From an uncultured Acidobacteriota bacterium (GTDB lineage: Bacteria > Acidobacteriota > Terriglobia > Terriglobales > Acidobacteriaceae): 64,000 bases of DNA. Location: contig CAILAC010000010.1 in assembly GCA_903832055.1 (NCBI GenBank), forward strand, positions 310,001 to 374,000, in the 5' to 3' direction. A program made the position numbers and the translations under genes. Each line of letters begins with the position of its first letter. Position 1 is the first letter of the stretch. The notes below the pieces were generated by a model. It was not told the origin of the DNA. It searched no databases and saw only the letters and a list, made by a program, of their open reading frames with translations. Below are positions 1 through 64,000 of the stretch, one piece after another.

Positions 1-19
1 CTGTTGCCCTTGTCTTTTT

Positions 20-179
20 GGTTGTCATTCCCGAAGGGAATCTACTGCTGCCCTTGCACTTCACACTTCACACTTCACACTCACACTCGCACTTCACACT
101 CACACTTCGCACTTCACACTCACACTTCACACTTCACACTCACACTTCACACTTCACACTCACACTTCACACTCACACA
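20..179. repeat. Composite repeat copy 1: ATTCCC palindrome plus CACTTCA/CACTCA tract
   Basis: A perfect hairpin arm pair ATTCCC-gaa-GGGAAT lies at 27-41. A linker containing CCCTTGC follows, then about 120 bases of alternating 7-base CACTTCA and 6-base CACTCA units (56-179). The same composite occurs near 27.3, 29.2, 30.3, 31.1 and 35.2 kb in the same orientation. This copy has the longest tract. It is the only one next to a start codon (213) rather than behind a stop codon. It is not a CRISPR array: units are 6-7 bases and there are no spacers. Confidence 0.9.
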
Positions 180-212
180 GCCCCCACCACCCCGTTTACT
201 CTAACAAATGAC

Positions 213-1049
213 ATGACCACCCACCCCAGCACCGCCGAGCACTTCCTCAGAATGCGCAACGTCAACGTCGCCCTCGGCGACCGCGTCGTCCTCCATGACA
301 TCAACCTCACCATCCACGCCGGCGAACACCTCACCATCCTCGGCCCCAACGGCTGCGGCAAATCCACCCTCATCCGCACTATGAACTGCGAAGTCTACCC
401 CCTCGTCCTCCCCGGAATGGAAGTCAACATCTTCGGCCGCCCCCGCTGGGACCTCACCCAGCTCCGCCAGCACTTTGGCGTCGTCTCTGACAACCTCCCT
501 GGCCTCCAGTCCCTCGCCAACCGCGCACTCGACTCCGCCGGCAGCACCGCCGGCCGCACCACTGGCACCGACGCCGTCCTCGCCGGATTCTTCTCCGCCT
601 CCACCCTCTGGCCCAACCTCGTCGTCACCGCCGAGATGCGCCACCGCGCCGCTGAAGCACTTGACCGTATTGGCGCCTCCCACCTCGCCCATCAACCCAT
701 CGGAGAAATGTCCGCCGGAGAAAAACGCCGCATCCTCATCGCCCGCGCCTTGGTCCACCGCCCCAAACAGCTCCTCCTCGACGAACCCTCCAACGCCCTC
801 GACCTCGCCGCCCAGCGCTCCCTCCGCGAGACCATGCGTACCCTCATCCAGCAAGGCACCGGCCTCATCCTCGTAACGCACCACCTCTCCGACATCCCCC
901 CAGAAATGGAACGAGTCATCCTCATGCAAGACGGCCGCATCACCCACGACGGCCCCCGAGAAACTCTGCTAACCGAACCAGTCCTCTCAAAACTCTTCAG
1001 CACAGAAGTAAGAATCGGCCACCACCAAAACTGGCTCCACACCTGGTAA
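213..1049 (+). CDS. ABC transporter ATP-binding protein (orphan ATPase subunit)
   Basis: A single ABC nucleotide-binding domain of 278 residues that would power an importer or exporter. Walker A GPNGCGKST is at 44-52, signature MSAGEKR at 167-173, Walker B LLLDEPSNALD from 188, and the H-loop histidine is in LVTHH. The frame is open back to base 18, but that part only translates the CACTTCA tract, so ATG 213 (or ATG 252) is the real start. The short tail after the H-loop resembles the YlmA/ModF-like stand-alone ATPases. No permease or binding-protein gene is adjacent, so the substrate cannot be inferred. ABC ATPase is certain; the transport role is an inference. Confidence 0.88.
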   Translation: MTTHPSTAEHFLRMRNVNVALGDRVVLHDINLTIHAGEHLTILGPNGCGKSTLIRTMNCEVYPLVLPGMEVNIFGRPRWDLTQLRQHFGVVSDNLPGLQSLANRALDSAGSTAGRTTGTDAVLAGFFSASTLWPNLVVTAEMRHRAAEALDRIGASHLAHQPIGEMSAGEKRRILIARALVHRPKQLLLDEPSNALDLAAQRSLRETMRTLIQQGTGLILVTHHLSDIPPEMERVILMQDGRITHDGPRETLLTEPVLSKLFSTEVRIGHHQNWLHTW

Positions 1050-1090
1050 CTCCGCCAGACCCACCTTTCGTTCCTGAGGTTGCCAGGAGC

Positions 1091-1124
1091 TTGTCATCCT
1101 GAACGAAGTGAAGGACCTGCTTTT
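1091..1124. repeat. REP-type repeat, 'HPERSEG' family (TGTCATCCTGAACGAAG)
   Basis: TTGTCATCCTGAACGAAGTG followed by AAGGACCTGCTTTT. Read through on the plus strand it gives HPERSEG, a well-known spurious peptide from a repeat common in several bacterial phyla. Related copies lie at 31092-31166 (interrupted) and 35171-35203. Here it sits between the ABC gene and the REP pair that flanks the transposase. Confidence 0.8.
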
Positions 1125-1138
1125 CGTCCCAAACCGGG

Positions 1139-1210
1139 TAAGCCGGGGATTCATCCCCGGCAGTCACGAGGCGGCATTAGACGGGGATTTATCCCCTGCG
1201 GTATGCTGTT
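1139..1210. repeat. REP element, left copy flanking the RAYT gene
   Basis: Two consecutive hairpins: GCCGGGGattcatCCCCGGC and GGGGatttatCCCC, followed by TGCGGTATGC. A direct, diverged copy lies at 1755-1828 behind the transposase gene. The in-frame ATG at 1203 belongs to the conserved repeat core, so it is probably not the transposase start. Confidence 0.85.
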
Positions 1211-1220
1211 GCAATTCTTC

Positions 1221-1670
1221 ATGCAACCAAGCATTTTCACCTACGCCATAACTCTGCTTGCGCACCAGCGCAAACCTCTATTCGTGCGCAAAGCGAACGC
1301 CGAACTCTTTCTGCAAACCCTCTTCCACTACCAGACACAGTCCCGCTACCAACTACACGGCTTCGCCATCATGCCCGAACACATACACGTCCTCATAACA
1401 CCCATGGAAGGCCAAACCATCGAGCGTTGCATCCAATGCATCAAAGGCGGCTACTCCCACGCACTCCATATGCAGTTTCAAGGAGAAGTCTGGCACTCCG
1501 GCTATCACGAACACAGAATCCGCGACACCGCCGACTTCCAGAATCAACTCGCCTACATAGCCAACAACCCAACCCGACGCCACCTGCAAGACCACCCATA
1601 CGTCCACACAAACTTCCCAGAAAAACTCGCCCCCAAGCCTGGATATCTGCAAACCGATCAAAATCGCTAA
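1221..1670 (+). CDS. REP-associated tyrosine transposase (RAYT, Y1_Tnp family)
   Basis: A protein of 149 residues with the HUH metal-binding motif in GFAIMPEHIHVLI. The characteristic C-terminal part contains YIANNPTRR. These are hallmarks of the single-strand REP-associated transposases related to IS200/IS605 TnpA. RAYTs cut and mobilise or maintain REP hairpins. The gene lies between two direct REP copies (1139-1210 and 1755-1828), the expected context. I chose ATG 1221 because the upstream ATG (1203) lies inside the repeat and everything before that is repeat sequence. Length is normal for the family. No frameshift is visible, so it may be active. Confidence 0.88.
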   Translation: MQPSIFTYAITLLAHQRKPLFVRKANAELFLQTLFHYQTQSRYQLHGFAIMPEHIHVLITPMEGQTIERCIQCIKGGYSHALHMQFQGEVWHSGYHEHRIRDTADFQNQLAYIANNPTRRHLQDHPYVHTNFPEKLAPKPGYLQTDQNR

Positions 1671-1754
1671 CCAGAGCACAATCGAAGCGAGCCGAATATC
1701 AGAGCGCATCTCCCAGACCGCATCTCAAAAACGGAACGGATCTCTGAAACCGTA

Positions 1755-1828
1755 TAAGCCGGGGTTTCAATCCCGGCAATCACCAAGTCAGATATATACG
1801 AGGGATTTATCCCCTGCGGTACGCTCTT
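1755..1828. repeat. REP element, right copy flanking the RAYT gene
   Basis: The sequence starts TAAGCCGGGG and ends ATCCCCTGCGGTACGC. It matches the left copy (1139-1210) at both ends, with a variable middle. It has the same two-hairpin layout and direct orientation. Confidence 0.85.
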
Positions 1829-1915
1829 CCCTTTTACAGTCACGTTGAAAATAACTAAGGAACGTCTGATCAACCCCGAAGTTTTCGTTGTGATGTTTGA
1901 TTGAGAAGCGGTTTC

Positions 1916-1953
1916 GGCCGGGTGCCCGACATCCCGTCCCTGAGATGTCGGCC
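1916..1953. repeat. GGTGCCC-hairpin repeat, copy 1
   Basis: CCGGGTGCC precedes a hairpin with arms CCGACATC and GATGTCGG. Copies with the same GGTGCCC head but different, compensating stem bases occur at 16988-17026 (reverse strand), 32171-32206 and 47866-47914. The rest of 1671-1989 holds the right REP copy and nothing else that I can interpret. Confidence 0.55.
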
Positions 1954-1989
1954 AACTTCGCACAAAGCACGAACCCGCACCCATCAAAA

Positions 1990-2283
1990 CTAACCCTGCG
2001 GAATCACAAAAGCCCCCGGAATTCGCGCATCCAGCGCCACCACATGCTCGCTTGTCATCACCGGAGCGTCAGGTCCAGCGCTCAACGCCGGCCACCCGGT
2101 ATCAGGGTCAGTGATGATGACAAGTTCATGCTTCGTTCCTCGGACCGGAGCCAGCCCCACGCGGTGACGAACACCCCCGCGCTTCACCGTAACATCCACA
2201 ATCTCTCCCGGCCCAAATCCAAGCTTGTCCCATGGTTCGAGAGCCACCAGGCTCTTTCCATCCTCAGAGACAAGCATCTGCAT
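1990..2283 (-). CDS. Hypothetical protein, 97 aa
   Basis: A short minus-strand frame of 97 residues, beginning MQMLVSEDGKSLVAL and ending GAFVIPQG. It contains VDVTVKRGGVRHRVGLAPV and a stretch ELVIITDPDTGWPAL. The composition looks like a folded soluble protein, not a shadow frame. No family is recognised. The start could be ATG 2283 or ATG 2277; the upstream AGG is only a weak ribosome-binding site. There is no opposing real gene on the plus strand here, which supports it modestly. It faces the RAYT/repeat region and has no operon partner. Confidence 0.45.
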   Translation of the reverse strand: MQMLVSEDGKSLVALEPWDKLGFGPGEIVDVTVKRGGVRHRVGLAPVRGTKHELVIITDPDTGWPALSAGPDAPVMTSEHVVALDARIPGAFVIPQG

Positions 2284-2508
2284 ACCTGATCGTACCCCCG
2301 GCCCCCCGGCCTAAACAAAATACTCCCCGCGAAATTGCATGGAATTAACCCCAAGAGGCGCACACTAAAAGCAAAGCAAAGCGACGAGGCGAGAACCATA
2401 ACCACCCTGAAAAATGGCCAGAAAATCGCAAATTGCAATATTTTCACCACTCTGCACCAAAAACTACCCCCCCCCTCCCCCCCTATATTCGCCCCTTCTT
2501 CGCCCTTC

Positions 2509-2538
2509 TTGACGCAAACCCGTAATCCGCGTTACCTT
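2509..2538 (+). promoter_or_regulatory. Predicted sigma-70 promoter of the 2.55-kb leader
   Basis: TTGACG (2509-2514), an 18-base spacer, then TACCTT (2533-2538). Transcription would start near 2545, about 10-15 bases before the extended Shine-Dalgarno sequence. A run of C residues lies just upstream (2466-2484). Confidence 0.5.
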
Positions 2539-2551
2539 CTACCTACACGGG

Positions 2552-2570
2552 AAAGGAGGATGATCCAGCC
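2552..2570 (+). promoter_or_regulatory. Extended Shine-Dalgarno sequence
   Basis: AAAGGAGGATGATCCAGCC is nearly the full complement of a bacterial 16S rRNA 3' end (GGCTGGATCACCTCCTTT). The pairing would be continuous over 18 positions apart from one extra A. It lies immediately before the small ORF at 2572. This is far longer than an ordinary 4-6 base ribosome-binding site. Confidence 0.6.
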
Positions 2571-2571
2571 T

Positions 2572-2634
2572 ATGAGTTCTGACAGTTGTTCGTACCACAG
2601 TTGCACGAATCAACGTGAGGTGACTGAGGCCTAG
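2572..2634 (+). CDS. Putative 20-residue Cys/His-containing leader peptide
   Basis: The reading frame MSSDSCSYHSCTNQREVTEA ends at TAG 2634. It has two cysteines and one histidine. An in-frame ATG at 2560 overlaps the Shine-Dalgarno core, so ATG 2572, about 12 bases downstream, is preferred. A promoter-like sequence and an exceptionally long ribosome-binding site precede it. About 320 bases further on, the GH3 gene begins in the same direction. It could be a regulatory leader peptide, a small secreted or metal-binding peptide, or a chance frame in a structured RNA. No homologue is recognised. Confidence 0.35.
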   Translation: MSSDSCSYHSCTNQREVTEA

Positions 2635-2755
2635 GGCATCGCGCCCCAGCCCCCAGCCGTAAGTCCCGGCGGATATTCTCCCGCAGGGCCACTGGCAATC
2701 GCCCAAGCGCGAGTGCCTTAGTCAAAACTGCCAATCCCAACAGTTCACCCAGCCA

Positions 2756-2816
2756 CGGCCTGCGCACCCAAAATGCTCAGGCCGTTGCTGCGTCTGCCCC
2801 CTCCAAATGCAGCAAC
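2756..2816 (+). other. Two tandem hairpins in the long leader before the GH3 gene
   Basis: GGCCTG...CAGGCC is followed directly by GTTGCTGC...GCAGCAAC (8-bp stem). No T-run follows, so this is not a classical intrinsic terminator. The stretch 2635-2955 contains no convincing gene, only these hairpins and the repeat at 2819-2884. It may be a structured leader or small RNA continuing from the promoter at 2509. Confidence 0.35.
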
Positions 2817-2818
2817 AA

Positions 2819-2884
2819 TAAGGGTACGGGCTTCAGCCCGTGCATTCAGGCACAACCTTGAACAGGGCTTGAGCCCCTGAGGTT
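2819..2884. repeat. AAGGGTACGG/AGCCCCTGAGG repeat, copy 1
   Basis: It has the form TAAGGGTACGGGCTTCAGCC ... GGGCTTGAGCCCCTGAGG. Two short hairpins (ACGGGCttcaGCCCGT and GGGCTtgAGCCC) are joined by a variable linker. A second copy in the same orientation is at 32052-32113. Confidence 0.75.
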
Positions 2885-2955
2885 GAATCTCCTGCTCACA
2901 CGATTTACTTCAGCACTTGCGCAACGTTGATGCCATCGGTAACAATGCCTCCGGG

Positions 2956-5181
2956 ATGGATACCATGACAATCAGCACACCCTGCCGCAGCCTCATCTCC
3001 CTTGCTCTGCTTTCCGCGTTCGTAGCCAGTGCCGTAGCCCAATCGCCCCGCCGCAAACCAGCTGAGCCTGAATGGACTCACGCCGCCTGGATGAACACCA
3101 CTCTCTCCGCCGACGAGCGCGCCGACCTCGTCCTCAAAGAGCTCACCCTCGACGAGAAGATTGACCTGCTCCACGGCCAGGGCATGCCCGGCTGGGGACC
3201 ACCCAAGGCCAACGCCCACCTCGGCAACGGCGGCGCAGGCTTCGTCCTCGGCATCCCACGCCTCGGCATCCCCTTCATCCAAATGAGCGACGCCGCCTAC
3301 GGCGTCCGCTCCAGCGCAATGAACGGCCGCTACTCCACCGCCCTGCCCTCCAACGTCGGCGCAGCCGCCAGCTGGGACACCCAGGCCGCCTGCGACTACG
3401 GCGCTCTCATCGGCAGCGAACTCCGCGCCCAGGGCTACAACATGACCCTCGGCGGCGGCGTCAACATCACCCGCGAACCCCGCAACGGTCGCACCTTCGA
3501 GTACCAGGGCGAAGACCCAATCCTCGCCGGCACCCTTGTAGGCAACCGCATCAAGTGTGAACAGGCCCAGCACGTCCTCGGCGACATCAAGCACTACGCC
3601 GTCAATGACCAGGAGAGCGGCCGCAACGAGGTCGACTCCATCATCGGCATCCGCGCCCTCCGCGAAACAGACCTGCTCGCCTTCGAAATCGGCATCAGCA
3701 TCGGCGACCCCGCCGCCGTCATGTGCAGCTACAACGCCATCAACGGCGACTACGCCTGCGAAAACAAGTACTCCCTCACCGACGTCCTCCGCAAAGACTG
3801 GCACTTCAAGGGCTTTGTGCTCTCCGACTGGGGCGGCACACACTCCACTCTCAAAGCCTCCGCAGCGGGCCTCGATAACGAGCAGCCCGGCGAAAACTTC
3901 TTCGGCGACGCCTACAAGCAGGCCGTCACAGAAGGCAAAATCTCCAAGGCCGAACTTGACGAACACGTCCACCGCATCCTGCGCGCTGAATTCGCCGCCG
4001 GCCTGGTCGACAACCCCATCAAAAAGAGTGTCGTCGACGTCATGGGCGGCCTTGAAACCGCGCAGCGCATCGAAGAGAGCAGCATCGTTCTCCTCAAGAA
4101 CGCCAACCACCTCCTGCCGCTCGACAAGTCGAACATCCACTCCATCGCCGTTATTGGTGACCACGCCAACTACGGCATGATCTCCGGAGGCGGCTCAGCC
4201 CAGGTCGATCCTCCCGGCAGCGCAGCGCCGCAATGGCTCGAGCACGTCTGGTTCCCCCCGTCGCCGCAATGGGCCATCGCCGACAAGATCCACGAGGCAC
4301 CCATCAAATTTGATTCCGGCGCTGATCCTGCAGCCGCTGCTGCGCTCGCAAAGACCTGTGACGTCGCTATCGTCTTTGCGCAGCAATGGACCAGCGAAGG
4401 TATGGACCTCAAGGATCTCTCGCTCCCCAACAATCAGGACGCTCTCATCGCCGCCGTCGCCGCCGCCAACCCCAAAACCATCGTAGTTCTGGAAACCGGC
4501 ACAGCTGTCACCATGCCCTGGCTCGATCAGGTTGGCGCAGTCGCAGAGGCCTGGTACGCAGGCAGCCGCGGCTCGCTCGCCGTCGCCAACGTCCTCTTTG
4601 GCGACGTAAACCCCAGCGCCAAACTGCCCATGACCTTTCCGCGCAGCGAAGCTGACCTGCCCCACCCAGTCGTAGTTCAGCCACCACCCCACTCCGAAAG
4701 CGCCTCTCCTGTCATGCGCAAGGAAAATGCCAAGGCAAGTTTCAGCGTGACCTATGACGAAGGCCTCAAAGTTGGCTATAAGTGGTACGACGCGGAAAAG
4801 AAGCCAGTCCTCTTTCCCTTTGGCTTTGGCCTGAGCTACACCACATACACGTACTCGGGGCTGAGCGTAACTCCAGGGGCAAGTCCGACCGTCAGCTTCA
4901 CCGTGACCAACAGCGGCAGCCGCCCAGGCACTGAAATCGCCGAGGTCTACGCCGCCCTGCCCACGAGTGCGCAGGAGCCGCCAAAGCGCCTCGTTGGATT
5001 CAGCCGTGTAACTCTCGCCGCAGGGGAAAGCAAGACCGTCTCGCTGTCAATCGACCCCAAATATCTGTCAATTTTCGACGAGGCTGGGGATAAGTGGAAG
5101 CTTGTATCTGGAAGTTACTCCTTTATGGTCGGCGGTTCGTCTCAGGACCTCCCGCTAACCAAAACAATTGCTATCAACTAA
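2956..5181 (+). CDS. Glycoside hydrolase family 3 beta-glucosidase/beta-xylosidase, secreted
   Basis: A protein of 741 residues. It releases terminal sugars from beta-linked oligosaccharides, presumably in the periplasm. A signal peptide (about 1-27, ending SAVAQ) precedes the GH3 TIM barrel. The nucleophile is Asp291 in VLSDWGG, and KHYAVNDQE is the conserved substrate loop. The alpha/beta sandwich domain follows (VLLKNANHLLPL, LPMTFPRS), then a fibronectin-III-like domain starting near FPFGFGLSYT. All three domains are present and the length is typical. Start ATG 2956 or 2965; the frame upstream is non-coding. It converges on the GH36-like gene, from which it is separated by a strong terminator. 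Glucosidase versus xylosidase cannot be decided from sequence alone. Confidence 0.92.
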   Translation: MDTMTISTPCRSLISLALLSAFVASAVAQSPRRKPAEPEWTHAAWMNTTLSADERADLVLKELTLDEKIDLLHGQGMPGWGPPKANAHLGNGGAGFVLGIPRLGIPFIQMSDAAYGVRSSAMNGRYSTALPSNVGAAASWDTQAACDYGALIGSELRAQGYNMTLGGGVNITREPRNGRTFEYQGEDPILAGTLVGNRIKCEQAQHVLGDIKHYAVNDQESGRNEVDSIIGIRALRETDLLAFEIGISIGDPAAVMCSYNAINGDYACENKYSLTDVLRKDWHFKGFVLSDWGGTHSTLKASAAGLDNEQPGENFFGDAYKQAVTEGKISKAELDEHVHRILRAEFAAGLVDNPIKKSVVDVMGGLETAQRIEESSIVLLKNANHLLPLDKSNIHSIAVIGDHANYGMISGGGSAQVDPPGSAAPQWLEHVWFPPSPQWAIADKIHEAPIKFDSGADPAAAAALAKTCDVAIVFAQQWTSEGMDLKDLSLPNNQDALIAAVAAANPKTIVVLETGTAVTMPWLDQVGAVAEAWYAGSRGSLAVANVLFGDVNPSAKLPMTFPRSEADLPHPVVVQPPPHSESASPVMRKENAKASFSVTYDEGLKVGYKWYDAEKKPVLFPFGFGLSYTTYTYSGLSVTPGASPTVSFTVTNSGSRPGTEIAEVYAALPTSAQEPPKRLVGFSRVTLAAGESKTVSLSIDPKYLSIFDEAGDKWKLVSGSYSFMVGGSSQDLPLTKTIAIN

Positions 5182-5203
5182 CCGCAACCTATGCTCAGGG
5201 AAT

Positions 5204-5240
5204 CATCAAAGCCTCCGCCATCCCGGCGGGGGCTTTGATG
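5204..5240. terminator. Bidirectional terminator between GH3 and GH36-like genes
   Basis: The stem CATCAAAGCCtCCGCC pairs with GGCGGgGGCTTTGATG around an ATCCC loop, and TTTGCT follows on the plus strand. It fills the 63-base gap between the two convergent stop codons. Confidence 0.85.
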
Positions 5241-5244
5241 TTTG

Positions 5245-7587
5245 CTAGGAGATACTCAGATCCACCCACTCCAACGGCTCCTCTTTGGAACCCTTGGCCA
5301 GGACATCAAGTTTCAGTTGCCCGCCCACAATCGCAATTGTGCTCTGGTGACTCTGCCCGCCAAAGTAATGACTTGTGACCAGCGCTTGCTTACCTACTTC
5401 GCGCTTCAGCCAAACTTCCCCGCCGCCGTAAGCCACCAGGGCAAGGTGGCTGCTGCGTGTGATGTCTTCGTTGGTCTTCGAGGCAACAATCACCGGCACC
5501 TTCGCCAGCAACAGCCCTTTGATGCGCTCGGTGCCCTTCATCTTTGCATTGTGCCGAATCGTATTCAAATCCTCTTCGCCCGGCTGATCCGGCCGCCGCG
5601 CCAGCAGCACAAGCTGTCCATCTTCAATCCGCGCCCACGAACGCGCATGCGCTCCCATTGTTGGCGCAATTGGCACCGTGTCCAACGGCAATATCTCAAA
5701 GTTCGTAGTCGGCCGCAGAAGCTGCGCAATCCCGTTGTATTTGGCAATCAGCTCCGGCGAACTCACTTCTCCCTGCTCATCCCCGCCAAAGTCATTCAGG
5801 CAGCCAATACTGCCCGTCGCCGCCGAGTCAAACCAGATGCTCGGCGAACTTGACCAGTCATATCCTGACGATCCATAGGTCGGAACCCCTAACTTCCCCA
5901 TAAGTCCACTAAAGTAAAGTCGCCGGTTGGCCTCCACCTGATAATCGCCAATATCCATCCACATATCATCCGGACTATGCAGGTCAATGAACTCCAGGAA
6001 TAAGGGCGACAAGTTGTAATACATCACAACAATGTCAGGATTCTCAGCCCGCATCGCCTTGATAACGACATCAAGCCCCTTCCACAAAAGCCTCTCACCA
6101 GTCCACTGCTTATCTTTTGGAGTAGCCTGTGCCACCGTCGGCAGCTCATATCCAAAGTCAAACTTGAACAGGTCCGGCTTGTACCGCCGCATGAACCGCC
6201 GCACCACCTCAGTCAACACCCGTGCCACTTCAGGCTGCGTAATGTCGAGGATCGCGTACTTTGAGCCTCCTGCGCCGCTGGCCATGAATGGAGTGCCGTC
6301 CGTCTGCTTGAGCATGTGATCTGCGGTGAGGCCCAGGTCAGCAGGCCGCTCGCACCGCATGACCGCCGCCCAAATGCCGATCTTCATATCGTCTGCGCGC
6401 AGCTTTTCGAGAAACTGCTCAAAATGCGGCAATCGCTCTGCCGAATGCACCAGGTTCCCGTAAGCCCCTTCCCATTTGTCGTCAATGGAGTAGAGCCCCG
6501 CCTTCATTCCGTTGGCCTTCAATTCACCGTAAAGCCCCGTCAGAAAAGCTTCATCCAGCTTGTCATTCGCCTTTTCGCGCTCCCGTTGTGCCCCCCACGT
6601 ACAAAACTGCGGCGTCAAGGCAACAGCAGTCTTATGCGCCGAGTTCTGCTTGCGAAGGATTACTCCGGCTTGAAGAAGTCCGTCATAGTATGCAGTGATC
6701 GCCTCGCGGTATTCCGGCGCAAACGCCCAATACATTGTCGCGCCCAGAGAGACACTTCCGGGCGTGCGCACATGGCTCCACAGATCGCTGCGATAGTCCA
6801 TCCACGGACTCGCGCTGCCCTGATACAACTGCAGGTAATAATCGCCCTGGGGCAAATCAGCCAAACCGCAGCAAAATGCGTCCGACTGCCCCTCGGTATA
6901 GAGATTGCGCTCTGGCCCTGAAGAGGTCGTGCTGAATCCGCAGAAGTAGTGCACCGGCAGCGCCCACTGCTGGCTCAATCCAGGAATGAAGCTCCCGCGG
7001 CCCAACCAGACATTTTGATTGAAACCCGCGCCATTGTGCAGAATCGGGCTAACTGTCGACCCGGAAATCACTCCGGGCACAACTGCATAGGTCGGATGCA
7101 GTGTCGGCATCGGCTTATGATCGGCACTGTCCGCAAAGTAATGCAGGCTGACAACATCATGATCTGCCGTACACTCATACCGCACCGGATCAGTCCACAC
7201 GCCGCTCTGATCAAAGCGCCACACACATGTGAGCCTTGCATCGCCATTGACGCCGCCATAGGTGAAAGTGATTTTACCGGCCTCAACGAGAGGCTCGCTT
7301 CCCTTGCCCGCGCTACAGATACGCTGTGTCGGCGCGACAACCGGCGCCGCAACCACTGCCGGCTGCAGCTTGCCACTCACCATGATCCGGTGACGGCTGT
7401 CAAAGAGCGTGAAGCGGTCGTCGGCCTGTTTGTACTCCCAGGAATAGTTCGTGCCTACGACACGAATCGTTCCCTCTCGGCTGGTGATCGACGGCGATTC
7501 AGAGGCATGCAGAGTCCGGGCAGAGGCCGCGGTCAGCAGCGCCCCCGCAGAAAGCTGAACAAATGTGCGGCGATTGACTCGGGTCAA
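5245..7587 (-). CDS. GH36-like alpha-galactosidase (clan GH-D), Tat-exported
   Basis: A 780-residue protein. The N-terminus carries a twin-arginine signal (NRRTFVQLSAGALL), so it is probably folded before export. A beta-sandwich domain precedes a TIM barrel. The expected clan GH-D nucleophile is Asp477 in FKFDFGYE. MYYNLSPLFLEFIDLHSPDD follows, and then GLMGKLGVPTYGSSGYDWSS. These resemble melibiase-type GH36/GH27 enzymes that cleave alpha-galactosides, though another alpha-glycosidase specificity is possible. The minus-strand gene ends against the GH3 terminator. The next gene on the same strand, gpmI, ends about 70 bases upstream of it. Confidence 0.75.
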   Translation of the reverse strand: MTRVNRRTFVQLSAGALLTAASARTLHASESPSITSREGTIRVVGTNYSWEYKQADDRFTLFDSRHRIMVSGKLQPAVVAAPVVAPTQRICSAGKGSEPLVEAGKITFTYGGVNGDARLTCVWRFDQSGVWTDPVRYECTADHDVVSLHYFADSADHKPMPTLHPTYAVVPGVISGSTVSPILHNGAGFNQNVWLGRGSFIPGLSQQWALPVHYFCGFSTTSSGPERNLYTEGQSDAFCCGLADLPQGDYYLQLYQGSASPWMDYRSDLWSHVRTPGSVSLGATMYWAFAPEYREAITAYYDGLLQAGVILRKQNSAHKTAVALTPQFCTWGAQREREKANDKLDEAFLTGLYGELKANGMKAGLYSIDDKWEGAYGNLVHSAERLPHFEQFLEKLRADDMKIGIWAAVMRCERPADLGLTADHMLKQTDGTPFMASGAGGSKYAILDITQPEVARVLTEVVRRFMRRYKPDLFKFDFGYELPTVAQATPKDKQWTGERLLWKGLDVVIKAMRAENPDIVVMYYNLSPLFLEFIDLHSPDDMWMDIGDYQVEANRRLYFSGLMGKLGVPTYGSSGYDWSSSPSIWFDSAATGSIGCLNDFGGDEQGEVSSPELIAKYNGIAQLLRPTTNFEILPLDTVPIAPTMGAHARSWARIEDGQLVLLARRPDQPGEEDLNTIRHNAKMKGTERIKGLLLAKVPVIVASKTNEDITRSSHLALVAYGGGEVWLKREVGKQALVTSHYFGGQSHQSTIAIVGGQLKLDVLAKGSKEEPLEWVDLSIS

Positions 7588-7657
7588 GAAACATTCCTCA
7601 CGCCGGCAAAAGGCTCTGCCGGTCGAGAGGAATTCTACTGTATCAGGGTGTGCTTTG

Positions 7658-9265
7658 CTACCCTACGATCGGCACCCGCAAGTCGCCGCCAGTCATCTCT
7701 TTGGGCAAATGCAGGTTGAGCAGATTGAGTAGAGTTGGGCTGATATCCCGCAGGCTACCATCGGCGCGCAGCGTGTACTTGTGCGCGTCTTCACCCACGT
7801 AGATCATCGGCACTGGATTGGTAGTATGAGCCGTATGCGGACCGCCCGTAACAGGGTCAACCATCTGCTCAGCATTGCCGTGATCAGCCGTAATCAACCA
7901 GCTGCCACCCTTTTCACGCAGCGCCTTGTAGATGCGTGTTAGCTGCGCGTCCACGGTTTCAACGGCCTTGATCGTTGGCAAAAGCTGGCCGCTGTGGCCC
8001 ACCATGTCCGCATTGGCAAAGTTGGCAATGATCAGGTCAAACACCGTATCGTGAATCGCGCTCACAATCGTATCGCCAATGCCCTCGGCAGACATCTCCG
8101 GTGCCAAATCGTAAGTCGCAACCTTCTTCGACTGAATCAGCGTCCGGTCTTCTCCGGGAAACGGAGTTTCTATGCCGCCGTTGAAGAAGTAAGTCACATG
8201 GGCATATTTCTCCGTCTCTGCCACACGTAGATTGCGCAACTGCGCATTACCCAGCACGTTCGCCAGCAGATTATCCATCGACTCAGGCAAAATTACCAGC
8301 GGCAGACTGTAGCTCTTGTCATACTGGGTCATGCACAGGTAATACAGCTTCTTTGGCAATTCGCTGCGCGGAATAACTTCATCCAGCGCTTCCCACGCGT
8401 CCAGGTTGCGCCCGCCAGCCTGGTTGATGCCACTTTCACGCGTCAGCACCCGGGTAATCTGCCGTGCGCGATCAGCGCGATAATTAAAGTTAATCACCAC
8501 ATCTTCATCGCGAATAACGCCATTCGGCTTGCCCGCAGCATCCGTTACGACAAAAGGAATCGTGAACTCATCTGTAATTCCGTTGTTATAGCGATCCCTG
8601 ATAAGCGCCGCCGGATCCGCCGTCGCACCACCCTCGGCCTTGCCTGCCACCATCGCGTCAAAAGCCTTGCGCTCGCGGTCCCACTTCTTGTCGCGGTCCA
8701 TAGCATAGTACCGCCCACTTACGCTCGCCAGTTTGCCAATGCCATACTCGGCCATCTTCCGCTGTAATTTTTCGACATACCCGGCACCCGAGGTCGGCAA
8801 CGTGTCACGCCCATCAAGAAATGCATGCACAAATACGCGCGTCAGACCATGCGCTTTCGCAGCCCGCAGCAGCGCATACAAATGCTCCTGGTGAGCATGC
8901 ACGCCACCATCGGAAAGCAACCCGATCAGGTGCAGTTGCCTGTCTCCTTCCCGCGCCCGCTGCATAGCTTTGGCAATCGCCGGGAAGTTTGTAAACTCAT
9001 CATTCGCAATCAACAAATCGATGCGCGTGATATCCATCTGTACAACGCGGCCAGCACCTATATTCAGATGCCCCACTTCACTGTTGCCCATCTGCCCATC
9101 CGGCAAACCGACAAAGTGCTCCGAAGCGCGAATCAGAGTATTCGGATACTCCGCGAGCAGCTTGTCATAGGTAGGTTTGCGGGCCAATGCAATCGCATTG
9201 TTATCGACTTTCGGGCTATAACCCCACCCGTCGAGAATAGTAAGAACTAAAGGACGCCTGGACAT
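7658..9265 (-). CDS. gpmI: 2,3-bisphosphoglycerate-independent phosphoglycerate mutase
   Basis: Interconverts 3- and 2-phosphoglycerate in glycolysis and gluconeogenesis (cytoplasmic, Mn-dependent). The protein has 535 residues, the usual length. [10 protein letters not shown] gives the first metal ligand, GNSEVGH carries the phospho-serine (Ser62), and ITADHGNAE and [12 protein letters not shown] carry further metal ligands. The frame can be extended to TTG 9280, but GAGGG lies inside that extension about 8 bases before ATG 9265, which is therefore the start. It follows eno in the same direction with a 117-base gap and may be co-transcribed with it, so two consecutive glycolytic steps are linked. 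Confidence 0.96.
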
Positions 9266-9382
9266 GATGATATCCCTCAAAGTTCAACAAATGAGTAAGT
9301 GAGCAGGATATTGCGAGAAGATACAAATAAGGCTGGGAAGAAGGGCGCGGCCGAAGCCGCGCCGCTCCCTGGCTGCTAAAGG

Positions 9383-11182
<1,800 letters not shown>

Positions 11183-12082
11183 ATGAATCCGCAACGACTT
11201 TTTCTAACCATGAGGATGGGGATGCTGGCCGCGGCAACGCTCACTCTCGCTGCAGCCGCCATCGCTCAGCAAAGCAGCAGCGCATATCAGGGCGTGTCCA
11301 AGCCACCCGCCGATGCCATTGAGGCAACGCCAGAGCCGCCGCCCATCGTCATCGCCAAGCCCTCGGCAGCGGTCGTTGCAACTCAGCCCCAGAGTGACAC
11401 GCAAGACCCGCAGCCCACGTCAGCGGGGCCTGTAGCCCCTCCCGCTCCTGTTGAACCAACACCGACCCTTGCCACCCGAGCCACCATCGCCGACCCCGAT
11501 GGAGACATCGTCCAACCCCGCGCGGCCCGCCCCGGCGAGCTCCTTGAGGGCGCGACGATCCGCGTCAAGCTCACCGAGCGCCTCTCCAGTTCCAGCAGCG
11601 AAAAAGGCGAAGCCTTCCACGGCCAGGTCGCCTACGACGTCCTCCAGGACGGTAAAGTCCTCATCCCGGCAGGCTCCGGCATCGAGGGCCAGGTCACTTC
11701 TGCCTCCGCAGGTCACTTTGGTGGCCACGGTAGCCTCCACCTCAAGCCCGAGGCAGTCATCCTTCCCGACGGCTCCCGCTTCATGCTTCACGCTGAAACC
11801 ACCGGCACACCCGGCTCCAAAACCCGCGTCGGCGCCGAGGGGAGCATCAATCCCGGCTCGCGCGTGAAAAAAGACAGCATCGAGTACGGCGCAGTCGTTG
11901 GCACCGGAGCCATCACTGGCGCGGTCGTCGCCGGCCCGGTCGGCGCGCTCACCGGCGGCCTTATCGGCGCAGGCCTCGTCACTACCCACATCATGGTCGA
12001 TCATCCCCAGGCGACCCTCGAACCAGGCTCCATGCTCATGTTTACCCTCACCGAGCCGATGAACCTCATGGCGACCAATTAG
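11183..12082 (+). CDS. Secreted protein with Pro/Ala-rich linker and glycine-zipper segment
   Basis: 299 residues. The signal peptide is at 1-28 (AAATLTLAAAAIAQ). A long Pro/Ala/Thr linker follows, to about 115. Then comes a beta-rich domain (TIRVKLTERLSSSSSEKG, GKVLIPAGSGIEGQVT) like the conserved C-terminal domain seen in TrbI/VirB10-like and many acidobacterial exported proteins. Near the C-terminus is a glycine zipper (GAVVGTGAITGAVVAGPVGA). The start ATG 11183 has GAGGAG about 10 bases upstream; the longer frame from 11084 lacks one. It is probably periplasmic or outer-membrane-associated. Function unknown. The pyrE gene follows after a terminator. Confidence 0.8.
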   Translation: MNPQRLFLTMRMGMLAAATLTLAAAAIAQQSSSAYQGVSKPPADAIEATPEPPPIVIAKPSAAVVATQPQSDTQDPQPTSAGPVAPPAPVEPTPTLATRATIADPDGDIVQPRAARPGELLEGATIRVKLTERLSSSSSEKGEAFHGQVAYDVLQDGKVLIPAGSGIEGQVTSASAGHFGGHGSLHLKPEAVILPDGSRFMLHAETTGTPGSKTRVGAEGSINPGSRVKKDSIEYGAVVGTGAITGAVVAGPVGALTGGLIGAGLVTTHIMVDHPQATLEPGSMLMFTLTEPMNLMATN

Positions 12083-12117
12083 TCGTCGCAATCAATCCAA
12101 GATCCCTCCCCTGGGAC

Positions 12118-12152
12118 AAAAGGCCGACAGCAGATATTTGCTGCCGGCCTTT
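12118..12152 (+). terminator. Intrinsic terminator after the 11183-12082 gene
   Basis: AAAGGCCGACAGCA...TGCTGCCGGCCTTT forms a 13-14 bp stem with one mismatch and a short T-containing tail. It separates this transcript from pyrE. Confidence 0.85.
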
Positions 12153-12156
12153 CCGT

Positions 12157-12183
12157 TTGCACGACCGCAGACCTTGTTAAACT
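12157..12183 (+). promoter_or_regulatory. Predicted pyrE promoter (leaderless layout)
   Basis: TTGCAC (12157-12162), a 15-base spacer, then TAAACT (12178-12183). The -10 box ends 7 bases before ATG 12191 and no Shine-Dalgarno sequence is present, so the mRNA would begin at or next to the start codon. Confidence 0.45.
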
Positions 12184-12190
12184 GAATCCC

Positions 12191-12820
12191 ATGCCTGCCT
12201 CCGCCGCACCCCAACTTGACGCCACCTACAAGCAGCAGCTTCTCGCCCTCCTCGCGCGAATCAGCTTCCGCCTCGGCAACTTCACCCTCTCCTCAGGTGC
12301 CACCAGCGACTACTACATCGACTGCCGCACCACCACGCTCCACGCCGAGGGTGGCCGTCTCACCGGGCACGCGGTACTCGAACTGCTCGCCGAGCACGAC
12401 ATTGAGGCCGAAGCCGTCGGTGGCCTCACCATGGGCGCTGACCCCATCGTCTGCAACGTCGCTACTGCCAGCGCATGGCACGCCCAGGTCGATCCCGAAT
12501 CCCCCCTGCTCCACGGATTCCTCGTCCGCAAGGCTGAAAAAGCCCATGGAACTGGCCGCCGCATCGAGGGCTTCTGCCGAGAAGGCGCCCGCGTCGTCAT
12601 CGTCGATGACGTCTGCACCACCGGCGCATCGACCATCAACGCCATCGCCGCCGCCCGCGAATCAGGCATGATCGTCGCCGCCGTCGTCTGCCTCGTCGAA
12701 CGTCAGGAAGCTGCCGGCCGACCCGCCGTCGAAGCCGCCGCCGCAGGTGCTCCCTTCTTCGCCCTCTTCACCGCCAATGACGTCCGCGCCGAACACATCC
12801 GCCAGCAACAAGTTCGCTAG
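12191..12820 (+). CDS. pyrE: Orotate phosphoribosyltransferase
   Basis: Adds phosphoribose from PRPP to orotate to make orotidine 5'-phosphate, the fifth step of de novo pyrimidine synthesis. The protein has 209 residues. FTLSSGATSDYYIDCR is the orotate-binding segment, and GGLTMGADPI and the flexible-loop lysines (LVRKAEKAHGTGRRIEG) are present. The PRPP-binding motif is VVIVDDVCTTGAST. Length and motifs are normal. It stands alone, preceded by a terminator and followed 11 bases later by the end of the convergent GH30 gene, so the two messages may overlap. Confidence 0.95.
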   Translation: MPASAAPQLDATYKQQLLALLARISFRLGNFTLSSGATSDYYIDCRTTTLHAEGGRLTGHAVLELLAEHDIEAEAVGGLTMGADPIVCNVATASAWHAQVDPESPLLHGFLVRKAEKAHGTGRRIEGFCREGARVVIVDDVCTTGASTINAIAAARESGMIVAAVVCLVERQEAAGRPAVEAAAAGAPFFALFTANDVRAEHIRQQQVR

Positions 12821-12831
12821 TGCCCATTTCC

Positions 12832-14091
12832 CTACTGCACAAACGTAGTGATGCTCTGGCCCGGCAGCGTGTATGTAAATCCACTGCCTGAAACAGCCAC
12901 CGCTCCCTGCGCCGCCAGACTCGCCGTTGCGCTCGTCTGGTAGGGTGCCACCGATGTCAGCGCCCCATTCTGCACGCTGAATGGCTGACTCACAGCAGCC
13001 GTACCTGTATGGATAGCAACAATCACAAAGTGGCCGCCGCCCTTGTACGCCGACACATACACGCCGCTTTGAGGATTGGCAGTAGCATTCACCCTCACAT
13101 ATCCAGGCCGCACAAATTTAGAGAACTGCCCCAGCGCATATCCATTCAACGTGGGAGTGTGTGAATCATCCATCAATCCGCTGGTATAGCCCCCGCCCGT
13201 ATAGTTCTCAATCCACCACCACAGGTACGCGTTATAGTTCGCGACAGTCAGCGAATCGTGCACCTCACGCGCCAGCGCCAGCGCTCCGCTGATCCCGGTC
13301 CCGGTCTGGTAGTGCTCCGTCATCCAGAGTTCCTTGCCCTTGCTCACCGCATTCGCGTAGGGAGCCGCGCTCGTCCCATAAATATGGCCAGCCACAATGG
13401 CAATATGCCCCACCGCACTCGCGTCATTGAGCGCGGGATCAGACAGGTTCGCGGTAAAGCTCTCTGACTCCGGCATCATCAGCTTCGTCGACAGAGTTGC
13501 CGCGTTGCCCGCCACCCAGGCATCCATCTGCTCCCCCGTCCACCCGCAAGATTCATACGTCACGCTTGCATCGGGCTCGTTTTGGATAGAGATCGCGTAC
13601 AAATTCACCCCGCCGCTCGCCATGTAGCTCACAAAGCTCTGCAGGTAGTTTGCATAGGCCCCATAGCTCGCCGAATTCAGCGCCCCGCCCACGGTGTTGT
13701 TATTGGTCTTCATATCCGCCGGCGGAGTCCACGGCGTTGCAATCACGCTCGCCCCGCGTGTCGAGGCCAACTGCGCGTTGTGCAGCTCCGTTCCCCAGTT
13801 TGCCGCGCCGCCTGTGTCCGTGGAGGGGTCAATCCTCACCCGCAAAATGCTTAGCCCCAGTTGGCCGCTCCCGCTCCCAAAAAGAGCATCCGCCTGCCCA
13901 CTCGAAAAATTGCTGATCCACGCCGACGACCCGCCAAAGCCCCGAATCGTCTGGTTCGTCGCCCCAAAATCAACCGTCGCCGGATTCCCCTGAGGCGGTG
14001 GAGGCGTAATTGTGCCGCCTCCGCTGCCGCCAGAACACGAACTCAGTACCACCACAACGGGGACCAGAAACAGCAGCAAGCGCAGTCGCAT
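12832..14091 (-). CDS. GH30 glucuronoxylanase-like lipoprotein
   Basis: 419 residues. The signal peptide ends in lipobox LSSCSGG, so it is probably anchored to a membrane. The mature TIM barrel begins at IRGFGGSSAWI. The acid/base is Glu172 in SIQNEPDA and the nucleophile is Glu259 in WMTEHYQ. A C-terminal beta-sandwich (SGVYVSAYKGGGHFVIVAIH) completes the GH30 fold. It most resembles subfamily 8 endo-glucuronoxylanases that cut xylan near methylglucuronate branches. ATG 14091 follows GGGAGAA; the upstream extension to 14154 is rejected because it would displace the signal peptide. Confidence 0.87.
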   Translation of the reverse strand: MRLRLLLFLVPVVVVLSSCSGGSGGGTITPPPPQGNPATVDFGATNQTIRGFGGSSAWISNFSSGQADALFGSGSGQLGLSILRVRIDPSTDTGGAANWGTELHNAQLASTRGASVIATPWTPPADMKTNNNTVGGALNSASYGAYANYLQSFVSYMASGGVNLYAISIQNEPDASVTYESCGWTGEQMDAWVAGNAATLSTKLMMPESESFTANLSDPALNDASAVGHIAIVAGHIYGTSAAPYANAVSKGKELWMTEHYQTGTGISGALALAREVHDSLTVANYNAYLWWWIENYTGGGYTSGLMDDSHTPTLNGYALGQFSKFVRPGYVRVNATANPQSGVYVSAYKGGGHFVIVAIHTGTAAVSQPFSVQNGALTSVAPYQTSATASLAAQGAVAVSGSGFTYTLPGQSITTFVQ

Positions 14092-14338
14092 AAGCAAGAA
14101 TTCTCCCGCGCGGCATAAACAGCGATGGGTCGCCAGCATGCCGCGGCGACCCATAGTAAATCAATTTACTAATGACTAGCAATGCATATTACGCTTCCCG
14201 CATTGCAGCCCTTTCAAGCGCTGTTCAGAGCCGTCCAGCCAGGCCACGGTCCGATTCCACCAGCTCGCCTGAGCCCATCACCCACGTAGCTTCCGCATTC
14301 TCATGCGATAGCAGCAGCGGCCAAAGAAAGAAGAACAG

Positions 14339-14356
14339 GCCGGTCCGAAAACCGGC
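14339..14356 (-). terminator. Terminator of the OmpA-type lipoprotein gene
   Basis: Arms GCCGGT and ACCGGC enclose a six-base loop. On the minus strand they are followed by the pyrimidine-rich CTGTTCTTCTTTC. It lies about 50 bases behind the stop at 14408. The rest of 14092-14407 has no supported gene. Confidence 0.65.
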
Positions 14357-14407
14357 TCGCTCCTTCAACGCATTCCATTTGTTACCGAGGCCCTGGTCAT
14401 TCATCCG

Positions 14408-15133
14408 TTACCGGCCCCCTGCCGCAGATGCAGTGTCCGTCTTGCCTTGGTTTGACAACAGTCGAATCTCGACCCGGCGATTCTTTGCCCGGCCTTCCTT
14501 CGTCTTGTTATCCGCAACTTCCTTGTCCTTACCGATTCCGATCAAGTAAAAGCGGTGCGCCGGGATCGCATACTTCGCCGCCAGGTACTGCACTACAGCA
14601 TCCGCCCTGCGCTGGCTCAGCGCGTAGTTGTAATCCGCGTTGCCCACAGAATCCGTTCCGCCCGTAACCTCGACAATGTAGCTCTTCGCCGATGCGATCG
14701 TCGTCGCAAAGTTGTCCAATTGCGCCTTGTCGTCAGGCGTAAGTACGGCCTTGTCAAAGCCAAATGTCACCGCAAGATTGCCAATCGCCTGGTAGTTGTC
14801 CAACCCAGCCACCACGCTCGCCAGAGAATCTGCCCGGTGAACCGCGTTGTTCGCCGTCATCTCCGCGTCGCCGGCAGCCTTTTGCGCACCCTGGGCGTTC
14901 TGGGTGGCCGCATCCGCAGCGCCCTGCGCCTTGGTAATGCCAGCCGTCGCCCGGTCGTCCGTATCGTGAATGGCGCGATTGTTCTCCGCCGCCTTGTCAT
15001 TGAGCTGATTGGTGTGTTCAATAAGCGGAGCGGTCTGGTTGCGAACATAGTTCTTCGTAGCGCAACCGGACAGAGCGGCAATCGCAACCGCCAGAACAGA
15101 AGTATTCAAGAGATTCATTCGTTGCATCATCAT
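14408..15133 (-). CDS. OmpA-family outer-membrane lipoprotein (Pal-like)
   Basis: 241 residues. The signal peptide has lipobox LSGCATK. An Ala-rich coiled coil of about 80 residues with Lpp-like heptads follows (TAPLIEHTNQLNDKAAENNR). The OmpA C-terminal peptidoglycan-binding domain runs from about residue 115 (VTFGFDKAVLTPDDKAQLD ... VEVTGGTDSVGNADYN, SQRRADAV, NRRVEI). It would tie the outer membrane to peptidoglycan. The start is ATG 15133, the first of two tandem ATGs, with AAGGA upstream. It is not in a tol operon, so it is Pal-like only by architecture. A terminator follows the gene. Confidence 0.88.
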   Translation of the reverse strand: MMMQRMNLLNTSVLAVAIAALSGCATKNYVRNQTAPLIEHTNQLNDKAAENNRAIHDTDDRATAGITKAQGAADAATQNAQGAQKAAGDAEMTANNAVHRADSLASVVAGLDNYQAIGNLAVTFGFDKAVLTPDDKAQLDNFATTIASAKSYIVEVTGGTDSVGNADYNYALSQRRADAVVQYLAAKYAIPAHRFYLIGIGKDKEVADNKTKEGRAKNRRVEIRLLSNQGKTDTASAAGGR

Positions 15134-15207
15134 GGGGAGAAATCCTTTCGGTTTGATGGCCCTGCGCGGTCACTCCGGCAAGGCTCATTCGAACTACTTT
15201 CGCCCCA

Positions 15208-15420
15208 TTAAGTTGCACGTAATAGGCCAAACTCTCCTGCATCCTTAAACCACTGATTCAGCGACACATAGCCAGGAAGTCCCTCAACACCTTTCAATGA
15301 AACGCCGGTAATTTTTACACGGTCCCGGTAATGCTTACCCGGCACATCTGCCAATTCCCACCATTTGCCTTGACCACTACTGCCACCGCCCGCTAACGTT
15401 AGGCGCTCACGAAAGGCGAT
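15208..15420 (-). pseudogene. C-terminal remnant of an unrecognised gene
   Basis: A minus-strand frame reads LAGGGSSGQGKWWELADVPG and continues through HYRDRVKITGVSLKGVEG to a clean stop at 15208. The peptide looks like a genuine protein end. Its codons (AAA, GTA, CTA, TTA, CAT) are much less GC-rich than the neighbouring genes. The frame has no plausible start: upstream it runs antisense into the SnoaL-like gene. It is best explained as the tail of a gene whose 5' part was lost. The family is not recognised. Confidence 0.4.
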
Positions 15421-15422
15421 CA

Positions 15423-15824
15423 ATGTCCCTGTCCAATCTCGAAATCGTCCAGAATCTCTACGCTGCATTCGCCGCCAACGACGGCCCTACCATCATGGCC
15501 ACCCTCGCGCCAGACCTCATCTGGAACGAAGCCGAAGGCTTCCCCTACGCCGACCGCAACCCCTACCACGGCCCCGCCGCAGTCGGCGAAGGTGTCTTCT
15601 ACCGCCTCGCCACCGAATGGGACTACTTCCACGTCGTCCCCGAAAAGTTCATTGACGCCGGCAACACCATCATCATGACCGGCCGCTACAAAGCCGCCTA
15701 CAAAGCCACCGGCCGCATCCTCAACGCCCAGGCCGCCCACGTCTGGCAACTCCGCGACGGCAAAGCCATCAGCTTCCAGCAATACACCGACACCGCCCAG
15801 GCCCAGGCCGTTACGAAAACCTAG
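15423..15824 (+). CDS. SnoaL-like / nuclear transport factor 2 fold protein
   Basis: 133 residues, beginning MSLSNLEIVQNLYAAFAAND, then a DLIWNEAEGFPYAD stretch and a C-terminal VWQLRDGKAISFQQYTDT. This is the cone-shaped NTF2/ketosteroid-isomerase fold (SnoaL-like, PhzA/PhzB-like). Members bind small hydrophobic ligands or catalyse isomerisation or hydrolysis; the substrate here is unknown. AAAGG precedes the ATG by seven bases. It stands alone, with no biosynthetic cluster around it. Confidence 0.8.
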   Translation: MSLSNLEIVQNLYAAFAANDGPTIMATLAPDLIWNEAEGFPYADRNPYHGPAAVGEGVFYRLATEWDYFHVVPEKFIDAGNTIIMTGRYKAAYKATGRILNAQAAHVWQLRDGKAISFQQYTDTAQAQAVTKT

Positions 15825-15958
15825 CCAGCACCATGGCACCAATATCGACAGCATCGCGAACGCCACAATGGCCTGAGGCAAAACCCTGGAAATTCGAGTG
15901 GTTTGATGGAACCATCTGGAAGACTTCAGGGTATCTTTGCAATTTTGGCATCTAGAAT

Positions 15959-15976
15959 TAGCATCGAACGATGCTA
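15959..15976. promoter_or_regulatory. Palindromic operator upstream of vapBC
   Basis: TAGCATCGAACGATGCTA is an inverted repeat with 8-base arms and an AA centre. It overlaps the -10-like TATGAT (15974-15979) and ends 25 bases before the vapB start. Position and symmetry fit autorepression by the VapBC complex. Confidence 0.6.
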
Positions 15977-16001
15977 TGATCAGGCACGGAAGGTTTGAGC
16001 G

Positions 16002-16199
16002 ATGCGGACGACTTTGGCTTTAGACGACGATTTGGTGCTCGCGGCGCAGGAGTTTACCGGCGTGTTGGAGAAGACGGCGTTGGTGCGCGAGGCGTTGAAG
16101 GCGCTCATTGAGCGCGAGGCCTCGCGCAGGCTTGCGGCGATGGGTGGGACCATGCCTGAGTTGGAATATATTCCTCGGTTTCGGGCGGCTGACCGGTGA
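16002..16199 (+). CDS. vapB: VapB-type antitoxin
   Basis: 65 residues starting MRTTLALDDDLVLAAQEFTG. This is the short ribbon-helix-helix form of VapB antitoxins that binds the operator and neutralises the PIN toxin. A C-terminal toxin-binding tail follows (GGTMPELEYIPR). GGAAGG is placed 8-9 bases before ATG 16002. The stop codon overlaps the toxin start (GTGA), so translation is coupled. A perfect palindrome lies upstream. Confidence 0.9.
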   Translation: MRTTLALDDDLVLAAQEFTGVLEKTALVREALKALIEREASRRLAAMGGTMPELEYIPRFRAADR

Positions 16200-16564
16200 T
16201 TTTGGCGGATACGGGCATTTGGATCGACCATTTTCGGAAGCCGGAGCCAGAGTTGCAGAGGTACCTGGCGCAGACCAGCATTACGATGCACCCATTCATT
16301 GTCGCGGAGTTGGCACTCGGTTCGCTGCGCGACCGCATCAGAACTCTGGCTACTTTGGAGAGGATTCCCCAGGTACAAGTGGCGCAACTGGGCGAGGTGC
16401 GGCGCATGATCGAGGCGCATTCTCTCTACAACTCAGGGATTGGGCTCACGGATGTGCATCTGCTGGCTTCTACTCTGATCACGCCGTTTACCCGGTTGTG
16501 GACACGGGACAAGCGCTTGCGCAGAGTCGCGGAGTCGATGGGCATCAGCGTGAACCACCCATAA
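16196..16564 (+). CDS. vapC: VapC-type PIN-domain ribonuclease toxin
   Basis: 122 residues. PIN domain with the acidic residues expected at the metal site: Asp5 (LADTGIWIDHF), Glu in FIVAELALG, Asp in GLTDVHLLAS and Asp in LWTRDKRL. VapC proteins cleave specific tRNAs or rRNA when freed from VapB. The start is GTG 16196, overlapping the vapB stop by four bases. All catalytic residues are present, so it is probably active. Confidence 0.92.
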   Translation: MILADTGIWIDHFRKPEPELQRYLAQTSITMHPFIVAELALGSLRDRIRTLATLERIPQVQVAQLGEVRRMIEAHSLYNSGIGLTDVHLLASTLITPFTRLWTRDKRLRRVAESMGISVNHP

Positions 16565-16643
16565 CTGGGTAATTGGGCCGAGGTTGGCTCGAAATTGTGT
16601 TTCCGTGTTGTCTGAGAGCCGCGTTTCACGTACCTTGACCAAC

Positions 16644-16906
16644 ATGGAAATACATTTCCCGCCGACGTTGAAACTCGGCTCCAGCAAGTGGCGACCGCCA
16701 AAGGTAAGAATGCCGAACAATTGGTGAAGGACACGGTTACCCGTACGCCCGCAAATCAGGCCCGCTTCATTGCAGGAGTTGAGGGAGGTATTGAACAAGC
16801 GAATCGGGGCGAGTTTGTAGAGCACCAAGACGTGTCTAGGTACATTTCCACCGAGAAAATCGTCGAAATCCTGCACATCTGGCACGGCGCGCAAGACTGG
16901 CGCTAA
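16644..16906 (+). pseudogene. Decayed parDE-like toxin-antitoxin module (frameshift plus internal deletion)
   Basis: ATG 16644 opens MEIHFPP. The following sequence makes sense only one base back, as VETRLQQVATAKGKNAEQLV: a single base has been lost near 16663. The second frame then runs through an antitoxin body (RFIAGVEGGIEQANRGEFVE). Near 16840 it continues directly into KIVEILHIWHGAQDWR, the C-terminus of a ParE/RelE toxin. The antitoxin tail and most of the toxin are missing. An intact relative of both parts is the pair at 45731-46245 (FVAEVERGLAQVKSGQTLSH; IHIVRVLHGAQKWP). Confidence 0.75.
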
Positions 16907-16987
16907 TGACCAACCAAGGGTAAGTTGCGGGACGATTGGCGGAGCCGCCACCCGGCTAAGACCGCAAGATGTGGCGCTGCGGAAGAC

Positions 16988-17026
16988 CTTGTCTTAAAGA
17001 CAAGACCTGGGGCACCCGGCACCCGT
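16988..17026. repeat. GGTGCCC-hairpin repeat, copy 2 (reverse orientation)
   Basis: The hairpin CTTGTCT-taa-AGACAAG is followed by ACCTGGGGCACCCGGCA. The reverse complement TGCCGGGTGCCCCAGGTCT is identical over 19 bases to 32171-32189. It lies between the decayed toxin module and the 17114 gene. Confidence 0.7.
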
Positions 17027-17113
17027 GCAGTTTTCATGTGACAAATTGTGCTCCTGTAATAAACTATAGCTCTTCCGCTTTTGCTTCATCTGCACCTGAT
17101 CTTGGAGAAACCT

Positions 17114-17887
17114 ATGCCTGTTGTTAAGTTCTTTGGGAAAGTAGTACCTTCAAACCACTATCAAACATCCCTGATGAATATGCCGTCACTCCATTTCCAT
17201 GCGGGTGATGGAGGTCTCGAAGTGGATCTAACCATAACGGTGAAGAATTCCGAACTAGAAGTCAATTGCTCTATGGCCACCTATACAAACTCCAGCTTTC
17301 AACTCCTCCATAAAATAGCGTACGACTTTGCGAGAGCCTCGATTAACCTAGTTGTATTTTCTACGGGGCTCTCATTTTCGGTGTTTTTCGACAAAATGAT
17401 AGATGAAAATGAGCAACCATCAGCATTTATCATCCACCACCCCGCGCTAGGAAACCTGTGTACAGCTTTTTCAATTACACAGCCACAGCCTAACCCGGCC
17501 TTGAATGAATCCATAAACATAATCATGTCTGAGCCAGCACTATTTCTTGCACTCGATGATCTCGTAACTTCCGCCTCACATCACCATCTGTTAATCGTGA
17601 ATGCCGCAAGAGCGATTGAAGGATTGAGGCACGCCATGACTCCGACTGGCAATTCCAGGGAACATGAATGGGAGAAATTTAGGAACAATTTGAATATGGA
17701 CAGGAAATATGTCAGCCTAATCACGGATCACTCGAAACATGGTCGCCACGGAGACAATACCTTTATACCGGGAAACATTACTGAGCAAATATCTACTCGA
17801 TCATGGACGATCTTCAATAGATTTATTGAATTTCGCCGTAACAATAATGTGGCCTTAAATATCAGCGCCTACCCTATGTTGGTTGGA
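17114..17887 (+). CDS. Hypothetical protein, first gene of a two-gene cassette
   Basis: About 258 residues; ATG 17114 has GGAGA seven bases upstream. An N-terminal beta-rich part (SLHFHAGDGGLEVDLTITVK) precedes a helical C-terminal half. That half contains NAARAIEGLRHAMTP, an EWEKFRNNLN segment, and SLITDHSKHGRHGD. The helical half resembles a type seen in environmental hypothetical proteins and may be HEPN-like, but this is memory and not a search. The third codon positions are much more AT-rich than in uvrC next door, suggesting transfer. The stop codon (17888-17890) lies inside the start of the next gene, so the two are translationally coupled. Function unknown. Confidence 0.7.
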
Positions 17888-18518
17888 TAGCTCCCAGTTC
17901 TCAATCAATAATTTCCAGATACCTTCTGCAACTTCACCCAGAGCATCAGCCCATGCCGCATTCACGCAGCACAATGCGTTTGACGATTTCGTAAAGTCCG
18001 CCGAAGGAGTCCCGCGAGACGCATTCAATGTTCTCTCAATAGCTGCGCAAAGAGGGATGGATGAGAGAATTTCGGTTCAGACCGTTCGAATCGCTGCCAG
18101 AACCTGGTTCCAAAGAGATAAAGAGGCCGCAATCCGAGCCAATTCGGACGCCCAAGATTTACTGAATTGGATCATAGATGAGGTGATCGCTCATCGAAAA
18201 GCAAGGGCATTTCTTCTCAGGACAAACGCCAGACACTCTCTCATTGACGCACTCTTCGATGCTCGACTACTACATATAGTCAAAAAGAGCATTTCAGGAC
18301 AGGAGCAAGCAGGTGTGCGATACGACGCATATAAGCTTGATTACGGCTGTTATGTAGACCTTTTGGCGACCAAATCTGCCCCAGTGAATCTGTTATTCGG
18401 CTCGGAAGAAGACGAGAGCCAAGGGGCCGCGTCAGTACTCGTGCCAGATGACGATTACAGGGCGATCAGACGTGCCATCCTCGATGTCAACGCTTTTGAG
18501 AACCGACATAAGCCATGA
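17883..18518 (+). CDS. Hypothetical protein resembling the C-terminal region of Orc1/Cdc6-like AAA ATPases
   Basis: 211 residues from TTG 17883, which overlaps the upstream stop codon by eight bases. It contains FVKSAEGVPRDAFNVLSIAA, then an ISVQTVRIAARTWFQRDKEA segment and YDAYKLDYGCYVDLL. The GVPRD/helix/winged-helix-like pattern recalls the region downstream of the ATPase core in a group of AAA proteins. No Walker A or B motif is present here or in the partner, so the ATPase part is absent. It may be a derived stand-alone subunit or a truncated gene that acquired a new start. First in-frame Met is not until residue 59. AT-rich like its partner. Function unknown. Confidence 0.65.
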   Translation: MDSSQFSINNFQIPSATSPRASAHAAFTQHNAFDDFVKSAEGVPRDAFNVLSIAAQRGMDERISVQTVRIAARTWFQRDKEAAIRANSDAQDLLNWIIDEVIAHRKARAFLLRTNARHSLIDALFDARLLHIVKKSISGQEQAGVRYDAYKLDYGCYVDLLATKSAPVNLLFGSEEDESQGAASVLVPDDDYRAIRRAILDVNAFENRHKP

Positions 18519-18656
18519 AATTCTGGCTTCGGGTGTTGCATTTAAGCCGCGACAGATTTCACCATAGTCCAGTTAGGAGCGGTTTAATCCTAGAAATCAG
18601 TAGACTAGGATTGGCATCATAATTTCCAAAACGGCCGCCTCCTCTCAAACCACCTC

Positions 18657-20585
18657 ATGGACTTCTACGAAAAAATCCGCACCCACCCCACCCAGCCCGG
18701 CGTCTACCTCTACAAAAACGCCGAGGGCACGGTCATCTACGTCGGTAAAGCGGGCAACCTCCGCTCCCGCGTGCGCAGCTACCTGCTCGCCGCATCCCAG
18801 GCCAACGCCAAAACTGGCACCCTCATGCGCGAGGCCGTCGACCTCGAATACATCCTCGTCGCCAACGAGATGGAGGCCCTGGCCCTTGAAGACAACCTCA
18901 TCAAGCAAAAGAAGCCGCGCTTCAACATCCTCCTCCGCGACGACAAGACCTACCCCTACGTCAAGCTCACCCTCGGCGACCGCCACCCCAAAGTCTTCGT
19001 CACCCGCCGCCTGCGCAAAGACGGCGCCGCCTACTACGGCCCCTACTTCCCCGGCAACCTCGCCTACCGCGTCGTCGAACTGATCCACCGCAGCTTCCTC
19101 ATCCCCAGCTGCAAGGTCGATCTGTCACGCTACCACCCCCGCGCCTGCCTCCAGTACTACATCCACCGCTGCCTCGGCCCCTGCGTCAAGGAACTGACCA
19201 CCCCCGAAATCTACGCCGGAGCCGTCAAAGATGCCCAGCTCTTCCTCGAGGGCCGCCACGCCGAGCTCGAAAAATCCCTCTACGCCCGCATGGCCGCCGC
19301 CGCCGAGGCAGAACAGTTCGAGCTCGCCGCCCGCTACCGCGACCTCATCTCGACCGTCCACCAACTCGAAGAAAAGCAGCGCATCGCCACCGCAGACCAG
19401 GACGACGCCGACGTCTTCGGCTACCACTACGAAGCCGGCTCCATCGCCGCCAACCTTTTCCACATCCGCAACGGCAAAATCGTCGATCGCCGCGAATTCT
19501 TCTGGGAAGACCTCCCCGAATTCCTGGCCACTCCAACAGATGCCGAATCCGACGAAGAACTCGAAAGCATCCAGATGGACTCCGCCGAAGGCGATTCGCC
19601 CGCCGCGCAGGTCTTTGACGCGGGGCAGTTTTTCTCCGCCCTGCTCAAGCAGCTCTACATCGACCAGCAGTACGTTCCCCGCACCATCCTCGTCCCCGTC
19701 GATTTTGAAGATCGCGAGACCCTCGCCCATCTCCTCGCCGAGCGCAGCGGCCACCGGGTCGAGCTCGCCGCCCCCCAGCGCGGAGACAAGCGCTCGCTCA
19801 TCGACCTCGCCGGGCAAAACGCCAAGCAGTCCTACACCCAGCGCTTCCGCGTCCTCGAGCCCTCCCGCAAAGCCATCCAGGAGGCGCTCGCCGACGCCCT
19901 CATGCTCCCCGACCTGCCCAAACGCATCGAGTGCTTCGACATCTCCCACATCCAGGGCGCAGAAACAGTCGCCTCCATGGTCGTCTGGGAAGACGGCGCC
20001 ATGAAAAAATCCGCCTATCGCAAGTTCCAGGTCAAGACGGTCACCGGCGTAGACGACTTCGCCTCCATGCGCGAAATCGTCGGCCGCCGCTACAAGCGCG
20101 TCCTCGACGAGAAGGGCGAAATGCCCTCGCTCATCCTCATCGACGGCGGCCTCGGCCAGCTCAGCTCCGCCGCCGCAGTTCTCGAAGAACTCGGCTTCAC
20201 CAGCCAACCCTTAGCCTCGATCGCCAAGCGCGAAGAAGTCATCTACGTCCACGGCAACGAAGACGAACCCGTCGTCCTCGACCGCCGCTCCCCCGTCCTG
20301 CATCTGGTCCAGATGATTCGCGACGAGAGCCATCGCTTCGCCATCGGCTACCACCGCAAACGCCGCGAAATGCGCGACCGCGACTCCGAGCTCCTCGAAA
20401 TCCCCGGCGTAGGCGCGGGCACCCGACAGCGCCTCCTCACCCACTTCGGCAGCTTAAAAGAAGTCCAAAAAGCCACCGCAGAATCGCTAGCTTCTGTAGT
20501 CCCCAAAAAGACCGCCCAGGCCATCTGGAACCACTTTCATCCCAGCGACGTAAGTACGTTACCTCTGGTCGTGCTGAAGCAGTAG
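18657..20585 (+). CDS. uvrC: UvrABC excinuclease subunit C
   Basis: Makes both incisions in nucleotide-excision repair after UvrA/UvrB damage recognition. 642 residues, full length. The GIY-YIG nuclease is at the N-terminus (PGVYLYKNAEGTVIYVGKAG). A UVR motif lies near 205-240 (EAEQFELAARYRDLI). The RNase H-like second nuclease follows (RIECFDISHIQGAE; LILIDGGLGQLS). The C-terminal helix-hairpin-helix pair is IPGVGAGTRQRLLTHFGSL. ATG 18657 is the only sensible start; no strong ribosome-binding site is visible. It stands alone here; uvrA is 23 kb away. Confidence 0.96.
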   Translation: MDFYEKIRTHPTQPGVYLYKNAEGTVIYVGKAGNLRSRVRSYLLAASQANAKTGTLMREAVDLEYILVANEMEALALEDNLIKQKKPRFNILLRDDKTYPYVKLTLGDRHPKVFVTRRLRKDGAAYYGPYFPGNLAYRVVELIHRSFLIPSCKVDLSRYHPRACLQYYIHRCLGPCVKELTTPEIYAGAVKDAQLFLEGRHAELEKSLYARMAAAAEAEQFELAARYRDLISTVHQLEEKQRIATADQDDADVFGYHYEAGSIAANLFHIRNGKIVDRREFFWEDLPEFLATPTDAESDEELESIQMDSAEGDSPAAQVFDAGQFFSALLKQLYIDQQYVPRTILVPVDFEDRETLAHLLAERSGHRVELAAPQRGDKRSLIDLAGQNAKQSYTQRFRVLEPSRKAIQEALADALMLPDLPKRIECFDISHIQGAETVASMVVWEDGAMKKSAYRKFQVKTVTGVDDFASMREIVGRRYKRVLDEKGEMPSLILIDGGLGQLSSAAAVLEELGFTSQPLASIAKREEVIYVHGNEDEPVVLDRRSPVLHLVQMIRDESHRFAIGYHRKRREMRDRDSELLEIPGVGAGTRQRLLTHFGSLKEVQKATAESLASVVPKKTAQAIWNHFHPSDVSTLPLVVLKQ

Positions 20586-20645
20586 GCCCCTAGCAAGTAT
20601 TGCTTTTTGCACTTTGGAAAGTATGTACTCGACACGGCTTAACGT

Positions 20646-21311
20646 TTATTTCTTCTGTACTGCAATTGGATATAGCTCAAGAAATTTAAGGCTGATTACA
20701 TCGGCGCCGTTGTCATGCTTCACGGCATTCAGGAATGGGATAGCAGTTCGGGTTAGAAGTGAAGTTGAACTAGTAAGTAGGTTCTGGACTTCTTGCAATT
20801 CGAAGTGGTCGCCGAGCACTCCGTGTTGGTCGATCCGTCTTGTCAGTTGTTCGAGACCACCATGGGTATAGCCGTTGAGAATTTTCCATGATTGACCCGC
20901 GAACTGCTTGAAGAGTCCATTCGTCTTGAACGCCTCATCCAAATCTGCCGCTAGTTCATTGAAATGGGGATAAGGTTCTTTGCCGATCTTGATTGCTTCC
21001 ACCTCTCTATCGGTCGCTAGGAACGCGGCGAACAATCCGCGGTAAGCCACTTCGACCATTGGTCGAAAAAGCGCAAATGCAGAGCCAATAAGGCGCTCGC
21101 GGGTGGCAAGAAGAAGGATTGCCTCGTGATGTGATTGAGCCAGTGAAAGAAAAGCCGCAAATAGGGCTCGCCGGTCATCGCTAGAATAACTGCCCGCAAG
21201 TTGATCAGCTATGCACTGGTGCATTACCAGAGCCTTGTTCAACTCTAGCTGTGTCTGAATGTCCATGGCAGCCATCTTATCTAGTGAAGTGCTCACAACG
21301 CAAAGGTCCAT
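20646..21311 (-). CDS. Hypothetical helical protein, about 220 aa
   Basis: All-helical protein with LIGSAFALFRPMVEVAYRGL in the middle and SWKILNGYTHGGLEQL later. The motif set resembles a family of uncharacterised bacterial proteins annotated only as hypothetical. Starts at ATG 21311, 21275 and 21266 are all possible; none has a clear ribosome-binding site. Codon usage is less GC-rich than in uvrC and gpx on either side, suggesting later acquisition. It is convergent with uvrC (60 bases between stops). Function unknown. Confidence 0.65.
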   Translation of the reverse strand: MDLCVVSTSLDKMAAMDIQTQLELNKALVMHQCIADQLAGSYSSDDRRALFAAFLSLAQSHHEAILLLATRERLIGSAFALFRPMVEVAYRGLFAAFLATDREVEAIKIGKEPYPHFNELAADLDEAFKTNGLFKQFAGQSWKILNGYTHGGLEQLTRRIDQHGVLGDHFELQEVQNLLTSSTSLLTRTAIPFLNAVKHDNGADVISLKFLELYPIAVQKK

Positions 21312-21369
21312 TCATATATAGCGTGAGCTGACTCTGAAAAGAGTCACCAAGTGCTTAGAATGGGTGGAC

Positions 21370-21579
21370 CTAAATGCCAGTGCAAGGGTTTGGGAAATTC
21401 TCCTCCGCCTTCCAAACCTCGCCAGTGGGTTCCATGATGTCCACCCCAGGCGCAATGACCATAACTCCTTTCATCGCACCCCAAAGATCATCGAGCGTAT
21501 TCAGCTGAGCGTCTGAACCCGTTGATGTTTCTGCAGATTCTTGACCAGAATCGCCTGTGCCATCCTCAATCGTATCCAT
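21370..21579 (-). CDS. Small acidic hypothetical protein, 69 aa
   Basis: A 69-residue acidic protein starting MDTIEDGTGDSGQESAETST. The second half, LWGAMKGVMVIAPGVDIMEP, then TGEVWKAEE, resembles the tails of some small antitoxins, but no DNA-binding N-terminus and no toxin gene are next to it. AGGGG about 10 bases before the ATG is a plausible ribosome-binding site. It may be an orphan antitoxin remnant or an unrelated small protein. Confidence 0.4.
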   Translation of the reverse strand: MDTIEDGTGDSGQESAETSTGSDAQLNTLDDLWGAMKGVMVIAPGVDIMEPTGEVWKAEENFPNPCTGI

Positions 21580-21651
21580 GCAGGAACCCCTACTTTGCGA
21601 ATTGTCGAAAGTTAGTTTATCGACAGATCTCGCTCGCGATTCACCACTCAG

Positions 21652-22203
21652 CTACTTCGCCAGTTCCGCCTCGATCGCCTCCAGCAAAATCGGATCGTCC
21701 GCCGTAGTATCCGGCGAAAACCGCTTCACCACCGCACCATCACGGCTGATGAGAAACTTCTCAAAGTTCCACAGCACCTCAGGCGCCTCGTTCGGATTGA
21801 TCCCATACTTGCGCAGATTGTCCGCAAACGGCACCGCCGCGCTCGACTCCGCCACTGGCTGGGCCGCAATCAACTCCGCATACAGCGGATGCTTCCCCTC
21901 GCCCACCACCGAAATCTTCTCAAACAACGGAAAATCCACCCCAAACGTCCCCGTGCAGAACGACAAAATCTCCTCTGCCGTCCCCGGCTCCTGCCCGGCA
22001 AAATCATTCGCCGGAAAGCCCGCAATCACAAATCCCTGGTCCTTAAGCCGCGCGTACAGCTTCTCCAGGCCCTCATACTGCGGCGTCAGACCGCACTTTG
22101 AAGCCACGTTCACCACCAAAACCACCTTGCCCGCAAACTCCCCCAGGCTCGACGCATCGCCAGAAATCTTCTTCACCGGAATCTCGTAAATTGCAGCGCT
22201 CAC
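21652..22203 (-). CDS. Glutathione peroxidase family thiol peroxidase
   Basis: Reduces hydrogen and organic peroxides, in bacteria usually with thioredoxin. 183 residues. The peroxidatic cysteine is in NVASKCGLTPQYEGLE, GFPANDFAGQEPG carries the conserved Gln, and WNFEKFLI carries the active-site Trp and Asn. All are Cys-type, not selenocysteine. The start is GTG 22203, with AAGGAGAG five bases upstream. It lies directly downstream of the dipeptidase gene on the same strand (54-base gap) and could be co-transcribed with it. Confidence 0.93.
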   Translation of the reverse strand: MSAAIYEIPVKKISGDASSLGEFAGKVVLVVNVASKCGLTPQYEGLEKLYARLKDQGFVIAGFPANDFAGQEPGTAEEILSFCTGTFGVDFPLFEKISVVGEGKHPLYAELIAAQPVAESSAAVPFADNLRKYGINPNEAPEVLWNFEKFLISRDGAVVKRFSPDTTADDPILLEAIEAELAK

Positions 22204-22257
22204 AAAACTCTCCTTGTACCCATTTCAATGTTGGAATTCCCAAAATCAATACGAAGA

Positions 22258-23598
22258 CTACTCCTTCGCCACCTTCTCAAACGGCTGCTTCTCAGTAATG
22301 CGCGGCCTGTTCTCAGCCTGCAACTCCTTCGCCACAGCCTCCACTTCCCTGAACACCCGCATGAAATTCCCACCCAGAATCTTCGTGCAGTCCTCCGCCG
22401 AGTATCCCCTCGCCATCAGCGCCGCCGTAATCTTTGGCAAATCCGCCGCCGAATCAATCCCCTCCGGCAACTGCCCGCTCACTCCATCAAAATCCGAGCC
22501 CAACCCAACATGGTCCACACCCGCCACCTTGGCAATGTGGTCGATGTGGTCAATCAGCGCGCTCAGCGGAGGCCGCGGAATCCGGTCCGCCAGCGCCCGG
22601 TCCACCTTCTCGATATCCGAGTACGTAACCGTCTTGCCCTCTGCTTTGAACTTGTCCTTCAGCGCCTGCTCCGCCGCCTTTACTTCATCCTTCTGCGCCA
22701 GTTGAGCATTCCGGTAAGCCTGCGAAATGAACCCCGAGTAGAAGTTCACCATGATCACGCCGCCCTTGCTCCCCGGCCCGCCCGAGTTCGCCGCCGCCCG
22801 CAGCATGTCATCCGTCATATTCCGCGGTGCATCACACAGCGCCCGTGCCGCCGAGTGCGAGGCAATCACCGGAGCCCGCGTAATCACCAGCGTCCGGTAA
22901 AACGTCTTGTCACTCACATGCGAAATGTCCACCATCATCCCCAGACGGTTCATCTCATAGACAACATCCTTGCCAAACTCGCTCAGACCCTCCTTCGTAT
23001 GTGGCACCGTCGCATCCGTATAGTCCCCTGAAGAATCGGCCCAGCCATTCGAGTTCGACCACGTCAGCGTCATGTACCGCACGCCCAGGTCGTAATACGT
23101 CCGCAGAGCCGCGAGCGAATCTTCAATCGAGTGCCCGCCCTCAATGCCCATGAGCAGCGCATATTTGTGCTGCCGCCGCGCCGCCAATATATCCGCAGCC
23201 GAGGTCGCCAGCTTCACCTCACCCGGATGCTTCGCCGCCTGCATCCGCACCGCATCAATCAGTTCCAGGGTCCGCCGCGCATATTGCCCCTTGTATAGCT
23301 CCGGCTCCACCCAGATCGACATGAAAGACGCATCCAGGTTCCCCTTCCGCGCGCTCTCCAGATTCACCTGCCCATCGTTCAGCGGGTCACTCAAATCAAA
23401 GTGCTCGTCCACAAACCGCTGCGGCGTATCCTCATGCGTGTCCACCACAAGAGCTGCCCGATGCACCTGCTCCGGCGTAAGTTTCGCGGCGCTTTGAACA
23501 GCTTTTGCCACTGGCGCGGCAGGCTTGGAAGCAGGTGTTTGGGCTGAAATCATGATGGGCAAAGAAACCAGGGCTGCAAGCAAAATTGTGATTTTCAT
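22258..23598 (-). CDS. Membrane dipeptidase (peptidase M19, renal dipeptidase family), exported
   Basis: Zinc-dependent dipeptidase of the amidohydrolase superfamily, 446 residues. The signal peptide is MKITILLAALVSLPIMISAQ. Metal ligands are visible in VVDTHEDTP, in the bridging-Glu segment LLMGIEGGHSIED, and in MMVDISHVSD and VIASHSAARAL. GLGSDFDGV supplies the final Asp. Length is normal with a Pro/Ala spacer after the signal. It hydrolyses dipeptides, possibly with D-residues, outside the cytoplasm. The gpx gene follows in the same direction. Confidence 0.93.
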   Translation of the reverse strand: MKITILLAALVSLPIMISAQTPASKPAAPVAKAVQSAAKLTPEQVHRAALVVDTHEDTPQRFVDEHFDLSDPLNDGQVNLESARKGNLDASFMSIWVEPELYKGQYARRTLELIDAVRMQAAKHPGEVKLATSAADILAARRQHKYALLMGIEGGHSIEDSLAALRTYYDLGVRYMTLTWSNSNGWADSSGDYTDATVPHTKEGLSEFGKDVVYEMNRLGMMVDISHVSDKTFYRTLVITRAPVIASHSAARALCDAPRNMTDDMLRAAANSGGPGSKGGVIMVNFYSGFISQAYRNAQLAQKDEVKAAEQALKDKFKAEGKTVTYSDIEKVDRALADRIPRPPLSALIDHIDHIAKVAGVDHVGLGSDFDGVSGQLPEGIDSAADLPKITAALMARGYSAEDCTKILGGNFMRVFREVEAVAKELQAENRPRITEKQPFEKVAKE

Positions 23599-23657
23599 AG
23601 GTTGAATTCCAACATGCTAATTCTCGGATTGTAGCAGCGACGCTTAGCCCGACTCAC

Positions 23658-23960
23658 TCATCCATGCGAGAGCGATGTCTGGCGAGCCGCAACGCGCGGA
23701 AATGCCGTTACCTTCACCGTCGAAGCCTGCCTTGCTCGCCAAAGATCAAACTGCCCCTGCATCTTCAGCCAAAAATCCGGTGAAGTACCAAGACCGGCAG
23801 CCAGACGCAATGACATCTCAGCCGTCACACTCGAGTGTCCATTGAGAATACGAGACAAATGAGCCCGCGTAACCTTAAGCCGAGTCGCTGCTTCACTCAC
23901 TGTCATCTCGCCGAGATAATCCCGCAAAACTTCACCAGGGTGCGCTGGATCGAAAATCAT
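23658..23960 (-). CDS. higA: HigA-family antitoxin (XRE helix-turn-helix)
   Basis: 100 residues starting with the family signature MIFDPAHPGEVLRDYL. The helix-turn-helix is in SEAATRLKVTRAHLSRILNG, followed by SSVTAEMSLRLAAGLGTSPD. It neutralises HigB and represses the operon. GAGGAGGG lies five bases before ATG 23960. It follows higB with a 9-base gap, the toxin-first order typical of higBA. Confidence 0.93.
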   Translation of the reverse strand: MIFDPAHPGEVLRDYLGEMTVSEAATRLKVTRAHLSRILNGHSSVTAEMSLRLAAGLGTSPDFWLKMQGQFDLWRARQASTVKVTAFPRVAARQTSLSHG

Positions 23961-23969
23961 TTACCCTCC

Positions 23970-24248
23970 TCAGTGATAGTCCTGATAGTCCAGCAGGACT
24001 ACATCTTCCGATTCAAACTTGAAAGTCAGTCGCCAGTTCCCATTTACCCGCACCGACCAATGCTCCTCTAAACTTCCATGCAAAGGGTGCAGAAAATATC
24101 CAGGCGCGTCCAGGTCGCTCGGTCCCATAGCAACATCCAAAGCAGTCAATAGCCGCCGCAATCGAATCGCATGATCCGGCTGAATTCCCGCCTTTGATCC
24201 CGTCTCCGCGAAGCGTTTGAGCCCCTTGTGCTGGTAGCTCCGAATCAT
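23970..24248 (-). CDS. higB: HigB-type toxin (RelE/ParE superfamily mRNA interferase)
   Basis: 92 residues beginning MIRSYQHKGLKRFAETGSKA. The core is FLHPLHGSLEEHWSVRVNGN and WRLTFKFE at the C-terminal half, as in ribosome-dependent HigB toxins that cut translated mRNAs. It is first in the operon, preceded by a promoter with a symmetric element (24257-24283). No truncation is visible. Confidence 0.93.
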   Translation of the reverse strand: MIRSYQHKGLKRFAETGSKAGIQPDHAIRLRRLLTALDVAMGPSDLDAPGYFLHPLHGSLEEHWSVRVNGNWRLTFKFESEDVVLLDYQDYH

Positions 24249-24256
24249 GCCTTGAG

Positions 24257-24283
24257 CGTATAGCTAAAGTATACAGTCGTCAA
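24257..24283 (-). promoter_or_regulatory. higBA promoter with possible operator
   Basis: On the minus strand TTGACG (24283-24278) is followed after 15 bases by TATACG (24262-24257). Inside lies the interrupted palindrome GTATA-n7-TATAC, a candidate HigA binding site. The spacer is shorter than the 17-base optimum. Confidence 0.4.
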
Positions 24284-24293
24284 CTTCTATCCC

Positions 24294-26351
24294 CTACACC
24301 GGCACAAAGTAAACGCTCACCACCGTAATATCATCCGTCTGCCCAAAGCGCTGCGCCGTCTGCGCAATGAACCGCGCCGACTCGTGGCTCACCTGCTGCG
24401 TCCGTTCAAACCCAAACAGTTCGCCCTTGCCGTTCGCCGCCTCCACCACCCCATCCGAAAGAAAAATCAGCCGGTCCCCCTGCTTCAACTGCACCGTCAT
24501 CTGCTCATATTCCATCCCCGGCACAATCCCCAGCGGCAGGCAGGCCGCCAACTCCATCTCGCGCCCATCGCGATAAGGGCTCAGATGCCCCGCATTGGCA
24601 ATGGTCATCTCCCCATTGGGATAGATCCGCGCGCACAGGCACGTCGCAAACGCCGCAATCGCCCCCGAAGTCGCCCCCAGCATCACCTGGTTCAAATGCT
24701 CCAGCACCGTCGCCGGATTGTGCGAGGGCTCATTCCGCAGCGCCCCCACCAGCGAACTCGCATTCATCGCCGCCTGCAACCCCTTGCCGCTCACATCACC
24801 CACGACCACCAGCATCGAATCATCCTTCAGCGGTAGCACCTGAAAGAAATCCCCACCCACACCGTTCATTGGCAAATACGCACTGTCCAGCGAAAAGCTT
24901 CGGCTCGACGGCAACTGCGTCGGAATCAGCAATGCCTGCACACTCCGCGCCGCCTCAATCTCTGCCGCAGACCTCTGTTCCGCCTGGCTCACATGCACAA
25001 ACCGGTACAGAATCACCGCCAGCAAGCTCGCCAGAAACAAAAGAAACGCCAGCGACGATGCCGCCACCTGCATCGGCCCCAGATGGAACTGGTGCGCCGC
25101 AAAGCGAGCTGCAATCCAATCCTTGGAAGCCGCATAATCCAGCACCGTATCAATCGAGTCCGCCGTCGCCGCCAAAAAGAACGGAAGCAGCATCACTCCC
25201 GCCTCCGGCAAACCCCGCCGCCATCCACGAAACAGCAGATAGCTCACATAAACACAAAACACAATCTGCGAACCAAGCGTCACATACTCATACGTCACCT
25301 GCAGATGAAGCAATTGCAAAAACGGCGAAAGCAGCAGTAAAACCTGGAAACCACGCACAAACTCTCGCTGCGAACTCGCCGTAAACCGCCGCACAAACTC
25401 CAGCGTCGCCGCCATAAACAGCCGGCCAGTCCATAAACTGAAAATCATGAAAACAGGGTATGAAATCACCTCCAAACCCCACAGCGACTCACTCACCCCC
25501 GTCGTCGCAACCGTCGTGCAAAGAATCGCCAGCCACAGATACTCCGAATGATTCCGCTGCGACAGATACAGCGTCGTTCCCAGCACTGCCACACTCAAAA
25601 AAAGCCCCGTGAGCATCAGCGTTACCAGCGGAGATGATGCCCATCGCTGCGCCGTCGAAAGCTCCTGCTTCTCCGCAATCAATTCCTTGCTGCCCAGCAC
25701 GACGTCCGCGAGCGGTCCGTGCGTCACTGGAATGGCAGCCCACGACCGTATCGCGATCACCAGACCGCCATCTCTCCCCGCCTGCAAGACCCCAGCCGTT
25801 ACAGGCACTGAAAATGGCCACGACTGATAGGGCAGAGGCTTCGTCGTCAACCCATCGCCAGTCGTCAAGCCGCGTGTGTGCCCACCCTCGACTCCATTCA
25901 GGTACACGTCAAGTTGCCCAATGCCAAAACTGCTCAGTTGCAGTGCCAGCGGCTGGTTGCCAAACTGCGCCCTCTGCTCCTCAGTCACCCGCAGCCGGTA
26001 CCACGCATACCCCTGATACGCATCAAACCCCTGCTCGCTCAGCGGCTTCCCCGTGACCACAGTCCGCCAGCCAGAATCGTCAAAACCCGGCTCCGCCCAA
26101 CGCGGATCATCCCCCACTTGAAAACGCCACGGCCCGGTCAAGCTGGCTATTCCCTGCGCCTGAACAGGAGCGATCAGCGGCTTCGCAACCCCTGCAGACG
26201 GAACCGGAAGCACCGGCGGCCGAGCCTGCAACGCTCCTGTGCTCAACACGCCATAGGCAATCAGCGCAAACAGCACGCATAGACCGCGAAAGCCGTGCAC
26301 CACCGGCCATCTCTTCCCCAATGTCTGGATCAGGCTCTTCATCCGTTGCAC
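24294..26351 (-). CDS. Membrane-bound SpoIIE/RsbU-type PP2C phosphatase with 7TM sensor
   Basis: 685 residues. After a signal or TM segment there is a galactose-binding-like extracytoplasmic domain (LTGPWRFQVGDDPRWAEPGF, GYAWYRLRV). About seven TM helices follow (from roughly 235 to 450), as in 7TMR-DISM receptors. The C-terminal phosphatase domain contains NGVGGDFFQVLPLKDDSMLV, VGDVSGKGLQAAM, NAGHLSPY and GQTDDITVV, with the Asp metal ligands intact. Such proteins dephosphorylate anti-anti-sigma factors in partner switching. No anti-sigma or STAS gene lies in this window. Start MQRMKSL (26351) or MKSL (26342). Confidence 0.87.
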   Translation of the reverse strand: MQRMKSLIQTLGKRWPVVHGFRGLCVLFALIAYGVLSTGALQARPPVLPVPSAGVAKPLIAPVQAQGIASLTGPWRFQVGDDPRWAEPGFDDSGWRTVVTGKPLSEQGFDAYQGYAWYRLRVTEEQRAQFGNQPLALQLSSFGIGQLDVYLNGVEGGHTRGLTTGDGLTTKPLPYQSWPFSVPVTAGVLQAGRDGGLVIAIRSWAAIPVTHGPLADVVLGSKELIAEKQELSTAQRWASSPLVTLMLTGLFLSVAVLGTTLYLSQRNHSEYLWLAILCTTVATTGVSESLWGLEVISYPVFMIFSLWTGRLFMAATLEFVRRFTASSQREFVRGFQVLLLLSPFLQLLHLQVTYEYVTLGSQIVFCVYVSYLLFRGWRRGLPEAGVMLLPFFLAATADSIDTVLDYAASKDWIAARFAAHQFHLGPMQVAASSLAFLLFLASLLAVILYRFVHVSQAEQRSAAEIEAARSVQALLIPTQLPSSRSFSLDSAYLPMNGVGGDFFQVLPLKDDSMLVVVGDVSGKGLQAAMNASSLVGALRNEPSHNPATVLEHLNQVMLGATSGAIAAFATCLCARIYPNGEMTIANAGHLSPYRDGREMELAACLPLGIVPGMEYEQMTVQLKQGDRLIFLSDGVVEAANGKGELFGFERTQQVSHESARFIAQTAQRFGQTDDITVVSVYFVPV

Positions 26352-26390
26352 CAGTCTAGCCGTAAAGTCTCTACCTGCACATCGAAAACG

Positions 26391-26427
26391 AAAAGGCCCA
26401 AGTCTCCATCAGGAGACCCAGGCCTTC
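26391..26427 (-). terminator. Terminator of the sdhCAB operon
   Basis: AAAAGGCC...GTCTCC-atca-GGAGAC...GGCCTT forms a long interrupted stem about 30 bases behind the sdhB stop. On the minus strand the run TTTTCG follows it. Confidence 0.8.
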
Positions 26428-26458
26428 GTTCCCGGATGCCGCCAAAATCTCGGCAACC

Positions 26459-27208
26459 TTATACAGTCAGAAAATCCTTCACCTGCTGCAGGATCACGTC
26501 GCGCGTCACGTCCGAGATCGCCTCAGTCAATGGCAATTGCTTCGGGCAAGCCTGCACGCAGTTCTGCGCAAACCCGCACTCCTGCACGCCGCCATCCCCA
26601 GCCAGCGCCCGCAGACGCTCTTCCTTCAGCACCTTGCCGCTCGGGTGCGCATTGAACAGTTTCACCTGCGCGATCGTCGCCGCACCCACAAATCCCGTCG
26701 CGTCATTGAACTGCGGACATACCTCCATGCAGATCGTGCACGAAATGCAATTCGACAGTGGATACGCCACTTCCTGCTGCTGCGGGAAAATCCTCGGGCC
26801 CGCGCCCAGAGCATAGGTTCCGTCCACCGGAACCCAGGCCTTCACCGCCTTCAAATTTTCAAACAATACGCTCCGGTCCACCGCCAGATCACGCACCACC
26901 GGGAATTTCGTCAGCGGCTGCACACGGATCGGTTGCTCCAGCTTGTCAATCAGGGCCGAGCACGCCATCCGCGCCTTGCCGTTGATTACCATCGCACACG
27001 AGCCGCAAATCTCCTCCAGGCAATTGGAGTCATATGCCACCGGCGTCGTCTCGTTGCCCGCAGCATTCACCGGGTTCGAAGCGATTTCCATCATCGCGGA
27101 AATCACATTCATGCCCGGCTTCCAGGGCAACTCAAACTTCTCCCACGTAGCCGCAGCATCCGGGCTGCTCTGCCGCTTGATCTCAATCTGAATCGTCTTC
27201 TCAGCCAT
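26459..27208 (-). CDS. sdhB: Succinate dehydrogenase/fumarate reductase iron-sulfur subunit
   Basis: Carries electrons from the flavin of SdhA to the membrane quinone site. 249 residues. The [2Fe-2S] ligands are in CLEEICGSC and a following MAC. The 4Fe and 3Fe cluster ligands are in CISCTICMEVCP and CGFAQNCVQACPK. MAEKTIQIEIKRQ starts at ATG 27208 with GAGAGG upstream. It is last in the order sdhC-sdhA-sdhB, separated from sdhA by 148 bases that hold a composite repeat; a terminator follows. Confidence 0.95.
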   Translation of the reverse strand: MAEKTIQIEIKRQSSPDAAATWEKFELPWKPGMNVISAMMEIASNPVNAAGNETTPVAYDSNCLEEICGSCAMVINGKARMACSALIDKLEQPIRVQPLTKFPVVRDLAVDRSVLFENLKAVKAWVPVDGTYALGAGPRIFPQQQEVAYPLSNCISCTICMEVCPQFNDATGFVGAATIAQVKLFNAHPSGKVLKEERLRALAGDGGVQECGFAQNCVQACPKQLPLTEAISDVTRDVILQQVKDFLTV

Positions 27209-27249
27209 AAATTAGCCTCTCACTCACGTCCGGCACAGGATTCAAGCAC

Positions 27250-27356
27250 CCTTGCGGTTGCCCTTGCTTTTGCTCTTCCCTTTGCCCTTTTGTTGTCATT
27301 CCCGTAGGGAATCTGCTTTTGCCCTTGCAGTTGCCCTTCACACTCACACTCGCTCT
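27250..27356. repeat. Composite repeat copy 2, in the sdhA-sdhB gap
   Basis: Perfect ATTCCC-gta-GGGAAT arms at 27298-27312, CCCTTGC linkers on both sides, and a short CACTCACACT tract ending two bases before the sdhA stop codon (minus strand). It fills nearly the whole gap. Confidence 0.85.
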
Positions 27357-29123
27357 TCAGTACTTCCGCGGCCGAGGCGTAATCAGCGAAGTATCCACCG
27401 CCTCAAACTCAAACCGCGGCTCATCCGCATCAGGCGCAAACGTCGCCTTCGTCGTCTTCAAAAACTTTTCGTCATTCCGCTCTGGAAAGTCAGGCTTGTA
27501 GTGCGCCCCGCGGCTCTCATCTCGCAGCGCCGCGCCCTGCGCCACCACCCGCGAAATCTGCAGCATGTTGTAAAGCTGCCGCGTAAACGCAAAGCTCGTA
27601 TTCGCCCACTGGCTCTTGTCGCTCAAATTGATGTTCTTGAAGCGCCCCAGCAGATCCACAATCTTGTTGTCCGTCTCCGCAATCCGGTTGTTGTAGCGAA
27701 TGACCGTCACATTCTTGGTCATCTCTTCGCCCAGCTCGCGCCAGATCTTGAACGGATTCTCTGTACCGCTCGACTTCATCAGCCGTTCATTGATCTCGTG
27801 CTGTCGCGCCAGCTCGTGAGCCGCGCCTCCGTCGCCCGGAGCGGCCGTCAGACTCTTCGCATACGCCAGCGCGTTTGGTCCCGCTTGGAAGCCGCCATAA
27901 ATACAGCTCATCAGCGAATTCGCGCCCAGCCGGTTCGCCCCGTGATACTGGTACTCCGCCTCGCCCGCCGCAAAGATGCCCGGGATGTTCGTCATCTGGT
28001 TGTAATCCACCCAGAGCCCGCCCATCGTGTAGTGCATCCCGGGGAAAATCTTCATCGGCACTTCACGCGGGTCGTCGCCCACAAACTTCTCGTAAATCTC
28101 GAGAATGCCCTCAAGCTTCCGGTTCAGCGTCGCCTTGTCAATGTGCGTCAGGTCCAGGTACACCATCGGCTGGCCGTCAATCCCCAGCCCATGCTCGTAC
28201 ACCACCTTGTGAATCGCCCGCGTCGCCACATCGCGCGGTACCAGGTTCCCGTACTTCGGATACCACTCTTCAAGGAAGTACCAGCGGTCCGCCTCGGGAA
28301 TCGACTTTGCCACACGCTTGTCGCCAGCCGTCCGCGGAACCCACACGCGCCCGCCCTCGCCACGCGCCGACTCCGACATCAGCCGCAACTTGTCCTCGCC
28401 AGGAATGCACGTTGGGTGTACCTGGATAAACTCGCCATTCGCGTAAAACGCACCCTGCTGATACAGCGCCGACTGCGCGCTTCCCGTGCAGACTACCGAA
28501 TTTGTGCTCTTGCCAAAGATCGCCCCATTGCCGCCCGTGCAGATAATTACAGCGTCCGAGGCAAAAGTCTTCAGCTCCATCGAGCGCAGGTTCATCGCAC
28601 AAATTCCTCGCGAAACCCCGTTCGAGTCCAGCACCGCCGACAAAAATTCCCAGCCCTCGTACTTCTTTACCTTGCCCTCAGCCTCATACCGACGCACCTG
28701 TTCATCCAGCGCGTACAGCAGTTGCTGGCCCGTCGTCGCGCCTGCAAAAGCCGTCCGCTGGTACAGCGTCCCGCCAAACCGGCGAAAATCCAGCAGCCCC
28801 TCCGCAGTCCGGTTAAATGGAACACCCATCCGGTCCAGCAGGTCGATAATCCCCGGCGCAGCCTCGCACATCGCCTTCACCGGCGTCTGGTTAGCCAGAA
28901 AGTCCCCGCCATAAATGGTGTCGTCAAAGTGTTTCCAGGTCGTGTCGCCCTCACCCTTGAGGTCCTTTGCCGCATTGATGCCGCCCTGCGCGCAAACCGA
29001 GTGCGACCGCTTTACCGGCACAATCGAAAACAGGTCCACGGTCCCGCCTGCTTCGGCAATCTTGATTACAGAGGCCAGTCCAGCCAGCCCTCCGCCAACG
29101 ACGATGATCTTCGGTGCTGCCAT
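27357..29123 (-). CDS. sdhA: Succinate dehydrogenase/fumarate reductase flavoprotein subunit
   Basis: Oxidises succinate to fumarate with covalent FAD. 588 residues. The Rossmann motif is VVGGGLAGLASVIK, the likely FAD-attachment His is in KRSHSVCAQGGINAA, and the catalytic region has FIQVHPTCIPGEDKL and SARGEGGRVW. HYTMGGLWVDYNQMTNIPGI is the C-terminal FAD contact. The sequence is of the type B (Bacteroidetes/epsilon-type) group, matching the single cytochrome b subunit upstream. ATG 29123. Composite repeats lie on both sides of the gene. Confidence 0.95.
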   Translation of the reverse strand: MAAPKIIVVGGGLAGLASVIKIAEAGGTVDLFSIVPVKRSHSVCAQGGINAAKDLKGEGDTTWKHFDDTIYGGDFLANQTPVKAMCEAAPGIIDLLDRMGVPFNRTAEGLLDFRRFGGTLYQRTAFAGATTGQQLLYALDEQVRRYEAEGKVKKYEGWEFLSAVLDSNGVSRGICAMNLRSMELKTFASDAVIICTGGNGAIFGKSTNSVVCTGSAQSALYQQGAFYANGEFIQVHPTCIPGEDKLRLMSESARGEGGRVWVPRTAGDKRVAKSIPEADRWYFLEEWYPKYGNLVPRDVATRAIHKVVYEHGLGIDGQPMVYLDLTHIDKATLNRKLEGILEIYEKFVGDDPREVPMKIFPGMHYTMGGLWVDYNQMTNIPGIFAAGEAEYQYHGANRLGANSLMSCIYGGFQAGPNALAYAKSLTAAPGDGGAAHELARQHEINERLMKSSGTENPFKIWRELGEEMTKNVTVIRYNNRIAETDNKIVDLLGRFKNINLSDKSQWANTSFAFTRQLYNMLQISRVVAQGAALRDESRGAHYKPDFPERNDEKFLKTTKATFAPDADEPRFEFEAVDTSLITPRPRKY

Positions 29124-29178
29124 AATCGGGGTGAATCCTTTCCATGCTAACCGTGCTTACTACTTGGAAATTTCTGTC

Positions 29179-29262
29179 CTGGCCCTTGCCTATTTGGCTG
29201 TCATTCCCAAAGGGGATCTGCTTTGCATTTGCCCTTCACACTTCACACGCACACTTCACACT
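29179..29262. repeat. Composite repeat copy 3, in the sdhC-sdhA gap
   Basis: ATTCCC-aaa-GGGGAT (imperfect arms), then CCCTTCACACTTCACAC and similar units. The tract runs into the sdhC reading frame: its TCA/CAC triplets at 29256-29261 are the TGA stop and last GTG codon of sdhC on the minus strand. Confidence 0.85.
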
Positions 29263-30029
29263 ACGTAAGCGTACGTCTCGATCGAAGGAACAGCCAGAGA
29301 GCTTGTTGCCGGTGCCACATCTGCCGGAGCATTCTTGTAGTCCGGTCCAACGAAAGCGTAAAGACTCGCCAATCCCATCGCGGCCAGCCCAATTCCCAGC
29401 GCCAGGCACACATACCCAAACCGCTTCCGCGCCCGCTCACCCGGCGTAATGCCCCACTTCGCGGCAAACAGCCAGATGCCGTATGAGAAGTGCCAGCACA
29501 CCGCCAGCATCGCCACCGCATACACCGCCAGCATCAGCGGATTCGAAAGCTCCATCTGCACCTTGGCAAACGCCGCGCCCGGATGCTCCGGCAAACTCAC
29601 GCCCATAAACCGCTGCCGGATCACGTGCTGGATGATGTACGCAAACGCAACATACCCCGTCCAGCGCTGGGTCATGTACATCCAGTTCCCCGCCCACGGG
29701 TAATAAATCACGTTGCCCTTGCCGCGCATCGCGATGTACACCCCGTACAGCGCGTGAAAAGCCAGCGGAATGAAGATCAGCCCAATCTCCAGCACCCGCA
29801 CCAGCGGCAGCGAATTGAGGAACTTCACCTGCGCCCCGTAAGCCGCTGGCCCCTTCAGCGCCTCAAAGTTCGAGAGAATGTGCTCCAGCAAGAACGCGCC
29901 AATTGGCACCACGCCCGAGAGCGAGTGCAGCTTGCGCCAAAGAAACGAAGATCCCTTGCCGGCGCGCAACGGCTCTACGCCGCCCGCAAGCTTGCGGTCG
30001 CTCCCAGCAGGTTGAGTGGCGGTAGCCAT
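29256..30029 (-). CDS. sdhC: Succinate dehydrogenase cytochrome b subunit, type B (five-helix, di-heme)
   Basis: Membrane anchor that passes electrons between the FeS subunit and quinone. 257 residues with five hydrophobic helices. Candidate axial histidines of two b hemes are in KLHSLSGVVPIGAFLLEH, FHALYGVYIAM, YIIQHVIRQR and CWHFSYGIWLF. One fused subunit and the gene order C-A-B define type B enzymes (Bacillus, Wolinella-like). The start ATG 30029 has AAGGAG eight bases upstream; the frame to 30077 is extra. The last codons are formed by the repeat tract. Confidence 0.93.
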   Translation of the reverse strand: MATATQPAGSDRKLAGGVEPLRAGKGSSFLWRKLHSLSGVVPIGAFLLEHILSNFEALKGPAAYGAQVKFLNSLPLVRVLEIGLIFIPLAFHALYGVYIAMRGKGNVIYYPWAGNWMYMTQRWTGYVAFAYIIQHVIRQRFMGVSLPEHPGAAFAKVQMELSNPLMLAVYAVAMLAVCWHFSYGIWLFAAKWGITPGERARKRFGYVCLALGIGLAAMGLASLYAFVGPDYKNAPADVAPATSSLAVPSIETYAYVV

Positions 30030-30226
30030 GAGTTCAAACTCCTTATATCGATCAAAACAGACAGGCAACGCAAGCAAACAGCATCGTCCTGTGAATGTCG
30101 AATCTAATCAGCATTATTGGGGTCCGATGTTGGCACAGTCAAGGAACCCAACAAACACCTTGCCGCATTGCGAACAATGACCTTATTTAGCCAGTCCCAG
30201 CGCAGAAATCTCCCTGCCGGTTTTGT

Positions 30227-30374
30227 ATTTGCCCTTGCCGTTCTGTCTGTCATTCCCAAAGGGAATCTGTTTCTAATGCCCTTGCTTTTGCTTTTTTGGT
30301 TGTCATTCCCAAAGGGAATCTGCTTCTAATGCCTTTGCTCTTGCCCTTCACACTCACACTACACACTCACACTC
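30227..30374. repeat. Composite repeat copy 4 (two palindromes), between rdgB and sdhC
   Basis: Two ATTCCC-aaa-GGGAAT hairpins (30252-30266, 30305-30319), each followed by CTAATGCC(C/T)TTGC, then CCCTTCACACTCACACTACA. It ends 10 bases before the rdgB stop codon. The rest of 30030-30384 must contain the sdh promoter; no gene is seen. Confidence 0.85.
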
Positions 30375-30384
30375 GCCCCAGCGC

Positions 30385-31008
30385 TCACTCCGCCAGCCTC
30401 GAAAGCAGCGCCGCAAAAGCCAGCCCCCTGTGACTAATCGCAAACTTCACCCCAACATCCAGGTCCGCCATCGTCTGGTCCAGATTGGGCAGGTAAAACA
30501 GCGGATCATACCCAAACCCGCCCGTCCCATGCGGAGCCTCAAGGATCTGCCCGTCTATCGAGCCCTCCGCCGTCAGCAGCACTTCTCCATCCCGGGCGGC
30601 CGCCAGTACACACCGGTACCTTGCCGTCCGGCGCGCCGGAGCCACCCCTTCCAGCTTCTGCAACAGCACAATATTGTTCCAGACGTCGGTATTATCGTTC
30701 GCATCCGGCGAATCCACCAGCCCCGTATCCGCCGCAAACCGCGCCGACCTTACCCCCGGAGCACCATCCAGCGCGTCCACTTCCAGCCCAGAGTCATCTG
30801 CAAACACAATCTCCCCCGGCGCAAATCCGCTGTAATACAGCGCCTTGGTAATCGCATTCGCCTCAAAGCTGTCGCCATCCTCATGCGGTGCAGGGATTGT
30901 CTTCAGCCCCGGCACCGGCTCAATCGCAACCTGATACTCTTCCGCAGCCTCGCGAAAGTCAGCAAGCTTCCCAGCACTGGTTGTAGCAATAAAGAGCCGT
31001 AGCGCCAT
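30385..31008 (-). CDS. rdgB: XTP/dITP diphosphatase (Ham1/RdgB family)
   Basis: House-cleaning pyrophosphatase that removes ITP, dITP and XTP before incorporation into nucleic acids. 207 residues. The N-terminal LFIATTSAGKLADFREA carries the nucleotide-binding motif. VFADDSGLEVDALDGAPG carries the catalytic Asp pair, and GTGGFGYDPLFYLP and ISHRGLAF complete the signature. ATG 31008. It is followed within 10 bases by a composite repeat. Confidence 0.95.
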   Translation of the reverse strand: MALRLFIATTSAGKLADFREAAEEYQVAIEPVPGLKTIPAPHEDGDSFEANAITKALYYSGFAPGEIVFADDSGLEVDALDGAPGVRSARFAADTGLVDSPDANDNTDVWNNIVLLQKLEGVAPARRTARYRCVLAAARDGEVLLTAEGSIDGQILEAPHGTGGFGYDPLFYLPNLDQTMADLDVGVKFAISHRGLAFAALLSRLAE

Positions 31009-31091
31009 GTTCGGAGTGTACCTTTAGTTCAATCAAAATAAGGAAAGAGTTTACCCAAACCCCTGAAAGCCAATCTCTAACTCACTATCCC

Positions 31092-31193
31092 TTGTCATCC
31101 TGTGCAAACGGGGTCCCCGCAGACAGGACTTCATCCGTGGGGTGTCAAAGCGAAGGACCTGCTTTTCACACTCACACTTCACACCCACACTGC
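31092..31193. repeat. Composite repeat copy 5 with interrupted HPERSEG element
   Basis: TTGTCATCCTG (31092-31102) and AGCGAAGGACCTGCTTTT (31149-31166) are the two halves of the HPERSEG repeat. They are split by 46 bases that contain GGGGTCCCC and CCGTGGGGTG. The CACTCACACTTCACACCCAC tract follows and ends 3 bases before the stop codon of the EamA gene at 31196. Confidence 0.75.
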
Positions 31194-31195
31194 CT

Positions 31196-31606
31196 CTAGT
31201 GCGCCAGCAGATAGACCCCAACGCACACCAGCACAGCAGCCGTCCACCGTCGCCGGTCCACATTTTCTTTCAGAAAAAGCTTCGCAGCAATCGCATTCGT
31301 CACCAGCGTCAGCGAAGCGGAAGCCGGAGCAGCCAGGCTCAGATTCAGATGATTCAGCGCAAACAGCAGCGCAAAAAACGCCAGGGCCAAAAAGCTCACT
31401 CCCCCAAAAAACAGCGGGCAGGTCAGCACCGCCCGGATCGCGCCCTTCAGCCCCGACACCGCGCGAATCTCGTCCAGATCACCAATCGACTTCATCGCAG
31501 CCGCCGTCATCACCTCGCCAATCGTCGAGGTAATCGCCACCGTCCCAATCATCCCGGCAGCCGCCCACGGGCTCATCCCAACTGGCAATGCAGCAGGCAC
31601 AATCAT
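31196..31606 (-). CDS. Half-size EamA/DMT transporter, second subunit
   Basis: 136 residues with four to five hydrophobic helices (MIGTVAITSTIGEVMTAAAM, FALLFALNHLNLSLAAPASA, WTAAVLVCVGVYLLAH). It corresponds to one EamA repeat of the drug/metabolite transporter superfamily; full-length members have two. It overlaps the preceding half-transporter gene by four bases (ATGA), so a heterodimer like paired SMR proteins is likely. The substrate is unknown. Confidence 0.8.
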   Translation of the reverse strand: MIVPAALPVGMSPWAAAGMIGTVAITSTIGEVMTAAAMKSIGDLDEIRAVSGLKGAIRAVLTCPLFFGGVSFLALAFFALLFALNHLNLSLAAPASASLTLVTNAIAAKLFLKENVDRRRWTAAVLVCVGVYLLAH

Positions 31607-32019
31607 CGCTGCCCCTCCGCATCAAGCTTCTCAGTCAGCGAAGGCCCCTGCGCCACAAATCCCACCCCCAGCGTAATCAGCAGTATCCCCGCCCACCGGT
31701 ACAGTGAAATCTCCTCATGCAGCCAGAACCGCCCCAACAGCGCAATCAGCACATACCCAAACGCTGTCGTTGGCAGCACATACGTCAGGTCGGCCCACGA
31801 AAGCGCCGTCAAATAGCAGGCAAAAAACGCAATCAACATCAGAATGCCCGCCGCAATCCACGGATGAAAAACCGCCCCCACCAGCAGCAGCGGATGCTCC
31901 AGCGAAATTGGAGGCAACTGGCTCATCCCTCGCGCCAGACAACTATCCCCCAGCGGCGCACAGATAGCCACCAGAGCCAGAATCACATATTGCCCAAATT
32001 CAAGTCGATGCTGCGCCAT
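31603..32019 (-). CDS. Half-size EamA/DMT transporter, first subunit
   Basis: 138 residues, four helices (YVILALVAICAPLGDSCLA, WIAAGILMLIAFFACYLTAL, VLPTTAFGYVLIALLGRFWL, WAGILLITLGVGFVAQ). One EamA repeat. First gene of the pair; ATG 32019. The partner begins within its stop codon. A paired half-transporter architecture implies dual-topology or complementary insertion; substrate unknown. Confidence 0.8.
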   Translation of the reverse strand: MAQHRLEFGQYVILALVAICAPLGDSCLARGMSQLPPISLEHPLLLVGAVFHPWIAAGILMLIAFFACYLTALSWADLTYVLPTTAFGYVLIALLGRFWLHEEISLYRWAGILLITLGVGFVAQGPSLTEKLDAEGQR

Positions 32020-32051
32020 TGAACAACCTCTAAATACATTTCCGCTGAATG

Positions 32052-32113
32052 AAGGGTACGGACTTAAGCCCGTACATCACCTTTGCTATCAAGCGGGGCT
32101 TTGGCCCCTGAGG
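32052..32113. repeat. AAGGGTACGG/AGCCCCTGAGG repeat, copy 2
   Basis: GAAGGGTACGGACTTAAGCC ... GGGGCTTTGGCCCCTGAGG, with two short hairpins, same layout as 2819-2884. Confidence 0.75.
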
Positions 32114-32170
32114 GACTCAAACGCCCAAACAGCAATGGCGGCCAACCTTTCGGTCCCGCCGCCATCGCAT

Positions 32171-32206
32171 TGCCGGGTGCCCCAGGTCTCGACTCTGAGA
32201 CCTGGG
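32171..32206. repeat. GGTGCCC-hairpin repeat, copy 3
   Basis: TGCCGGGTGCCCCAGGTCTC-gactct-GAGACCTGGG: a perfect 10-bp stem (32181-32190 with 32197-32206). It lies about 20 bases behind the hpnJ stop and could also terminate that message, although no T-run follows. Confidence 0.8.
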
Positions 32207-32228
32207 TTCCTCATAACACCGAACAGCT

Positions 32229-33713
32229 TTACGCCCCAGCCTCCACCGCATTCGCGGCGTTCAGCTTCTTCGCGTCCTTCACCATCTTGTTCCGCTCCGC
32301 GCGCAGCTTCAAAAAGGCCTTCGCCTCCACATAAAGCCGGGGCACGTCGCGATTCACGACCGCCTTCCAGATCACTCTGAAAGCTGCCTTCGGCCGGAAG
32401 TAGTACTCGTCATAGAACCGATGCACCATCTCCAGCACGTATTCCTTCGGCAACCCCGGATACTCGATGTGCGCCATCTGGTGGCCGCCCGCATCGCTCA
32501 TCGCGCCTTCGTTCGTGATATACCCATTCTTCTCAGCGTAGTCAAAGAACTCCGTACCCGGATAGGCATGCGCAATCGAGACCTGAATCGTCTCCACATC
32601 CAGCGACTTGGCAAAGTTGATCGTGTTTCGAATCGATTCCTTCGTCTCGCCCGGCAGCCCCAGAATGAAGTCGCCATGAATCGTCAGACCCAGATCGTTG
32701 CAGTCTTTTGCAAACTGGCGAGCCTTCTCGACTGTGGCGCCCTTCTTGATGTTCTTGAGAATCTGCGGATCGCCCGACTCAAAGCCCACAATCAGCAACC
32801 GGCAGCCGGCTTCCTTCATCGCCTTCAGCGTGTCGTACTCGGTCGTCACACGCGAAGTGCAGCTCCACGTAATATTGAGCGGCTTCAGCTTCTCGCACAA
32901 CTCGATCGTCCGCGCCCGCTGAATGTTGAACGTATCGTCGTCAAAGAAGAACTCCTTCACTTCCGGGAAGTTCTCCTTCGCCCACTTCAGCTCCGCCGCC
33001 ACATCATCCGTCGACCGCTTGCGCCATGCATGCCCGCTCAGCGTCTGCGGCCATAGGCAAAACGTGCACTGCGCCGGGCAACCGCGCGTCGAGTACAGCG
33101 CGATATACGGGTGCATCAGAAACGGCACGTTGTACCGCGTCACATCCATATCGCGCTTGTAGATCTTCGTCGCCCACGGCATCGCATCCAGGTCTTCAAT
33201 CTGCGGACGGTCCGGGTTATGCAAAATCGTATAACCACCATTCGCCGTCGTCGCCCGGTAGCTGATGCCCAGAATCTCGCTGAGCGGCTTGCCCTGCGCA
33301 AACTCCACCACCGAGTAGTCAAACTCGCGGCGGCAGATAAAGTCCAGCGCAAGGCACTCATTCAGCGCCTTGTCCGGCGAAGTTGTCACCGGTGGCCCCA
33401 CAAAGCAAATCTTGATTGCCGGATTCGCCGCCTTGATCGCCTCCGCCAGCCGCTGGTCGCCTTCCCAGCCCACCGTTGACGTAAACAGCACCAGGAATTC
33501 GTATTCCTTGCAGATTTCGATCGTCTCTGCCGCGCTCACATGGTGCGGCGGAGCATCAAGCAGCCGCGATCCTTCCAGCAGTCCAGCCGGATAGGCCAGC
33601 CATACCGGGTACCAGTAAGACTCGATTTCGCGCGTCGCAGGCCAGCGGGAGCTGGCGCCTCCATCGAAATTCTCGAAAGAGGGAGGATTGAGGAGAAGAG
33701 TTTTCAATGTCAT
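32229..33713 (-). CDS. hpnJ: Hopanoid biosynthesis radical SAM protein HpnJ
   Basis: In other bacteria HpnJ takes part in making the cyclitol-ether head group of bacteriohopanetetrol. 494 residues. The N-terminal cobalamin-binding-like domain begins MTLKTLLLNPPSFENFDGG. The radical SAM cluster cysteines are Cys212, Cys216 and Cys219 in GCPAQCTFCLW. FIGFESGD-type SAM contacts appear as LLIVGFESGDPQIL, and DFILGLPGETKES follows. The start is ATG 33713, with AGGAG five bases upstream; the frame to 33806 is extra. No other hpn or squalene-hopene cyclase gene is in the window. Confidence 0.88.
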   Translation of the reverse strand: MTLKTLLLNPPSFENFDGGASSRWPATREIESYWYPVWLAYPAGLLEGSRLLDAPPHHVSAAETIEICKEYEFLVLFTSTVGWEGDQRLAEAIKAANPAIKICFVGPPVTTSPDKALNECLALDFICRREFDYSVVEFAQGKPLSEILGISYRATTANGGYTILHNPDRPQIEDLDAMPWATKIYKRDMDVTRYNVPFLMHPYIALYSTRGCPAQCTFCLWPQTLSGHAWRKRSTDDVAAELKWAKENFPEVKEFFFDDDTFNIQRARTIELCEKLKPLNITWSCTSRVTTEYDTLKAMKEAGCRLLIVGFESGDPQILKNIKKGATVEKARQFAKDCNDLGLTIHGDFILGLPGETKESIRNTINFAKSLDVETIQVSIAHAYPGTEFFDYAEKNGYITNEGAMSDAGGHQMAHIEYPGLPKEYVLEMVHRFYDEYYFRPKAAFRVIWKAVVNRDVPRLYVEAKAFLKLRAERNKMVKDAKKLNAANAVEAGA

Positions 33714-33815
33714 AGACACTCCTGATTCTACCATTGGCTCGATTCTCAGGCCCAACAATGTACCAGAGAATAGGGAAAGAGCCGGTTGCTGCCCCTTGCA
33801 AGGCACTCCACTTCA

Positions 33816-35153
33816 CTACTGGATGGGCTTGCTGCGAATCCAGTCTTCCATATGTCCCAAAACTCGCAGCAGGTTCAGCCGCGCCTTGGATAAATCCAGC
33901 GCCGAGTCCAGCGCATCCACAAATTTCTGCCGCTCATCGATCCGCGCTAACTGCTCCGCCTTCGGCGATAGCTGCGGGGCTCCCGGGCTTCCATTGCCCG
34001 CTTCCAGTTGCGTCATCGTCGCCGTCAGTTGTTCCGAAGCAATCTGCTGCTTCAGGGTCGCAACCTCAGCCTGCGCGCTCAACTCACGCAGACTGCTGTT
34101 GATACGGTGCACCTGCTCATTGCTGTCATTCCGCGCCTGCTCTTCCTCAACCGTCGCCCGCAGAGCCTGTGCCGCAGACTCCCGAGCCTTGGCCCGCTTC
34201 GACGCATCAAACAGCGAAAACTGAATATCAATCCCCACACTGAAGTTGTTCTGCTGAAAATGGTTATAGTACTGCTCGTAGTTGTTGAACTTCGCGTCGC
34301 GATTGTACTGCGCCGCATACGCTATCTGCGGAAACCAGTTGCCCATCTTGTCGCCCCGCGCCTGGAACCGCTGCGCCAGAGTCTGGAATCGCGCCGCCTC
34401 AATCCCCGGCGCACGCCCCCGCAACCCATCCCCCTGCAATTCGGGAATCGCAGGAATACTACTCCCGACCGGCTGGATACCCTCCGCCGGCAATCCCGTC
34501 AGACTCGCCAACTGCTGCTGCAACCCATCCGCCCGCGCTGCCAGGTGCAGCCTGCGTAGTTTCAATTCCGCCGCGTTCAGCCGAGCCTGCAACAGGTCTG
34601 AACGCGCATCCACGCCTGCATCCACTCGCGCCTGCTCAATCTCCTGCAAACGGCCCACAAACTTCATCTGCTCGTCGCAACCGGCCAGTTCCTGGTTCAC
34701 CGCATCCAGTTCCACATACGCCAATGCAGCGTCCAGAATCACCTTCTCCCGCGTATCGTCCAGCGACTTGCGGCTCGCCTCAAGCGCCATTTTCGCCGCT
34801 CGCGTGTATTGCCGCAAAGGCAGGCTCACCAGCAGAGATTGCGACGTCAGGCTGTAAATCGAAGGCTGACCCACCGGGAATCCATACGAATACCCCACCG
34901 CGGACCCCAGCACCACCGTTGGCACATACGCATCCTTGACCTCTGTCAACTGCGCCGTCGTCTTCTGTAGCTCTGCATCCGCAATCCGCACCGCCGTGCT
35001 GTTCCGCAGGGCCTGGTCAACCACTGTCGTCAGCGATACCTGCGCCGAAGCAGTGACCGCAGCCAACGCCAGCACCAACACAGTCACCCCGTGCCCTGCA
35101 ATACCAGCCCTCACCGTCGCTTGCTTCGAATTCTTCAGAATCTCGCCCTTCAT
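33816..35153 (-). CDS. TolC-family outer-membrane efflux protein
   Basis: Outer-membrane channel of a tripartite exporter. 445 residues. The signal peptide is near 15-38 (VLVLALAAVTASAQ). Two repeats of long coiled-coil helices (ADAELQKTTAQLTEVKDAYV; ARDELLQA-type helices near 170-250; SLRELSAQAEVATLKQQIAS) are typical of OEP domains. ATG 35153 has AAAGGG seven bases upstream. It is third in the order HlyD-TPR-TolC, and separated from the TPR gene by a composite repeat. Confidence 0.88.
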   Translation of the reverse strand: MKGEILKNSKQATVRAGIAGHGVTVLVLALAAVTASAQVSLTTVVDQALRNSTAVRIADAELQKTTAQLTEVKDAYVPTVVLGSAVGYSYGFPVGQPSIYSLTSQSLLVSLPLRQYTRAAKMALEASRKSLDDTREKVILDAALAYVELDAVNQELAGCDEQMKFVGRLQEIEQARVDAGVDARSDLLQARLNAAELKLRRLHLAARADGLQQQLASLTGLPAEGIQPVGSSIPAIPELQGDGLRGRAPGIEAARFQTLAQRFQARGDKMGNWFPQIAYAAQYNRDAKFNNYEQYYNHFQQNNFSVGIDIQFSLFDASKRAKARESAAQALRATVEEEQARNDSNEQVHRINSSLRELSAQAEVATLKQQIASEQLTATMTQLEAGNGSPGAPQLSPKAEQLARIDERQKFVDALDSALDLSKARLNLLRVLGHMEDWIRSKPIQ

Positions 35154-35170
35154 AATCCCTTTGAAAAAAG

Positions 35171-35286
35171 TTGTCATCCTGAGCGCAGCGAAGGATCAGC
35201 TTCTGCCCTTGCCTTTTTGGTTGTCATTCCCCACGGGAATCTGCTTCTTCCCTTGCAGTTGTACTTCGCGCTTCACACTCACTCGT
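35171..35286. repeat. Composite repeat copy 6 with HPERSEG element, between TPR and TolC genes
   Basis: HPERSEG-type TTGTCATCCTGAGCGCAGCG (from 35171), then the perfect palindrome ATTCCC-cac-GGGAAT (35226-35240), then a TTCGCGCTTCACACTCACTC tract ending a few bases before the TPR stop codon (35291). It is the most complete example of the composite. Confidence 0.85.
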
Positions 35287-35290
35287 TCAC

Positions 35291-36289
35291 TCAAAACTTC
35301 AGCTCCAGCGCCGGCTTGTACTCATGCGCCAGCACCAGCGCCGCTGCCCGGTCGCGCTGCGCCCCAGACCCATCGCCCATCTGCTTCCGCAGCTTCGCCA
35401 GCCTCGTCAGCGCCTCAAATGCTGGCCCCTCTTCCGTCTTCTCCGGCGAAGCCACATACGTCTCCAGCATCTTCACCGCTAGTTCCTGCTCCCGGTTCGC
35501 CCTGATCAGCACCGAGGCGCCGTTATACAAGGCCACTACCGAATGCCTGTCCTTCTCCGCCGCAGCCAGGCCGCTCTTCACCGCCTCCACCATCTCCGCA
35601 GGGCGATCATGCCGTCCATAAAAACTTGCCAGCGTCATCCATTGAAATGCCGGGCGCGAAGATGCTTTCAACGCCACCTTGAACTCCCGCTCCGCACTCA
35701 CGCTGTCTTTCTTCACATTCGCCATTCGCGCCCGCATCTCGTGCGCGCGCACCGGGTCAACCCCGTCCAACTTAGAAACCACGCCCTGCGCCTTGTCCAT
35801 TCCGCCACCCACAACTCCCGGCGCGGAGTAGTAAAACTCCCCCAGGTCGGCCAGCGCCTCGGCATCTCGCGGGTCAGCCGCAACCGCCGCTTCAAACTCT
35901 TCCCTCGACCGCTTTCCTAACGAAAAAGCGCTCGTGAATACGGCATGATCCGCCTTTTCCCCAAGTGCTCTGCCCAGCCAAAGATGGTAGCGCGCAGTCT
36001 GCGGAGCCAGCTTGACTGCCCTCTCGCAAGCCTCTACCGCCTGGTCGTAGCGCTCGACAGTGAACTCGACGCGGCAAAGCAGATTCTCTGCTTCTGCGCT
36101 GCCCGGGTCGCCTTTCAATATTTCGCGAAGCAGACCAATCGCCTCATCTGCCCTGCCCGCCTGCAGTGCAGCGTTGGCCGTCGCGATCGGCGTCAACGGA
36201 GCTGCGCCCGCAGAGCTCACTCCAGGCAACAACGCCGCAGCAGCAATGACCAGAACCGCACTCCGTCGACAATGGGACCTGAAGCTCAC
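35291..36289 (-). CDS. Exported TPR-repeat protein in an efflux operon
   Basis: 332 residues. A signal peptide (AVLVIAAAALLPGVSSAGAA) precedes several tetratricopeptide repeats (GRADEAIGLLREILKGDPGS, YDQAVEACERAVKLAPQTAR, SREEFEAAVAADPRDAEALA). TPRs form helical scaffolds for protein contacts, probably in the periplasm. It overlaps the HlyD gene by four bases, so the two are translationally coupled. A TPR protein between adaptor and channel is not a standard exporter component; its role is unknown. Confidence 0.85.
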   Translation of the reverse strand: MSFRSHCRRSAVLVIAAAALLPGVSSAGAAPLTPIATANAALQAGRADEAIGLLREILKGDPGSAEAENLLCRVEFTVERYDQAVEACERAVKLAPQTARYHLWLGRALGEKADHAVFTSAFSLGKRSREEFEAAVAADPRDAEALADLGEFYYSAPGVVGGGMDKAQGVVSKLDGVDPVRAHEMRARMANVKKDSVSAEREFKVALKASSRPAFQWMTLASFYGRHDRPAEMVEAVKSGLAAAEKDRHSVVALYNGASVLIRANREQELAVKMLETYVASPEKTEEGPAFEALTRLAKLRKQMGDGSGAQRDRAAALVLAHEYKPALELKF

Positions 36290-37536
36290 CGGATGACCTT
36301 CACCGCAACGCCCTCTTCCAGCGCCAGTCCATTCGTGCTCGCCGTCGCCACTACGTCGCCGTCGCTCAGACCGGATGAGACCGGAACCTGCGTCAGATTG
36401 GGAGTGCCAATCGTTACGGCTGTCCGCTCCAGGCTGCCCCCCACCACGCGGAAAACATACGGCTTCCCGTTTTCGCTATGCAACGCCTCGCGCGGTACAG
36501 TCAGCGTGTTCGGCGCAGTCGAAGTAGTCACCGTAACCGTGACATGCGTCTCCGGCAGCAATCCGTCCACCGGGTCCGACGCATCCGGATCAATCGCCAC
36601 CAGCACTTCGCCCACGTTCCGCGAGCCAGCCGTCACAATCGTCGAAGGCAGCAGAATAATGTGGCCATGCCACTCATGCCCCGGCTTTGCATCCCAAACA
36701 ATACGAATCTTCTGGCCAACCGCCAGACGGCCAATCTCCGGCTCATCAAAATAAGAACGGACCCGCACGCTCTTCAGGTCTGCAATCTGCAATAGCTGCT
36801 TGCCCTCTTCAACAAAATCACTTCGACCGACGGGAATCGAATACACCGTCCCGTCAATGGGCGACCGCACCGTCGTCTTTTCCAGAACCGACCGCGCTAC
36901 CGTCAGGTTGGCCTGCGCGTCAGCTACCGCCGCCTGCGCCCGCTGTAGCTCAGAGGACGAGTACCGCGTATGCTGCCGGGCTTCGAGCGTGCGCAATCCA
37001 TCTTCCGCAATCGCAACCCGCTGTCGGCTGGCATCTACCTCACTCGCGGAGGCAGCCCCTGCAGACTGCAGCTTTTCAAGTGCAATGAGTTCCTTGTTGG
37101 CCTGCGCCAGGTCCAGTTGCGCACGCGTAACATTCGAATTCAGCGACTGGCGCTCTTCCAGGGTCCCACCCTCCCGGATAGCCTCCAGATTCAACTCAGC
37201 CCCCCGCAGGCCGCTCTCCGCCGTCGCCACGTGTGCCCTTGCAGATACATCGTCCAGCTCCATCAGGACCTGACCGGTATGCACATGATCACCCTGCTGC
37301 ACATTGATCGCCCGCACAGTCGTTGCAAGTGGACTATAGAAAGAGAAATTCCTGACCGGCTCCACCAGACCGTTCGTGCTCACCGTGCTCACCAGTTCAG
37401 CGCGAACCGCTGCCGCTGCTCGCACCGGCATGCGGTCTCGAGTCATGGCGCGCGCCACAAAAAAGACAGCAACCAAGACTACGGCCGCGCCCAGCCACAA
37501 CCAAACTCTGCTTACCTGCCGTTTAGCCTCTGCCAT
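36286..37536 (-). CDS. HlyD/MacA-type periplasmic adaptor protein
   Basis: 416 residues. A single N-terminal TM helix (VWLWLGAAVVLVAVFFVA) is followed by a lipoyl half-motif (AINVQQGDHVHTGQVLMELD), a helical hairpin (about 110-215), the second lipoyl half (TTVRSPIDGTVYSIPVGRSD) and a beta-barrel plus membrane-proximal domain. It links an inner-membrane pump to TolC. No RND or ABC pump gene is adjacent on either side, so the pump is encoded elsewhere. It is first of the operon, with the divergent queF promoter region upstream. Confidence 0.9.
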   Translation of the reverse strand: MAEAKRQVSRVWLWLGAAVVLVAVFFVARAMTRDRMPVRAAAAVRAELVSTVSTNGLVEPVRNFSFYSPLATTVRAINVQQGDHVHTGQVLMELDDVSARAHVATAESGLRGAELNLEAIREGGTLEERQSLNSNVTRAQLDLAQANKELIALEKLQSAGAASASEVDASRQRVAIAEDGLRTLEARQHTRYSSSELQRAQAAVADAQANLTVARSVLEKTTVRSPIDGTVYSIPVGRSDFVEEGKQLLQIADLKSVRVRSYFDEPEIGRLAVGQKIRIVWDAKPGHEWHGHIILLPSTIVTAGSRNVGEVLVAIDPDASDPVDGLLPETHVTVTVTTSTAPNTLTVPREALHSENGKPYVFRVVGGSLERTAVTIGTPNLTQVPVSSGLSDGDVVATASTNGLALEEGVAVKVIR

Positions 37537-37709
37537 GCTTTATAAGATTCCTGAAATGCGTGCTGAAATGCGGTTGATGACGACAACGGTCACAAAGGTC
37601 AGTATATAAGACTCACGACTCCGATTTTCGACTCACCAAACCCGCGTACTCGTCCCATCTGCTTCACCCGCACCCTGCCCCCGCCTTCCAGCCATCGCCA
37701 ATCCCCGTC

Positions 37710-37715
37710 TACAAT
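37710..37715 (+). promoter_or_regulatory. -10 box of queF (leaderless layout)
   Basis: TACAAT ends six bases before ATG 37722, with no Shine-Dalgarno sequence. No clear -35 is visible. Confidence 0.4.
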
Positions 37716-37721
37716 ACCTCC

Positions 37722-38120
37722 ATGGCTCTCGAACAACGCTACACCGACGAACACGCAAAAGCCGGCCTCGACTTCAACTTCCCCGCCATCGAAACCTGGC
37801 CCAACCAGTTTCCAGGCTATGAAATCCTCATCGACGACCCGGAGTTTACCTCCGTCTGCCCCAAGACCGGTCTCCCTGACTTCGGCATCCTCACCCTGCG
37901 CTACATGCCCCGCGAGCGCTGTGCCGAACTCAAGTCACTCAAGGAATACCTCTTCTGCTACCGCAACCTCGGCATCTTCCAGGAGAACGTCGTCAACCAG
38001 GTCCTCAACGATCTGGTCAAGGCATGCGACCCCGTCTGGGCAGTCATCAAGGGTGACTTCCGACCCCGCGGCGGCATCTCCACCACCATCGAAGCCCGCT
38101 GGCCCCGTCCCACGGCCTAA
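37722..38120 (+). CDS. queF: NADPH-dependent 7-cyano-7-deazaguanine reductase (type I QueF)
   Basis: Reduces the nitrile of preQ0 to preQ1 for the queuosine tRNA modification. 132 residues. The catalytic cysteine is in FTSVCPKTGLPDFG, together with the catalytic Asp. ELKSLKEYLFCYRN is the NADPH/substrate motif and RGGISTTIEAR closes the tunnel fold. The unimodular (YkvM) form is slightly short. No other queuosine gene is near. Message probably leaderless. Confidence 0.94.
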   Translation: MALEQRYTDEHAKAGLDFNFPAIETWPNQFPGYEILIDDPEFTSVCPKTGLPDFGILTLRYMPRERCAELKSLKEYLFCYRNLGIFQENVVNQVLNDLVKACDPVWAVIKGDFRPRGGISTTIEARWPRPTA

Positions 38121-38353
38121 TCGTCGATAGGTCCAGGCCAGGCTGGGGCCTCAGATTTCCTTCCTGCCGCACCACGCACGCATTGCTTCCTGCAGCACGC
38201 GGATTGCACATCATTCTTCACCGAATGCAATCCGCTTTTCCCCCGATGCGCCGCGTTTGACTCCGATTGCAAATTGTCAGACCATCATCACGACTCTTAA
38301 AACCAAATCCACCGCGAGGCCGCCCGTTGCCAACCCCCGGTAGCAGAACCCAG

Positions 38354-39598
38354 ATGGCTCGCCCAGCCCTCATCGCCCTCCTCCTGCTCACTGGCCTCAA
38401 CCTCCTCAACTACCTCGACCGCTACATCCTCCCCGGCGCACAACCCCTCATCCAGGCCGAATTCCACGCGACCGACGAGCAGATGGGCGCACTCACCACC
38501 GCCCTCTTCATCACCTATATGCTCACCGCCCCCTGCACCGGCTGGCTGGGCGACCGCTTCCGCCGCAAACCCCTCATCGTCGCCGGTGCCGTCCTCTGGA
38601 GCCTTGCCACCCTCGCCACCTTTTGGGTCCATGACTACTGGACTCTCTACTTCCGTCACGCCCTCGTCGGCGTCGGCGAGGCCACTTTTGGCATCTTCGC
38701 ACCCGCCATACTCTCCGATTTCTTCCCCGCCCGCGACCGAAACCGCATCCTTTCGTGGTTCTACCTCGCTATCCCCGTCGGGTCCGCGCTCGGCTACCTG
38801 GTCGGCGGGCAACTCGGCTCACGCTACGGCTGGCGCACCCCCTTCTTCGTCGGAGCCATCCCCGGCCTCCTCATCGCCCTCCTCTACGCCCTCTTTGCCG
38901 CAGAACCCACCCGCGGCAACAGCGAGTCTTCCGCCGTCCCCCGGCCCTCAACCCAGCAAATGCTCCGTAACTTCATCAATCTATTCAAAAATCCCGCGTA
39001 TCTCTGCGCCACCCTCGGCATGGCCATGATGGTCTTCACCATGGGCGGCATCTCCGCCTGGATGCCCACCTTCCTCCACCGCTTCTCCGGCATGAGCGTC
39101 GGCAAGGCCGGCACCATCCTGGGCGCAATCACCGTAGTCGACGGCCTCGCCGGCACCGCTCTCGGCGGCTGGCTCGCACAGCGCTGGCTGCGCTCCAACC
39201 ACCGCGCTCTCTACCTGCTCTCTGCCTGGAGCATGATCGGCACCTTGCCCCTTGCCGCGCTGGTGTTCTTCGGCCCCCCGGCCTGGTCCATTCCCGCCCT
39301 TTTCGCCGCCGAATTCTGCCTGTTTCTCAATACCGGTCCTTTGAATGCAGCCATCTGCAACTCAGTCACATCTCAGGTCCGCTCCAGCGCCATCGCCCTC
39401 AATCTCTTCCTGATTCACTTCCTCGGCGACACCTTTTCCCCGCAAATCATCGGCCACATCTCCGGCATGGCAAACTCCAGCCTGCGCGTGGGCCTGGGCG
39501 TAACGCTAATTACCCTGATTTTCAGCGGAGTCCTGCTCTTCTTCGGCGCACAATTCGCACCGGGGCTGGAGGAAGCCCCGGAAGCCGCGAATTCATGA
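38354..39598 (+). CDS. Major facilitator superfamily transporter (spinster-like)
   Basis: 414 residues with 12 predicted helices. NLLNYLDRYILPGAQPLIQ in TM1 and GWLGDRFRRKPLIVAG, the loop 2-3 MFS motif, are visible. LVGVGEATFGIFAPAILSDF follows in TM4-5. The pattern resembles Spns/hexuronate-type transporters; the substrate is unknown. The start ATG 38354 gives an N-terminus just before TM1; the longer frame from 38267 adds a basic, unlikely extension. No ribosome-binding site is obvious. Confidence 0.87.
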   Translation: MARPALIALLLLTGLNLLNYLDRYILPGAQPLIQAEFHATDEQMGALTTALFITYMLTAPCTGWLGDRFRRKPLIVAGAVLWSLATLATFWVHDYWTLYFRHALVGVGEATFGIFAPAILSDFFPARDRNRILSWFYLAIPVGSALGYLVGGQLGSRYGWRTPFFVGAIPGLLIALLYALFAAEPTRGNSESSAVPRPSTQQMLRNFINLFKNPAYLCATLGMAMMVFTMGGISAWMPTFLHRFSGMSVGKAGTILGAITVVDGLAGTALGGWLAQRWLRSNHRALYLLSAWSMIGTLPLAALVFFGPPAWSIPALFAAEFCLFLNTGPLNAAICNSVTSQVRSSAIALNLFLIHFLGDTFSPQIIGHISGMANSSLRVGLGVTLITLIFSGVLLFFGAQFAPGLEEAPEAANS

Positions 39599-39629
39599 AA
39601 ACCGCCTGCGAAATTCTGGACTCGACGCC

Positions 39630-40139
39630 TTACTGCGGGGGCGCAACGCCCGTCTTAGCCACGTCCCAATGGTTCGATGGGTCACGCATCTTGCACTTCC
39701 AATCGCCAAACGTGGTCTTGTAGCAGATACCCATCGCCTGCGGCTGGCTGAGCACGCTGCAGTTCTTGCCGACGTTGCTATGCGAAGCGTCAATATTGAA
39801 CTGCGTGCGGCATGAATACCAATTGAAGCTGCCACGAATCGGATAAACCGGCACGCTCTGATCTACATCGTTATAGGAGTCGCCCGGCTGGTACATCCGC
39901 GACTTGGACGCCACCTGGATGTTGACACTATCCACCAGATAGAGCGTGCTGCCCGTGTCCACTTCAGTCGAGCAGATAAAGAGTTGGCGGGCCTGGTCAG
40001 ATGACTGCGCTCCGCTGATGCGCGTCGATGAGCAGGTTTTTGGGTCACGGCTGCCGTAGGCATTGCCGCCCACAGCGCGTGAATTTGGGGTGAAGAGAGC
40101 AACAAGGACCAGTGCTGCAAAGAACGTGTATTTGCGCAT
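39630..40139 (-). CDS. Secreted cysteine-containing hypothetical protein
   Basis: 169 residues. The signal peptide is MRKYTFFAALVLVALFTPNS. The mature part has six cysteines (KTCSS, FICST, WYSCRT, KNCSVL, GICYK, WKCKM), probably three disulfides, and CKMRDPSNHWDVAKTGVAPP at the end. AAGGG precedes ATG 40139; the frame to 40211 is extra. No family is recognised. It is convergent with the MFS gene. Confidence 0.75.
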   Translation of the reverse strand: MRKYTFFAALVLVALFTPNSRAVGGNAYGSRDPKTCSSTRISGAQSSDQARQLFICSTEVDTGSTLYLVDSVNIQVASKSRMYQPGDSYNDVDQSVPVYPIRGSFNWYSCRTQFNIDASHSNVGKNCSVLSQPQAMGICYKTTFGDWKCKMRDPSNHWDVAKTGVAPPQ

Positions 40140-40292
40140 GAATCTTACCCTTGAGATCCGCCCCTGAAGGCAGTATTTCGCTCGCTGCCCAGTCAATGTC
40201 GATACACGCAAATTGCCGCTCAGCTTACTTGCATCAAGGGTTTACCAAAGTGCATTGGCGAAGGTCAACTCAAAAAAACTGCCGTCAAATCA

Positions 40293-40342
40293 CTACGAGT
40301 CCCGCGCCACTTGAGGCTTAGCATTGCCAGCCAGCAAAGCGT
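40293..40342 (-). pseudogene. Duplicated 3' end of the small membrane-protein gene
   Basis: Minus-strand codons read ALLAGNAKPQVARDS and stop, against AAPAGKAQPQVARVS and stop at the intact gene 41208-41381. Only the last 15 or so codons are recognisable. The nucleotide match is about 45 bases with scattered substitutions. Together the two copies bracket the nucleotidyltransferase pair as direct repeats. The rest of 40212-40579 has no supported gene. Confidence 0.55.
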
Positions 40343-40567
40343 CTAAAGATTCGCTCCGCGATGTGTAGTGTGTCGAAGCACCACTTCTCGCAGCGACGGT
40401 GGGACGAGCATACGCGCCGCGTACATGTTGATGTTGGCATCCGCAGATTGCACAGTGTTCTTCCACACCGGGGATTCTACTGTGGATCGCCTATTCTGTG
40501 CCGCCTTTACAAGCAGTTGCGTGCTTCGCAAATCGCCGGCCCATTTCTCGACTCTGGAGATTTCCGC

Positions 40568-40573
40568 TAGAAT
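40568..40573 (+). promoter_or_regulatory. -10 box of the nucleotidyltransferase pair (leaderless layout)
   Basis: TAGAAT ends six bases before ATG 40580. There is no clear -35 and no Shine-Dalgarno sequence. Confidence 0.4.
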
Positions 40574-40579
40574 AGAGAT

Positions 40580-40774
40580 ATGGACATGACCGTTCGCCAA
40601 TACGACAGCTTCGAGGAAATGAAGGCTGACGAGTATCGATACTGGCAAAGTCGGCCGGTGCATGAGCTTATCAGCGCCGTCTCTGAGATTACGCTTGCAG
40701 CCTATGCCATGAAGGGACAGGCGCTGGATGTTCCGAGATTTGAAAGAGTTGTTGTCTGTCTTCAACGCCCATAG
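40580..40774 (+). CDS. Small partner protein of a nucleotidyltransferase pair
   Basis: 64 residues: MDMTVRQYDSFEEMKADEYR, then a WQSRPVHELISAVSEITLAA segment. Small proteins with this pattern are found upstream of the DUF6036-like nucleotidyltransferases in several phyla and are probably their cognate partner. The stop codon lies 47 bases inside the next gene. ATG 40580 or 40586. Confidence 0.75.
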   Translation: MDMTVRQYDSFEEMKADEYRYWQSRPVHELISAVSEITLAAYAMKGQALDVPRFERVVVCLQRP

Positions 40775-41198
40775 CGTTAAGTATCTGGTTGTTGGCGGCT
40801 ATGCGGTTTCGTTTCACTCGCAGCCGCGCGCCACTAAGGATCTGGACCTCTTCATCAAAGCAGATCCAGGGAATGCAATCGCCACTCACGCGGCTCTCCA
40901 GAGTTTTGGCGCTCCGCTAAGCGAAATCAGCGTTGATGACCTTGCGAATCCCAGGAAATTTTTCCGATTTGGAAGGGAGCCCGTCGCGTTTGACATTCTT
41001 CCAAGAATCGACGGAGTGGAGTTCGATACAGCCTGGTCTCGGAGGGTCGAGGGAACGATTGACGAAGAGAGTGGACTCAAGGTGTTCTTTATTTCGAAGC
41101 AGGATCTAATTGCATCGAAGATCGCCGCTGGGAGGTTGCGGGATCTGGCAGATGTTGAAGAGATCCGCAATTCGAAGTCTAAACGGACCAAAGAATAA
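40728..41198 (+). CDS. MNT/AbiEii-like nucleotidyltransferase
   Basis: 156 residues. The nucleotidyltransferase core is YLVVGGYAVSFHSQPRATKD and LDLFI: the GG and DxD elements that bind nucleotide and metal. The C-terminal KVFFISKQDLIASKIAAGRL, then a RDLADVEEI segment, is typical of the toxin-like enzymes used in toxin-antitoxin or abortive-infection pairs. It overlaps its small partner by 47 bases. The pair sits between two copies of the end of another gene, so it appears inserted. Toxin role is an inference. Confidence 0.82.
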   Translation: MFRDLKELLSVFNAHSVKYLVVGGYAVSFHSQPRATKDLDLFIKADPGNAIATHAALQSFGAPLSEISVDDLANPRKFFRFGREPVAFDILPRIDGVEFDTAWSRRVEGTIDEESGLKVFFISKQDLIASKIAAGRLRDLADVEEIRNSKSKRTKE

Positions 41199-41207
41199 TT
41201 AGCCAGC

Positions 41208-41381
41208 CTACGAAACCCGCGCCACCTGCGGCTGAGCCTTGCCCGCCGGCGCAGCCTGCCGGGTATGCCAGTGCATCAGCGCAAATCCGCCCTTGAAGAG
41301 TCCATAAGCGGCCAGCACACCCAAGCCCATCGAGGCTAGGGCGGCGCATACCAGCATCACAAGATTGAATGTGTCCTGCAT
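41208..41381 (-). CDS. Small single-pass membrane protein, 57 aa
   Basis: The minus strand reads MQDTFNLVMLVCAALASMGL, then GVLAAYGLFKGGFAL, ending in QVARVS. It is one TM helix with a short polar tail. GGAG lies five bases before the ATG. The frame is convincing because its 3' end is conserved in the duplicate at 40293-40342. No family is recognised; tiny membrane proteins of this shape often assist a larger complex. Confidence 0.7.
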   Translation of the reverse strand: MQDTFNLVMLVCAALASMGLGVLAAYGLFKGGFALMHWHTRQAAPAGKAQPQVARVS

Positions 41382-41464
41382 AAAGCTCCGTCGGGGGTAC
41401 GGTGAATCTCACATTGATCGCACGCAGAACCTAACCGCGTGCACATTTGCTGCTCTGAACATGG

Positions 41465-41479
41465 ATTCTCTCAGAGAAT
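41465..41479. promoter_or_regulatory. Palindrome upstream of the uvrA promoter
   Basis: ATTCTCT-c-AGAGAAT, a perfect 15-base palindrome ending 9 bases before the -35 box. GAACATGGATTC, one mismatch from a GAACN4GTTC-type LexA box, overlaps its left arm. It could be an operator for damage control. Confidence 0.45.
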
Positions 41480-41488
41480 TGTAGCGCG

Positions 41489-41517
41489 TTGACCCTGCTG
41501 TTGTTGGCAACTAGAAT
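41489..41517 (+). promoter_or_regulatory. uvrA promoter
   Basis: TTGACC, exactly 17 bases, TAGAAT. Transcription would begin near 41524, giving a leader of about 100 bases. Confidence 0.7.
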
Positions 41518-41623
41518 ACCCCCAGAGGGTTCCGCCGATTGTGACAATCCGGTTGCTCTTGGGTGTCGAGCCTTGTTGCAAGCCTCAGTGTCTTCCTGGT
41601 CAATCACCTTCCCCATTCAAAAT

Positions 41624-44581
41624 ATGACAATCACACACATTTCGGTCCGTGGCGCACGGCAGCACAATCTGCGCGATATCAACGTCCGCATCCCCAGGAA
41701 CACTCTCACCGTGGTCACCGGACTCTCCGGTTCAGGCAAGAGTTCGCTCGCCTTTGACACCATTTACGCCGAGGGGCAGCGCCGTTACGTTGAAACGCTG
41801 TCAGCCTACGCGCGCCAGTTCCTCGATCAGATCGAGCGGCCCGATGTTGACTCAATCGAAGGCCTCAGCCCAGCCATCTCCATCGAACAAAAGACCACCA
41901 GCCGCAGCCCTCGCTCCACTGTCGGCACTATCACTGAGATCTACGACTACCTCCGCCTGCTCTACGCCTCCGTCGGCACGCCCCACTGCCCAAACTGCGG
42001 CAAGCCAATCTCCCGCCAGACCGGCGAACAAATCGTCCAGCGCATCCTGTCCTTTGGAGACGGCCAAAGAGTCGTCATCATGGCCCCCATCGTTCGAGGG
42101 CGCAAGGGCGAGTTTCGCGAACTCCTCGACCAGCTTGAGCAGCAGGGTTTCCGCGCCCGCATCGATGGCGAACTGCGCGACCTAGCCGAAACCGTCGTCC
42201 TCGACCGCCGCAAAAATCACACCATTGAAGCCATCATCGACCGTATCGTTCTCAAGACCGGCCCCGAATCGAACTCGGCAAAGCGTCTTGAGGCCGCTGT
42301 CACGAAGGCTCTTCAGATGGCCAACGGCCTCGTCATCGTCGCTGCCTCCACTACCGCCAGCTCAGAAAAGGAAGAACAGCTCTTCTCCTCCTCCATGGCC
42401 TGCCCCGATTGCGGCCTCGACGTACCCAAGCTCGAACCCCGCAGCTTCAGCTTCAACTCCGCCTTCGGTGCATGCCCGGAGTGCCACGGCCTCGGCTCGC
42501 TCTACGATTTTGACCCCGCCAAGGTCATCACCGACTGGTCAAAGCCGCTGCTCGATGGCGGCCTCGGACCCGGTTCCGCCTCGCAATATCTGCTCAAACT
42601 CATCCAGGTCGCGGCCACCAAATATGGCATCGATCTCAAGCTGCCCTTTGAACAACTGCCCAATAAGCACCAGCACCTCCTGGTCTACGGCCCTCCACGC
42701 ACCGAGGCCCCCAAGACCGGCTTCCACGGCATCCTCTCCTACCTCCGCGACGGCCTCGAAGATGCCAAAAGCGAGGGCTACCGGGAATACATGATGAACT
42801 TCATGTCTGCCTCGCAGTGCCCCACGTGCCGCGGAAAACGGCTGCGCCCCGAGTCACTCGCCGTCAAAGTTGGCGGCCTCTCCATCAGCGACTTCACCGG
42901 GCTCTCGCTCAACCGCGCTCTCAAAGTCGCCCGCGAGCTCTCCTTCACATCCCGCGAAGCACTCGTCGCCGAGCGCATCCGCCGCGAAGTCGTCGAGCGC
43001 CTCGAATTCCTCGCCGGAGTCGGCCTCAGCTATCTCTCCCTCGATCGCAACGCAGCCACCCTCTCCGGCGGCGAAGGCCAGCGCATCCGCCTCGCCACCC
43101 AGATCGGTTCCCGCCTGCGCGGCGTCCTCTACGTCCTCGACGAGCCCTCCATCGGCCTTCATCAACGCGACAACATGCGCCTCATCGAGGCCCTCACCAA
43201 GCTCCGCGATCTCGGCAATACCGTCCTGGTCGTCGAGCATGACGAAGACACCATCCGCGCTGCCGACTACGTGCTCGACCTTGGTCCCGGTGCCGGCCGT
43301 CTCGGCGGATTCGTCGTTGCCGAGGGCACTCCCGCGCAGATCATGGCTGCACCCGACTCCCTCACCGGGCGCTACCTCTCCGGCGAAACCAGCATCATGC
43401 ACCGCGCCCGCCCCCGCGCACTCACCGGCAAATGGCTCGAAATCACTGGAGCCCGCGAACATAACCTCCAGGAAGTCACGGCACGCGTTCCACTCGGCGT
43501 GATGACCGTCGTTACCGGCGTGAGCGGCAGCGGTAAAAGCACCCTCATCAACGACATTCTCTATCGCTCACTCGCCAAGACCCTTTACGGCTCCCGCGAA
43601 GAACCCGGCAATCACGACACCCTCACCGGCGCAGACCTCATCGATAAGGTCATCCGGATCGACCAGTCGCCCATCGGGCGCACGCCTCGGTCAAATCCCG
43701 CCACCTACACCCAGCTTTTTTCGCCGTTGCGCGACCTCTTCGCCATGCTTCCCGAATCCCGCGAACGCGGCTACAAACCCGGTCGCTTCAGCTTCAACGT
43801 TGCCGGCGGCCGCTGCGAAGCCTGCCAGGGCGACGGCCAGCGCCGCATTGAGATGAACTTCCTCCCCGATGTCTACGTCCAATGCGAAGTCTGCAACGGC
43901 AAGCGCTATAACCAGGAAACGCTCGCCGTCAAATTCAAGGGCTACTCCATCGCCGGCATTCTCGACCTCACCATCGAAGACGCTCTGACCGTCTTCTCCG
44001 ACGTGCCTCTGCTCCGCGTCAAGCTGCAAACGCTGGTCGATGTCGGCCTCGGCTACATCCACCTCGGCCAATCCGCTACCACCCTCTCCGGCGGCGAAGC
44101 CCAGCGCATGAAGCTCGCCCGCGAGCTCTCCAAGCGCCAGACCGGCCGCACCCTCTACCTGCTCGACGAACCCACCACCGGCCTCCACTTCGACGACGTC
44201 CGCAAGCTTCTCGAAGTCCTCCATCGTCTCGCCGACCTCGGCAACTCCGTCGTCATCATCGAGCACAATCTCGACGTAATCCGCAACGCCGACTGGCTCA
44301 TCGATATGGGCCCTGAGGGCGGCGAAGGCGGCGGCCGCATCATCGCCGAAGGGCGTCCCGGCCAGGTAGCAGCAGTTCCTGGATCCTTCACCGGCGAGTT
44401 CCTCGCAAAATACTACGCCGAGCACGGCATGCCGACTGAGGGCCCGTTTGAAGAAGTCGCCGCGCCAGAGCCGGTTTCTGCCCGGCCCCCGCGAGCCGCC
44501 AAGAAAGTTTCCGCCAAAAAAGCAGCAGAGATCGCTGCACGTCCCAAAGGTCCACGTAAAAAGAAGACAGGCATCGCATGA
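41624..44581 (+). CDS. uvrA: UvrABC excinuclease subunit A
   Basis: DNA-damage recognition ATPase of nucleotide-excision repair. 985 residues. It has two ABC modules: Walker [14 protein letters not shown] and [13 protein letters not shown], signatures [16 protein letters not shown] and [16 protein letters not shown], Walker [11 protein letters not shown] and [10 protein letters not shown]. Zinc-module cysteines are in CPDCGLDVP...CPECHGLG and in CEACQGDGQ...[12 protein letters not shown] Lys/Ala-rich tail ends the protein. The start is ATG 41624, where UvrA homology begins; the frame to 41489 is extra. The CPBP gene follows with a four-base overlap. Confidence 0.97.
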
Positions 44582-45660
44582 GTGAATCGACACAATTCGG
44601 GGCGGAAGACGAGAGCAGCTCTGATCGGGCTTTTGATGACATGACTCTGCAGCCGATGCCTTCCCACGAACAGGCCTCAGACGATGGCGAGCCAGCCCTC
44701 GGCAACGAAAGATTTCCTCCCCAGCAAGGGGAGCCGGTCCGCGTCTCGCTGTCCGAAGTGAGCCAATCCGAAATCGCGCAGGAAGTGATGCACATCGCCG
44801 GTCCTGAGCCCGAACCGCAAGTCATCTGGGCCCCCCCCGTAGTTCGCACCCCAAATTTCATTGACGCTCTCCTGTTCCTTGTCCTCATCATCATGGGCCT
44901 GCTCATCACCACCGGAGCACTCGGCGTCGCACTTCATTTCCACTGGCTTGAGCGCTGGTTTGGTCTCAAAGACTTTCAGGCGGCGGCGACCGATACGCGA
45001 ATCGCCCTTGGCACGCAGTTGTTCATCTACATCGTTGCCATCGCCGGTGCTGTACCTCTGTTTCAAAAAGTCTGGTACAAGCCATACTTTGAGGGATTGC
45101 ACTGGCATGGAGCGACGGCATTGCGGCTTCGGTGGCGGCTGGTCGTGACCGCAGTCGCATGCAACCTGCTTGCTTTTCTGGGTAACACGGTGCTCCCCTT
45201 TCCTCAACACGCGCCAATTGACAAGATGTTCAGCAACGGGCGTGATGCATGGATGCTGGCCTCTTTCGGCGTTCTGGTGGCTCCGTTCTTTGAAGAGATG
45301 ATCTTTCGCGGCTTTCTCATTCCCGCCATGGCCACAGCGTGGGATTGGTGCGGTGAGCGCCTCACCGGCAGCAGTCCGCGGCCACTCGACCCACAGGGCA
45401 ATCCACAGTGGAGCGTCGCCGCCATGGTCTTTGCTGCGCTCTCGGTAAGCGTTCCATTTGCGCTCATGCACTCCGCGCAGGTGGGCTCAGCCTGGGGACC
45501 GGTCATGCTGCTCTATTGCGTCAGCCTGGTTCTCTGCGCAGTCCGGCTAACGACGCGTTCGCTCGCGGCAAGCACGTTTGTTCACGCCACCTATAACTTC
45601 GCCCTGTTTTTCGTCATGTTCGTCGAAACTGACGGCTTCCGCCACTTCGACAAGCTGTGA
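44578..45660 (+). CDS. CPBP family intramembrane metalloprotease
   Basis: 360 residues. About 100 acidic or polar N-terminal residues precede seven to eight TM helices. The Abi/CPBP motifs are present: [14 protein letters not shown] (EExxxR), [10 protein letters not shown] (FxxxH) and FVHATYNF (HxxxN). Members are CAAX-protease-like enzymes, some used for bacteriocin self-immunity. It overlaps uvrA by ATGA, so the two are coupled, but no functional link to repair is known. Confidence 0.88.
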
Positions 45661-45695
45661 GAGGCAGTCGAGTTAAGTCGCCGCTGCAGTTTCGT

Positions 45696-45724
45696 TTGAC
45701 TTTGGATACACAGACTCCTATCCT
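45696..45724 (+). promoter_or_regulatory. parDE promoter (leaderless layout)
   Basis: TTGACT, 17 bases, TATCCT ending six bases before ATG 45731. A good spacing with both boxes, no Shine-Dalgarno sequence: the clearest leaderless candidate in the window. Confidence 0.6.
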
Positions 45725-45730
45725 TCTGCC

Positions 45731-45970
45731 ATGGAGATTGCGTTTCCGCTCGAAATCGAAAAGAAACTCGCTCACATCGCTTCTGCGAGAGGTCGAGAAA
45801 GCGCTGCTCTCGTCCTGGAGGCTGTCGAACAGCTCATCTCCTACGATGCCTGGTTTGTTGCAGAAGTCGAGAGAGGCCTTGCTCAGGTAAAATCCGGCCA
45901 GACCTTGAGCCATGAAGATGTTGGTGCCCGTCTGCAAAAGCATCTTTCCGCAAAGTTGTCGCCCGCCTGA
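45731..45970 (+). CDS. ParD/CopG-like antitoxin
   Basis: 79 residues: MEIAFPLEIEKKLAHIASAR is the ribbon-helix-helix part, followed by AALVLEAVEQLISYDAWFVA and a toxin-binding tail (EVERGLAQVKSGQTLSHEDV). Its stop codon overlaps the toxin start by one base. Sequence relative of the decayed antitoxin at 16644. Confidence 0.88.
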   Translation: MEIAFPLEIEKKLAHIASARGRESAALVLEAVEQLISYDAWFVAEVERGLAQVKSGQTLSHEDVGARLQKHLSAKLSPA

Positions 45971-46245
45971 TGCAGCTTCGTTGGACCGAAGAAGCCGCAG
46001 ATGACTTGATTCGAATCGCCGACTATCTATGGGAACAGACTCCGTTTCACGCCCAGAGAATCGTGAATAAGATTTACGATTCTCCGGCAAGTCTCGTTCA
46101 ATTCCCATTCCAAGGTCGATCAGGGCGTCTCGATGGTACCCGCGAACTCGCAATTCCGTCGTTGCCATACTTGTTTGTCTACATCGTTTCTGGGGATGCA
46201 ATTCACATCGTTCGCGTTTTGCATGGTGCACAAAAATGGCCCTGA
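45970..46245 (+). CDS. ParE/RelE-family toxin
   Basis: 91 residues starting MQLRWTEEAADDLIRIADYL, with FQGRSGRLDGTRELAIPSLP and the terminal IHIVRVLHGAQKWP. This is the ParE/RelE fold that poisons gyrase or cuts mRNA. The whole fold is present. The terminal motif is shared with the toxin fragment at 16840-16906. Confidence 0.9.
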   Translation: MQLRWTEEAADDLIRIADYLWEQTPFHAQRIVNKIYDSPASLVQFPFQGRSGRLDGTRELAIPSLPYLFVYIVSGDAIHIVRVLHGAQKWP

Positions 46246-46409
46246 AACGAGAATCCAGGCGACGACATTCCGGCACCAAAGACGACTCAAAAGTGCGTCT
46301 GGAATCCGCCTCGAAAGTTGAAATCGACGGCTTCTGCAAATTCGACAGGTCATAACGCCGCAATATCTGCATCAATCAGTTCGGCCCTCATGCTACTCTC
46401 GGTTCAACA

Positions 46410-47825
46410 ATGAGCCTGCCTACGCCGCCTTCCTCGCAAATCTCCGACTCCCCCGGCGGCCTGCCTCGCGTCCTCGGCGGCACCCACGCCATGGCCATCG
46501 TCGTCGGCACCATCATCGGCAGCGGCATCTTCCTCGTTCCCTCTGAAATGATGCGCGCCGTCGGCTCCTCAGGTCTCGTCTATCTCGCCTGGGTAGTCGG
46601 CGGCCTGCTCTCGCTCTTCGGAGCCATGACCTACGCCGAGCTCGGCGCCATGATGCCCTTCGCCGGCGGCGAGTACGTCTACCTCCGCGGAGCCTACGGC
46701 GACCGCACCGGCTTCCTCTACATGTGGACCTGGTTCGCCGTCGCCAAGCCCGCCTCCATCGCCTCCGTCACCAGCGGCCTCGCCCGCACTCTCGGCATCT
46801 TCGCCGCCTTTCACTGGCTTGACACCCAGGCCCTGGGCGGCCCCCTGCCCGTCATGTGGTCGCAGTTGTTCGCCATCGCCGCCACCTGGATCATCACCGG
46901 CCTCAACTATCTCGGCATCAAAAAAGCCGGCGATTTCCAGGTTGTCTTCACCGTCCTCAAAGCTATTCTCATTCTCGTTGTCGCTGGCTTCTGCTTCTCG
47001 TCCGCGCTCGGAAGCTGGGCAAATTTCGGCACCTCGCTTCCCCACGCAACTGGCGGCGAAATAACTGGAGGCGCGGGCGGTTTCATGATCGCCCTCATCG
47101 CCACCCTCTGGGCATACGACGGCTGGAACGACCTCACCATGGTCGCCGGCGAAGTAAAGCAGCCCGGCCGCAACCTGCCCCTCGCCCTCATCGGAGGCCT
47201 CTTCGTCGTCGGCGCGCTCTTCATGGCCACCAATGCTGCCATCCAGTACATCCTGCCCGCCGCGCAGATCGCCGCCTCGCCCCGCCCCGCCGTTGAAGCT
47301 CTCCGCATCGTCGCCGGCCCCGCCGGTGCCGCCCTCGTCGCCGCCGGCATGGCCCTCAGCATCTTCGTCACCCTCAACGGCACCATCATGTCCGGCGCGC
47401 GCATCCCCTTCGCCGCAGCCCGCGACCGCCTCTTCTTCCCCCGCTTCGGCGAAGTCCACCCCAAATTCAAAAGCCCCGCCTACTCGCTCGTAGTTCAGGG
47501 CCTTCTTTCATCTGTGCTTTTGCTTGTTTTAGGCCGCTTTCAACAACTGTTTGAGTTGGCCGTCTTCTCTGAGTGGCTCTTCTACGCGCTCACCGCCACC
47601 ACCGTCTTCGTCTACCGCCACCGGCACCCAGAGATGGCCCGCCCCTACAAGGTCTGGGGATACCCAATCCTCCCTGCCGTCTTCGTCCTCTGCGCAGCCG
47701 TCGTTCTTTACTCCAGCTTCGTCGGCAACCTGCAAGGATCCCTCATCGGCTCCGGCCTCATCCTCCTCGGCCTACCCCTCTACGAATGGGTCAAGCGCCG
47801 CTACCAGCCACCTCTCTCTGTCTAG
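46410..47825 (+). CDS. APC-superfamily amino acid permease (LAT-like)
   Basis: 471 residues, about 12 helices. It has the unwound TM1 motif VVGTIIGSGIFLVP and FAGGEYVYLRGAYG. ALIATLWAYDGWNDLTMVAG in TM6 is the light-chain-transporter hallmark, followed by GEVKQPGRNLPLALI. It probably exchanges or imports neutral amino acids. It stands alone; a TACTCT box lies 10 bases before ATG 46410. Confidence 0.92.
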   Translation: MSLPTPPSSQISDSPGGLPRVLGGTHAMAIVVGTIIGSGIFLVPSEMMRAVGSSGLVYLAWVVGGLLSLFGAMTYAELGAMMPFAGGEYVYLRGAYGDRTGFLYMWTWFAVAKPASIASVTSGLARTLGIFAAFHWLDTQALGGPLPVMWSQLFAIAATWIITGLNYLGIKKAGDFQVVFTVLKAILILVVAGFCFSSALGSWANFGTSLPHATGGEITGGAGGFMIALIATLWAYDGWNDLTMVAGEVKQPGRNLPLALIGGLFVVGALFMATNAAIQYILPAAQIAASPRPAVEALRIVAGPAGAALVAAGMALSIFVTLNGTIMSGARIPFAAARDRLFFPRFGEVHPKFKSPAYSLVVQGLLSSVLLLVLGRFQQLFELAVFSEWLFYALTATTVFVYRHRHPEMARPYKVWGYPILPAVFVLCAAVVLYSSFVGNLQGSLIGSGLILLGLPLYEWVKRRYQPPLSV

Positions 47826-47865
47826 GCTCTTGCAACAATTCCCAAATCACTCAGAACACCATTCT

Positions 47866-47914
47866 GTGTGCCCCATCCTCGCCGGGCATTTGCGTTTCCG
47901 GCTAGGGTGGGAGA
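47866..47914. repeat. GGTGCCC-hairpin repeat, copy 4
   Basis: GTGTGCCCCATCCT ... AGGGTGGGAG. The arms CCCATCCT (47872-47879) and AGGGTGGG (47904-47911) pair across a 24-base loop, with one G-T pair. It lies between the convergent APC permease and GH51 genes. Confidence 0.55.
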
Positions 47915-47948
47915 GGGCAAGTCTAATTTCAAGAAAAGTGTCAATCCC

Positions 47949-49664
47949 CTAAGCCAACTCAAACTGCAACGTAGTCACACTGGCCGCCGGAAAGGTGTGC
48001 ACCAGCCGCCCGCCCGAAGCCTGCCCAACACTCGCCGCCACCGGATACACCGCCTTTGGATGCTCAAAATCATTGTGGTCATGCACGTTGCGGCTTACCA
48101 GCACCGTCCCCTTGACCGAAGTGATCGTCGCCCCTCCCACAGCAATCTCCGTCGTCAGCGCCCGCGTCAGATGCGGATTCACCACCGAAAGCGTCAGCGT
48201 CTTACCCTTCATCGAAGCCGACCCGCTCAGCCCCGCCAGCATCCGCTCCGGCTCCAGCGAACCCGTATAGCTGTTGCCACCCACCGGAATCGGCCCGTTC
48301 GCCAGCGGATTGCGAATCCCCTGCGCCGAAAACTCCGCCCGCACCGCCGTCCCACCCTTGTGTGGCATGTACATCTTGAACACATGAAACGTCGGGGTCA
48401 CGGTGAACTTGTCTTCCTTCGCCAGCATCAGCGAGTGAAGGCAGTTGATCGACTGCGCCACATTGGCCATGCCCACCTTCTCCGCATGGCGCTGAAAGAT
48501 ATCCAGCGTAATCCCAGACAACAGCGCATCCCGCATCGTCGACTGCTGCGAAAACTGGTACGTCGGGCCAATCTCCGTGCCCTTGCCGTACCACGCGCCC
48601 CACTCATCCACCACCAGCCTGGCCTGGTTCTGCCCGCCATACTGCTGGATCGCCGCAAAATGGTCCTTGACCACCCGCTCCATGATCGACCCTCTCGCCA
48701 GAAGGTCGTAGTGCGCCCCCTCGTCAAAGTTCAGCGCATCGCCCTCGGCAAACTTCGTCGGGCTGCCCGACGTGTAGTAGTGAATCGACAACCCCCAAAG
48801 ATCGCGCTTCTCCGGATTCTCCCCCAGCGACTTGAACACCCGCCGCGTCCAGTCCACGTCATCGCCGTTCGGCCCCACCGCTACCGGCTTCAACTTGACG
48901 CCCTTGTAGTTCGGCAGCCAAGCCGTGTACCGCCGAAACGCCGCCGCATACTCCTCGGGAGTCATATTCCCGCCGCAGCCCCAGCTCTCGTTCCCCACGC
49001 CCCAGTACTCCACGTTAAAGGGCTCAGGACTGCCATTCGCCGCCCGCTCAACCGCGAGCGAATCGGGCGCAGCAGGCGCGGCCGAGTTCGACGGCACGTC
49101 CCCCGCCGGAGCATTGCAGTACTCGATGAACTGGTAAAAATCCTTCGCCGGGGCCGACCGGATATCCCCCGCCAGGTACGGCCGGCAGCCAATCGCACGG
49201 CACGTCTCCATGAACTCATGCAGCCCATACCGGTTCGACTCCTGCTGATCCCAGAAGGCCGTCCGGTTCGGCCGCTTCGACGCCGCACCCAGCCCGTCGC
49301 GCCAGTCATACGTATCCGCAAAGCACCCGCCCGGCCAGCGCAGCACCGGAGCCTCAATCTCCTTCATCGCATCGATGAACGCCTGCCGGATGCCCTTGTG
49401 GTTGGCTATCTTCGACGTCTCGCCCACCCAAACGCCGTCATACACCACACCGCCCAGTTGCTCGATAAAGTGCGAATAGATCTCCGGCGCAATCGTCCCA
49501 ATCGGCTCGGCCGGCAAAATATCGATATGCGCATCCACCGCCGTCGCAGCAGCCTGCGCAAACCCAGAGCCGGAAACAGTGCTGGCGAGGGTCACAGTGG
49601 AGGCAGCAACAGCAGCATCCTGAAGAAAGCGGCGGCGAGAAAGCGTACGATTGGCAGGTGTCAT
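47949..49664 (-). CDS. GH51 alpha-L-arabinofuranosidase, Tat-exported
   Basis: Removes arabinofuranose side chains from arabinan or arabinoxylan. 571 residues. Tat signal LSRRRFLQDAAVAA. The catalytic barrel shows EAPVLRWPGGCFADTYDWRD, the acid/base Glu226 in GVGNESWGCGG and the nucleophile Glu354 in VVDEWGAWY. The C-terminal beta-sandwich runs from about 420. The start is ATG 49664, at the beginning of the Tat signal; the frame to 49799 is extra. Convergent with the APC permease. Confidence 0.93.
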   Translation of the reverse strand: MTPANRTLSRRRFLQDAAVAASTVTLASTVSGSGFAQAAATAVDAHIDILPAEPIGTIAPEIYSHFIEQLGGVVYDGVWVGETSKIANHKGIRQAFIDAMKEIEAPVLRWPGGCFADTYDWRDGLGAASKRPNRTAFWDQQESNRYGLHEFMETCRAIGCRPYLAGDIRSAPAKDFYQFIEYCNAPAGDVPSNSAAPAAPDSLAVERAANGSPEPFNVEYWGVGNESWGCGGNMTPEEYAAAFRRYTAWLPNYKGVKLKPVAVGPNGDDVDWTRRVFKSLGENPEKRDLWGLSIHYYTSGSPTKFAEGDALNFDEGAHYDLLARGSIMERVVKDHFAAIQQYGGQNQARLVVDEWGAWYGKGTEIGPTYQFSQQSTMRDALLSGITLDIFQRHAEKVGMANVAQSINCLHSLMLAKEDKFTVTPTFHVFKMYMPHKGGTAVRAEFSAQGIRNPLANGPIPVGGNSYTGSLEPERMLAGLSGSASMKGKTLTLSVVNPHLTRALTTEIAVGGATITSVKGTVLVSRNVHDHNDFEHPKAVYPVAASVGQASGGRLVHTFPAASVTTLQFELA

Positions 49665-49845
49665 ATTCCCGACAAGAGTACCCGAAGAAAACGCTTTCCG
49701 GCAACCAATATCCTGACCCGCATAAGCACTGAAACGATTCCCCAAAAATCCTGCACAACTACTTTGCCCCCGGTCCATCAAATTCAGGGTCCGTGGCACT
49801 ACACTTGTTCACGCAACAAAAAACAAAAAACTCAAGGAACGAACG

Positions 49846-50121
49846 ATGCCCAAATTCCTCATTGAACGCAACATCCCCGGAGCAGGCGACCTCACCCCCG
49901 AGCAGCTCCAGGGAATCTCCCAGAAATCCTGCAGCGTCCTGCGCAACCTCGGCCCGTCCATCCAGTGGGTCCAGTCCTATGTCACCGGCGACAAAGTCAC
50001 CTGCGTCTACATCGCCCCCAGCGCCGAGCTCATCTACGAGCACGCCAAACAGGGCGGTTTCCCCGCCGACGCAGTCCTCGAAGTCAAAACCATCATCGAC
50101 CCCACCACCAGCGAAGCCTGA
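49846..50121 (+). CDS. DUF4242 family small protein
   Basis: 91 residues: MPKFLIERNIPGAGDLTPEQ, with WVQSYVTGDKVTCVYIAPSA. This is the ferredoxin-like DUF4242 family, one member of which (from Streptomyces) binds nickel. AAGGA precedes the ATG. Function in this organism is unknown; it stands between GH51 and the recombinases. Confidence 0.85.
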   Translation: MPKFLIERNIPGAGDLTPEQLQGISQKSCSVLRNLGPSIQWVQSYVTGDKVTCVYIAPSAELIYEHAKQGGFPADAVLEVKTIIDPTTSEA

Positions 50122-50147
50122 TTCCTTCCCCCTACTTGGCTTGGGGC

Positions 50148-51146
50148 TTATTTGGCTCGGGGATGGGTGCGGTCATACACCAGCGTTAGCTGCGAAGCGG
50201 TCAGCTGCGTATAGCGCTGCGTCGTTGACAGGCGCTCATGCCCGAGCAGCTCCTGAATGGCGCGCAGGTCTGCGCCCTCCTCCAGCAGATGCGTGCCAAA
50301 AGCATGCCGCAGCGTATGCGGATGCACATCCGACGACAGCCCCCGCTGCACGGCAATGCGCTTCACAATGCGCGCAACGCTTCGCGTCGAGAGTCGCCCA
50401 TCCGCTCGCAGGTGCAGGTTCAACAGCAGCGCATCAGAGTTGCGCTGGGCCGCCGTCAACCGTGCCGCGCGTTCCCCCAGATATCCGCGCAGCGCCTGCG
50501 CCGCCGCATCCCCCAGAGGCACATAGCGCTGCTTTTGCCCCTTGCCGCGCACCAGAATCGCCTCATTGGCCCAGTGAATATCAGCCAGGTTCAGCCCCGT
50601 CAGCTCAGCATTGCGAATCCCGCAACCGTACAGCAGCTCAAAAATCACAACGTCGCGCGCCGGCCAGCTGGCAGCAGCATCGTCGTTTTCACCAATCGCG
50701 TCCACCACAGAATTCATCTGCTCAATTGAAGGCACCCGCGGCAGATGCTTGGGCAGCTTCGGCGTAGCCACCAGCGACGCAACATTCTGCTCCACATACA
50801 AGAATCGCGCCAGCCACCGAAACCAGCTCCGAACCGCAGCCAGCGCCCTGGCCGCCGACGCCTTCGAAAGCCCCCGCTCATACAGCGACCCAAGCCACGC
50901 CCGAATGCGGGTATGCTGTATCGCGGAAGGCTCTGTCTCCGGCCCTTCCGTCCTCGCAATATACGCGACAAAATTCCTCAGCTCCCGCTCATACGCCCTC
51001 AGCGTATGCGGCGAACTCCCCCGCTCATTCGCCAGCATCGCCAGGTACTGCGTCACCAGCTTGTTCAGCGGCGAACCAAGCACCGACTCATGGCAGGGAT
51101 CTTCCGACTCCAGCGACGGCAAAAAAGGCTGTAATGGGGAGCTCAT
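50148..51146 (-). CDS. xerC: Tyrosine recombinase, XerC-like
   Basis: 332 residues. An N-terminal SAM-like core-binding domain ([20 protein letters not shown]) precedes a catalytic domain. Arg is in [33 protein letters not shown] gives H-x-x-[13 protein letters not shown] contains the His and YTQLT the nucleophile Tyr. This is the normal chromosome-dimer resolution type. It overlaps the next recombinase gene upstream by four bases. XerC versus XerD naming is by similarity of position and length. Confidence 0.88.
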
Positions 51147-52114
51147 GACGCTTCCTCATCCGTCAAAAGCACCCTCTTTTCAACAACTTCGCGCCCACTT
51201 GCTCGAGGATGATGCAGCCGGTGAACTGCCTTCAACCGCCCCAGCGCCAGATGCGTATACACCTGCGTCGTTGAAATATCAGCATGCCCCAGCAGCACCT
51301 GCACCGAGCGCAGGTCCGCCCCATGCTCCACCATGTGCGTCGCGCAGCTATGACGCAGCGTATGCGGGCTCGCCCCGCCACTCGCTGACTTCACCATCTG
51401 CCACACCGTCTGCCGCGTCAGCGGCATGCCCCGCAGCGAGAGAAACAGCCGCGCTCCATCCGCACGATTCGCAAACGAGCGCACCCGCGAAAGATGCGGC
51501 CTACCCTCACGCAAATAAACACTCAGCGCCGCCAGCGCCGTCACGCCCAGCGGCACAATCCGCTCCTTGTCGCCCTTGCCGCGCACCAGCACCCTCCCCA
51601 AATCAAGCGCCAGGTCGCCCGTCGACAGGCTCGTCACCTCAGATACGCGCAGACCCCCGGCATAGAGCAACTCCAAAATCGCCCGGTCGCGCAGATGCGT
51701 CGCCCGCGCCTGCGGCCCGTTCGCGGCCTGCTCGGCAACCTCAAGCATCGCGTTCACTTCAGACTCGGCCAGCGATTTCGGCAGCACCTTCCACGCCTTG
51801 GGCGACTCGATATTCACCGTCGGGTCATGATGAATCCGCCGGTCCAGCAGCAGCCACTTGTAAAAGCCCCGAATGCAGCTCAGCTTGCGCGCCGCCGAAC
51901 GGGAATCGATTCCGTGCGCACGCAGATGCTCCAAAAAGGCCGCAACATCCTGCTGTGTACTGGTTACCAGCACCCCAAGACGCGATTCCAGAAACTCGGC
52001 AAAGGTCTTTAGATCGCTGTCATACGCCTCGCACGTAAGCGGACGCAGCCCCTTTTCGACGCGCAGGTAGGTCCGGTACTCCCATATAAGGTCGAGATTG
52101 CGCTGCGTGTCCAT
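51143..52114 (-). CDS. xerD: Tyrosine recombinase, XerD-like
   Basis: 323 residues. It has the core-binding domain ([20 protein letters not shown]) and the catalytic residues in [48 protein letters not shown]. The start ATG 52114 is the first gene of the overlapping pair. Tandem, coupled Xer genes are unusual; in most genomes they lie apart. No mobile-element genes surround them, favouring a housekeeping pair. Confidence 0.88.
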
Positions 52115-52254
52115 GGCTTGAATCCACTAAGTATCTGGTCCGATTATGGGCTTTTCCCGGCCCCAACGGGGGCCAGCAGCCTCGGTGTCGAACCACAGTG
52201 AACACGGAATCAAACAGGTAACCAGAAAATAAATATCGTCACCGCGAACCCGGT

Positions 52255-52977
52255 TCAAACCCTCCGGCGCCCGGCCAACTCCGCCCGGCGTCGCCAGAAT
52301 CCCGCACCCTGCAGCGCCAGCGTCACCACAATACATGCCGCAACAACCACCACAAACGGAATCTGCTGCTTTTCACTCACCAGGAAACCCACCGCGTGGA
52401 TCGCCGCCAGCCCAAAAGCCGCATAGTTCCACCGCTGCAATCCCTTCCAGCCCGGTGTCCCAAGCCTCCGCAACGCAAAGTCATTTGAAGTAGCCAGCAG
52501 CGCCGCCACCACCAGTATCGCGATGGCCCCCGTATAGTTCGAAATCCCAAACAAATCATGGCGAATCGGAAAGCTCTGATGCTCCTGCGCCGAATAGACG
52601 AAGTAAAGCCACGGCCGCCCACGCAAGTGCACGTTCTGGCCAACGGCCGTATGCACAACGCTCAGGATTCCCGCCCAGATGCCCAGATCACGTCGCAAGT
52701 CACTCGAAACCGGGTTGCGCCGCCCAAACACAACGTTCCACGGGCCCGTCAGCAATGTCGCCGAAAGCAGCACCATCGCCGGATAAGCCGTCGCAAAACT
52801 GGCGCGGCTCAGTACGTCCGCGTAGCTCCGCGTGAAGTACAAAGCAGCCACACTTACCGCCGAAAGCGCAAGCAAGGGCGCATGGTGCCGCAACAGACGG
52901 GTTTGCAGGCGGCTTCTCTGAATACTGGGCATGGGCTTGGTCTGTTCAACCGTATTCTTGCATGGCAATCGCCGCAT
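52255..52977 (-). CDS. Ferric-reductase-like transmembrane heme protein (MsrQ/YedZ-like)
   Basis: 240 residues, five to six helices. Histidines that may bind heme are in ILSVVHTAVGQNVH and AIHAVGFLVSE. YFVYSAQEHQSFPIRHDLFG connects two helices. It resembles the membrane subunit of periplasmic methionine-sulfoxide reductase (MsrQ) or ferric reductases. No msrP gene is adjacent. Start ATG 52977, with ATG 52932 as alternative; neither has a strong ribosome-binding site. Confidence 0.75.
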   Translation of the reverse strand: MRRLPCKNTVEQTKPMPSIQRSRLQTRLLRHHAPLLALSAVSVAALYFTRSYADVLSRASFATAYPAMVLLSATLLTGPWNVVFGRRNPVSSDLRRDLGIWAGILSVVHTAVGQNVHLRGRPWLYFVYSAQEHQSFPIRHDLFGISNYTGAIAILVVAALLATSNDFALRRLGTPGWKGLQRWNYAAFGLAAIHAVGFLVSEKQQIPFVVVVAACIVVTLALQGAGFWRRRAELAGRRRV

Positions 52978-53175
52978 CGTCGCTTCAGCAATTGCAGGGC
53001 GCTAAAATAAGGCCCGTTCGCGCCCTTCAAAACTATCGCCAACCAGACAGATTTGCCAAACGTTCACGCACTCGGCATAGGCAAAATCAAACATTTGAGG
53101 CAAAATGGGGAAACAGTAATGGTTTGCAATGGGCCGAGTACGTGACTCGACCGAATTCAAAAGAGCAAAGGTGAC

Positions 53176-53191
53176 AGGAGTCAACACTCCT
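53176..53191 (+). promoter_or_regulatory. Hairpin before the HAD gene
   Basis: AGGAGT-caac-ACTCCT, a perfect 6-bp stem with a tetraloop 17 bases before the GTG start. It contains a Shine-Dalgarno-like AGGAG and could mask it. Confidence 0.35.
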
Positions 53192-53208
53192 GAAAAGGTT
53201 GAACAAGA

Positions 53209-53967
53209 GTGGCAGTGACTGAAGTTGGAAGCCAGATTGAAATTCCCCGCTGGACAGCCGTAGAACTCGAGCAGTTGGTTTTGGAACTGAATCCTCAGGT
53301 GGCCGTGTTTGATTGCGACGGCACCATCTGGAGCGGCGACGCCGGATACGGCTTCATGGTCTGGTCGATTGAGCAGGGCCTCGTTTCCCGCTCCGCCAGC
53401 GACTGGATCGACACCCGCCATCGCGCCTACATGGCCGGCAAAGTGAACGAACTGGAAATCTGCGGCGAAATGACCCAGGTATACGCCGGCCTTCGCGAAG
53501 CAGAATTGCGTTCCGCCGCAGCCGAGTTCGTCCGTACCCACGTTCAGCGCAACATCTTCCCCGAAATGGCTCATTTGCTCGACACCCTGCGCTCCAGAGA
53601 CGTCACCCTCTGGGCCGTCAGCTCCACCCACAAGTGGGTCATTGTCGAGGGCGTGCGCCAGTTCGGCATTCCCGAGGAGAGAGTGTTGGCGGCGGAGGTA
53701 CGTGTCGAGGCCGGTCTGTTGACCGCAGACCTGATTGACGTGCCGACAGATGAGGGCAAGGCGGCTTCTCTGCGCCGGGTTGGCCTGGCCCATCCTGACG
53801 CTGTCTTCGGCAACTCCATCCACGACCTGGCCATGCTCGAAATCGCGCGTAAAGCCTTTCCCATCAATCCTTCACCGGCGCTGATGGCGGCAGCAGCAGG
53901 GCACGGATGGGGATACTTCAGGCCCGCCGCGGCAGAAGGCGTCCGCGCAGCCGTCACCGGCGAGTAG
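53209..53967 (+). CDS. HAD-superfamily phosphatase (SerB-like)
   Basis: 252 residues. It has the nucleophile motif VAVFDCDGTIWSGD, motif II in WAVSSTHKW, motif III Lys in DEGKAASLRRVG and the acidic motif FGNSIHDLAML. These define a class I HAD phosphatase near the phosphoserine phosphatase group; substrate not established. The GTG start at 53209 follows AAGG by about 11 bases; the region 52978-53208 has no other gene. Confidence 0.86.
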   Translation: MAVTEVGSQIEIPRWTAVELEQLVLELNPQVAVFDCDGTIWSGDAGYGFMVWSIEQGLVSRSASDWIDTRHRAYMAGKVNELEICGEMTQVYAGLREAELRSAAAEFVRTHVQRNIFPEMAHLLDTLRSRDVTLWAVSSTHKWVIVEGVRQFGIPEERVLAAEVRVEAGLLTADLIDVPTDEGKAASLRRVGLAHPDAVFGNSIHDLAMLEIARKAFPINPSPALMAAAAGHGWGYFRPAAAEGVRAAVTGE

Positions 53968-54039
53968 CAACAACGGCCATCTTGCATCCGATAAAAGCCG
54001 TGTGAGCCCGCGAGTTTCCAGCTTCGCGGCTCAAGCGGC

Positions 54040-54045
54040 TACACT
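54040..54045 (+). promoter_or_regulatory. -10 box of the Nudix gene (leaderless layout)
   Basis: TACACT ends six bases before GTG 54052. No Shine-Dalgarno sequence and no convincing -35 are visible. Confidence 0.35.
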
Positions 54046-54051
54046 GGTGCT

Positions 54052-54519
54052 GTGACGGACGCGCAGCCAGAATCGGGATCAAACGCCGGCAACGGAACTC
54101 GCCCTGACGCAACACGCCCAGGAGGGTTGCGCCTCGTCGTAGCAGCTCTCATGCTCCGCGGCGATGAAGTGCTCATCTGCCAGCGTCGACCCGATCAGCC
54201 CATGGCCCTCCAGTGGGAGTTTCCCGGCGGCAAAATTGAGCCCGGCGAAGGCCCCGAAGAAGCTCTCGCCCGCGAGCTCAACGAAGAACTCGGTATCGAC
54301 GCCACCATCGGCCACAAAGTCACCCATATCCGCCACAACTACCGCCACGGCGGCGCCGTCGATCTGCAGTTCTTCGCCGTCTACGAATTCCGCGACGAAA
54401 TCGAAAATAAGATTTTCAAAGAAGTCCGCTGGGTCAAACTCGAAGACCTGCCCAGCTACGACTTCCTCGTCGCAGACCGCGGCCTCATCCGCGACCTCGC
54501 CCAGGGCAAACTGCTGTAG
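54052..54519 (+). CDS. Nudix hydrolase, MutT/8-oxo-dGTP diphosphatase-like
   Basis: 155 residues from GTG 54052. The Nudix box is GGKIEPGEGPEEALARELNE followed by ELGI, complete. WEFPGGK and CQRRPDQPMALQ are the MutT-type substrate loop. It probably cleaves oxidised nucleotides (8-oxo-dGTP) or a related nucleoside diphosphate derivative. The N-terminal 25 residues are polar and extra compared with E. coli MutT. Confidence 0.87.
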   Translation: MTDAQPESGSNAGNGTRPDATRPGGLRLVVAALMLRGDEVLICQRRPDQPMALQWEFPGGKIEPGEGPEEALARELNEELGIDATIGHKVTHIRHNYRHGGAVDLQFFAVYEFRDEIENKIFKEVRWVKLEDLPSYDFLVADRGLIRDLAQGKLL

Positions 54520-54540
54520 CATCGCCCATCCGATAAGTGG

Positions 54541-54546
54541 TAGGAT
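54541..54546 (+). promoter_or_regulatory. -10 box of mazEF (leaderless layout)
   Basis: TAGGAT ends seven bases before ATG 54554. No clear -35. Confidence 0.4.
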
Positions 54547-54553
54547 ACGCGGT

Positions 54554-54832
54554 ATGGCTACTCATGCCTCACTCAACAAGATCAAGCGAAGCTTCACAAT
54601 CACTCCCGAATCGGCCGCGTTTCTGCGCGAAGCACGGAGGGAAGTCAACGCCGGCTCTGACTCCGAGACGCTTGATCTGCTGCTCAAAGAGTTGATTGAA
54701 AAACGCAAACTAGCAGAGATTGATGCGGCATTTAAAGACTATTACGATACCGCGTCCGACGAGCAATTGGCGGAAGAGCGAGAATGGGCCGAGATGGTAG
54801 GTCCAAATGTTCTGGCTGGCATTGAACCTTGA
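54554..54832 (+). CDS. Antitoxin of a MazF-type module
   Basis: 92 residues: MATHASLNKIKRSFTITPES, a helix AAFLREARREVNAGSDSETL, and an acidic tail YDTASDEQLAEEREWAEMVG. Such short MazE- or RHH-like antitoxins precede MazF toxins. The frame is contained in a longer open frame from 54164, which is only a shadow of the Nudix gene. The stop codon overlaps a possible toxin TTG start. Confidence 0.8.
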   Translation: MATHASLNKIKRSFTITPESAAFLREARREVNAGSDSETLDLLLKELIEKRKLAEIDAAFKDYYDTASDEQLAEEREWAEMVGPNVLAGIEP

Positions 54833-54855
54833 GCCCTGCTGCGGAAAGACTCCCG

Positions 54856-55200
54856 ATGCGCGGAGAGATTTGGTGGACTCAGTTTCCTACGGACCCTGCG
54901 GACAAGGGTCGGCGCCCTGCCATCGTTGTCTCTGCGAATGGTCGTAACAGCAATCCACGAGCAAATACGATTCTCGTTATTCCTCTTTCCACTTCAATTC
55001 ACAAATTGGGCCCTGCGCATTTGCTGCTGCGCTCAGGGGAAACGGGTCTCCGCGAGGACTGCACAGCTCAAGCTGAAAACGTGTGTGTTATCCGCCGAGA
55101 TCAGCTTTCCGGTCCGGTTCTCGGCCATCGAGCGGTTTCGCACTCGCAAATTTGCCGCCTCGCTTCCTTGGTCAGAACGGCAATGGGCTGCGTCGATTAG
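54856..55200 (+). CDS. MazF/PemK-type endoribonuclease toxin
   Basis: 114 residues: MRGEIWWTQFPTDPADKGRR PAIVV is the MazF core start, followed by SNPRANTILVIPLSTSI and AENVCVIRRDQLSGPVLGHR. MazF cuts mRNA or rRNA at short motifs. ATG 54856 has GGAAAG eight bases upstream and is preferred over TTG 54829. It is convergent with the NRAMP gene (35 bases between the ends). Confidence 0.9.
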   Translation: MRGEIWWTQFPTDPADKGRRPAIVVSANGRNSNPRANTILVIPLSTSIHKLGPAHLLLRSGETGLREDCTAQAENVCVIRRDQLSGPVLGHRAVSHSQICRLASLVRTAMGCVD

Positions 55201-55234
55201 ATATCCAAAAAAACGGGATTGAAGGTCGCTCAGC

Positions 55235-56473
55235 CTAGTGATGCGCAAAAATCAGCGCCACATTCAGCCCAATCACAATCAGGCTCGTCGCCCACGCAAT
55301 CACGTTGAAGAAGCGCGAATTCACATACTCCCCCATCAAATCCTTCCGGTTGATCAGGATCAGCATCAGCACAATCACCACCGGCAGCAGAATCCCGTTC
55401 AGCACCTGCGACAGAATCGCCATGCTCACCAGCTGCGAGTCCGGCAGCGCAATCACCGCAATCGCGCCGCCCACAATCAGCAGGGTGTAGAGCCAGTAAA
55501 AGATCGGCGCTTCCTTGAAGCTCTTGTCTACCCCCGACTCCAGCCCCAGACCCTCGCACACCGTGTAGGCCGTTGAGAGCGGCAAAATCGACGCCGCAAA
55601 CAGCGATGCGTTGAACAGCCCAAAGGCAAACAGAATGAACGCGTAATTCCCCGCCAGCGGCCGCATTGCATCGGCCGCATCCGCCGGCACCTGAATCGCT
55701 CCCATCCCGTGCACAAAGAGCGTCGCCGCGCAGGCCACCACGATGAACCACGCCACAATATCCGTGAAAAAACTGCCCACAATCACGTCAATCCGGCTCG
55801 CCGCGTAGTCCTTCACCCGCACCCCCTTCTCCACAATCGAGGACTGCAGGTAAAACTGCATCCACGGCGCAATCGTCGTTCCCACCACCCCGATGGCCAT
55901 GTAAATGTAATCGCTCGTCCAGGCCGTCTTCGGCGGCATCTGCACCGTCGCCAGCAGCGCGTCATGCCAGCTCGGCTGCGAAAGCACCCCGGCAAAGATG
56001 TACGCAATGTACACGACCGACGCCACAAGAAAGACCTTCTCCACGCGCTTGTAATCGCCCCGCACCGCGAGAAACCACACAATCGTCGCGCAGATCGGCA
56101 CCGAAATAAATCGCGAAACGTGAAACAGCCTCAGGCTGCCCGCAATGCCAATAAACTCCGTGATGACGTTGGTGAAATTCACCACCACCAGCAGCACCAT
56201 CATCACCACCGTCACCCGCAGGCCAAACTCCTCTCGGATCAGGTCGCTCAGGCCCTTGCCCGTCACCACGCCCATGCGCGCGCACATCTCCTGCACCACA
56301 ATCAGCGCCAGCGTAATCGGAATCATCGTCCAAAGCAGCGTGTACCCGTACTGCGCGCCCGCCTGCGAATAGGTGAGGATGCCACCCGAGTCATTATCGA
56401 CATTGGCCGTGATGAATCCCGGACCGAGCACGGCCAGAAACAGCATGATCCGGATTCGCCAGCGCTTCCACAT
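55235..56473 (-). CDS. NRAMP-family divalent metal transporter, NRMT-like
   Basis: 412 residues, about 11 helices. It has the NRAMP layout, but the TM1 metal site reads ITANVDNDSGGIL instead of the DPGN motif. TM6 reads GTTIAPWMQFY instead of a Met-Pro-His motif. Replacement of both sites is what the Nramp-related magnesium transporters (NRMT) show, so Mg or a hard cation may be the substrate rather than Mn/Fe. ATG 56473 starts MWKRWRIRIM. It stands alone. Confidence 0.85.
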   Translation of the reverse strand: MWKRWRIRIMLFLAVLGPGFITANVDNDSGGILTYSQAGAQYGYTLLWTMIPITLALIVVQEMCARMGVVTGKGLSDLIREEFGLRVTVVMMVLLVVVNFTNVITEFIGIAGSLRLFHVSRFISVPICATIVWFLAVRGDYKRVEKVFLVASVVYIAYIFAGVLSQPSWHDALLATVQMPPKTAWTSDYIYMAIGVVGTTIAPWMQFYLQSSIVEKGVRVKDYAASRIDVIVGSFFTDIVAWFIVVACAATLFVHGMGAIQVPADAADAMRPLAGNYAFILFAFGLFNASLFAASILPLSTAYTVCEGLGLESGVDKSFKEAPIFYWLYTLLIVGGAIAVIALPDSQLVSMAILSQVLNGILLPVVIVLMLILINRKDLMGEYVNSRFFNVIAWATSLIVIGLNVALIFAHH

Positions 56474-56696
56474 TCTCTTGATTCCCTGCCCCGGCCCGGC
56501 TCACGGCCCCGCCTCTAAGGTGATAATCCCTCCTGAACATATCATCCGGCAGCAGGGGTCTGACACTCGCGATTGCTCCTCTGCCAACCCGCTCCAGTTT
56601 TGCGTAGCATCCTTGGCCAAACAGGGTTAGTATGGCGGGCAACCCCGTTTGCCGTTTCACCAATGCTCCCAACTAAGTTGAAGGAGAATGGAACGA

Positions 56697-57986
56697 ATGC
56701 CCTCGCGTCTCACAGCGCAATTGGTCCGCTGTACTTTCCACCTCTTCGGCTCCGCAATCCTCTTCGCCTTCTCCATCGCCGCCCCTGCCCAGAGCCTGCC
56801 AAACTCCCAACTCGTTCCAATTCCGCCGATCGAGTCATCCAAACCCTCCGACTCCCCCAAAATCAAACCCCGTCCCAAAAAGGCCGCCACCACCACCGCT
56901 CCTGCGCCGCGGCCAGCGACCACCCAGATCTCGCCGGTCCCCCCCGTGCAAATGATCCCAGGGATGCCCGTTCAGGGCAGTCCCTTGCCCAGCAACGAAT
57001 CGGCAACCACCCCGGCGGCAGAGGCCACCACCTCCATGCCGCTCAAAATCACCCTCACCCCCTCAGAAACACCCCTCAAAATTGGCTCCACCTCAAACAT
57101 CGCCGCCAATATCCAGAACATCTCCAGCAAGCCCGTCCTCGTCTTCCTCAACACCATGGAGCTGCGCACCCACTCCATCGTCGCCGCCAGCACCTCCCGA
57201 TGCGTGCTCGCCATGACCCCCAACTACAACGGAGCCTACGGCGACGACATCGTCCTCCAGCCCCAGGATCAGGTCAGCGTTCTCTTCAACCTTTCGCAGG
57301 GCGCTGCCCCTGCCGAGGACTTCATTGACACGCCCCAACTGAACACTCCAGCCACCTCCGCCGCTCCAGCGCGTCCCATACCGACCAAAAAGCAACTGCA
57401 GGAAGCACGCGATGCCTGCGACGCCGGCCTCCTGGGCCCCATCAAGCGGGCACTGGATTTCTCACCCGGTAATTACGACTACTTCTTCTCTGGCTATTTC
57501 TCTCTTTGCATTCAACCGACTGACACCGCCTGCCGCTTGCCCGTCCGCGCCCTCGCCCTCAGCGCCACCTTCCCCGTCGGCATTGACCAGACCTCCATCA
57601 TCCTGTTTGCCATGATCGGCGGATGGCTGGCCTTGCTCGTCGTCACTTTCAATGACTCCAACAAGACCGGGTCTTCTGACCACTACTCACCCGACAGGCC
57701 AACCCGCAACGGCTGGTACTGGCTCTGGGATCGCCTCACCCTCACCGGCGGAGGACGCGCCACCGGCAAATTCTTCATCCGCTTCATCGGCGTCGCCATC
57801 CTCAGCGCCGCCTTTACTATCGTTTCCTCACGGCTCTCCGATACCCAGTTGCCCGTGAAAATCACCATCCTCGATGCCTGGGGAGCCATGACCGTCGGCT
57901 TTGTCTCCTACTTCATCGGGCAAAAATTCATCCTCACCCTCACCAATTGGGGCAGCACCGGCATCAAGCCCGCCGCAAAAGACTAA
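56697..57986 (+). CDS. Exported or membrane-anchored hypothetical protein upstream of GH172
   Basis: 429 residues. The signal peptide is about 1-32 (FGSAILFAFSIAAPAQ), followed by a Pro/Ser/Thr linker to about 105 and an Ig-like beta domain (LKITLTPSETPLKIGSTSN). Then come two to three hydrophobic helices (SIILFAMIGGWLALLVVTF, FIRFIGVAILSAAFTIV, WGAMTVGFVSYFIGQKFIL). AAGGAG lies 10 bases before ATG 56697; ATG 56688 is too close to it. The GH172 gene follows after 19 bases, so the two are likely one operon. No family recognised. Confidence 0.75.
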   Translation: MPSRLTAQLVRCTFHLFGSAILFAFSIAAPAQSLPNSQLVPIPPIESSKPSDSPKIKPRPKKAATTTAPAPRPATTQISPVPPVQMIPGMPVQGSPLPSNESATTPAAEATTSMPLKITLTPSETPLKIGSTSNIAANIQNISSKPVLVFLNTMELRTHSIVAASTSRCVLAMTPNYNGAYGDDIVLQPQDQVSVLFNLSQGAAPAEDFIDTPQLNTPATSAAPARPIPTKKQLQEARDACDAGLLGPIKRALDFSPGNYDYFFSGYFSLCIQPTDTACRLPVRALALSATFPVGIDQTSIILFAMIGGWLALLVVTFNDSNKTGSSDHYSPDRPTRNGWYWLWDRLTLTGGGRATGKFFIRFIGVAILSAAFTIVSSRLSDTQLPVKITILDAWGAMTVGFVSYFIGQKFILTLTNWGSTGIKPAAKD

Positions 57987-58005
57987 CGCCAAAAGGAAGT
58001 TCACA

Positions 58006-59259
58006 ATGACTGAGATGAACAACGAAAAGAAAGCAGCAACCGCACCGGAACGAATTTCAGTCAACGCCCCGGTCAGCCAGGCTGCGCTCGGTCGCCGCCG
58101 CATGCTCGGCATGCTTGCATCTGGTGCAGCACTCGCAAGTCTCTCTCCGTTGCCAGCCGATGCAGCTGCTCCCGACCCCGCCGCCGCACACCCGCCAGAA
58201 AACCTCTTCACCCAGGCCCGTCTGCGCTCCTACAAGGCCCGCCGCAACTCAAGCTGGGATAAAACCGGCGGCAACGCAGACGCTGTTACCGTGGAGCCCG
58301 GCAAATCCGCCACCGTCCTCGATATCACCGGCGCTGGCGTCATCACCCACATCTGGTTCACCATCGCCACAGCTGACCAGCACCACCTCAAGAACCTCGT
58401 CCTCCGCGCCTGGTGGGACGGCGAATCTACCCCCTCCATCGAAGCCCCCATCGGCGATTTCTTTGGCCTCGGTCTCGGCGAATACTTCGTCTACCAGTCG
58501 GCGCTCCTCGCCGTCGCCTCCGTCAAAGCCCTCAACGCATACTTCCAGATGCCTTTCTCCACCGCCGCGCGCATCACCGTGACCAACCAGGGGCAAGTTA
58601 AAACCGACGCTCTCTACTTCGCCATCGACTACGTCACAATGCCCGAAATCCCCTCCGATCTGGGCCGCTTCCACGCCCAGTACCGCCAGGCCGCACCCTG
58701 CAAAGGCATCGTCAACGACTGGCAGGTCAACTGGGATAAATCCGTCGACGCCCTCAAAAACCTCGACGGCAAAGACAACTACGTCTTCGTCGAAGCCACC
58801 GGCCGCGGCCACTTCGTCGGCGTCACCCAGGCTGTGCTGCAAAATCAAGAGGGCTGGTTCGGCGAGGGCGACGACATGATCTTCATCGATGGAGACACCC
58901 AGCCAACGATTCAGGGCACCGGCACCGAGGATTACTACAACGGCGCCTGGGACTTCAACAGCAAGCCCTTCGCCTTCCAGCACAATGGCGCTCCCTACAT
59001 CACCGGCGACGAACGCCTCGGCAGCCGCTACTGCCTCTACCGCTGGCACACCGAGTCACCCATCACCTTCGAGAAATCTATCCGCGTCACCATCGAGCAC
59101 GGCCACGGCAACTGCCGCTCTGACGATTTCTATTCCGTCGCCTACTGGTACCAGACCGAACCCCACGCGCCCTTCCCGGAGCTCCCCGCTCCACAAGCCC
59201 GTATCCCACGGATCTACCAGGCTGGCGCCGCCGGTGCCGCTCCACCCCCTGGCGAATAG
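58006..59259 (+). CDS. GH172 (DUF2961) family glycosidase, Tat-exported
   Basis: 417 residues. Tat signal LGRRRMLGMLASGAALASLS. The body contains GAGVITHIWFTIATADQHHL and DFFGLGLGEYFVYQSALL, and GTGTEDYYNGAWDF, the conserved glutamate-containing motif. GH172 members act on difructose anhydrides, alpha-D-fructofuranosides or D-arabinan. ATG 58006 with AAAAGGAAG upstream; the frame to 57901 is antisense-like noise over the end of the preceding gene. It probably works in the periplasm. Confidence 0.87.
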   Translation: MTEMNNEKKAATAPERISVNAPVSQAALGRRRMLGMLASGAALASLSPLPADAAAPDPAAAHPPENLFTQARLRSYKARRNSSWDKTGGNADAVTVEPGKSATVLDITGAGVITHIWFTIATADQHHLKNLVLRAWWDGESTPSIEAPIGDFFGLGLGEYFVYQSALLAVASVKALNAYFQMPFSTAARITVTNQGQVKTDALYFAIDYVTMPEIPSDLGRFHAQYRQAAPCKGIVNDWQVNWDKSVDALKNLDGKDNYVFVEATGRGHFVGVTQAVLQNQEGWFGEGDDMIFIDGDTQPTIQGTGTEDYYNGAWDFNSKPFAFQHNGAPYITGDERLGSRYCLYRWHTESPITFEKSIRVTIEHGHGNCRSDDFYSVAYWYQTEPHAPFPELPAPQARIPRIYQAGAAGAAPPPGE

Positions 59260-59295
59260 AGCTGCTTTACCTCGGAAAATGGGAGAGTTTTGCCG

Positions 59296-59967
59296 ATGCG
59301 AGTTCTCATCTTTGGAGCCACAGGAATGGTCGGCCAGGGCGTCTTGCGCGAGTGCCTGCTCGCCGAAGATGTCGAGCACGTGCTCGCCGTCGGCCGCACC
59401 GCGACCGGACTCCATCAATCGAAATTGCGCGAACTGGTCATTGCCGATCTCCACAACGTTGCCGCCTATGAAAGCCAGTTGCGCGGCTTCGACTCCTGCT
59501 TCTACTGCCTTGGCGTCTCTTCGGCAGGCATTACGGAAGCCGCCTACACCGCACTCACCTATGAACTGACCTTCGCAATTGCTTCAAGACTGGCCCTGCT
59601 CAAGCCCACCATGACGTTCGTTTATGTTTCAGGCCAGGGCACTGACAGCTCCGAGCGCGGCAGAATCATGTGGGCACGCATTAAGGGCCGCCTCGAAAAC
59701 GCCCTCCTGCGCATGCCCTTCCACGCCTGTATGTTCCGCCCCGGTCTCATCGTCCCCCTGCACGGCATCCGCTCCAAAACCCGCGCCTACCGCATCCTCT
59801 ACACCGCCATGAAGCCCCTGCTCCCCCTGCTGCACCGCGCCTTCCCCAACCACGTCCTCACCACCGAAGAAGTAGGCCAGGCCATGCTCACTGCAGCCCG
59901 GAACGGCACCACCAAAACGATCCTCGAAACCAAAGACCTCCGGGCACTTTTGTCGTCCGCGAACTAG
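59296..59967 (+). CDS. NAD(P)-binding Rossmann-fold protein (atypical SDR)
   Basis: 223 residues: MRVLIFGATGMVGQGVLREC is the NAD(P) motif at the N-terminus, then FDSCFYCLGVSSAGITEAAY and FVYVSGQGTD. These resemble atypical SDRs (NmrA/YwnB-like) whose substrate is unknown. ATG 59296 has GGGAGAG eight bases upstream. It overlaps the end of the nitronate monooxygenase gene by four bases in convergent orientation. Confidence 0.83.
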   Translation: MRVLIFGATGMVGQGVLRECLLAEDVEHVLAVGRTATGLHQSKLRELVIADLHNVAAYESQLRGFDSCFYCLGVSSAGITEAAYTALTYELTFAIASRLALLKPTMTFVYVSGQGTDSSERGRIMWARIKGRLENALLRMPFHACMFRPGLIVPLHGIRSKTRAYRILYTAMKPLLPLLHRAFPNHVLTTEEVGQAMLTAARNGTTKTILETKDLRALLSSAN

Positions 59968-61418
59968 GCGTTCACTTTTTCCAGCAGCGCGTCAATCACC
60001 TCAGCCGCCCCGTAACTCGACTCATTCGACGCCAGAAACTGGCTCACGATGCCCAGATCATCGCCCGCCGTCACCAATGCTGGTTCACGACTCCCGTCGG
60101 CCAAAATCTGCGCATATCCCACGTTCGCCAGCAACGCATTGCACAGGCACTTGCGGCCTACCGTATCCTCCAGCGAACCCCCCTTGGCCAGGTACGATTT
60201 CACCGGCTCCGCCGCGCATCGGTAAGCAATCGTGCCGCCCGGCGCAACGTATGCCTCTCGCAAAAATCCCAGGTTGCACAGCCTTGGCCGGGCGTCATAG
60301 ACACCCGTATCTGACGAAGTCCCCTCAAGATACGCCACCTTGAACGGGAATCCAGTCGGCGATGCCAGCGGATCCGTAAACACCTCCGCAGTCCCGGTTC
60401 GTGCCTGCTCCAGCAGAGCCTGCTTCAAATCGCCGCGCAGCCCCGATTCCTCAGCAAACTCAAACGCCGTCCCCACCTGAATCCCTGCCGCTCCCTGTTC
60501 CAGCGCTTCACGCAGCTTTTCTCCGCTCGCGTAGCCCCCCGCCAGCCAGAATGGCACTCCAAGCTCGCGCAGTTGGGCTATGTTCACATGATCGCGCTCT
60601 CCATAAACCGGCTCGCCAGACTCTGTCAGTTGCAGCTTGCCTCGCGGTGGAGCATTGTGACCGCCCGCCGTTGGCGTCTCAATTACAAATCCATCTACCC
60701 GCCCACTCGCCCGCTTCAGCATTGTCGATGCCAGGGTGTTCGAAGAAACAATCGCCAGAAACCGCGGTCGCATCAGCTCCGGCAGCGGCCCCTCCGCATA
60801 GTCCGCCGGGTCAAACCGCATCCACGTATCCATCTCCGGTGCTGCGCCCGTAACTGTAAGCTTGTACCGCGCCGGCTGGTGCGCGGCAAACGCGTCCAGC
60901 ACCCCCGGTATATGCAGCGGAATGCCCGCGCCCATCAGCACATAGCCAACCCCGGCCAGCATCGCGCCATAAATCGAGGGCAGATGCACCGTCTGCACCT
61001 TCTCAAGAAAATTGATTCCGACCGGATTCTCATGCCCTTCCCGCGCCAGAAAAACCTCAACGAAGTTGCTGACAATACACAGCTCCACAATCTTCCGGGA
61101 GTCGTTCAACTGGTGCATCGCCGTCGCCGGATACGGCGCGTCAGGCGCCCTGCCACCCGCAACAAAATACTCCTGCCATATCCGACGCGCCATTTGCTGA
61201 AAGGGAAAGGCATCGAAAGCCCGTCGCATGTTGCCAAAGCTCTCCCCCAACCGGTCGCCATCCGCTAACCGCCGGATAAGCAGCTGATCGAGAGCCGTGC
61301 CCGACACAACTCCAAGTTGGCCGAGGCGCGAAACGGTTTGGGCCAGGCGCCAGTTCGAAACACCGACGCCCATGCCCCCTTGAATAATTTGCGGCAAATT
61401 TTGGGGGAACTGGGTCAC
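59964..61418 (-). CDS. Nitronate monooxygenase (2-nitropropane dioxygenase) family protein
   Basis: 484 residues, FMN-binding TIM barrel. N-terminus LPQIIQGGMGVGVSNWRLAQ, then VDGFVIETPTAGGHNAP for the phosphate loop and FWLAGGYASGEKLREALEQG. AAGIQVGTAFEFAEESGL and RKCLCNALLANVGYAQ follow in the C-terminal part. Members oxidise nitronates or act as FMN enoyl reductases (FabK/PfaD-like); the exact reaction is not decided by sequence. Confidence 0.85.
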   Translation of the reverse strand: MTQFPQNLPQIIQGGMGVGVSNWRLAQTVSRLGQLGVVSGTALDQLLIRRLADGDRLGESFGNMRRAFDAFPFQQMARRIWQEYFVAGGRAPDAPYPATAMHQLNDSRKIVELCIVSNFVEVFLAREGHENPVGINFLEKVQTVHLPSIYGAMLAGVGYVLMGAGIPLHIPGVLDAFAAHQPARYKLTVTGAAPEMDTWMRFDPADYAEGPLPELMRPRFLAIVSSNTLASTMLKRASGRVDGFVIETPTAGGHNAPPRGKLQLTESGEPVYGERDHVNIAQLRELGVPFWLAGGYASGEKLREALEQGAAGIQVGTAFEFAEESGLRGDLKQALLEQARTGTAEVFTDPLASPTGFPFKVAYLEGTSSDTGVYDARPRLCNLGFLREAYVAPGGTIAYRCAAEPVKSYLAKGGSLEDTVGRKCLCNALLANVGYAQILADGSREPALVTAGDDLGIVSQFLASNESSYGAAEVIDALLEKVNA

Positions 61419-61578
61419 TTAACAACCCTTTCACGATCCCGGCAAGCTGAATGTGACGTGGAGCACGTATCTCGCGCCGTTCGCGCCCCCTCAACTATTC
61501 AAACCCTCAGCCGATAAGGGACGCAGGAGCGTCAAAGCAGGGGCGACATCGCCCCCGTCTATACGCGGAGGAGAACCA

Positions 61579-62070
61579 ATGGCATCGGTCGCGCTCAGCA
61601 CAGCACCCAGCAGCATTGCAGCCAACAGCACACTCAACCCCGCACCAGCAGCCAAATCCGCGCCAGACTTGTCATCAGCCCCCGCCAGACCCTCAGCCAC
61701 ACTCCAGCCCGACACAGTAAAACTATCCGTAGCCGCCCAGGTCAAGCTGCTCCACCGCCAGGGCATTCCCGTCTCCCGCATCGCGTCGAGCCTCGGCACT
61801 AACGTCGCCGCAATCGACAAGTATCTGGGCATCACCATTGCCCAGCCCGCTGCCACTACCGCCGCAGCCGTCAAAACCAGTGCCCCAGCCGATACCGATT
61901 CCGACGCAGGAACAGCCAAGTCAAGCCCCGCTGCGCAGCCACCAACAGGCTCGGCTGGTGCCACGCCCGATAGCGGAGACGCTTCGGCCAGCGCTACGTC
62001 AGCAGACAAACCGGCTGCGGCCGCGCAAGCTCCCGCCGCCACAGCGCCAACCGCCCCGCCCGTCAAGTAG
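61579..62070 (+). CDS. Ala/Pro/Ser-rich protein with helix-turn-helix-like segment
   Basis: 163 residues. The middle, KLSVAAQVKLLHRQGIPVSR and SSLGTNVAAIDKYLGI, looks like a resolvase- or sigma-type helix-turn-helix. It is flanked by low-complexity Ala/Pro/Ser stretches. GGAGGAG is eight bases before ATG 61579. It may regulate or be a surface-linked protein; function unknown. Convergent with the MgtE_N/CBS gene. Confidence 0.7.
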   Translation: MASVALSTAPSSIAANSTLNPAPAAKSAPDLSSAPARPSATLQPDTVKLSVAAQVKLLHRQGIPVSRIASSLGTNVAAIDKYLGITIAQPAATTAAAVKTSAPADTDSDAGTAKSSPAAQPPTGSAGATPDSGDASASATSADKPAAAAQAPAATAPTAPPVK

Positions 62071-62073
62071 AAC

Positions 62074-63330
62074 TCAAAGTTTTTCAAGAAGATAGCTGAT
62101 GACATGGTCGGCATGCACCACGCCCACCAGCCGGCCATGCACATCCACCACCGCCAGCGAGCGGAGGTTGTACTTGTCAAAAACCTCCGCCACGTCTGAC
62201 TGGTGCATGTCCGCCGGGCAAGAACGCACCCGCGCCTCGGCCAGTACTTTGAGGTGGCTCCCCGGCAGCGCCATCACCATCCGCGCCAGCGGCACCGACC
62301 CGCGCAGCACCCGGCCCCCATCCGTCAGATAGATCTCCGAGAGCGTCTCCGCGTCCCCATCAAACGCGCGCAGCGCCTCAACCGCATCGGCCACCGTGGC
62401 CTCCCACGGAACCGCCACAAACTCGGTCGTCATCCGCCCCGCCGCCGAATCCTCGTGGAACTCCAGGAGCTCTTCCACTTCCTGGCGCTCCTCCGGCTCC
62501 ATCTCTCCGAGAATCGCCTCAGACCGCTCGTCCGAAAGCTCGCTCAGCAGGTCAGCCGCTGCGCCGGGATCCATCTCTTCGACAATGTCTGCAATGCGTT
62601 GCTTGTCCATGCCCTCAAGCAGCGACTTCTGCAGCTTCGGATCTACCTCTTCCAGCGTTTCCGCCGCCACTTCCTCGTCCAGCGCCGTAAAGATCGCCTC
62701 GCGCTCGGCAGGAGCCAAATCCGCCAGAATTTCTGCCAACTCCGAGGGATGCATGTCGGCCAGCCGCTCATGCTCAATCTTCAGCTTGACGCGACGCGCT
62801 GGGTCCACCTCGATGACATCGACAAACTGCCACGGAATCCCCCGCGATGCAAAACGCCGCGAGAGCGCCTCAAGAGTATGCCGAGGCAGCAGCCCCTTGA
62901 ATACCCGCTGCACCGCCCCACGCAGCCCCACTTCAACCTCTGAAACCCGCAGCAGATGCACCGACCCATGACCCAGCCACTCCAGGTCGACATCATTCAC
63001 CCGCACCACCTTGCGCCCGTGAATGTCGATGATCTGCCGGTCAATCAGGTCTTGCTGCAAAAAGAGGTAATTTTCATCGCCACGCAACGGGCTCAGCGCC
63101 GACGGCGTGCGCAGCTCCAGCGTCCCCGCCGGCGTCTCCATCACCTGCACCGATGGCACAATCTGCAGCCCCTGCCGCGTCTTCAGCACCAGCCCCGCCA
63201 CCCGGCCTGCCTCCGCCCCGGTCGCGACCGCAATGTCCTTCAAACGTCCGCGAACCACCCCCTGCGCGTCCGTAACGGGCGTGCCAAGCATGGCGGTCAG
63301 GCTGACGCGGGATGTAGTCCGTGGGCGCAT
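62074..63330 (-). CDS. PRC-barrel / MgtE_N / CBS-domain protein without membrane channel
   Basis: 418 residues, soluble. A PRC-barrel-like domain at the N-terminus (VRGRLKDIAVATGAEAGRVA) is followed by a second one (IDIHGRKVVRVNDVDLEWLG). The MgtE N superhelix is next (MHPSELAEILADLAPAERE, DKQRIADIVEEMDPGAAADL) and then a CBS pair (DSAAGRMTTEFVAVPWEAT; LRSLAVVDVHGRLVGVVH). MgtE's TM channel is missing, so this is a sensor or regulator of Mg-type transport. It could serve the NRMT-like transporter 6 kb away, but this is inference. ATG 63330 assigned at the first homologous residue. Confidence 0.85.
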   Translation of the reverse strand: MRPRTTSRVSLTAMLGTPVTDAQGVVRGRLKDIAVATGAEAGRVAGLVLKTRQGLQIVPSVQVMETPAGTLELRTPSALSPLRGDENYLFLQQDLIDRQIIDIHGRKVVRVNDVDLEWLGHGSVHLLRVSEVEVGLRGAVQRVFKGLLPRHTLEALSRRFASRGIPWQFVDVIEVDPARRVKLKIEHERLADMHPSELAEILADLAPAEREAIFTALDEEVAAETLEEVDPKLQKSLLEGMDKQRIADIVEEMDPGAAADLLSELSDERSEAILGEMEPEERQEVEELLEFHEDSAAGRMTTEFVAVPWEATVADAVEALRAFDGDAETLSEIYLTDGGRVLRGSVPLARMVMALPGSHLKVLAEARVRSCPADMHQSDVAEVFDKYNLRSLAVVDVHGRLVGVVHADHVISYLLEKL

Positions 63331-63597
63331 AGTTTTCAATCGCAGCAGACTGAGTTTAGCCTGACGCCCCACCCGCTGGCGAACCCACGCATTCGCGTCA
63401 TGGCACACCGAGCTTCCGCAACGAAACCCTGCCAAAGATTCCCGAAGAACTGCGGCAGCCTTTGAAGTTCAACTTTAGCCTGACTCGTCAAGCATATGTC
63501 TTGCCTCGGCTGCACCAAAACAGTATGCTGAGCCTCTCCGCTCAAAGCATTCAATAACTCTGCCTGAGCAATGCCGGAAATCTGGAGATAACTGCTG

Positions 63598-64000
63598 ATG
63601 CTTCCCTATGTCTTCGGACTAGCTTTTCTGTGCTTCGTCGCTGAAAGAGTCTTTCCCGGATGGCCATTGCCCCGCATAAGGACTTGGCCAATACGAGTCA
63701 TACTCGTCAATCTCGCCCAGCTTGGCGTCATCCTGGTCGCCGGAATCAGCTGGGAGAAGTGGCTCTCATCGAGCTCTCTCTTCCACCTCGAACGCCATGT
63801 ATCTCCAGAAATCGGCGCCATGATCGCTTACTTCATCGCCACATTCGTTTTTTATTGGTGGCATCGTTGGCGGCACCAGGTTGACGCCCTATGGCTGATG
63901 TTCCATCAAGTCCATCACAGCCCTCAACGCATCGAGGTCATCACCTCCTTCTACAAGCATCCGCTCGAAATGGTGGTGAACTCGGTCATCGGCAGCGTCC
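63598..64000 (+). CDS. Fatty acid hydroxylase/sterol desaturase family protein (5' part)
   Basis: 134 residues are visible before the window ends; no stop. ATG 63598 has GGAGA 11 bases upstream. Helices MLPYVFGLAFLCFVAER and IGAMIAYFIATFVFYWWH are followed by di-iron histidine motifs WWHRWRH (HxxxH) and FHQVHHSPQ (HxxHH). Membrane hydroxylases and desaturases of lipids, carotenoids or sterols belong here. Its product could act on membrane lipids; no nearby lipid gene except hpnJ. Confidence 0.85.
   Translation, partial: MLPYVFGLAFLCFVAERVFPGWPLPRIRTWPIRVILVNLAQLGVILVAGISWEKWLSSSSLFHLERHVSPEIGAMIAYFIATFVFYWWHRWRHQVDALWLMFHQVHHSPQRIEVITSFYKHPLEMVVNSVIGSV

Follow-up and report, generated by a model that had tools for sequence, protein, structure and literature searches.

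A RAYT-type transposase gene between two direct copies of a two-hairpin repeat in an acidobacterial genome

The gene and its flanking repeats

In the window, by which we mean the whole 64,000-nucleotide stretch of DNA analysed here, an open frame on the + strand runs from 1080 to 1670 with in-frame ATGs at 1203 and 1221. The encoded protein matches Pfam Y1_Tnp (E 3.2e-10), reaches 93.9 bits with the NCBIfam model NF047646 (REP-associated tyrosine transposase, REP_Tyr_transpos; cutoff 80), by which it counts as a RAYT, and has one match in the PDB at E ≤ 0.001, TnpArep 4er8 (E 2.5e-7); with the IS200 model NF033573 it scores 23 bits, below the cutoff of 55. The start codon is most likely ATG 1221, judged from related genes. 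The features of the locus are as follows.

about 1138-1207, + strand: upstream REP, with foot GTAA (1138-1141) and hairpins at 1142-1161 and 1183-1196 separated by a spacer
1197-1207, + strand: end of the upstream REP, with box TGCGG (1197-1201) and tail TATGCT to 1207
1203-1205, + strand: in-frame ATG within the REP tail, out of frame in the related loci L031 and L032
1221-1670, + strand: RAYT gene, 149 amino acids, stop codon 1668-1670 (open frame, Pfam, NCBIfam and PDB; start placed from kin)
1380-1388, + strand: HUH motif H54-I55-H56 (translation and alignment to 4er8)
1554-1556, + strand: catalytic tyrosine Tyr112, equivalent to 4er8 Tyr115 (counted on the 4er8 alignment)
about 1754-1825, + strand: downstream REP, with degenerate foot ATAA (1754-1757) and hairpins at 1758-1777 and 1802-1813
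1815-1825, + strand: end of the downstream REP, with box TGCGG (1815-1819) and tail TACGCT (1820-1825)

In the alignment to 4er8, N116 corresponds to N119, and four of the five positions taken in the available part of PMC6006769 to read the guide tetranucleotide are kept (W94, E100, H101 and R104 in 4er8 numbering), the fifth, Q95, being replaced by His. The motif beside the RAYT tyrosine is given as NP(L/V)(R/K)xG in the accessible text of PMC2817692; beside Tyr112 it reads NPTRRH, in which N, P and R are kept, T stands for L/V and the G is absent, and related proteins also vary here. The genome itself (G000; 4.57 Mb in 18 contigs) contains four further RAYT-like genes with 28-41% identity to this one, all four frames scoring above the NF047646 cutoff. 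Among plasmid records the RAYT has one hit, from Chloroflexota at 25.9% identity, and the best named hit of the neighbouring GH3 protein is from Granulicella tundricola (57.2%), which would suit an acidobacterial host; a search of genome contigs gave a single distant hit, in a planctomycete record.

Both flanking repeats lie on the + strand, so the pair is direct. The motif GGGATTTATCCCCTGCGGTA has two matches in the window against 0.00 expected from shuffles, and the two flanks align in direct order with a score of 47, where the best of 20 single-base shuffles reached 17. In the comparison applied to the whole family, they score 45 in direct and 10 in inverted order; the latter lies below the shuffle maximum of 14.5, and no inverted remnant was detected 3' of the gene. 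With a covariance model of the repeat, the full-length upstream copy scores 85.6 bits and the downstream copy 75.3 bits, each being among the copies on which the model was trained. DNA fold z-scores are moderate, at -1.91/-2.18 on the two strands for the upstream copy and -2.92/-2.66 for the downstream one. An earlier note, made from the letters of this DNA, had proposed a RAYT gene with a HUH motif at 1221-1670 lying between two direct two-hairpin REP copies, and the protein matches and the flank alignment bear out both proposals. Palindromic repeats that stand on either side of the gene and are dispersed in the genome are features of a REPtron; inverted order of those repeats is another, and here the double-palindromic repeats are direct.

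Other repeats occur in the window. HPERSEG-type sites are found at 1095-1118, abutting the upstream REP, and at 35175-35198. A further two-hairpin repeat at 2820-2893 scores 41 bits with the focal model; its TACGGGCTTCAGCCCGT stems are like those found around a second RAYT gene of this genome (L003), whose REP it probably is. At 61-180, just 5' of an ABC-transporter gene, there is a tandem run of CACACTTCACACTC type, with similar pieces near 29216, 30333 and 31164.

The repeat family and its pairing with the enzyme

Copies of the focal REP are dispersed in the genome, as found both by BLAST and by a pattern scan allowing up to 3 mismatches. An alignment of eight copies (six from G000 and two from its congener G102), which formed the training set of the covariance model, supports two stems, with 90.3% of cells paired and covariation of 0.181 compared with 0.061 in shuffles, a value reached by none of 500. 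Three pairs are changed on both sides, a number reached in 74 of 500 shuffles and so not unusual. We ran the model on 15 genomes of the genus, scoring at most 150 candidates in each, so that all copy counts are lower bounds. At a cutoff of 55 bits, placed by eye where the G000 scores drop from 59.1 to 44.7 bits, there are at least 7 focal-type repeats in G000, 14 in G102, 20 in G151 and 6 in G206; among the candidates scored in the other 11 genomes none reached 55 bits, the best being 54.9 in G169 and 50.4 in G183. The repeats are therefore not unique to this locus; had they been, it would have told against the earlier note. The foot reads GTAG in the copies at C10:837189 and C16:99559 and in the upstream copy of G102. 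All five focal-type copies on contig C10 of G000 lie on the + strand, too few to claim a strand preference.

A RAYT with at least 50% identity to the focal protein is found only in G000 and G102 among the 15 genomes, so G151 and G206 (the latter assembly 88% complete) hold the focal-type repeat without an orthologue. The abundance of cognate REPs and RAYTs has been studied in PMC3686654, which describes REPs without their own RAYT as quite frequent in the strains studied and attributes most such cases to a RAYT gene that was lost or altered; G151 and G206 may likewise have lost theirs.

Agreement between the repeats of one locus is much closer than between loci. At the 36 loci where an upstream two-hairpin repeat is matched by an inverted one downstream, identity of the first hairpin within a locus is 0.861, against 0.601 in shuffled pairings (highest of 2000 shuffles, 0.688). 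The second hairpin is nearly uniform, and its 0.882 against 0.846 does not go beyond the shuffle maximum of 0.889. RAYT identity and first-hairpin identity are weakly correlated across 55 loci (Mantel r 0.276, reached by 0 of 999 shuffles). Because the detector requires near-perfect stems, their pairing is partly built in; this does not apply to the agreement within loci. In the 55 upstream repeats the hairpins are separated by 18-26 nt, within a permitted range of 12-30. The G102 orthologue, with 62% identity, has flanking repeats whose stems are of the focal type, in inverted order. Taken with the protein-family matches and the dispersed repeat family, the within-locus stem agreement substantiates the earlier view of a RAYT with its cognate REP pair. 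In this orthologue (L091, G102 C9:230826), the closest to the focal gene, the N-terminal part seems to lie in another frame, from a frame break or a sequencing error.

Whether the same enzyme also spreads the HPERSEG and composite repeats was a further question raised in the earlier note, and counts across the genus go against it. Sites like HPERSEG (up to 2 mismatches) number 27 in G000, 23 in G169, 34 in G151, 5 in G197, 25 in G183 and 41 in G206, and there are none in the other nine genomes, including G102 with the closest RAYT orthologue; G183, G151, G206 and G197 have HPERSEG and no RAYT match of at least 50% identity. The composite, which we took as the TTGTCATTCCC-NN-AGGGAATCTGC repeat, occurs in all 15 genomes and has 212 sites in G197, where no RAYT match was found at E 0.001. 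HPERSEG and the focal REP look separate, since G183 has a diverged HPERSEG copy at the same place with neither REP nor RAYT after it on the rest of its contig. Composite-type sites also number 131 in G044, 90 in G200 and 82 in G205, and these genomes, like G197, have no RAYT match.

Repeat order and translation start across the family

A RAYT-like match is present in 171 of 200 genomes of the family. From these we compared upstream with downstream flanks (minimum score 22) at a first set of 114 loci, including five of the focal genome, of which 113 were used (L050 had a short flank), and at a second set of 40, which shares genomes and no rayt genes with the first, includes three loci from other families and was reduced to 39 by the short flank of L231. 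The first set has 67 loci with inverted order only, 19 with both orders, 8 with direct order only and 19 with neither; the corresponding numbers in the second are 17, 8, 6 and 8. Combined, 111 of 152 are inverted or both, 27 are neither and 14, the focal locus among them, are direct only. Some direct cases are not REP pairs (L005 and L044 look like other repeats); L001 (the focal locus), L036 and L092 were inspected by eye. The two-hairpin detector finds a downstream repeat on the same strand at 3 of 113 loci, and at L001 alone is it accompanied by an upstream repeat and by no inverted one.

In the tree, the focal gene falls into a clade of seven (SH-aLRT 97), three of whose members are direct only: L001, L036, which has internal stops, and L092, which is well formed. 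Repeat arrangement changes six times over the tree, many forks of which are unresolved because 144 columns serve 113 rows. Two other loci of the focal genome were seen in passing. L003 (C10:102993-103391, - strand) is a second RAYT gene, flanked by two inverted repeats; its frame reads through the downstream repeat, and GAGG of its upstream repeat lies 7 nt 5' of the ATG. L005 (C2:404085-404432, + strand) is a RAYT-like gene flanked by direct repeats that are long (CCGGGTGCCCCACCTTCAAAACAGCC...) and do not resemble two-hairpin REPs; three or more of these repeats lie upstream.

Upstream two-hairpin repeats are detected at 55 of 113 loci and in 1 of 565 shuffled flanks (an earlier, stricter version of the detector gave 47 upstream and 36 downstream repeats). 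The box that ends them reads TGAGG in 41 of 55, and an in-frame ATG, GTG or TTG follows it by 4-9 nt in 35 of 55; the other two frames together give 3 of 110, and downstream copies, with any frame counted, 6 of 49. This placement is confined almost wholly to repeats within 50 nt of the gene (34/46, against 1/9 for those farther away), recurs in 13 of 19 when one representative is kept per group (<60% identity), and by offset the count peaks at 3-8 nt (34/46) and is low elsewhere. The focal locus enters these 34 solely through a TTG, which we consider spurious, as we do the case of L030, counted in the 35 and not in the 34. Detector and 4-9 nt window were fixed while viewing the first set; with both unchanged, the second set has the box at the start in 7 of 10 near repeats and 7 of 13 of all, against 1 of 20 in other frames and 0 of 15 for downstream copies. 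The tree requires at least 11 changes of the trait, which thus neither is fixed nor arose in one event. TGAGG is also retained in downstream copies (33/49), so the box is a property of the repeat and is not conserved solely for translation.

The focal clade is an exception. In L001, L031, L032 and L033 the ATG follows the box by 13-19 nt, with TATGCT in between, and GGTATGCT/GGTACGCT is part of the repeat, its own ATG being out of frame with rayt in L031 and L032. The earlier note had observed that the first ATG of the frame belongs to the REP. It does lie in frame and inside the repeat, at 1203-1205; it is probably not the start codon, since it is out of frame in the two kin and the longer box-to-start spacing is shared by the focal gene and those closest to it. 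We also do not claim TATGCT as a -10 box with a leaderless transcript, as TACGCT stands in its place in other copies, and a promoter scan over 1000-1900 found none.

We put forward, tentatively and at a little under even confidence, that rayt in this family uses as its Shine-Dalgarno site the conserved box (usually TGAGG) at the end of the upstream REP, and that the focal clade has loosened this link. If so, dispersed copies that keep the box would carry a portable ribosome-binding box; were the enzyme also to bind this hairpin on its own transcript or gene, it could control its own synthesis. With a functional box at the start, conservation of the repeat would be coupled to enzyme expression. 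In the titles and abstracts listed on RAYT, REPIN, REPtron, TIRYT and TIRtron, we found no description of the pattern.

Matching sites, rival readings and known systems

Of the 14 other genomes of the genus, 13 carry relatives of the ABC-transporter gene 5' of the unit, at 68-92% identity. In G183, the closest by this gene, it is followed by a diverged HPERSEG copy, and REP and RAYT are absent 3' of that copy up to the contig end about 1.1 kb on; in G102 a homologue of window 2544 follows the ABC gene after about 88 bp. Neither offers a clean empty site of the kind that the earlier note proposed to look for in relatives, and among genus genomes the focal unit is at its place in G000 only, the orthologue lying elsewhere in G102. 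Presence and absence did emerge at two other places. No counterpart of the REP at C10:211617 was found where it would be expected in G183, G102, G169, G206 or G151 (all five searched), a comparison that rests on BLAST anchors and missing hairpins in diverged intervals, the MAFFT alignment being wrong over part of the gap. In G102 the orthologue and its inverted repeats occupy a 768-nt gap between rfbB and hemE, and the same gap, with no RAYT, measures 188 nt in G197, 84 nt in G201 and 93 nt in G203; hemE was identified in 14 of the 15 genomes, and in the available sequence rfbB lies next to it in these four. At corresponding sites, members of the genus thus differ in whether they have a REP copy or an entire REP-rayt-REP unit, with gain and loss indistinguishable.

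The locus is very probably a variant of the REPtron, in which the gene for a RAYT-type HUH/Y1 transposase lies between copies of the two-hairpin repeat that the enzyme acts on. By analogy with the studied TnpAREP enzymes, the protein would bind the single-stranded hairpin through its GTA(A/G) foot, and Tyr112 would cut nearby DNA so that the repeat is moved. Direct repeat order sets the locus apart from the standard unit, and the absence of a short spacing between box and start sets it apart from most of the family. Against the REPtron-variant reading stand the few copies for a REP, the degenerate downstream foot, the NPTRRH motif, the lack of a clean empty site at the focal locus and the repeat-bearing G151 and G206 without an orthologue.

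There are three other readings. The direct order may be an accident, a possibility we take seriously while holding it somewhat doubtful: an inverted downstream repeat would have been lost and an independent REP copy inserted downstream in the same orientation. The inverted order at 111 of 152 loci and in the closest orthologue fits such a history, as does the coming and going of single repeats at other sites, but three of the seven clade members (the focal locus, the well-formed L092 and L036 with its internal stops) are direct only, and the inverted score of 10 3' of the focal gene leaves no detected remnant. It is rather unlikely that gene and repeats are a relic, the remains of a once active unit that no longer acts. 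Only seven copies (a lower bound), the degenerate downstream foot, TGCGG in place of TGAGG, the lost box-to-start spacing and the broken L036 would suit decay, yet the frame is intact, all catalytic residues are kept and both flanking repeats retain paired stems.

The ends of IS200/IS605 elements carry hairpins on one strand, in one orientation, and the direct hairpin repeats might on that model be the left and right ends of a unit that moves as a whole. Such movement would accord with the different places of the orthologue in G000 and G102, with occupation of the focal place in G000 only, and with the G102 unit being wholly present or absent in its gap. We regard this reading as very improbable, since the IS200 model falls short of its cutoff, each genome has a single copy, the repeats around the G102 gene, whose unit shows the presence and absence, are inverted, and the focal locus lacks clean borders.

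Read as a REPtron variant, the focal locus by itself is a mostly ordinary unit in an unusual orientation. The spread of REPs is unsettled, and PMC8266576, which places cutting at CT beside the hairpin, states that evidence for movement of the tnpAREP genes themselves is lacking. The question of gene mobility becomes testable here because a single genus offers a unit present or absent in the same gap and an orthologue elsewhere.

Several known systems resemble the focal unit in part. The E. coli TnpAREP/rayT (4er8; NC_000913 b0228) belongs to the same protein family, with W94, E100, H101, R104, Tyr115 and N119 kept in the focal protein; its gene has its own AAGGAG box and a REP-free leader of roughly 95 bp (by eye), unlike the box at the start in the family studied here. 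IS200/IS605 elements share Y1 HUH chemistry and hairpin ends in one orientation, whereas the focal protein fails the NCBIfam cutoff, its gene is single-copy and its repeats are dispersed without the gene. RAYT subclasses are set out in the consulted part of PMC6006769. REPtrons, in the portion of PMC2817692 (Nunvar et al. 2010) at hand, comprise a HUH and tyrosine protein with dispersed palindromic repeats on both sides whose stems change yet stay paired, as at the focal locus, and RAYTs are described there as always flanked by inverted REPs, with coevolution and preserved palindromes; those repeats are inverted and single-hairpin with a GT(A/G)G head, in contrast to the direct order, two hairpins, GTAA/ATAA foot and few copies found here. 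Within the cited RAYT, REP and TIRYT papers, as far as their available text extends, we found no description of direct order. Coevolution and two-hairpin flanks were already known from the accessible parts of PMC2817692 and PMC3733652. The latter (Di Nocera et al. 2013) describes acidobacterial TIRYTs and TIRtrons, transposases with terminal repeats of which some are double-palindromic and some overlap the 5' end of the gene. Like the focal unit, these have an acidobacterial RAYT-like tyrosine transposase gene between repeats, in some cases double-palindromic; theirs are terminal inverted repeats and the focal ones direct, the likeness being one of description.
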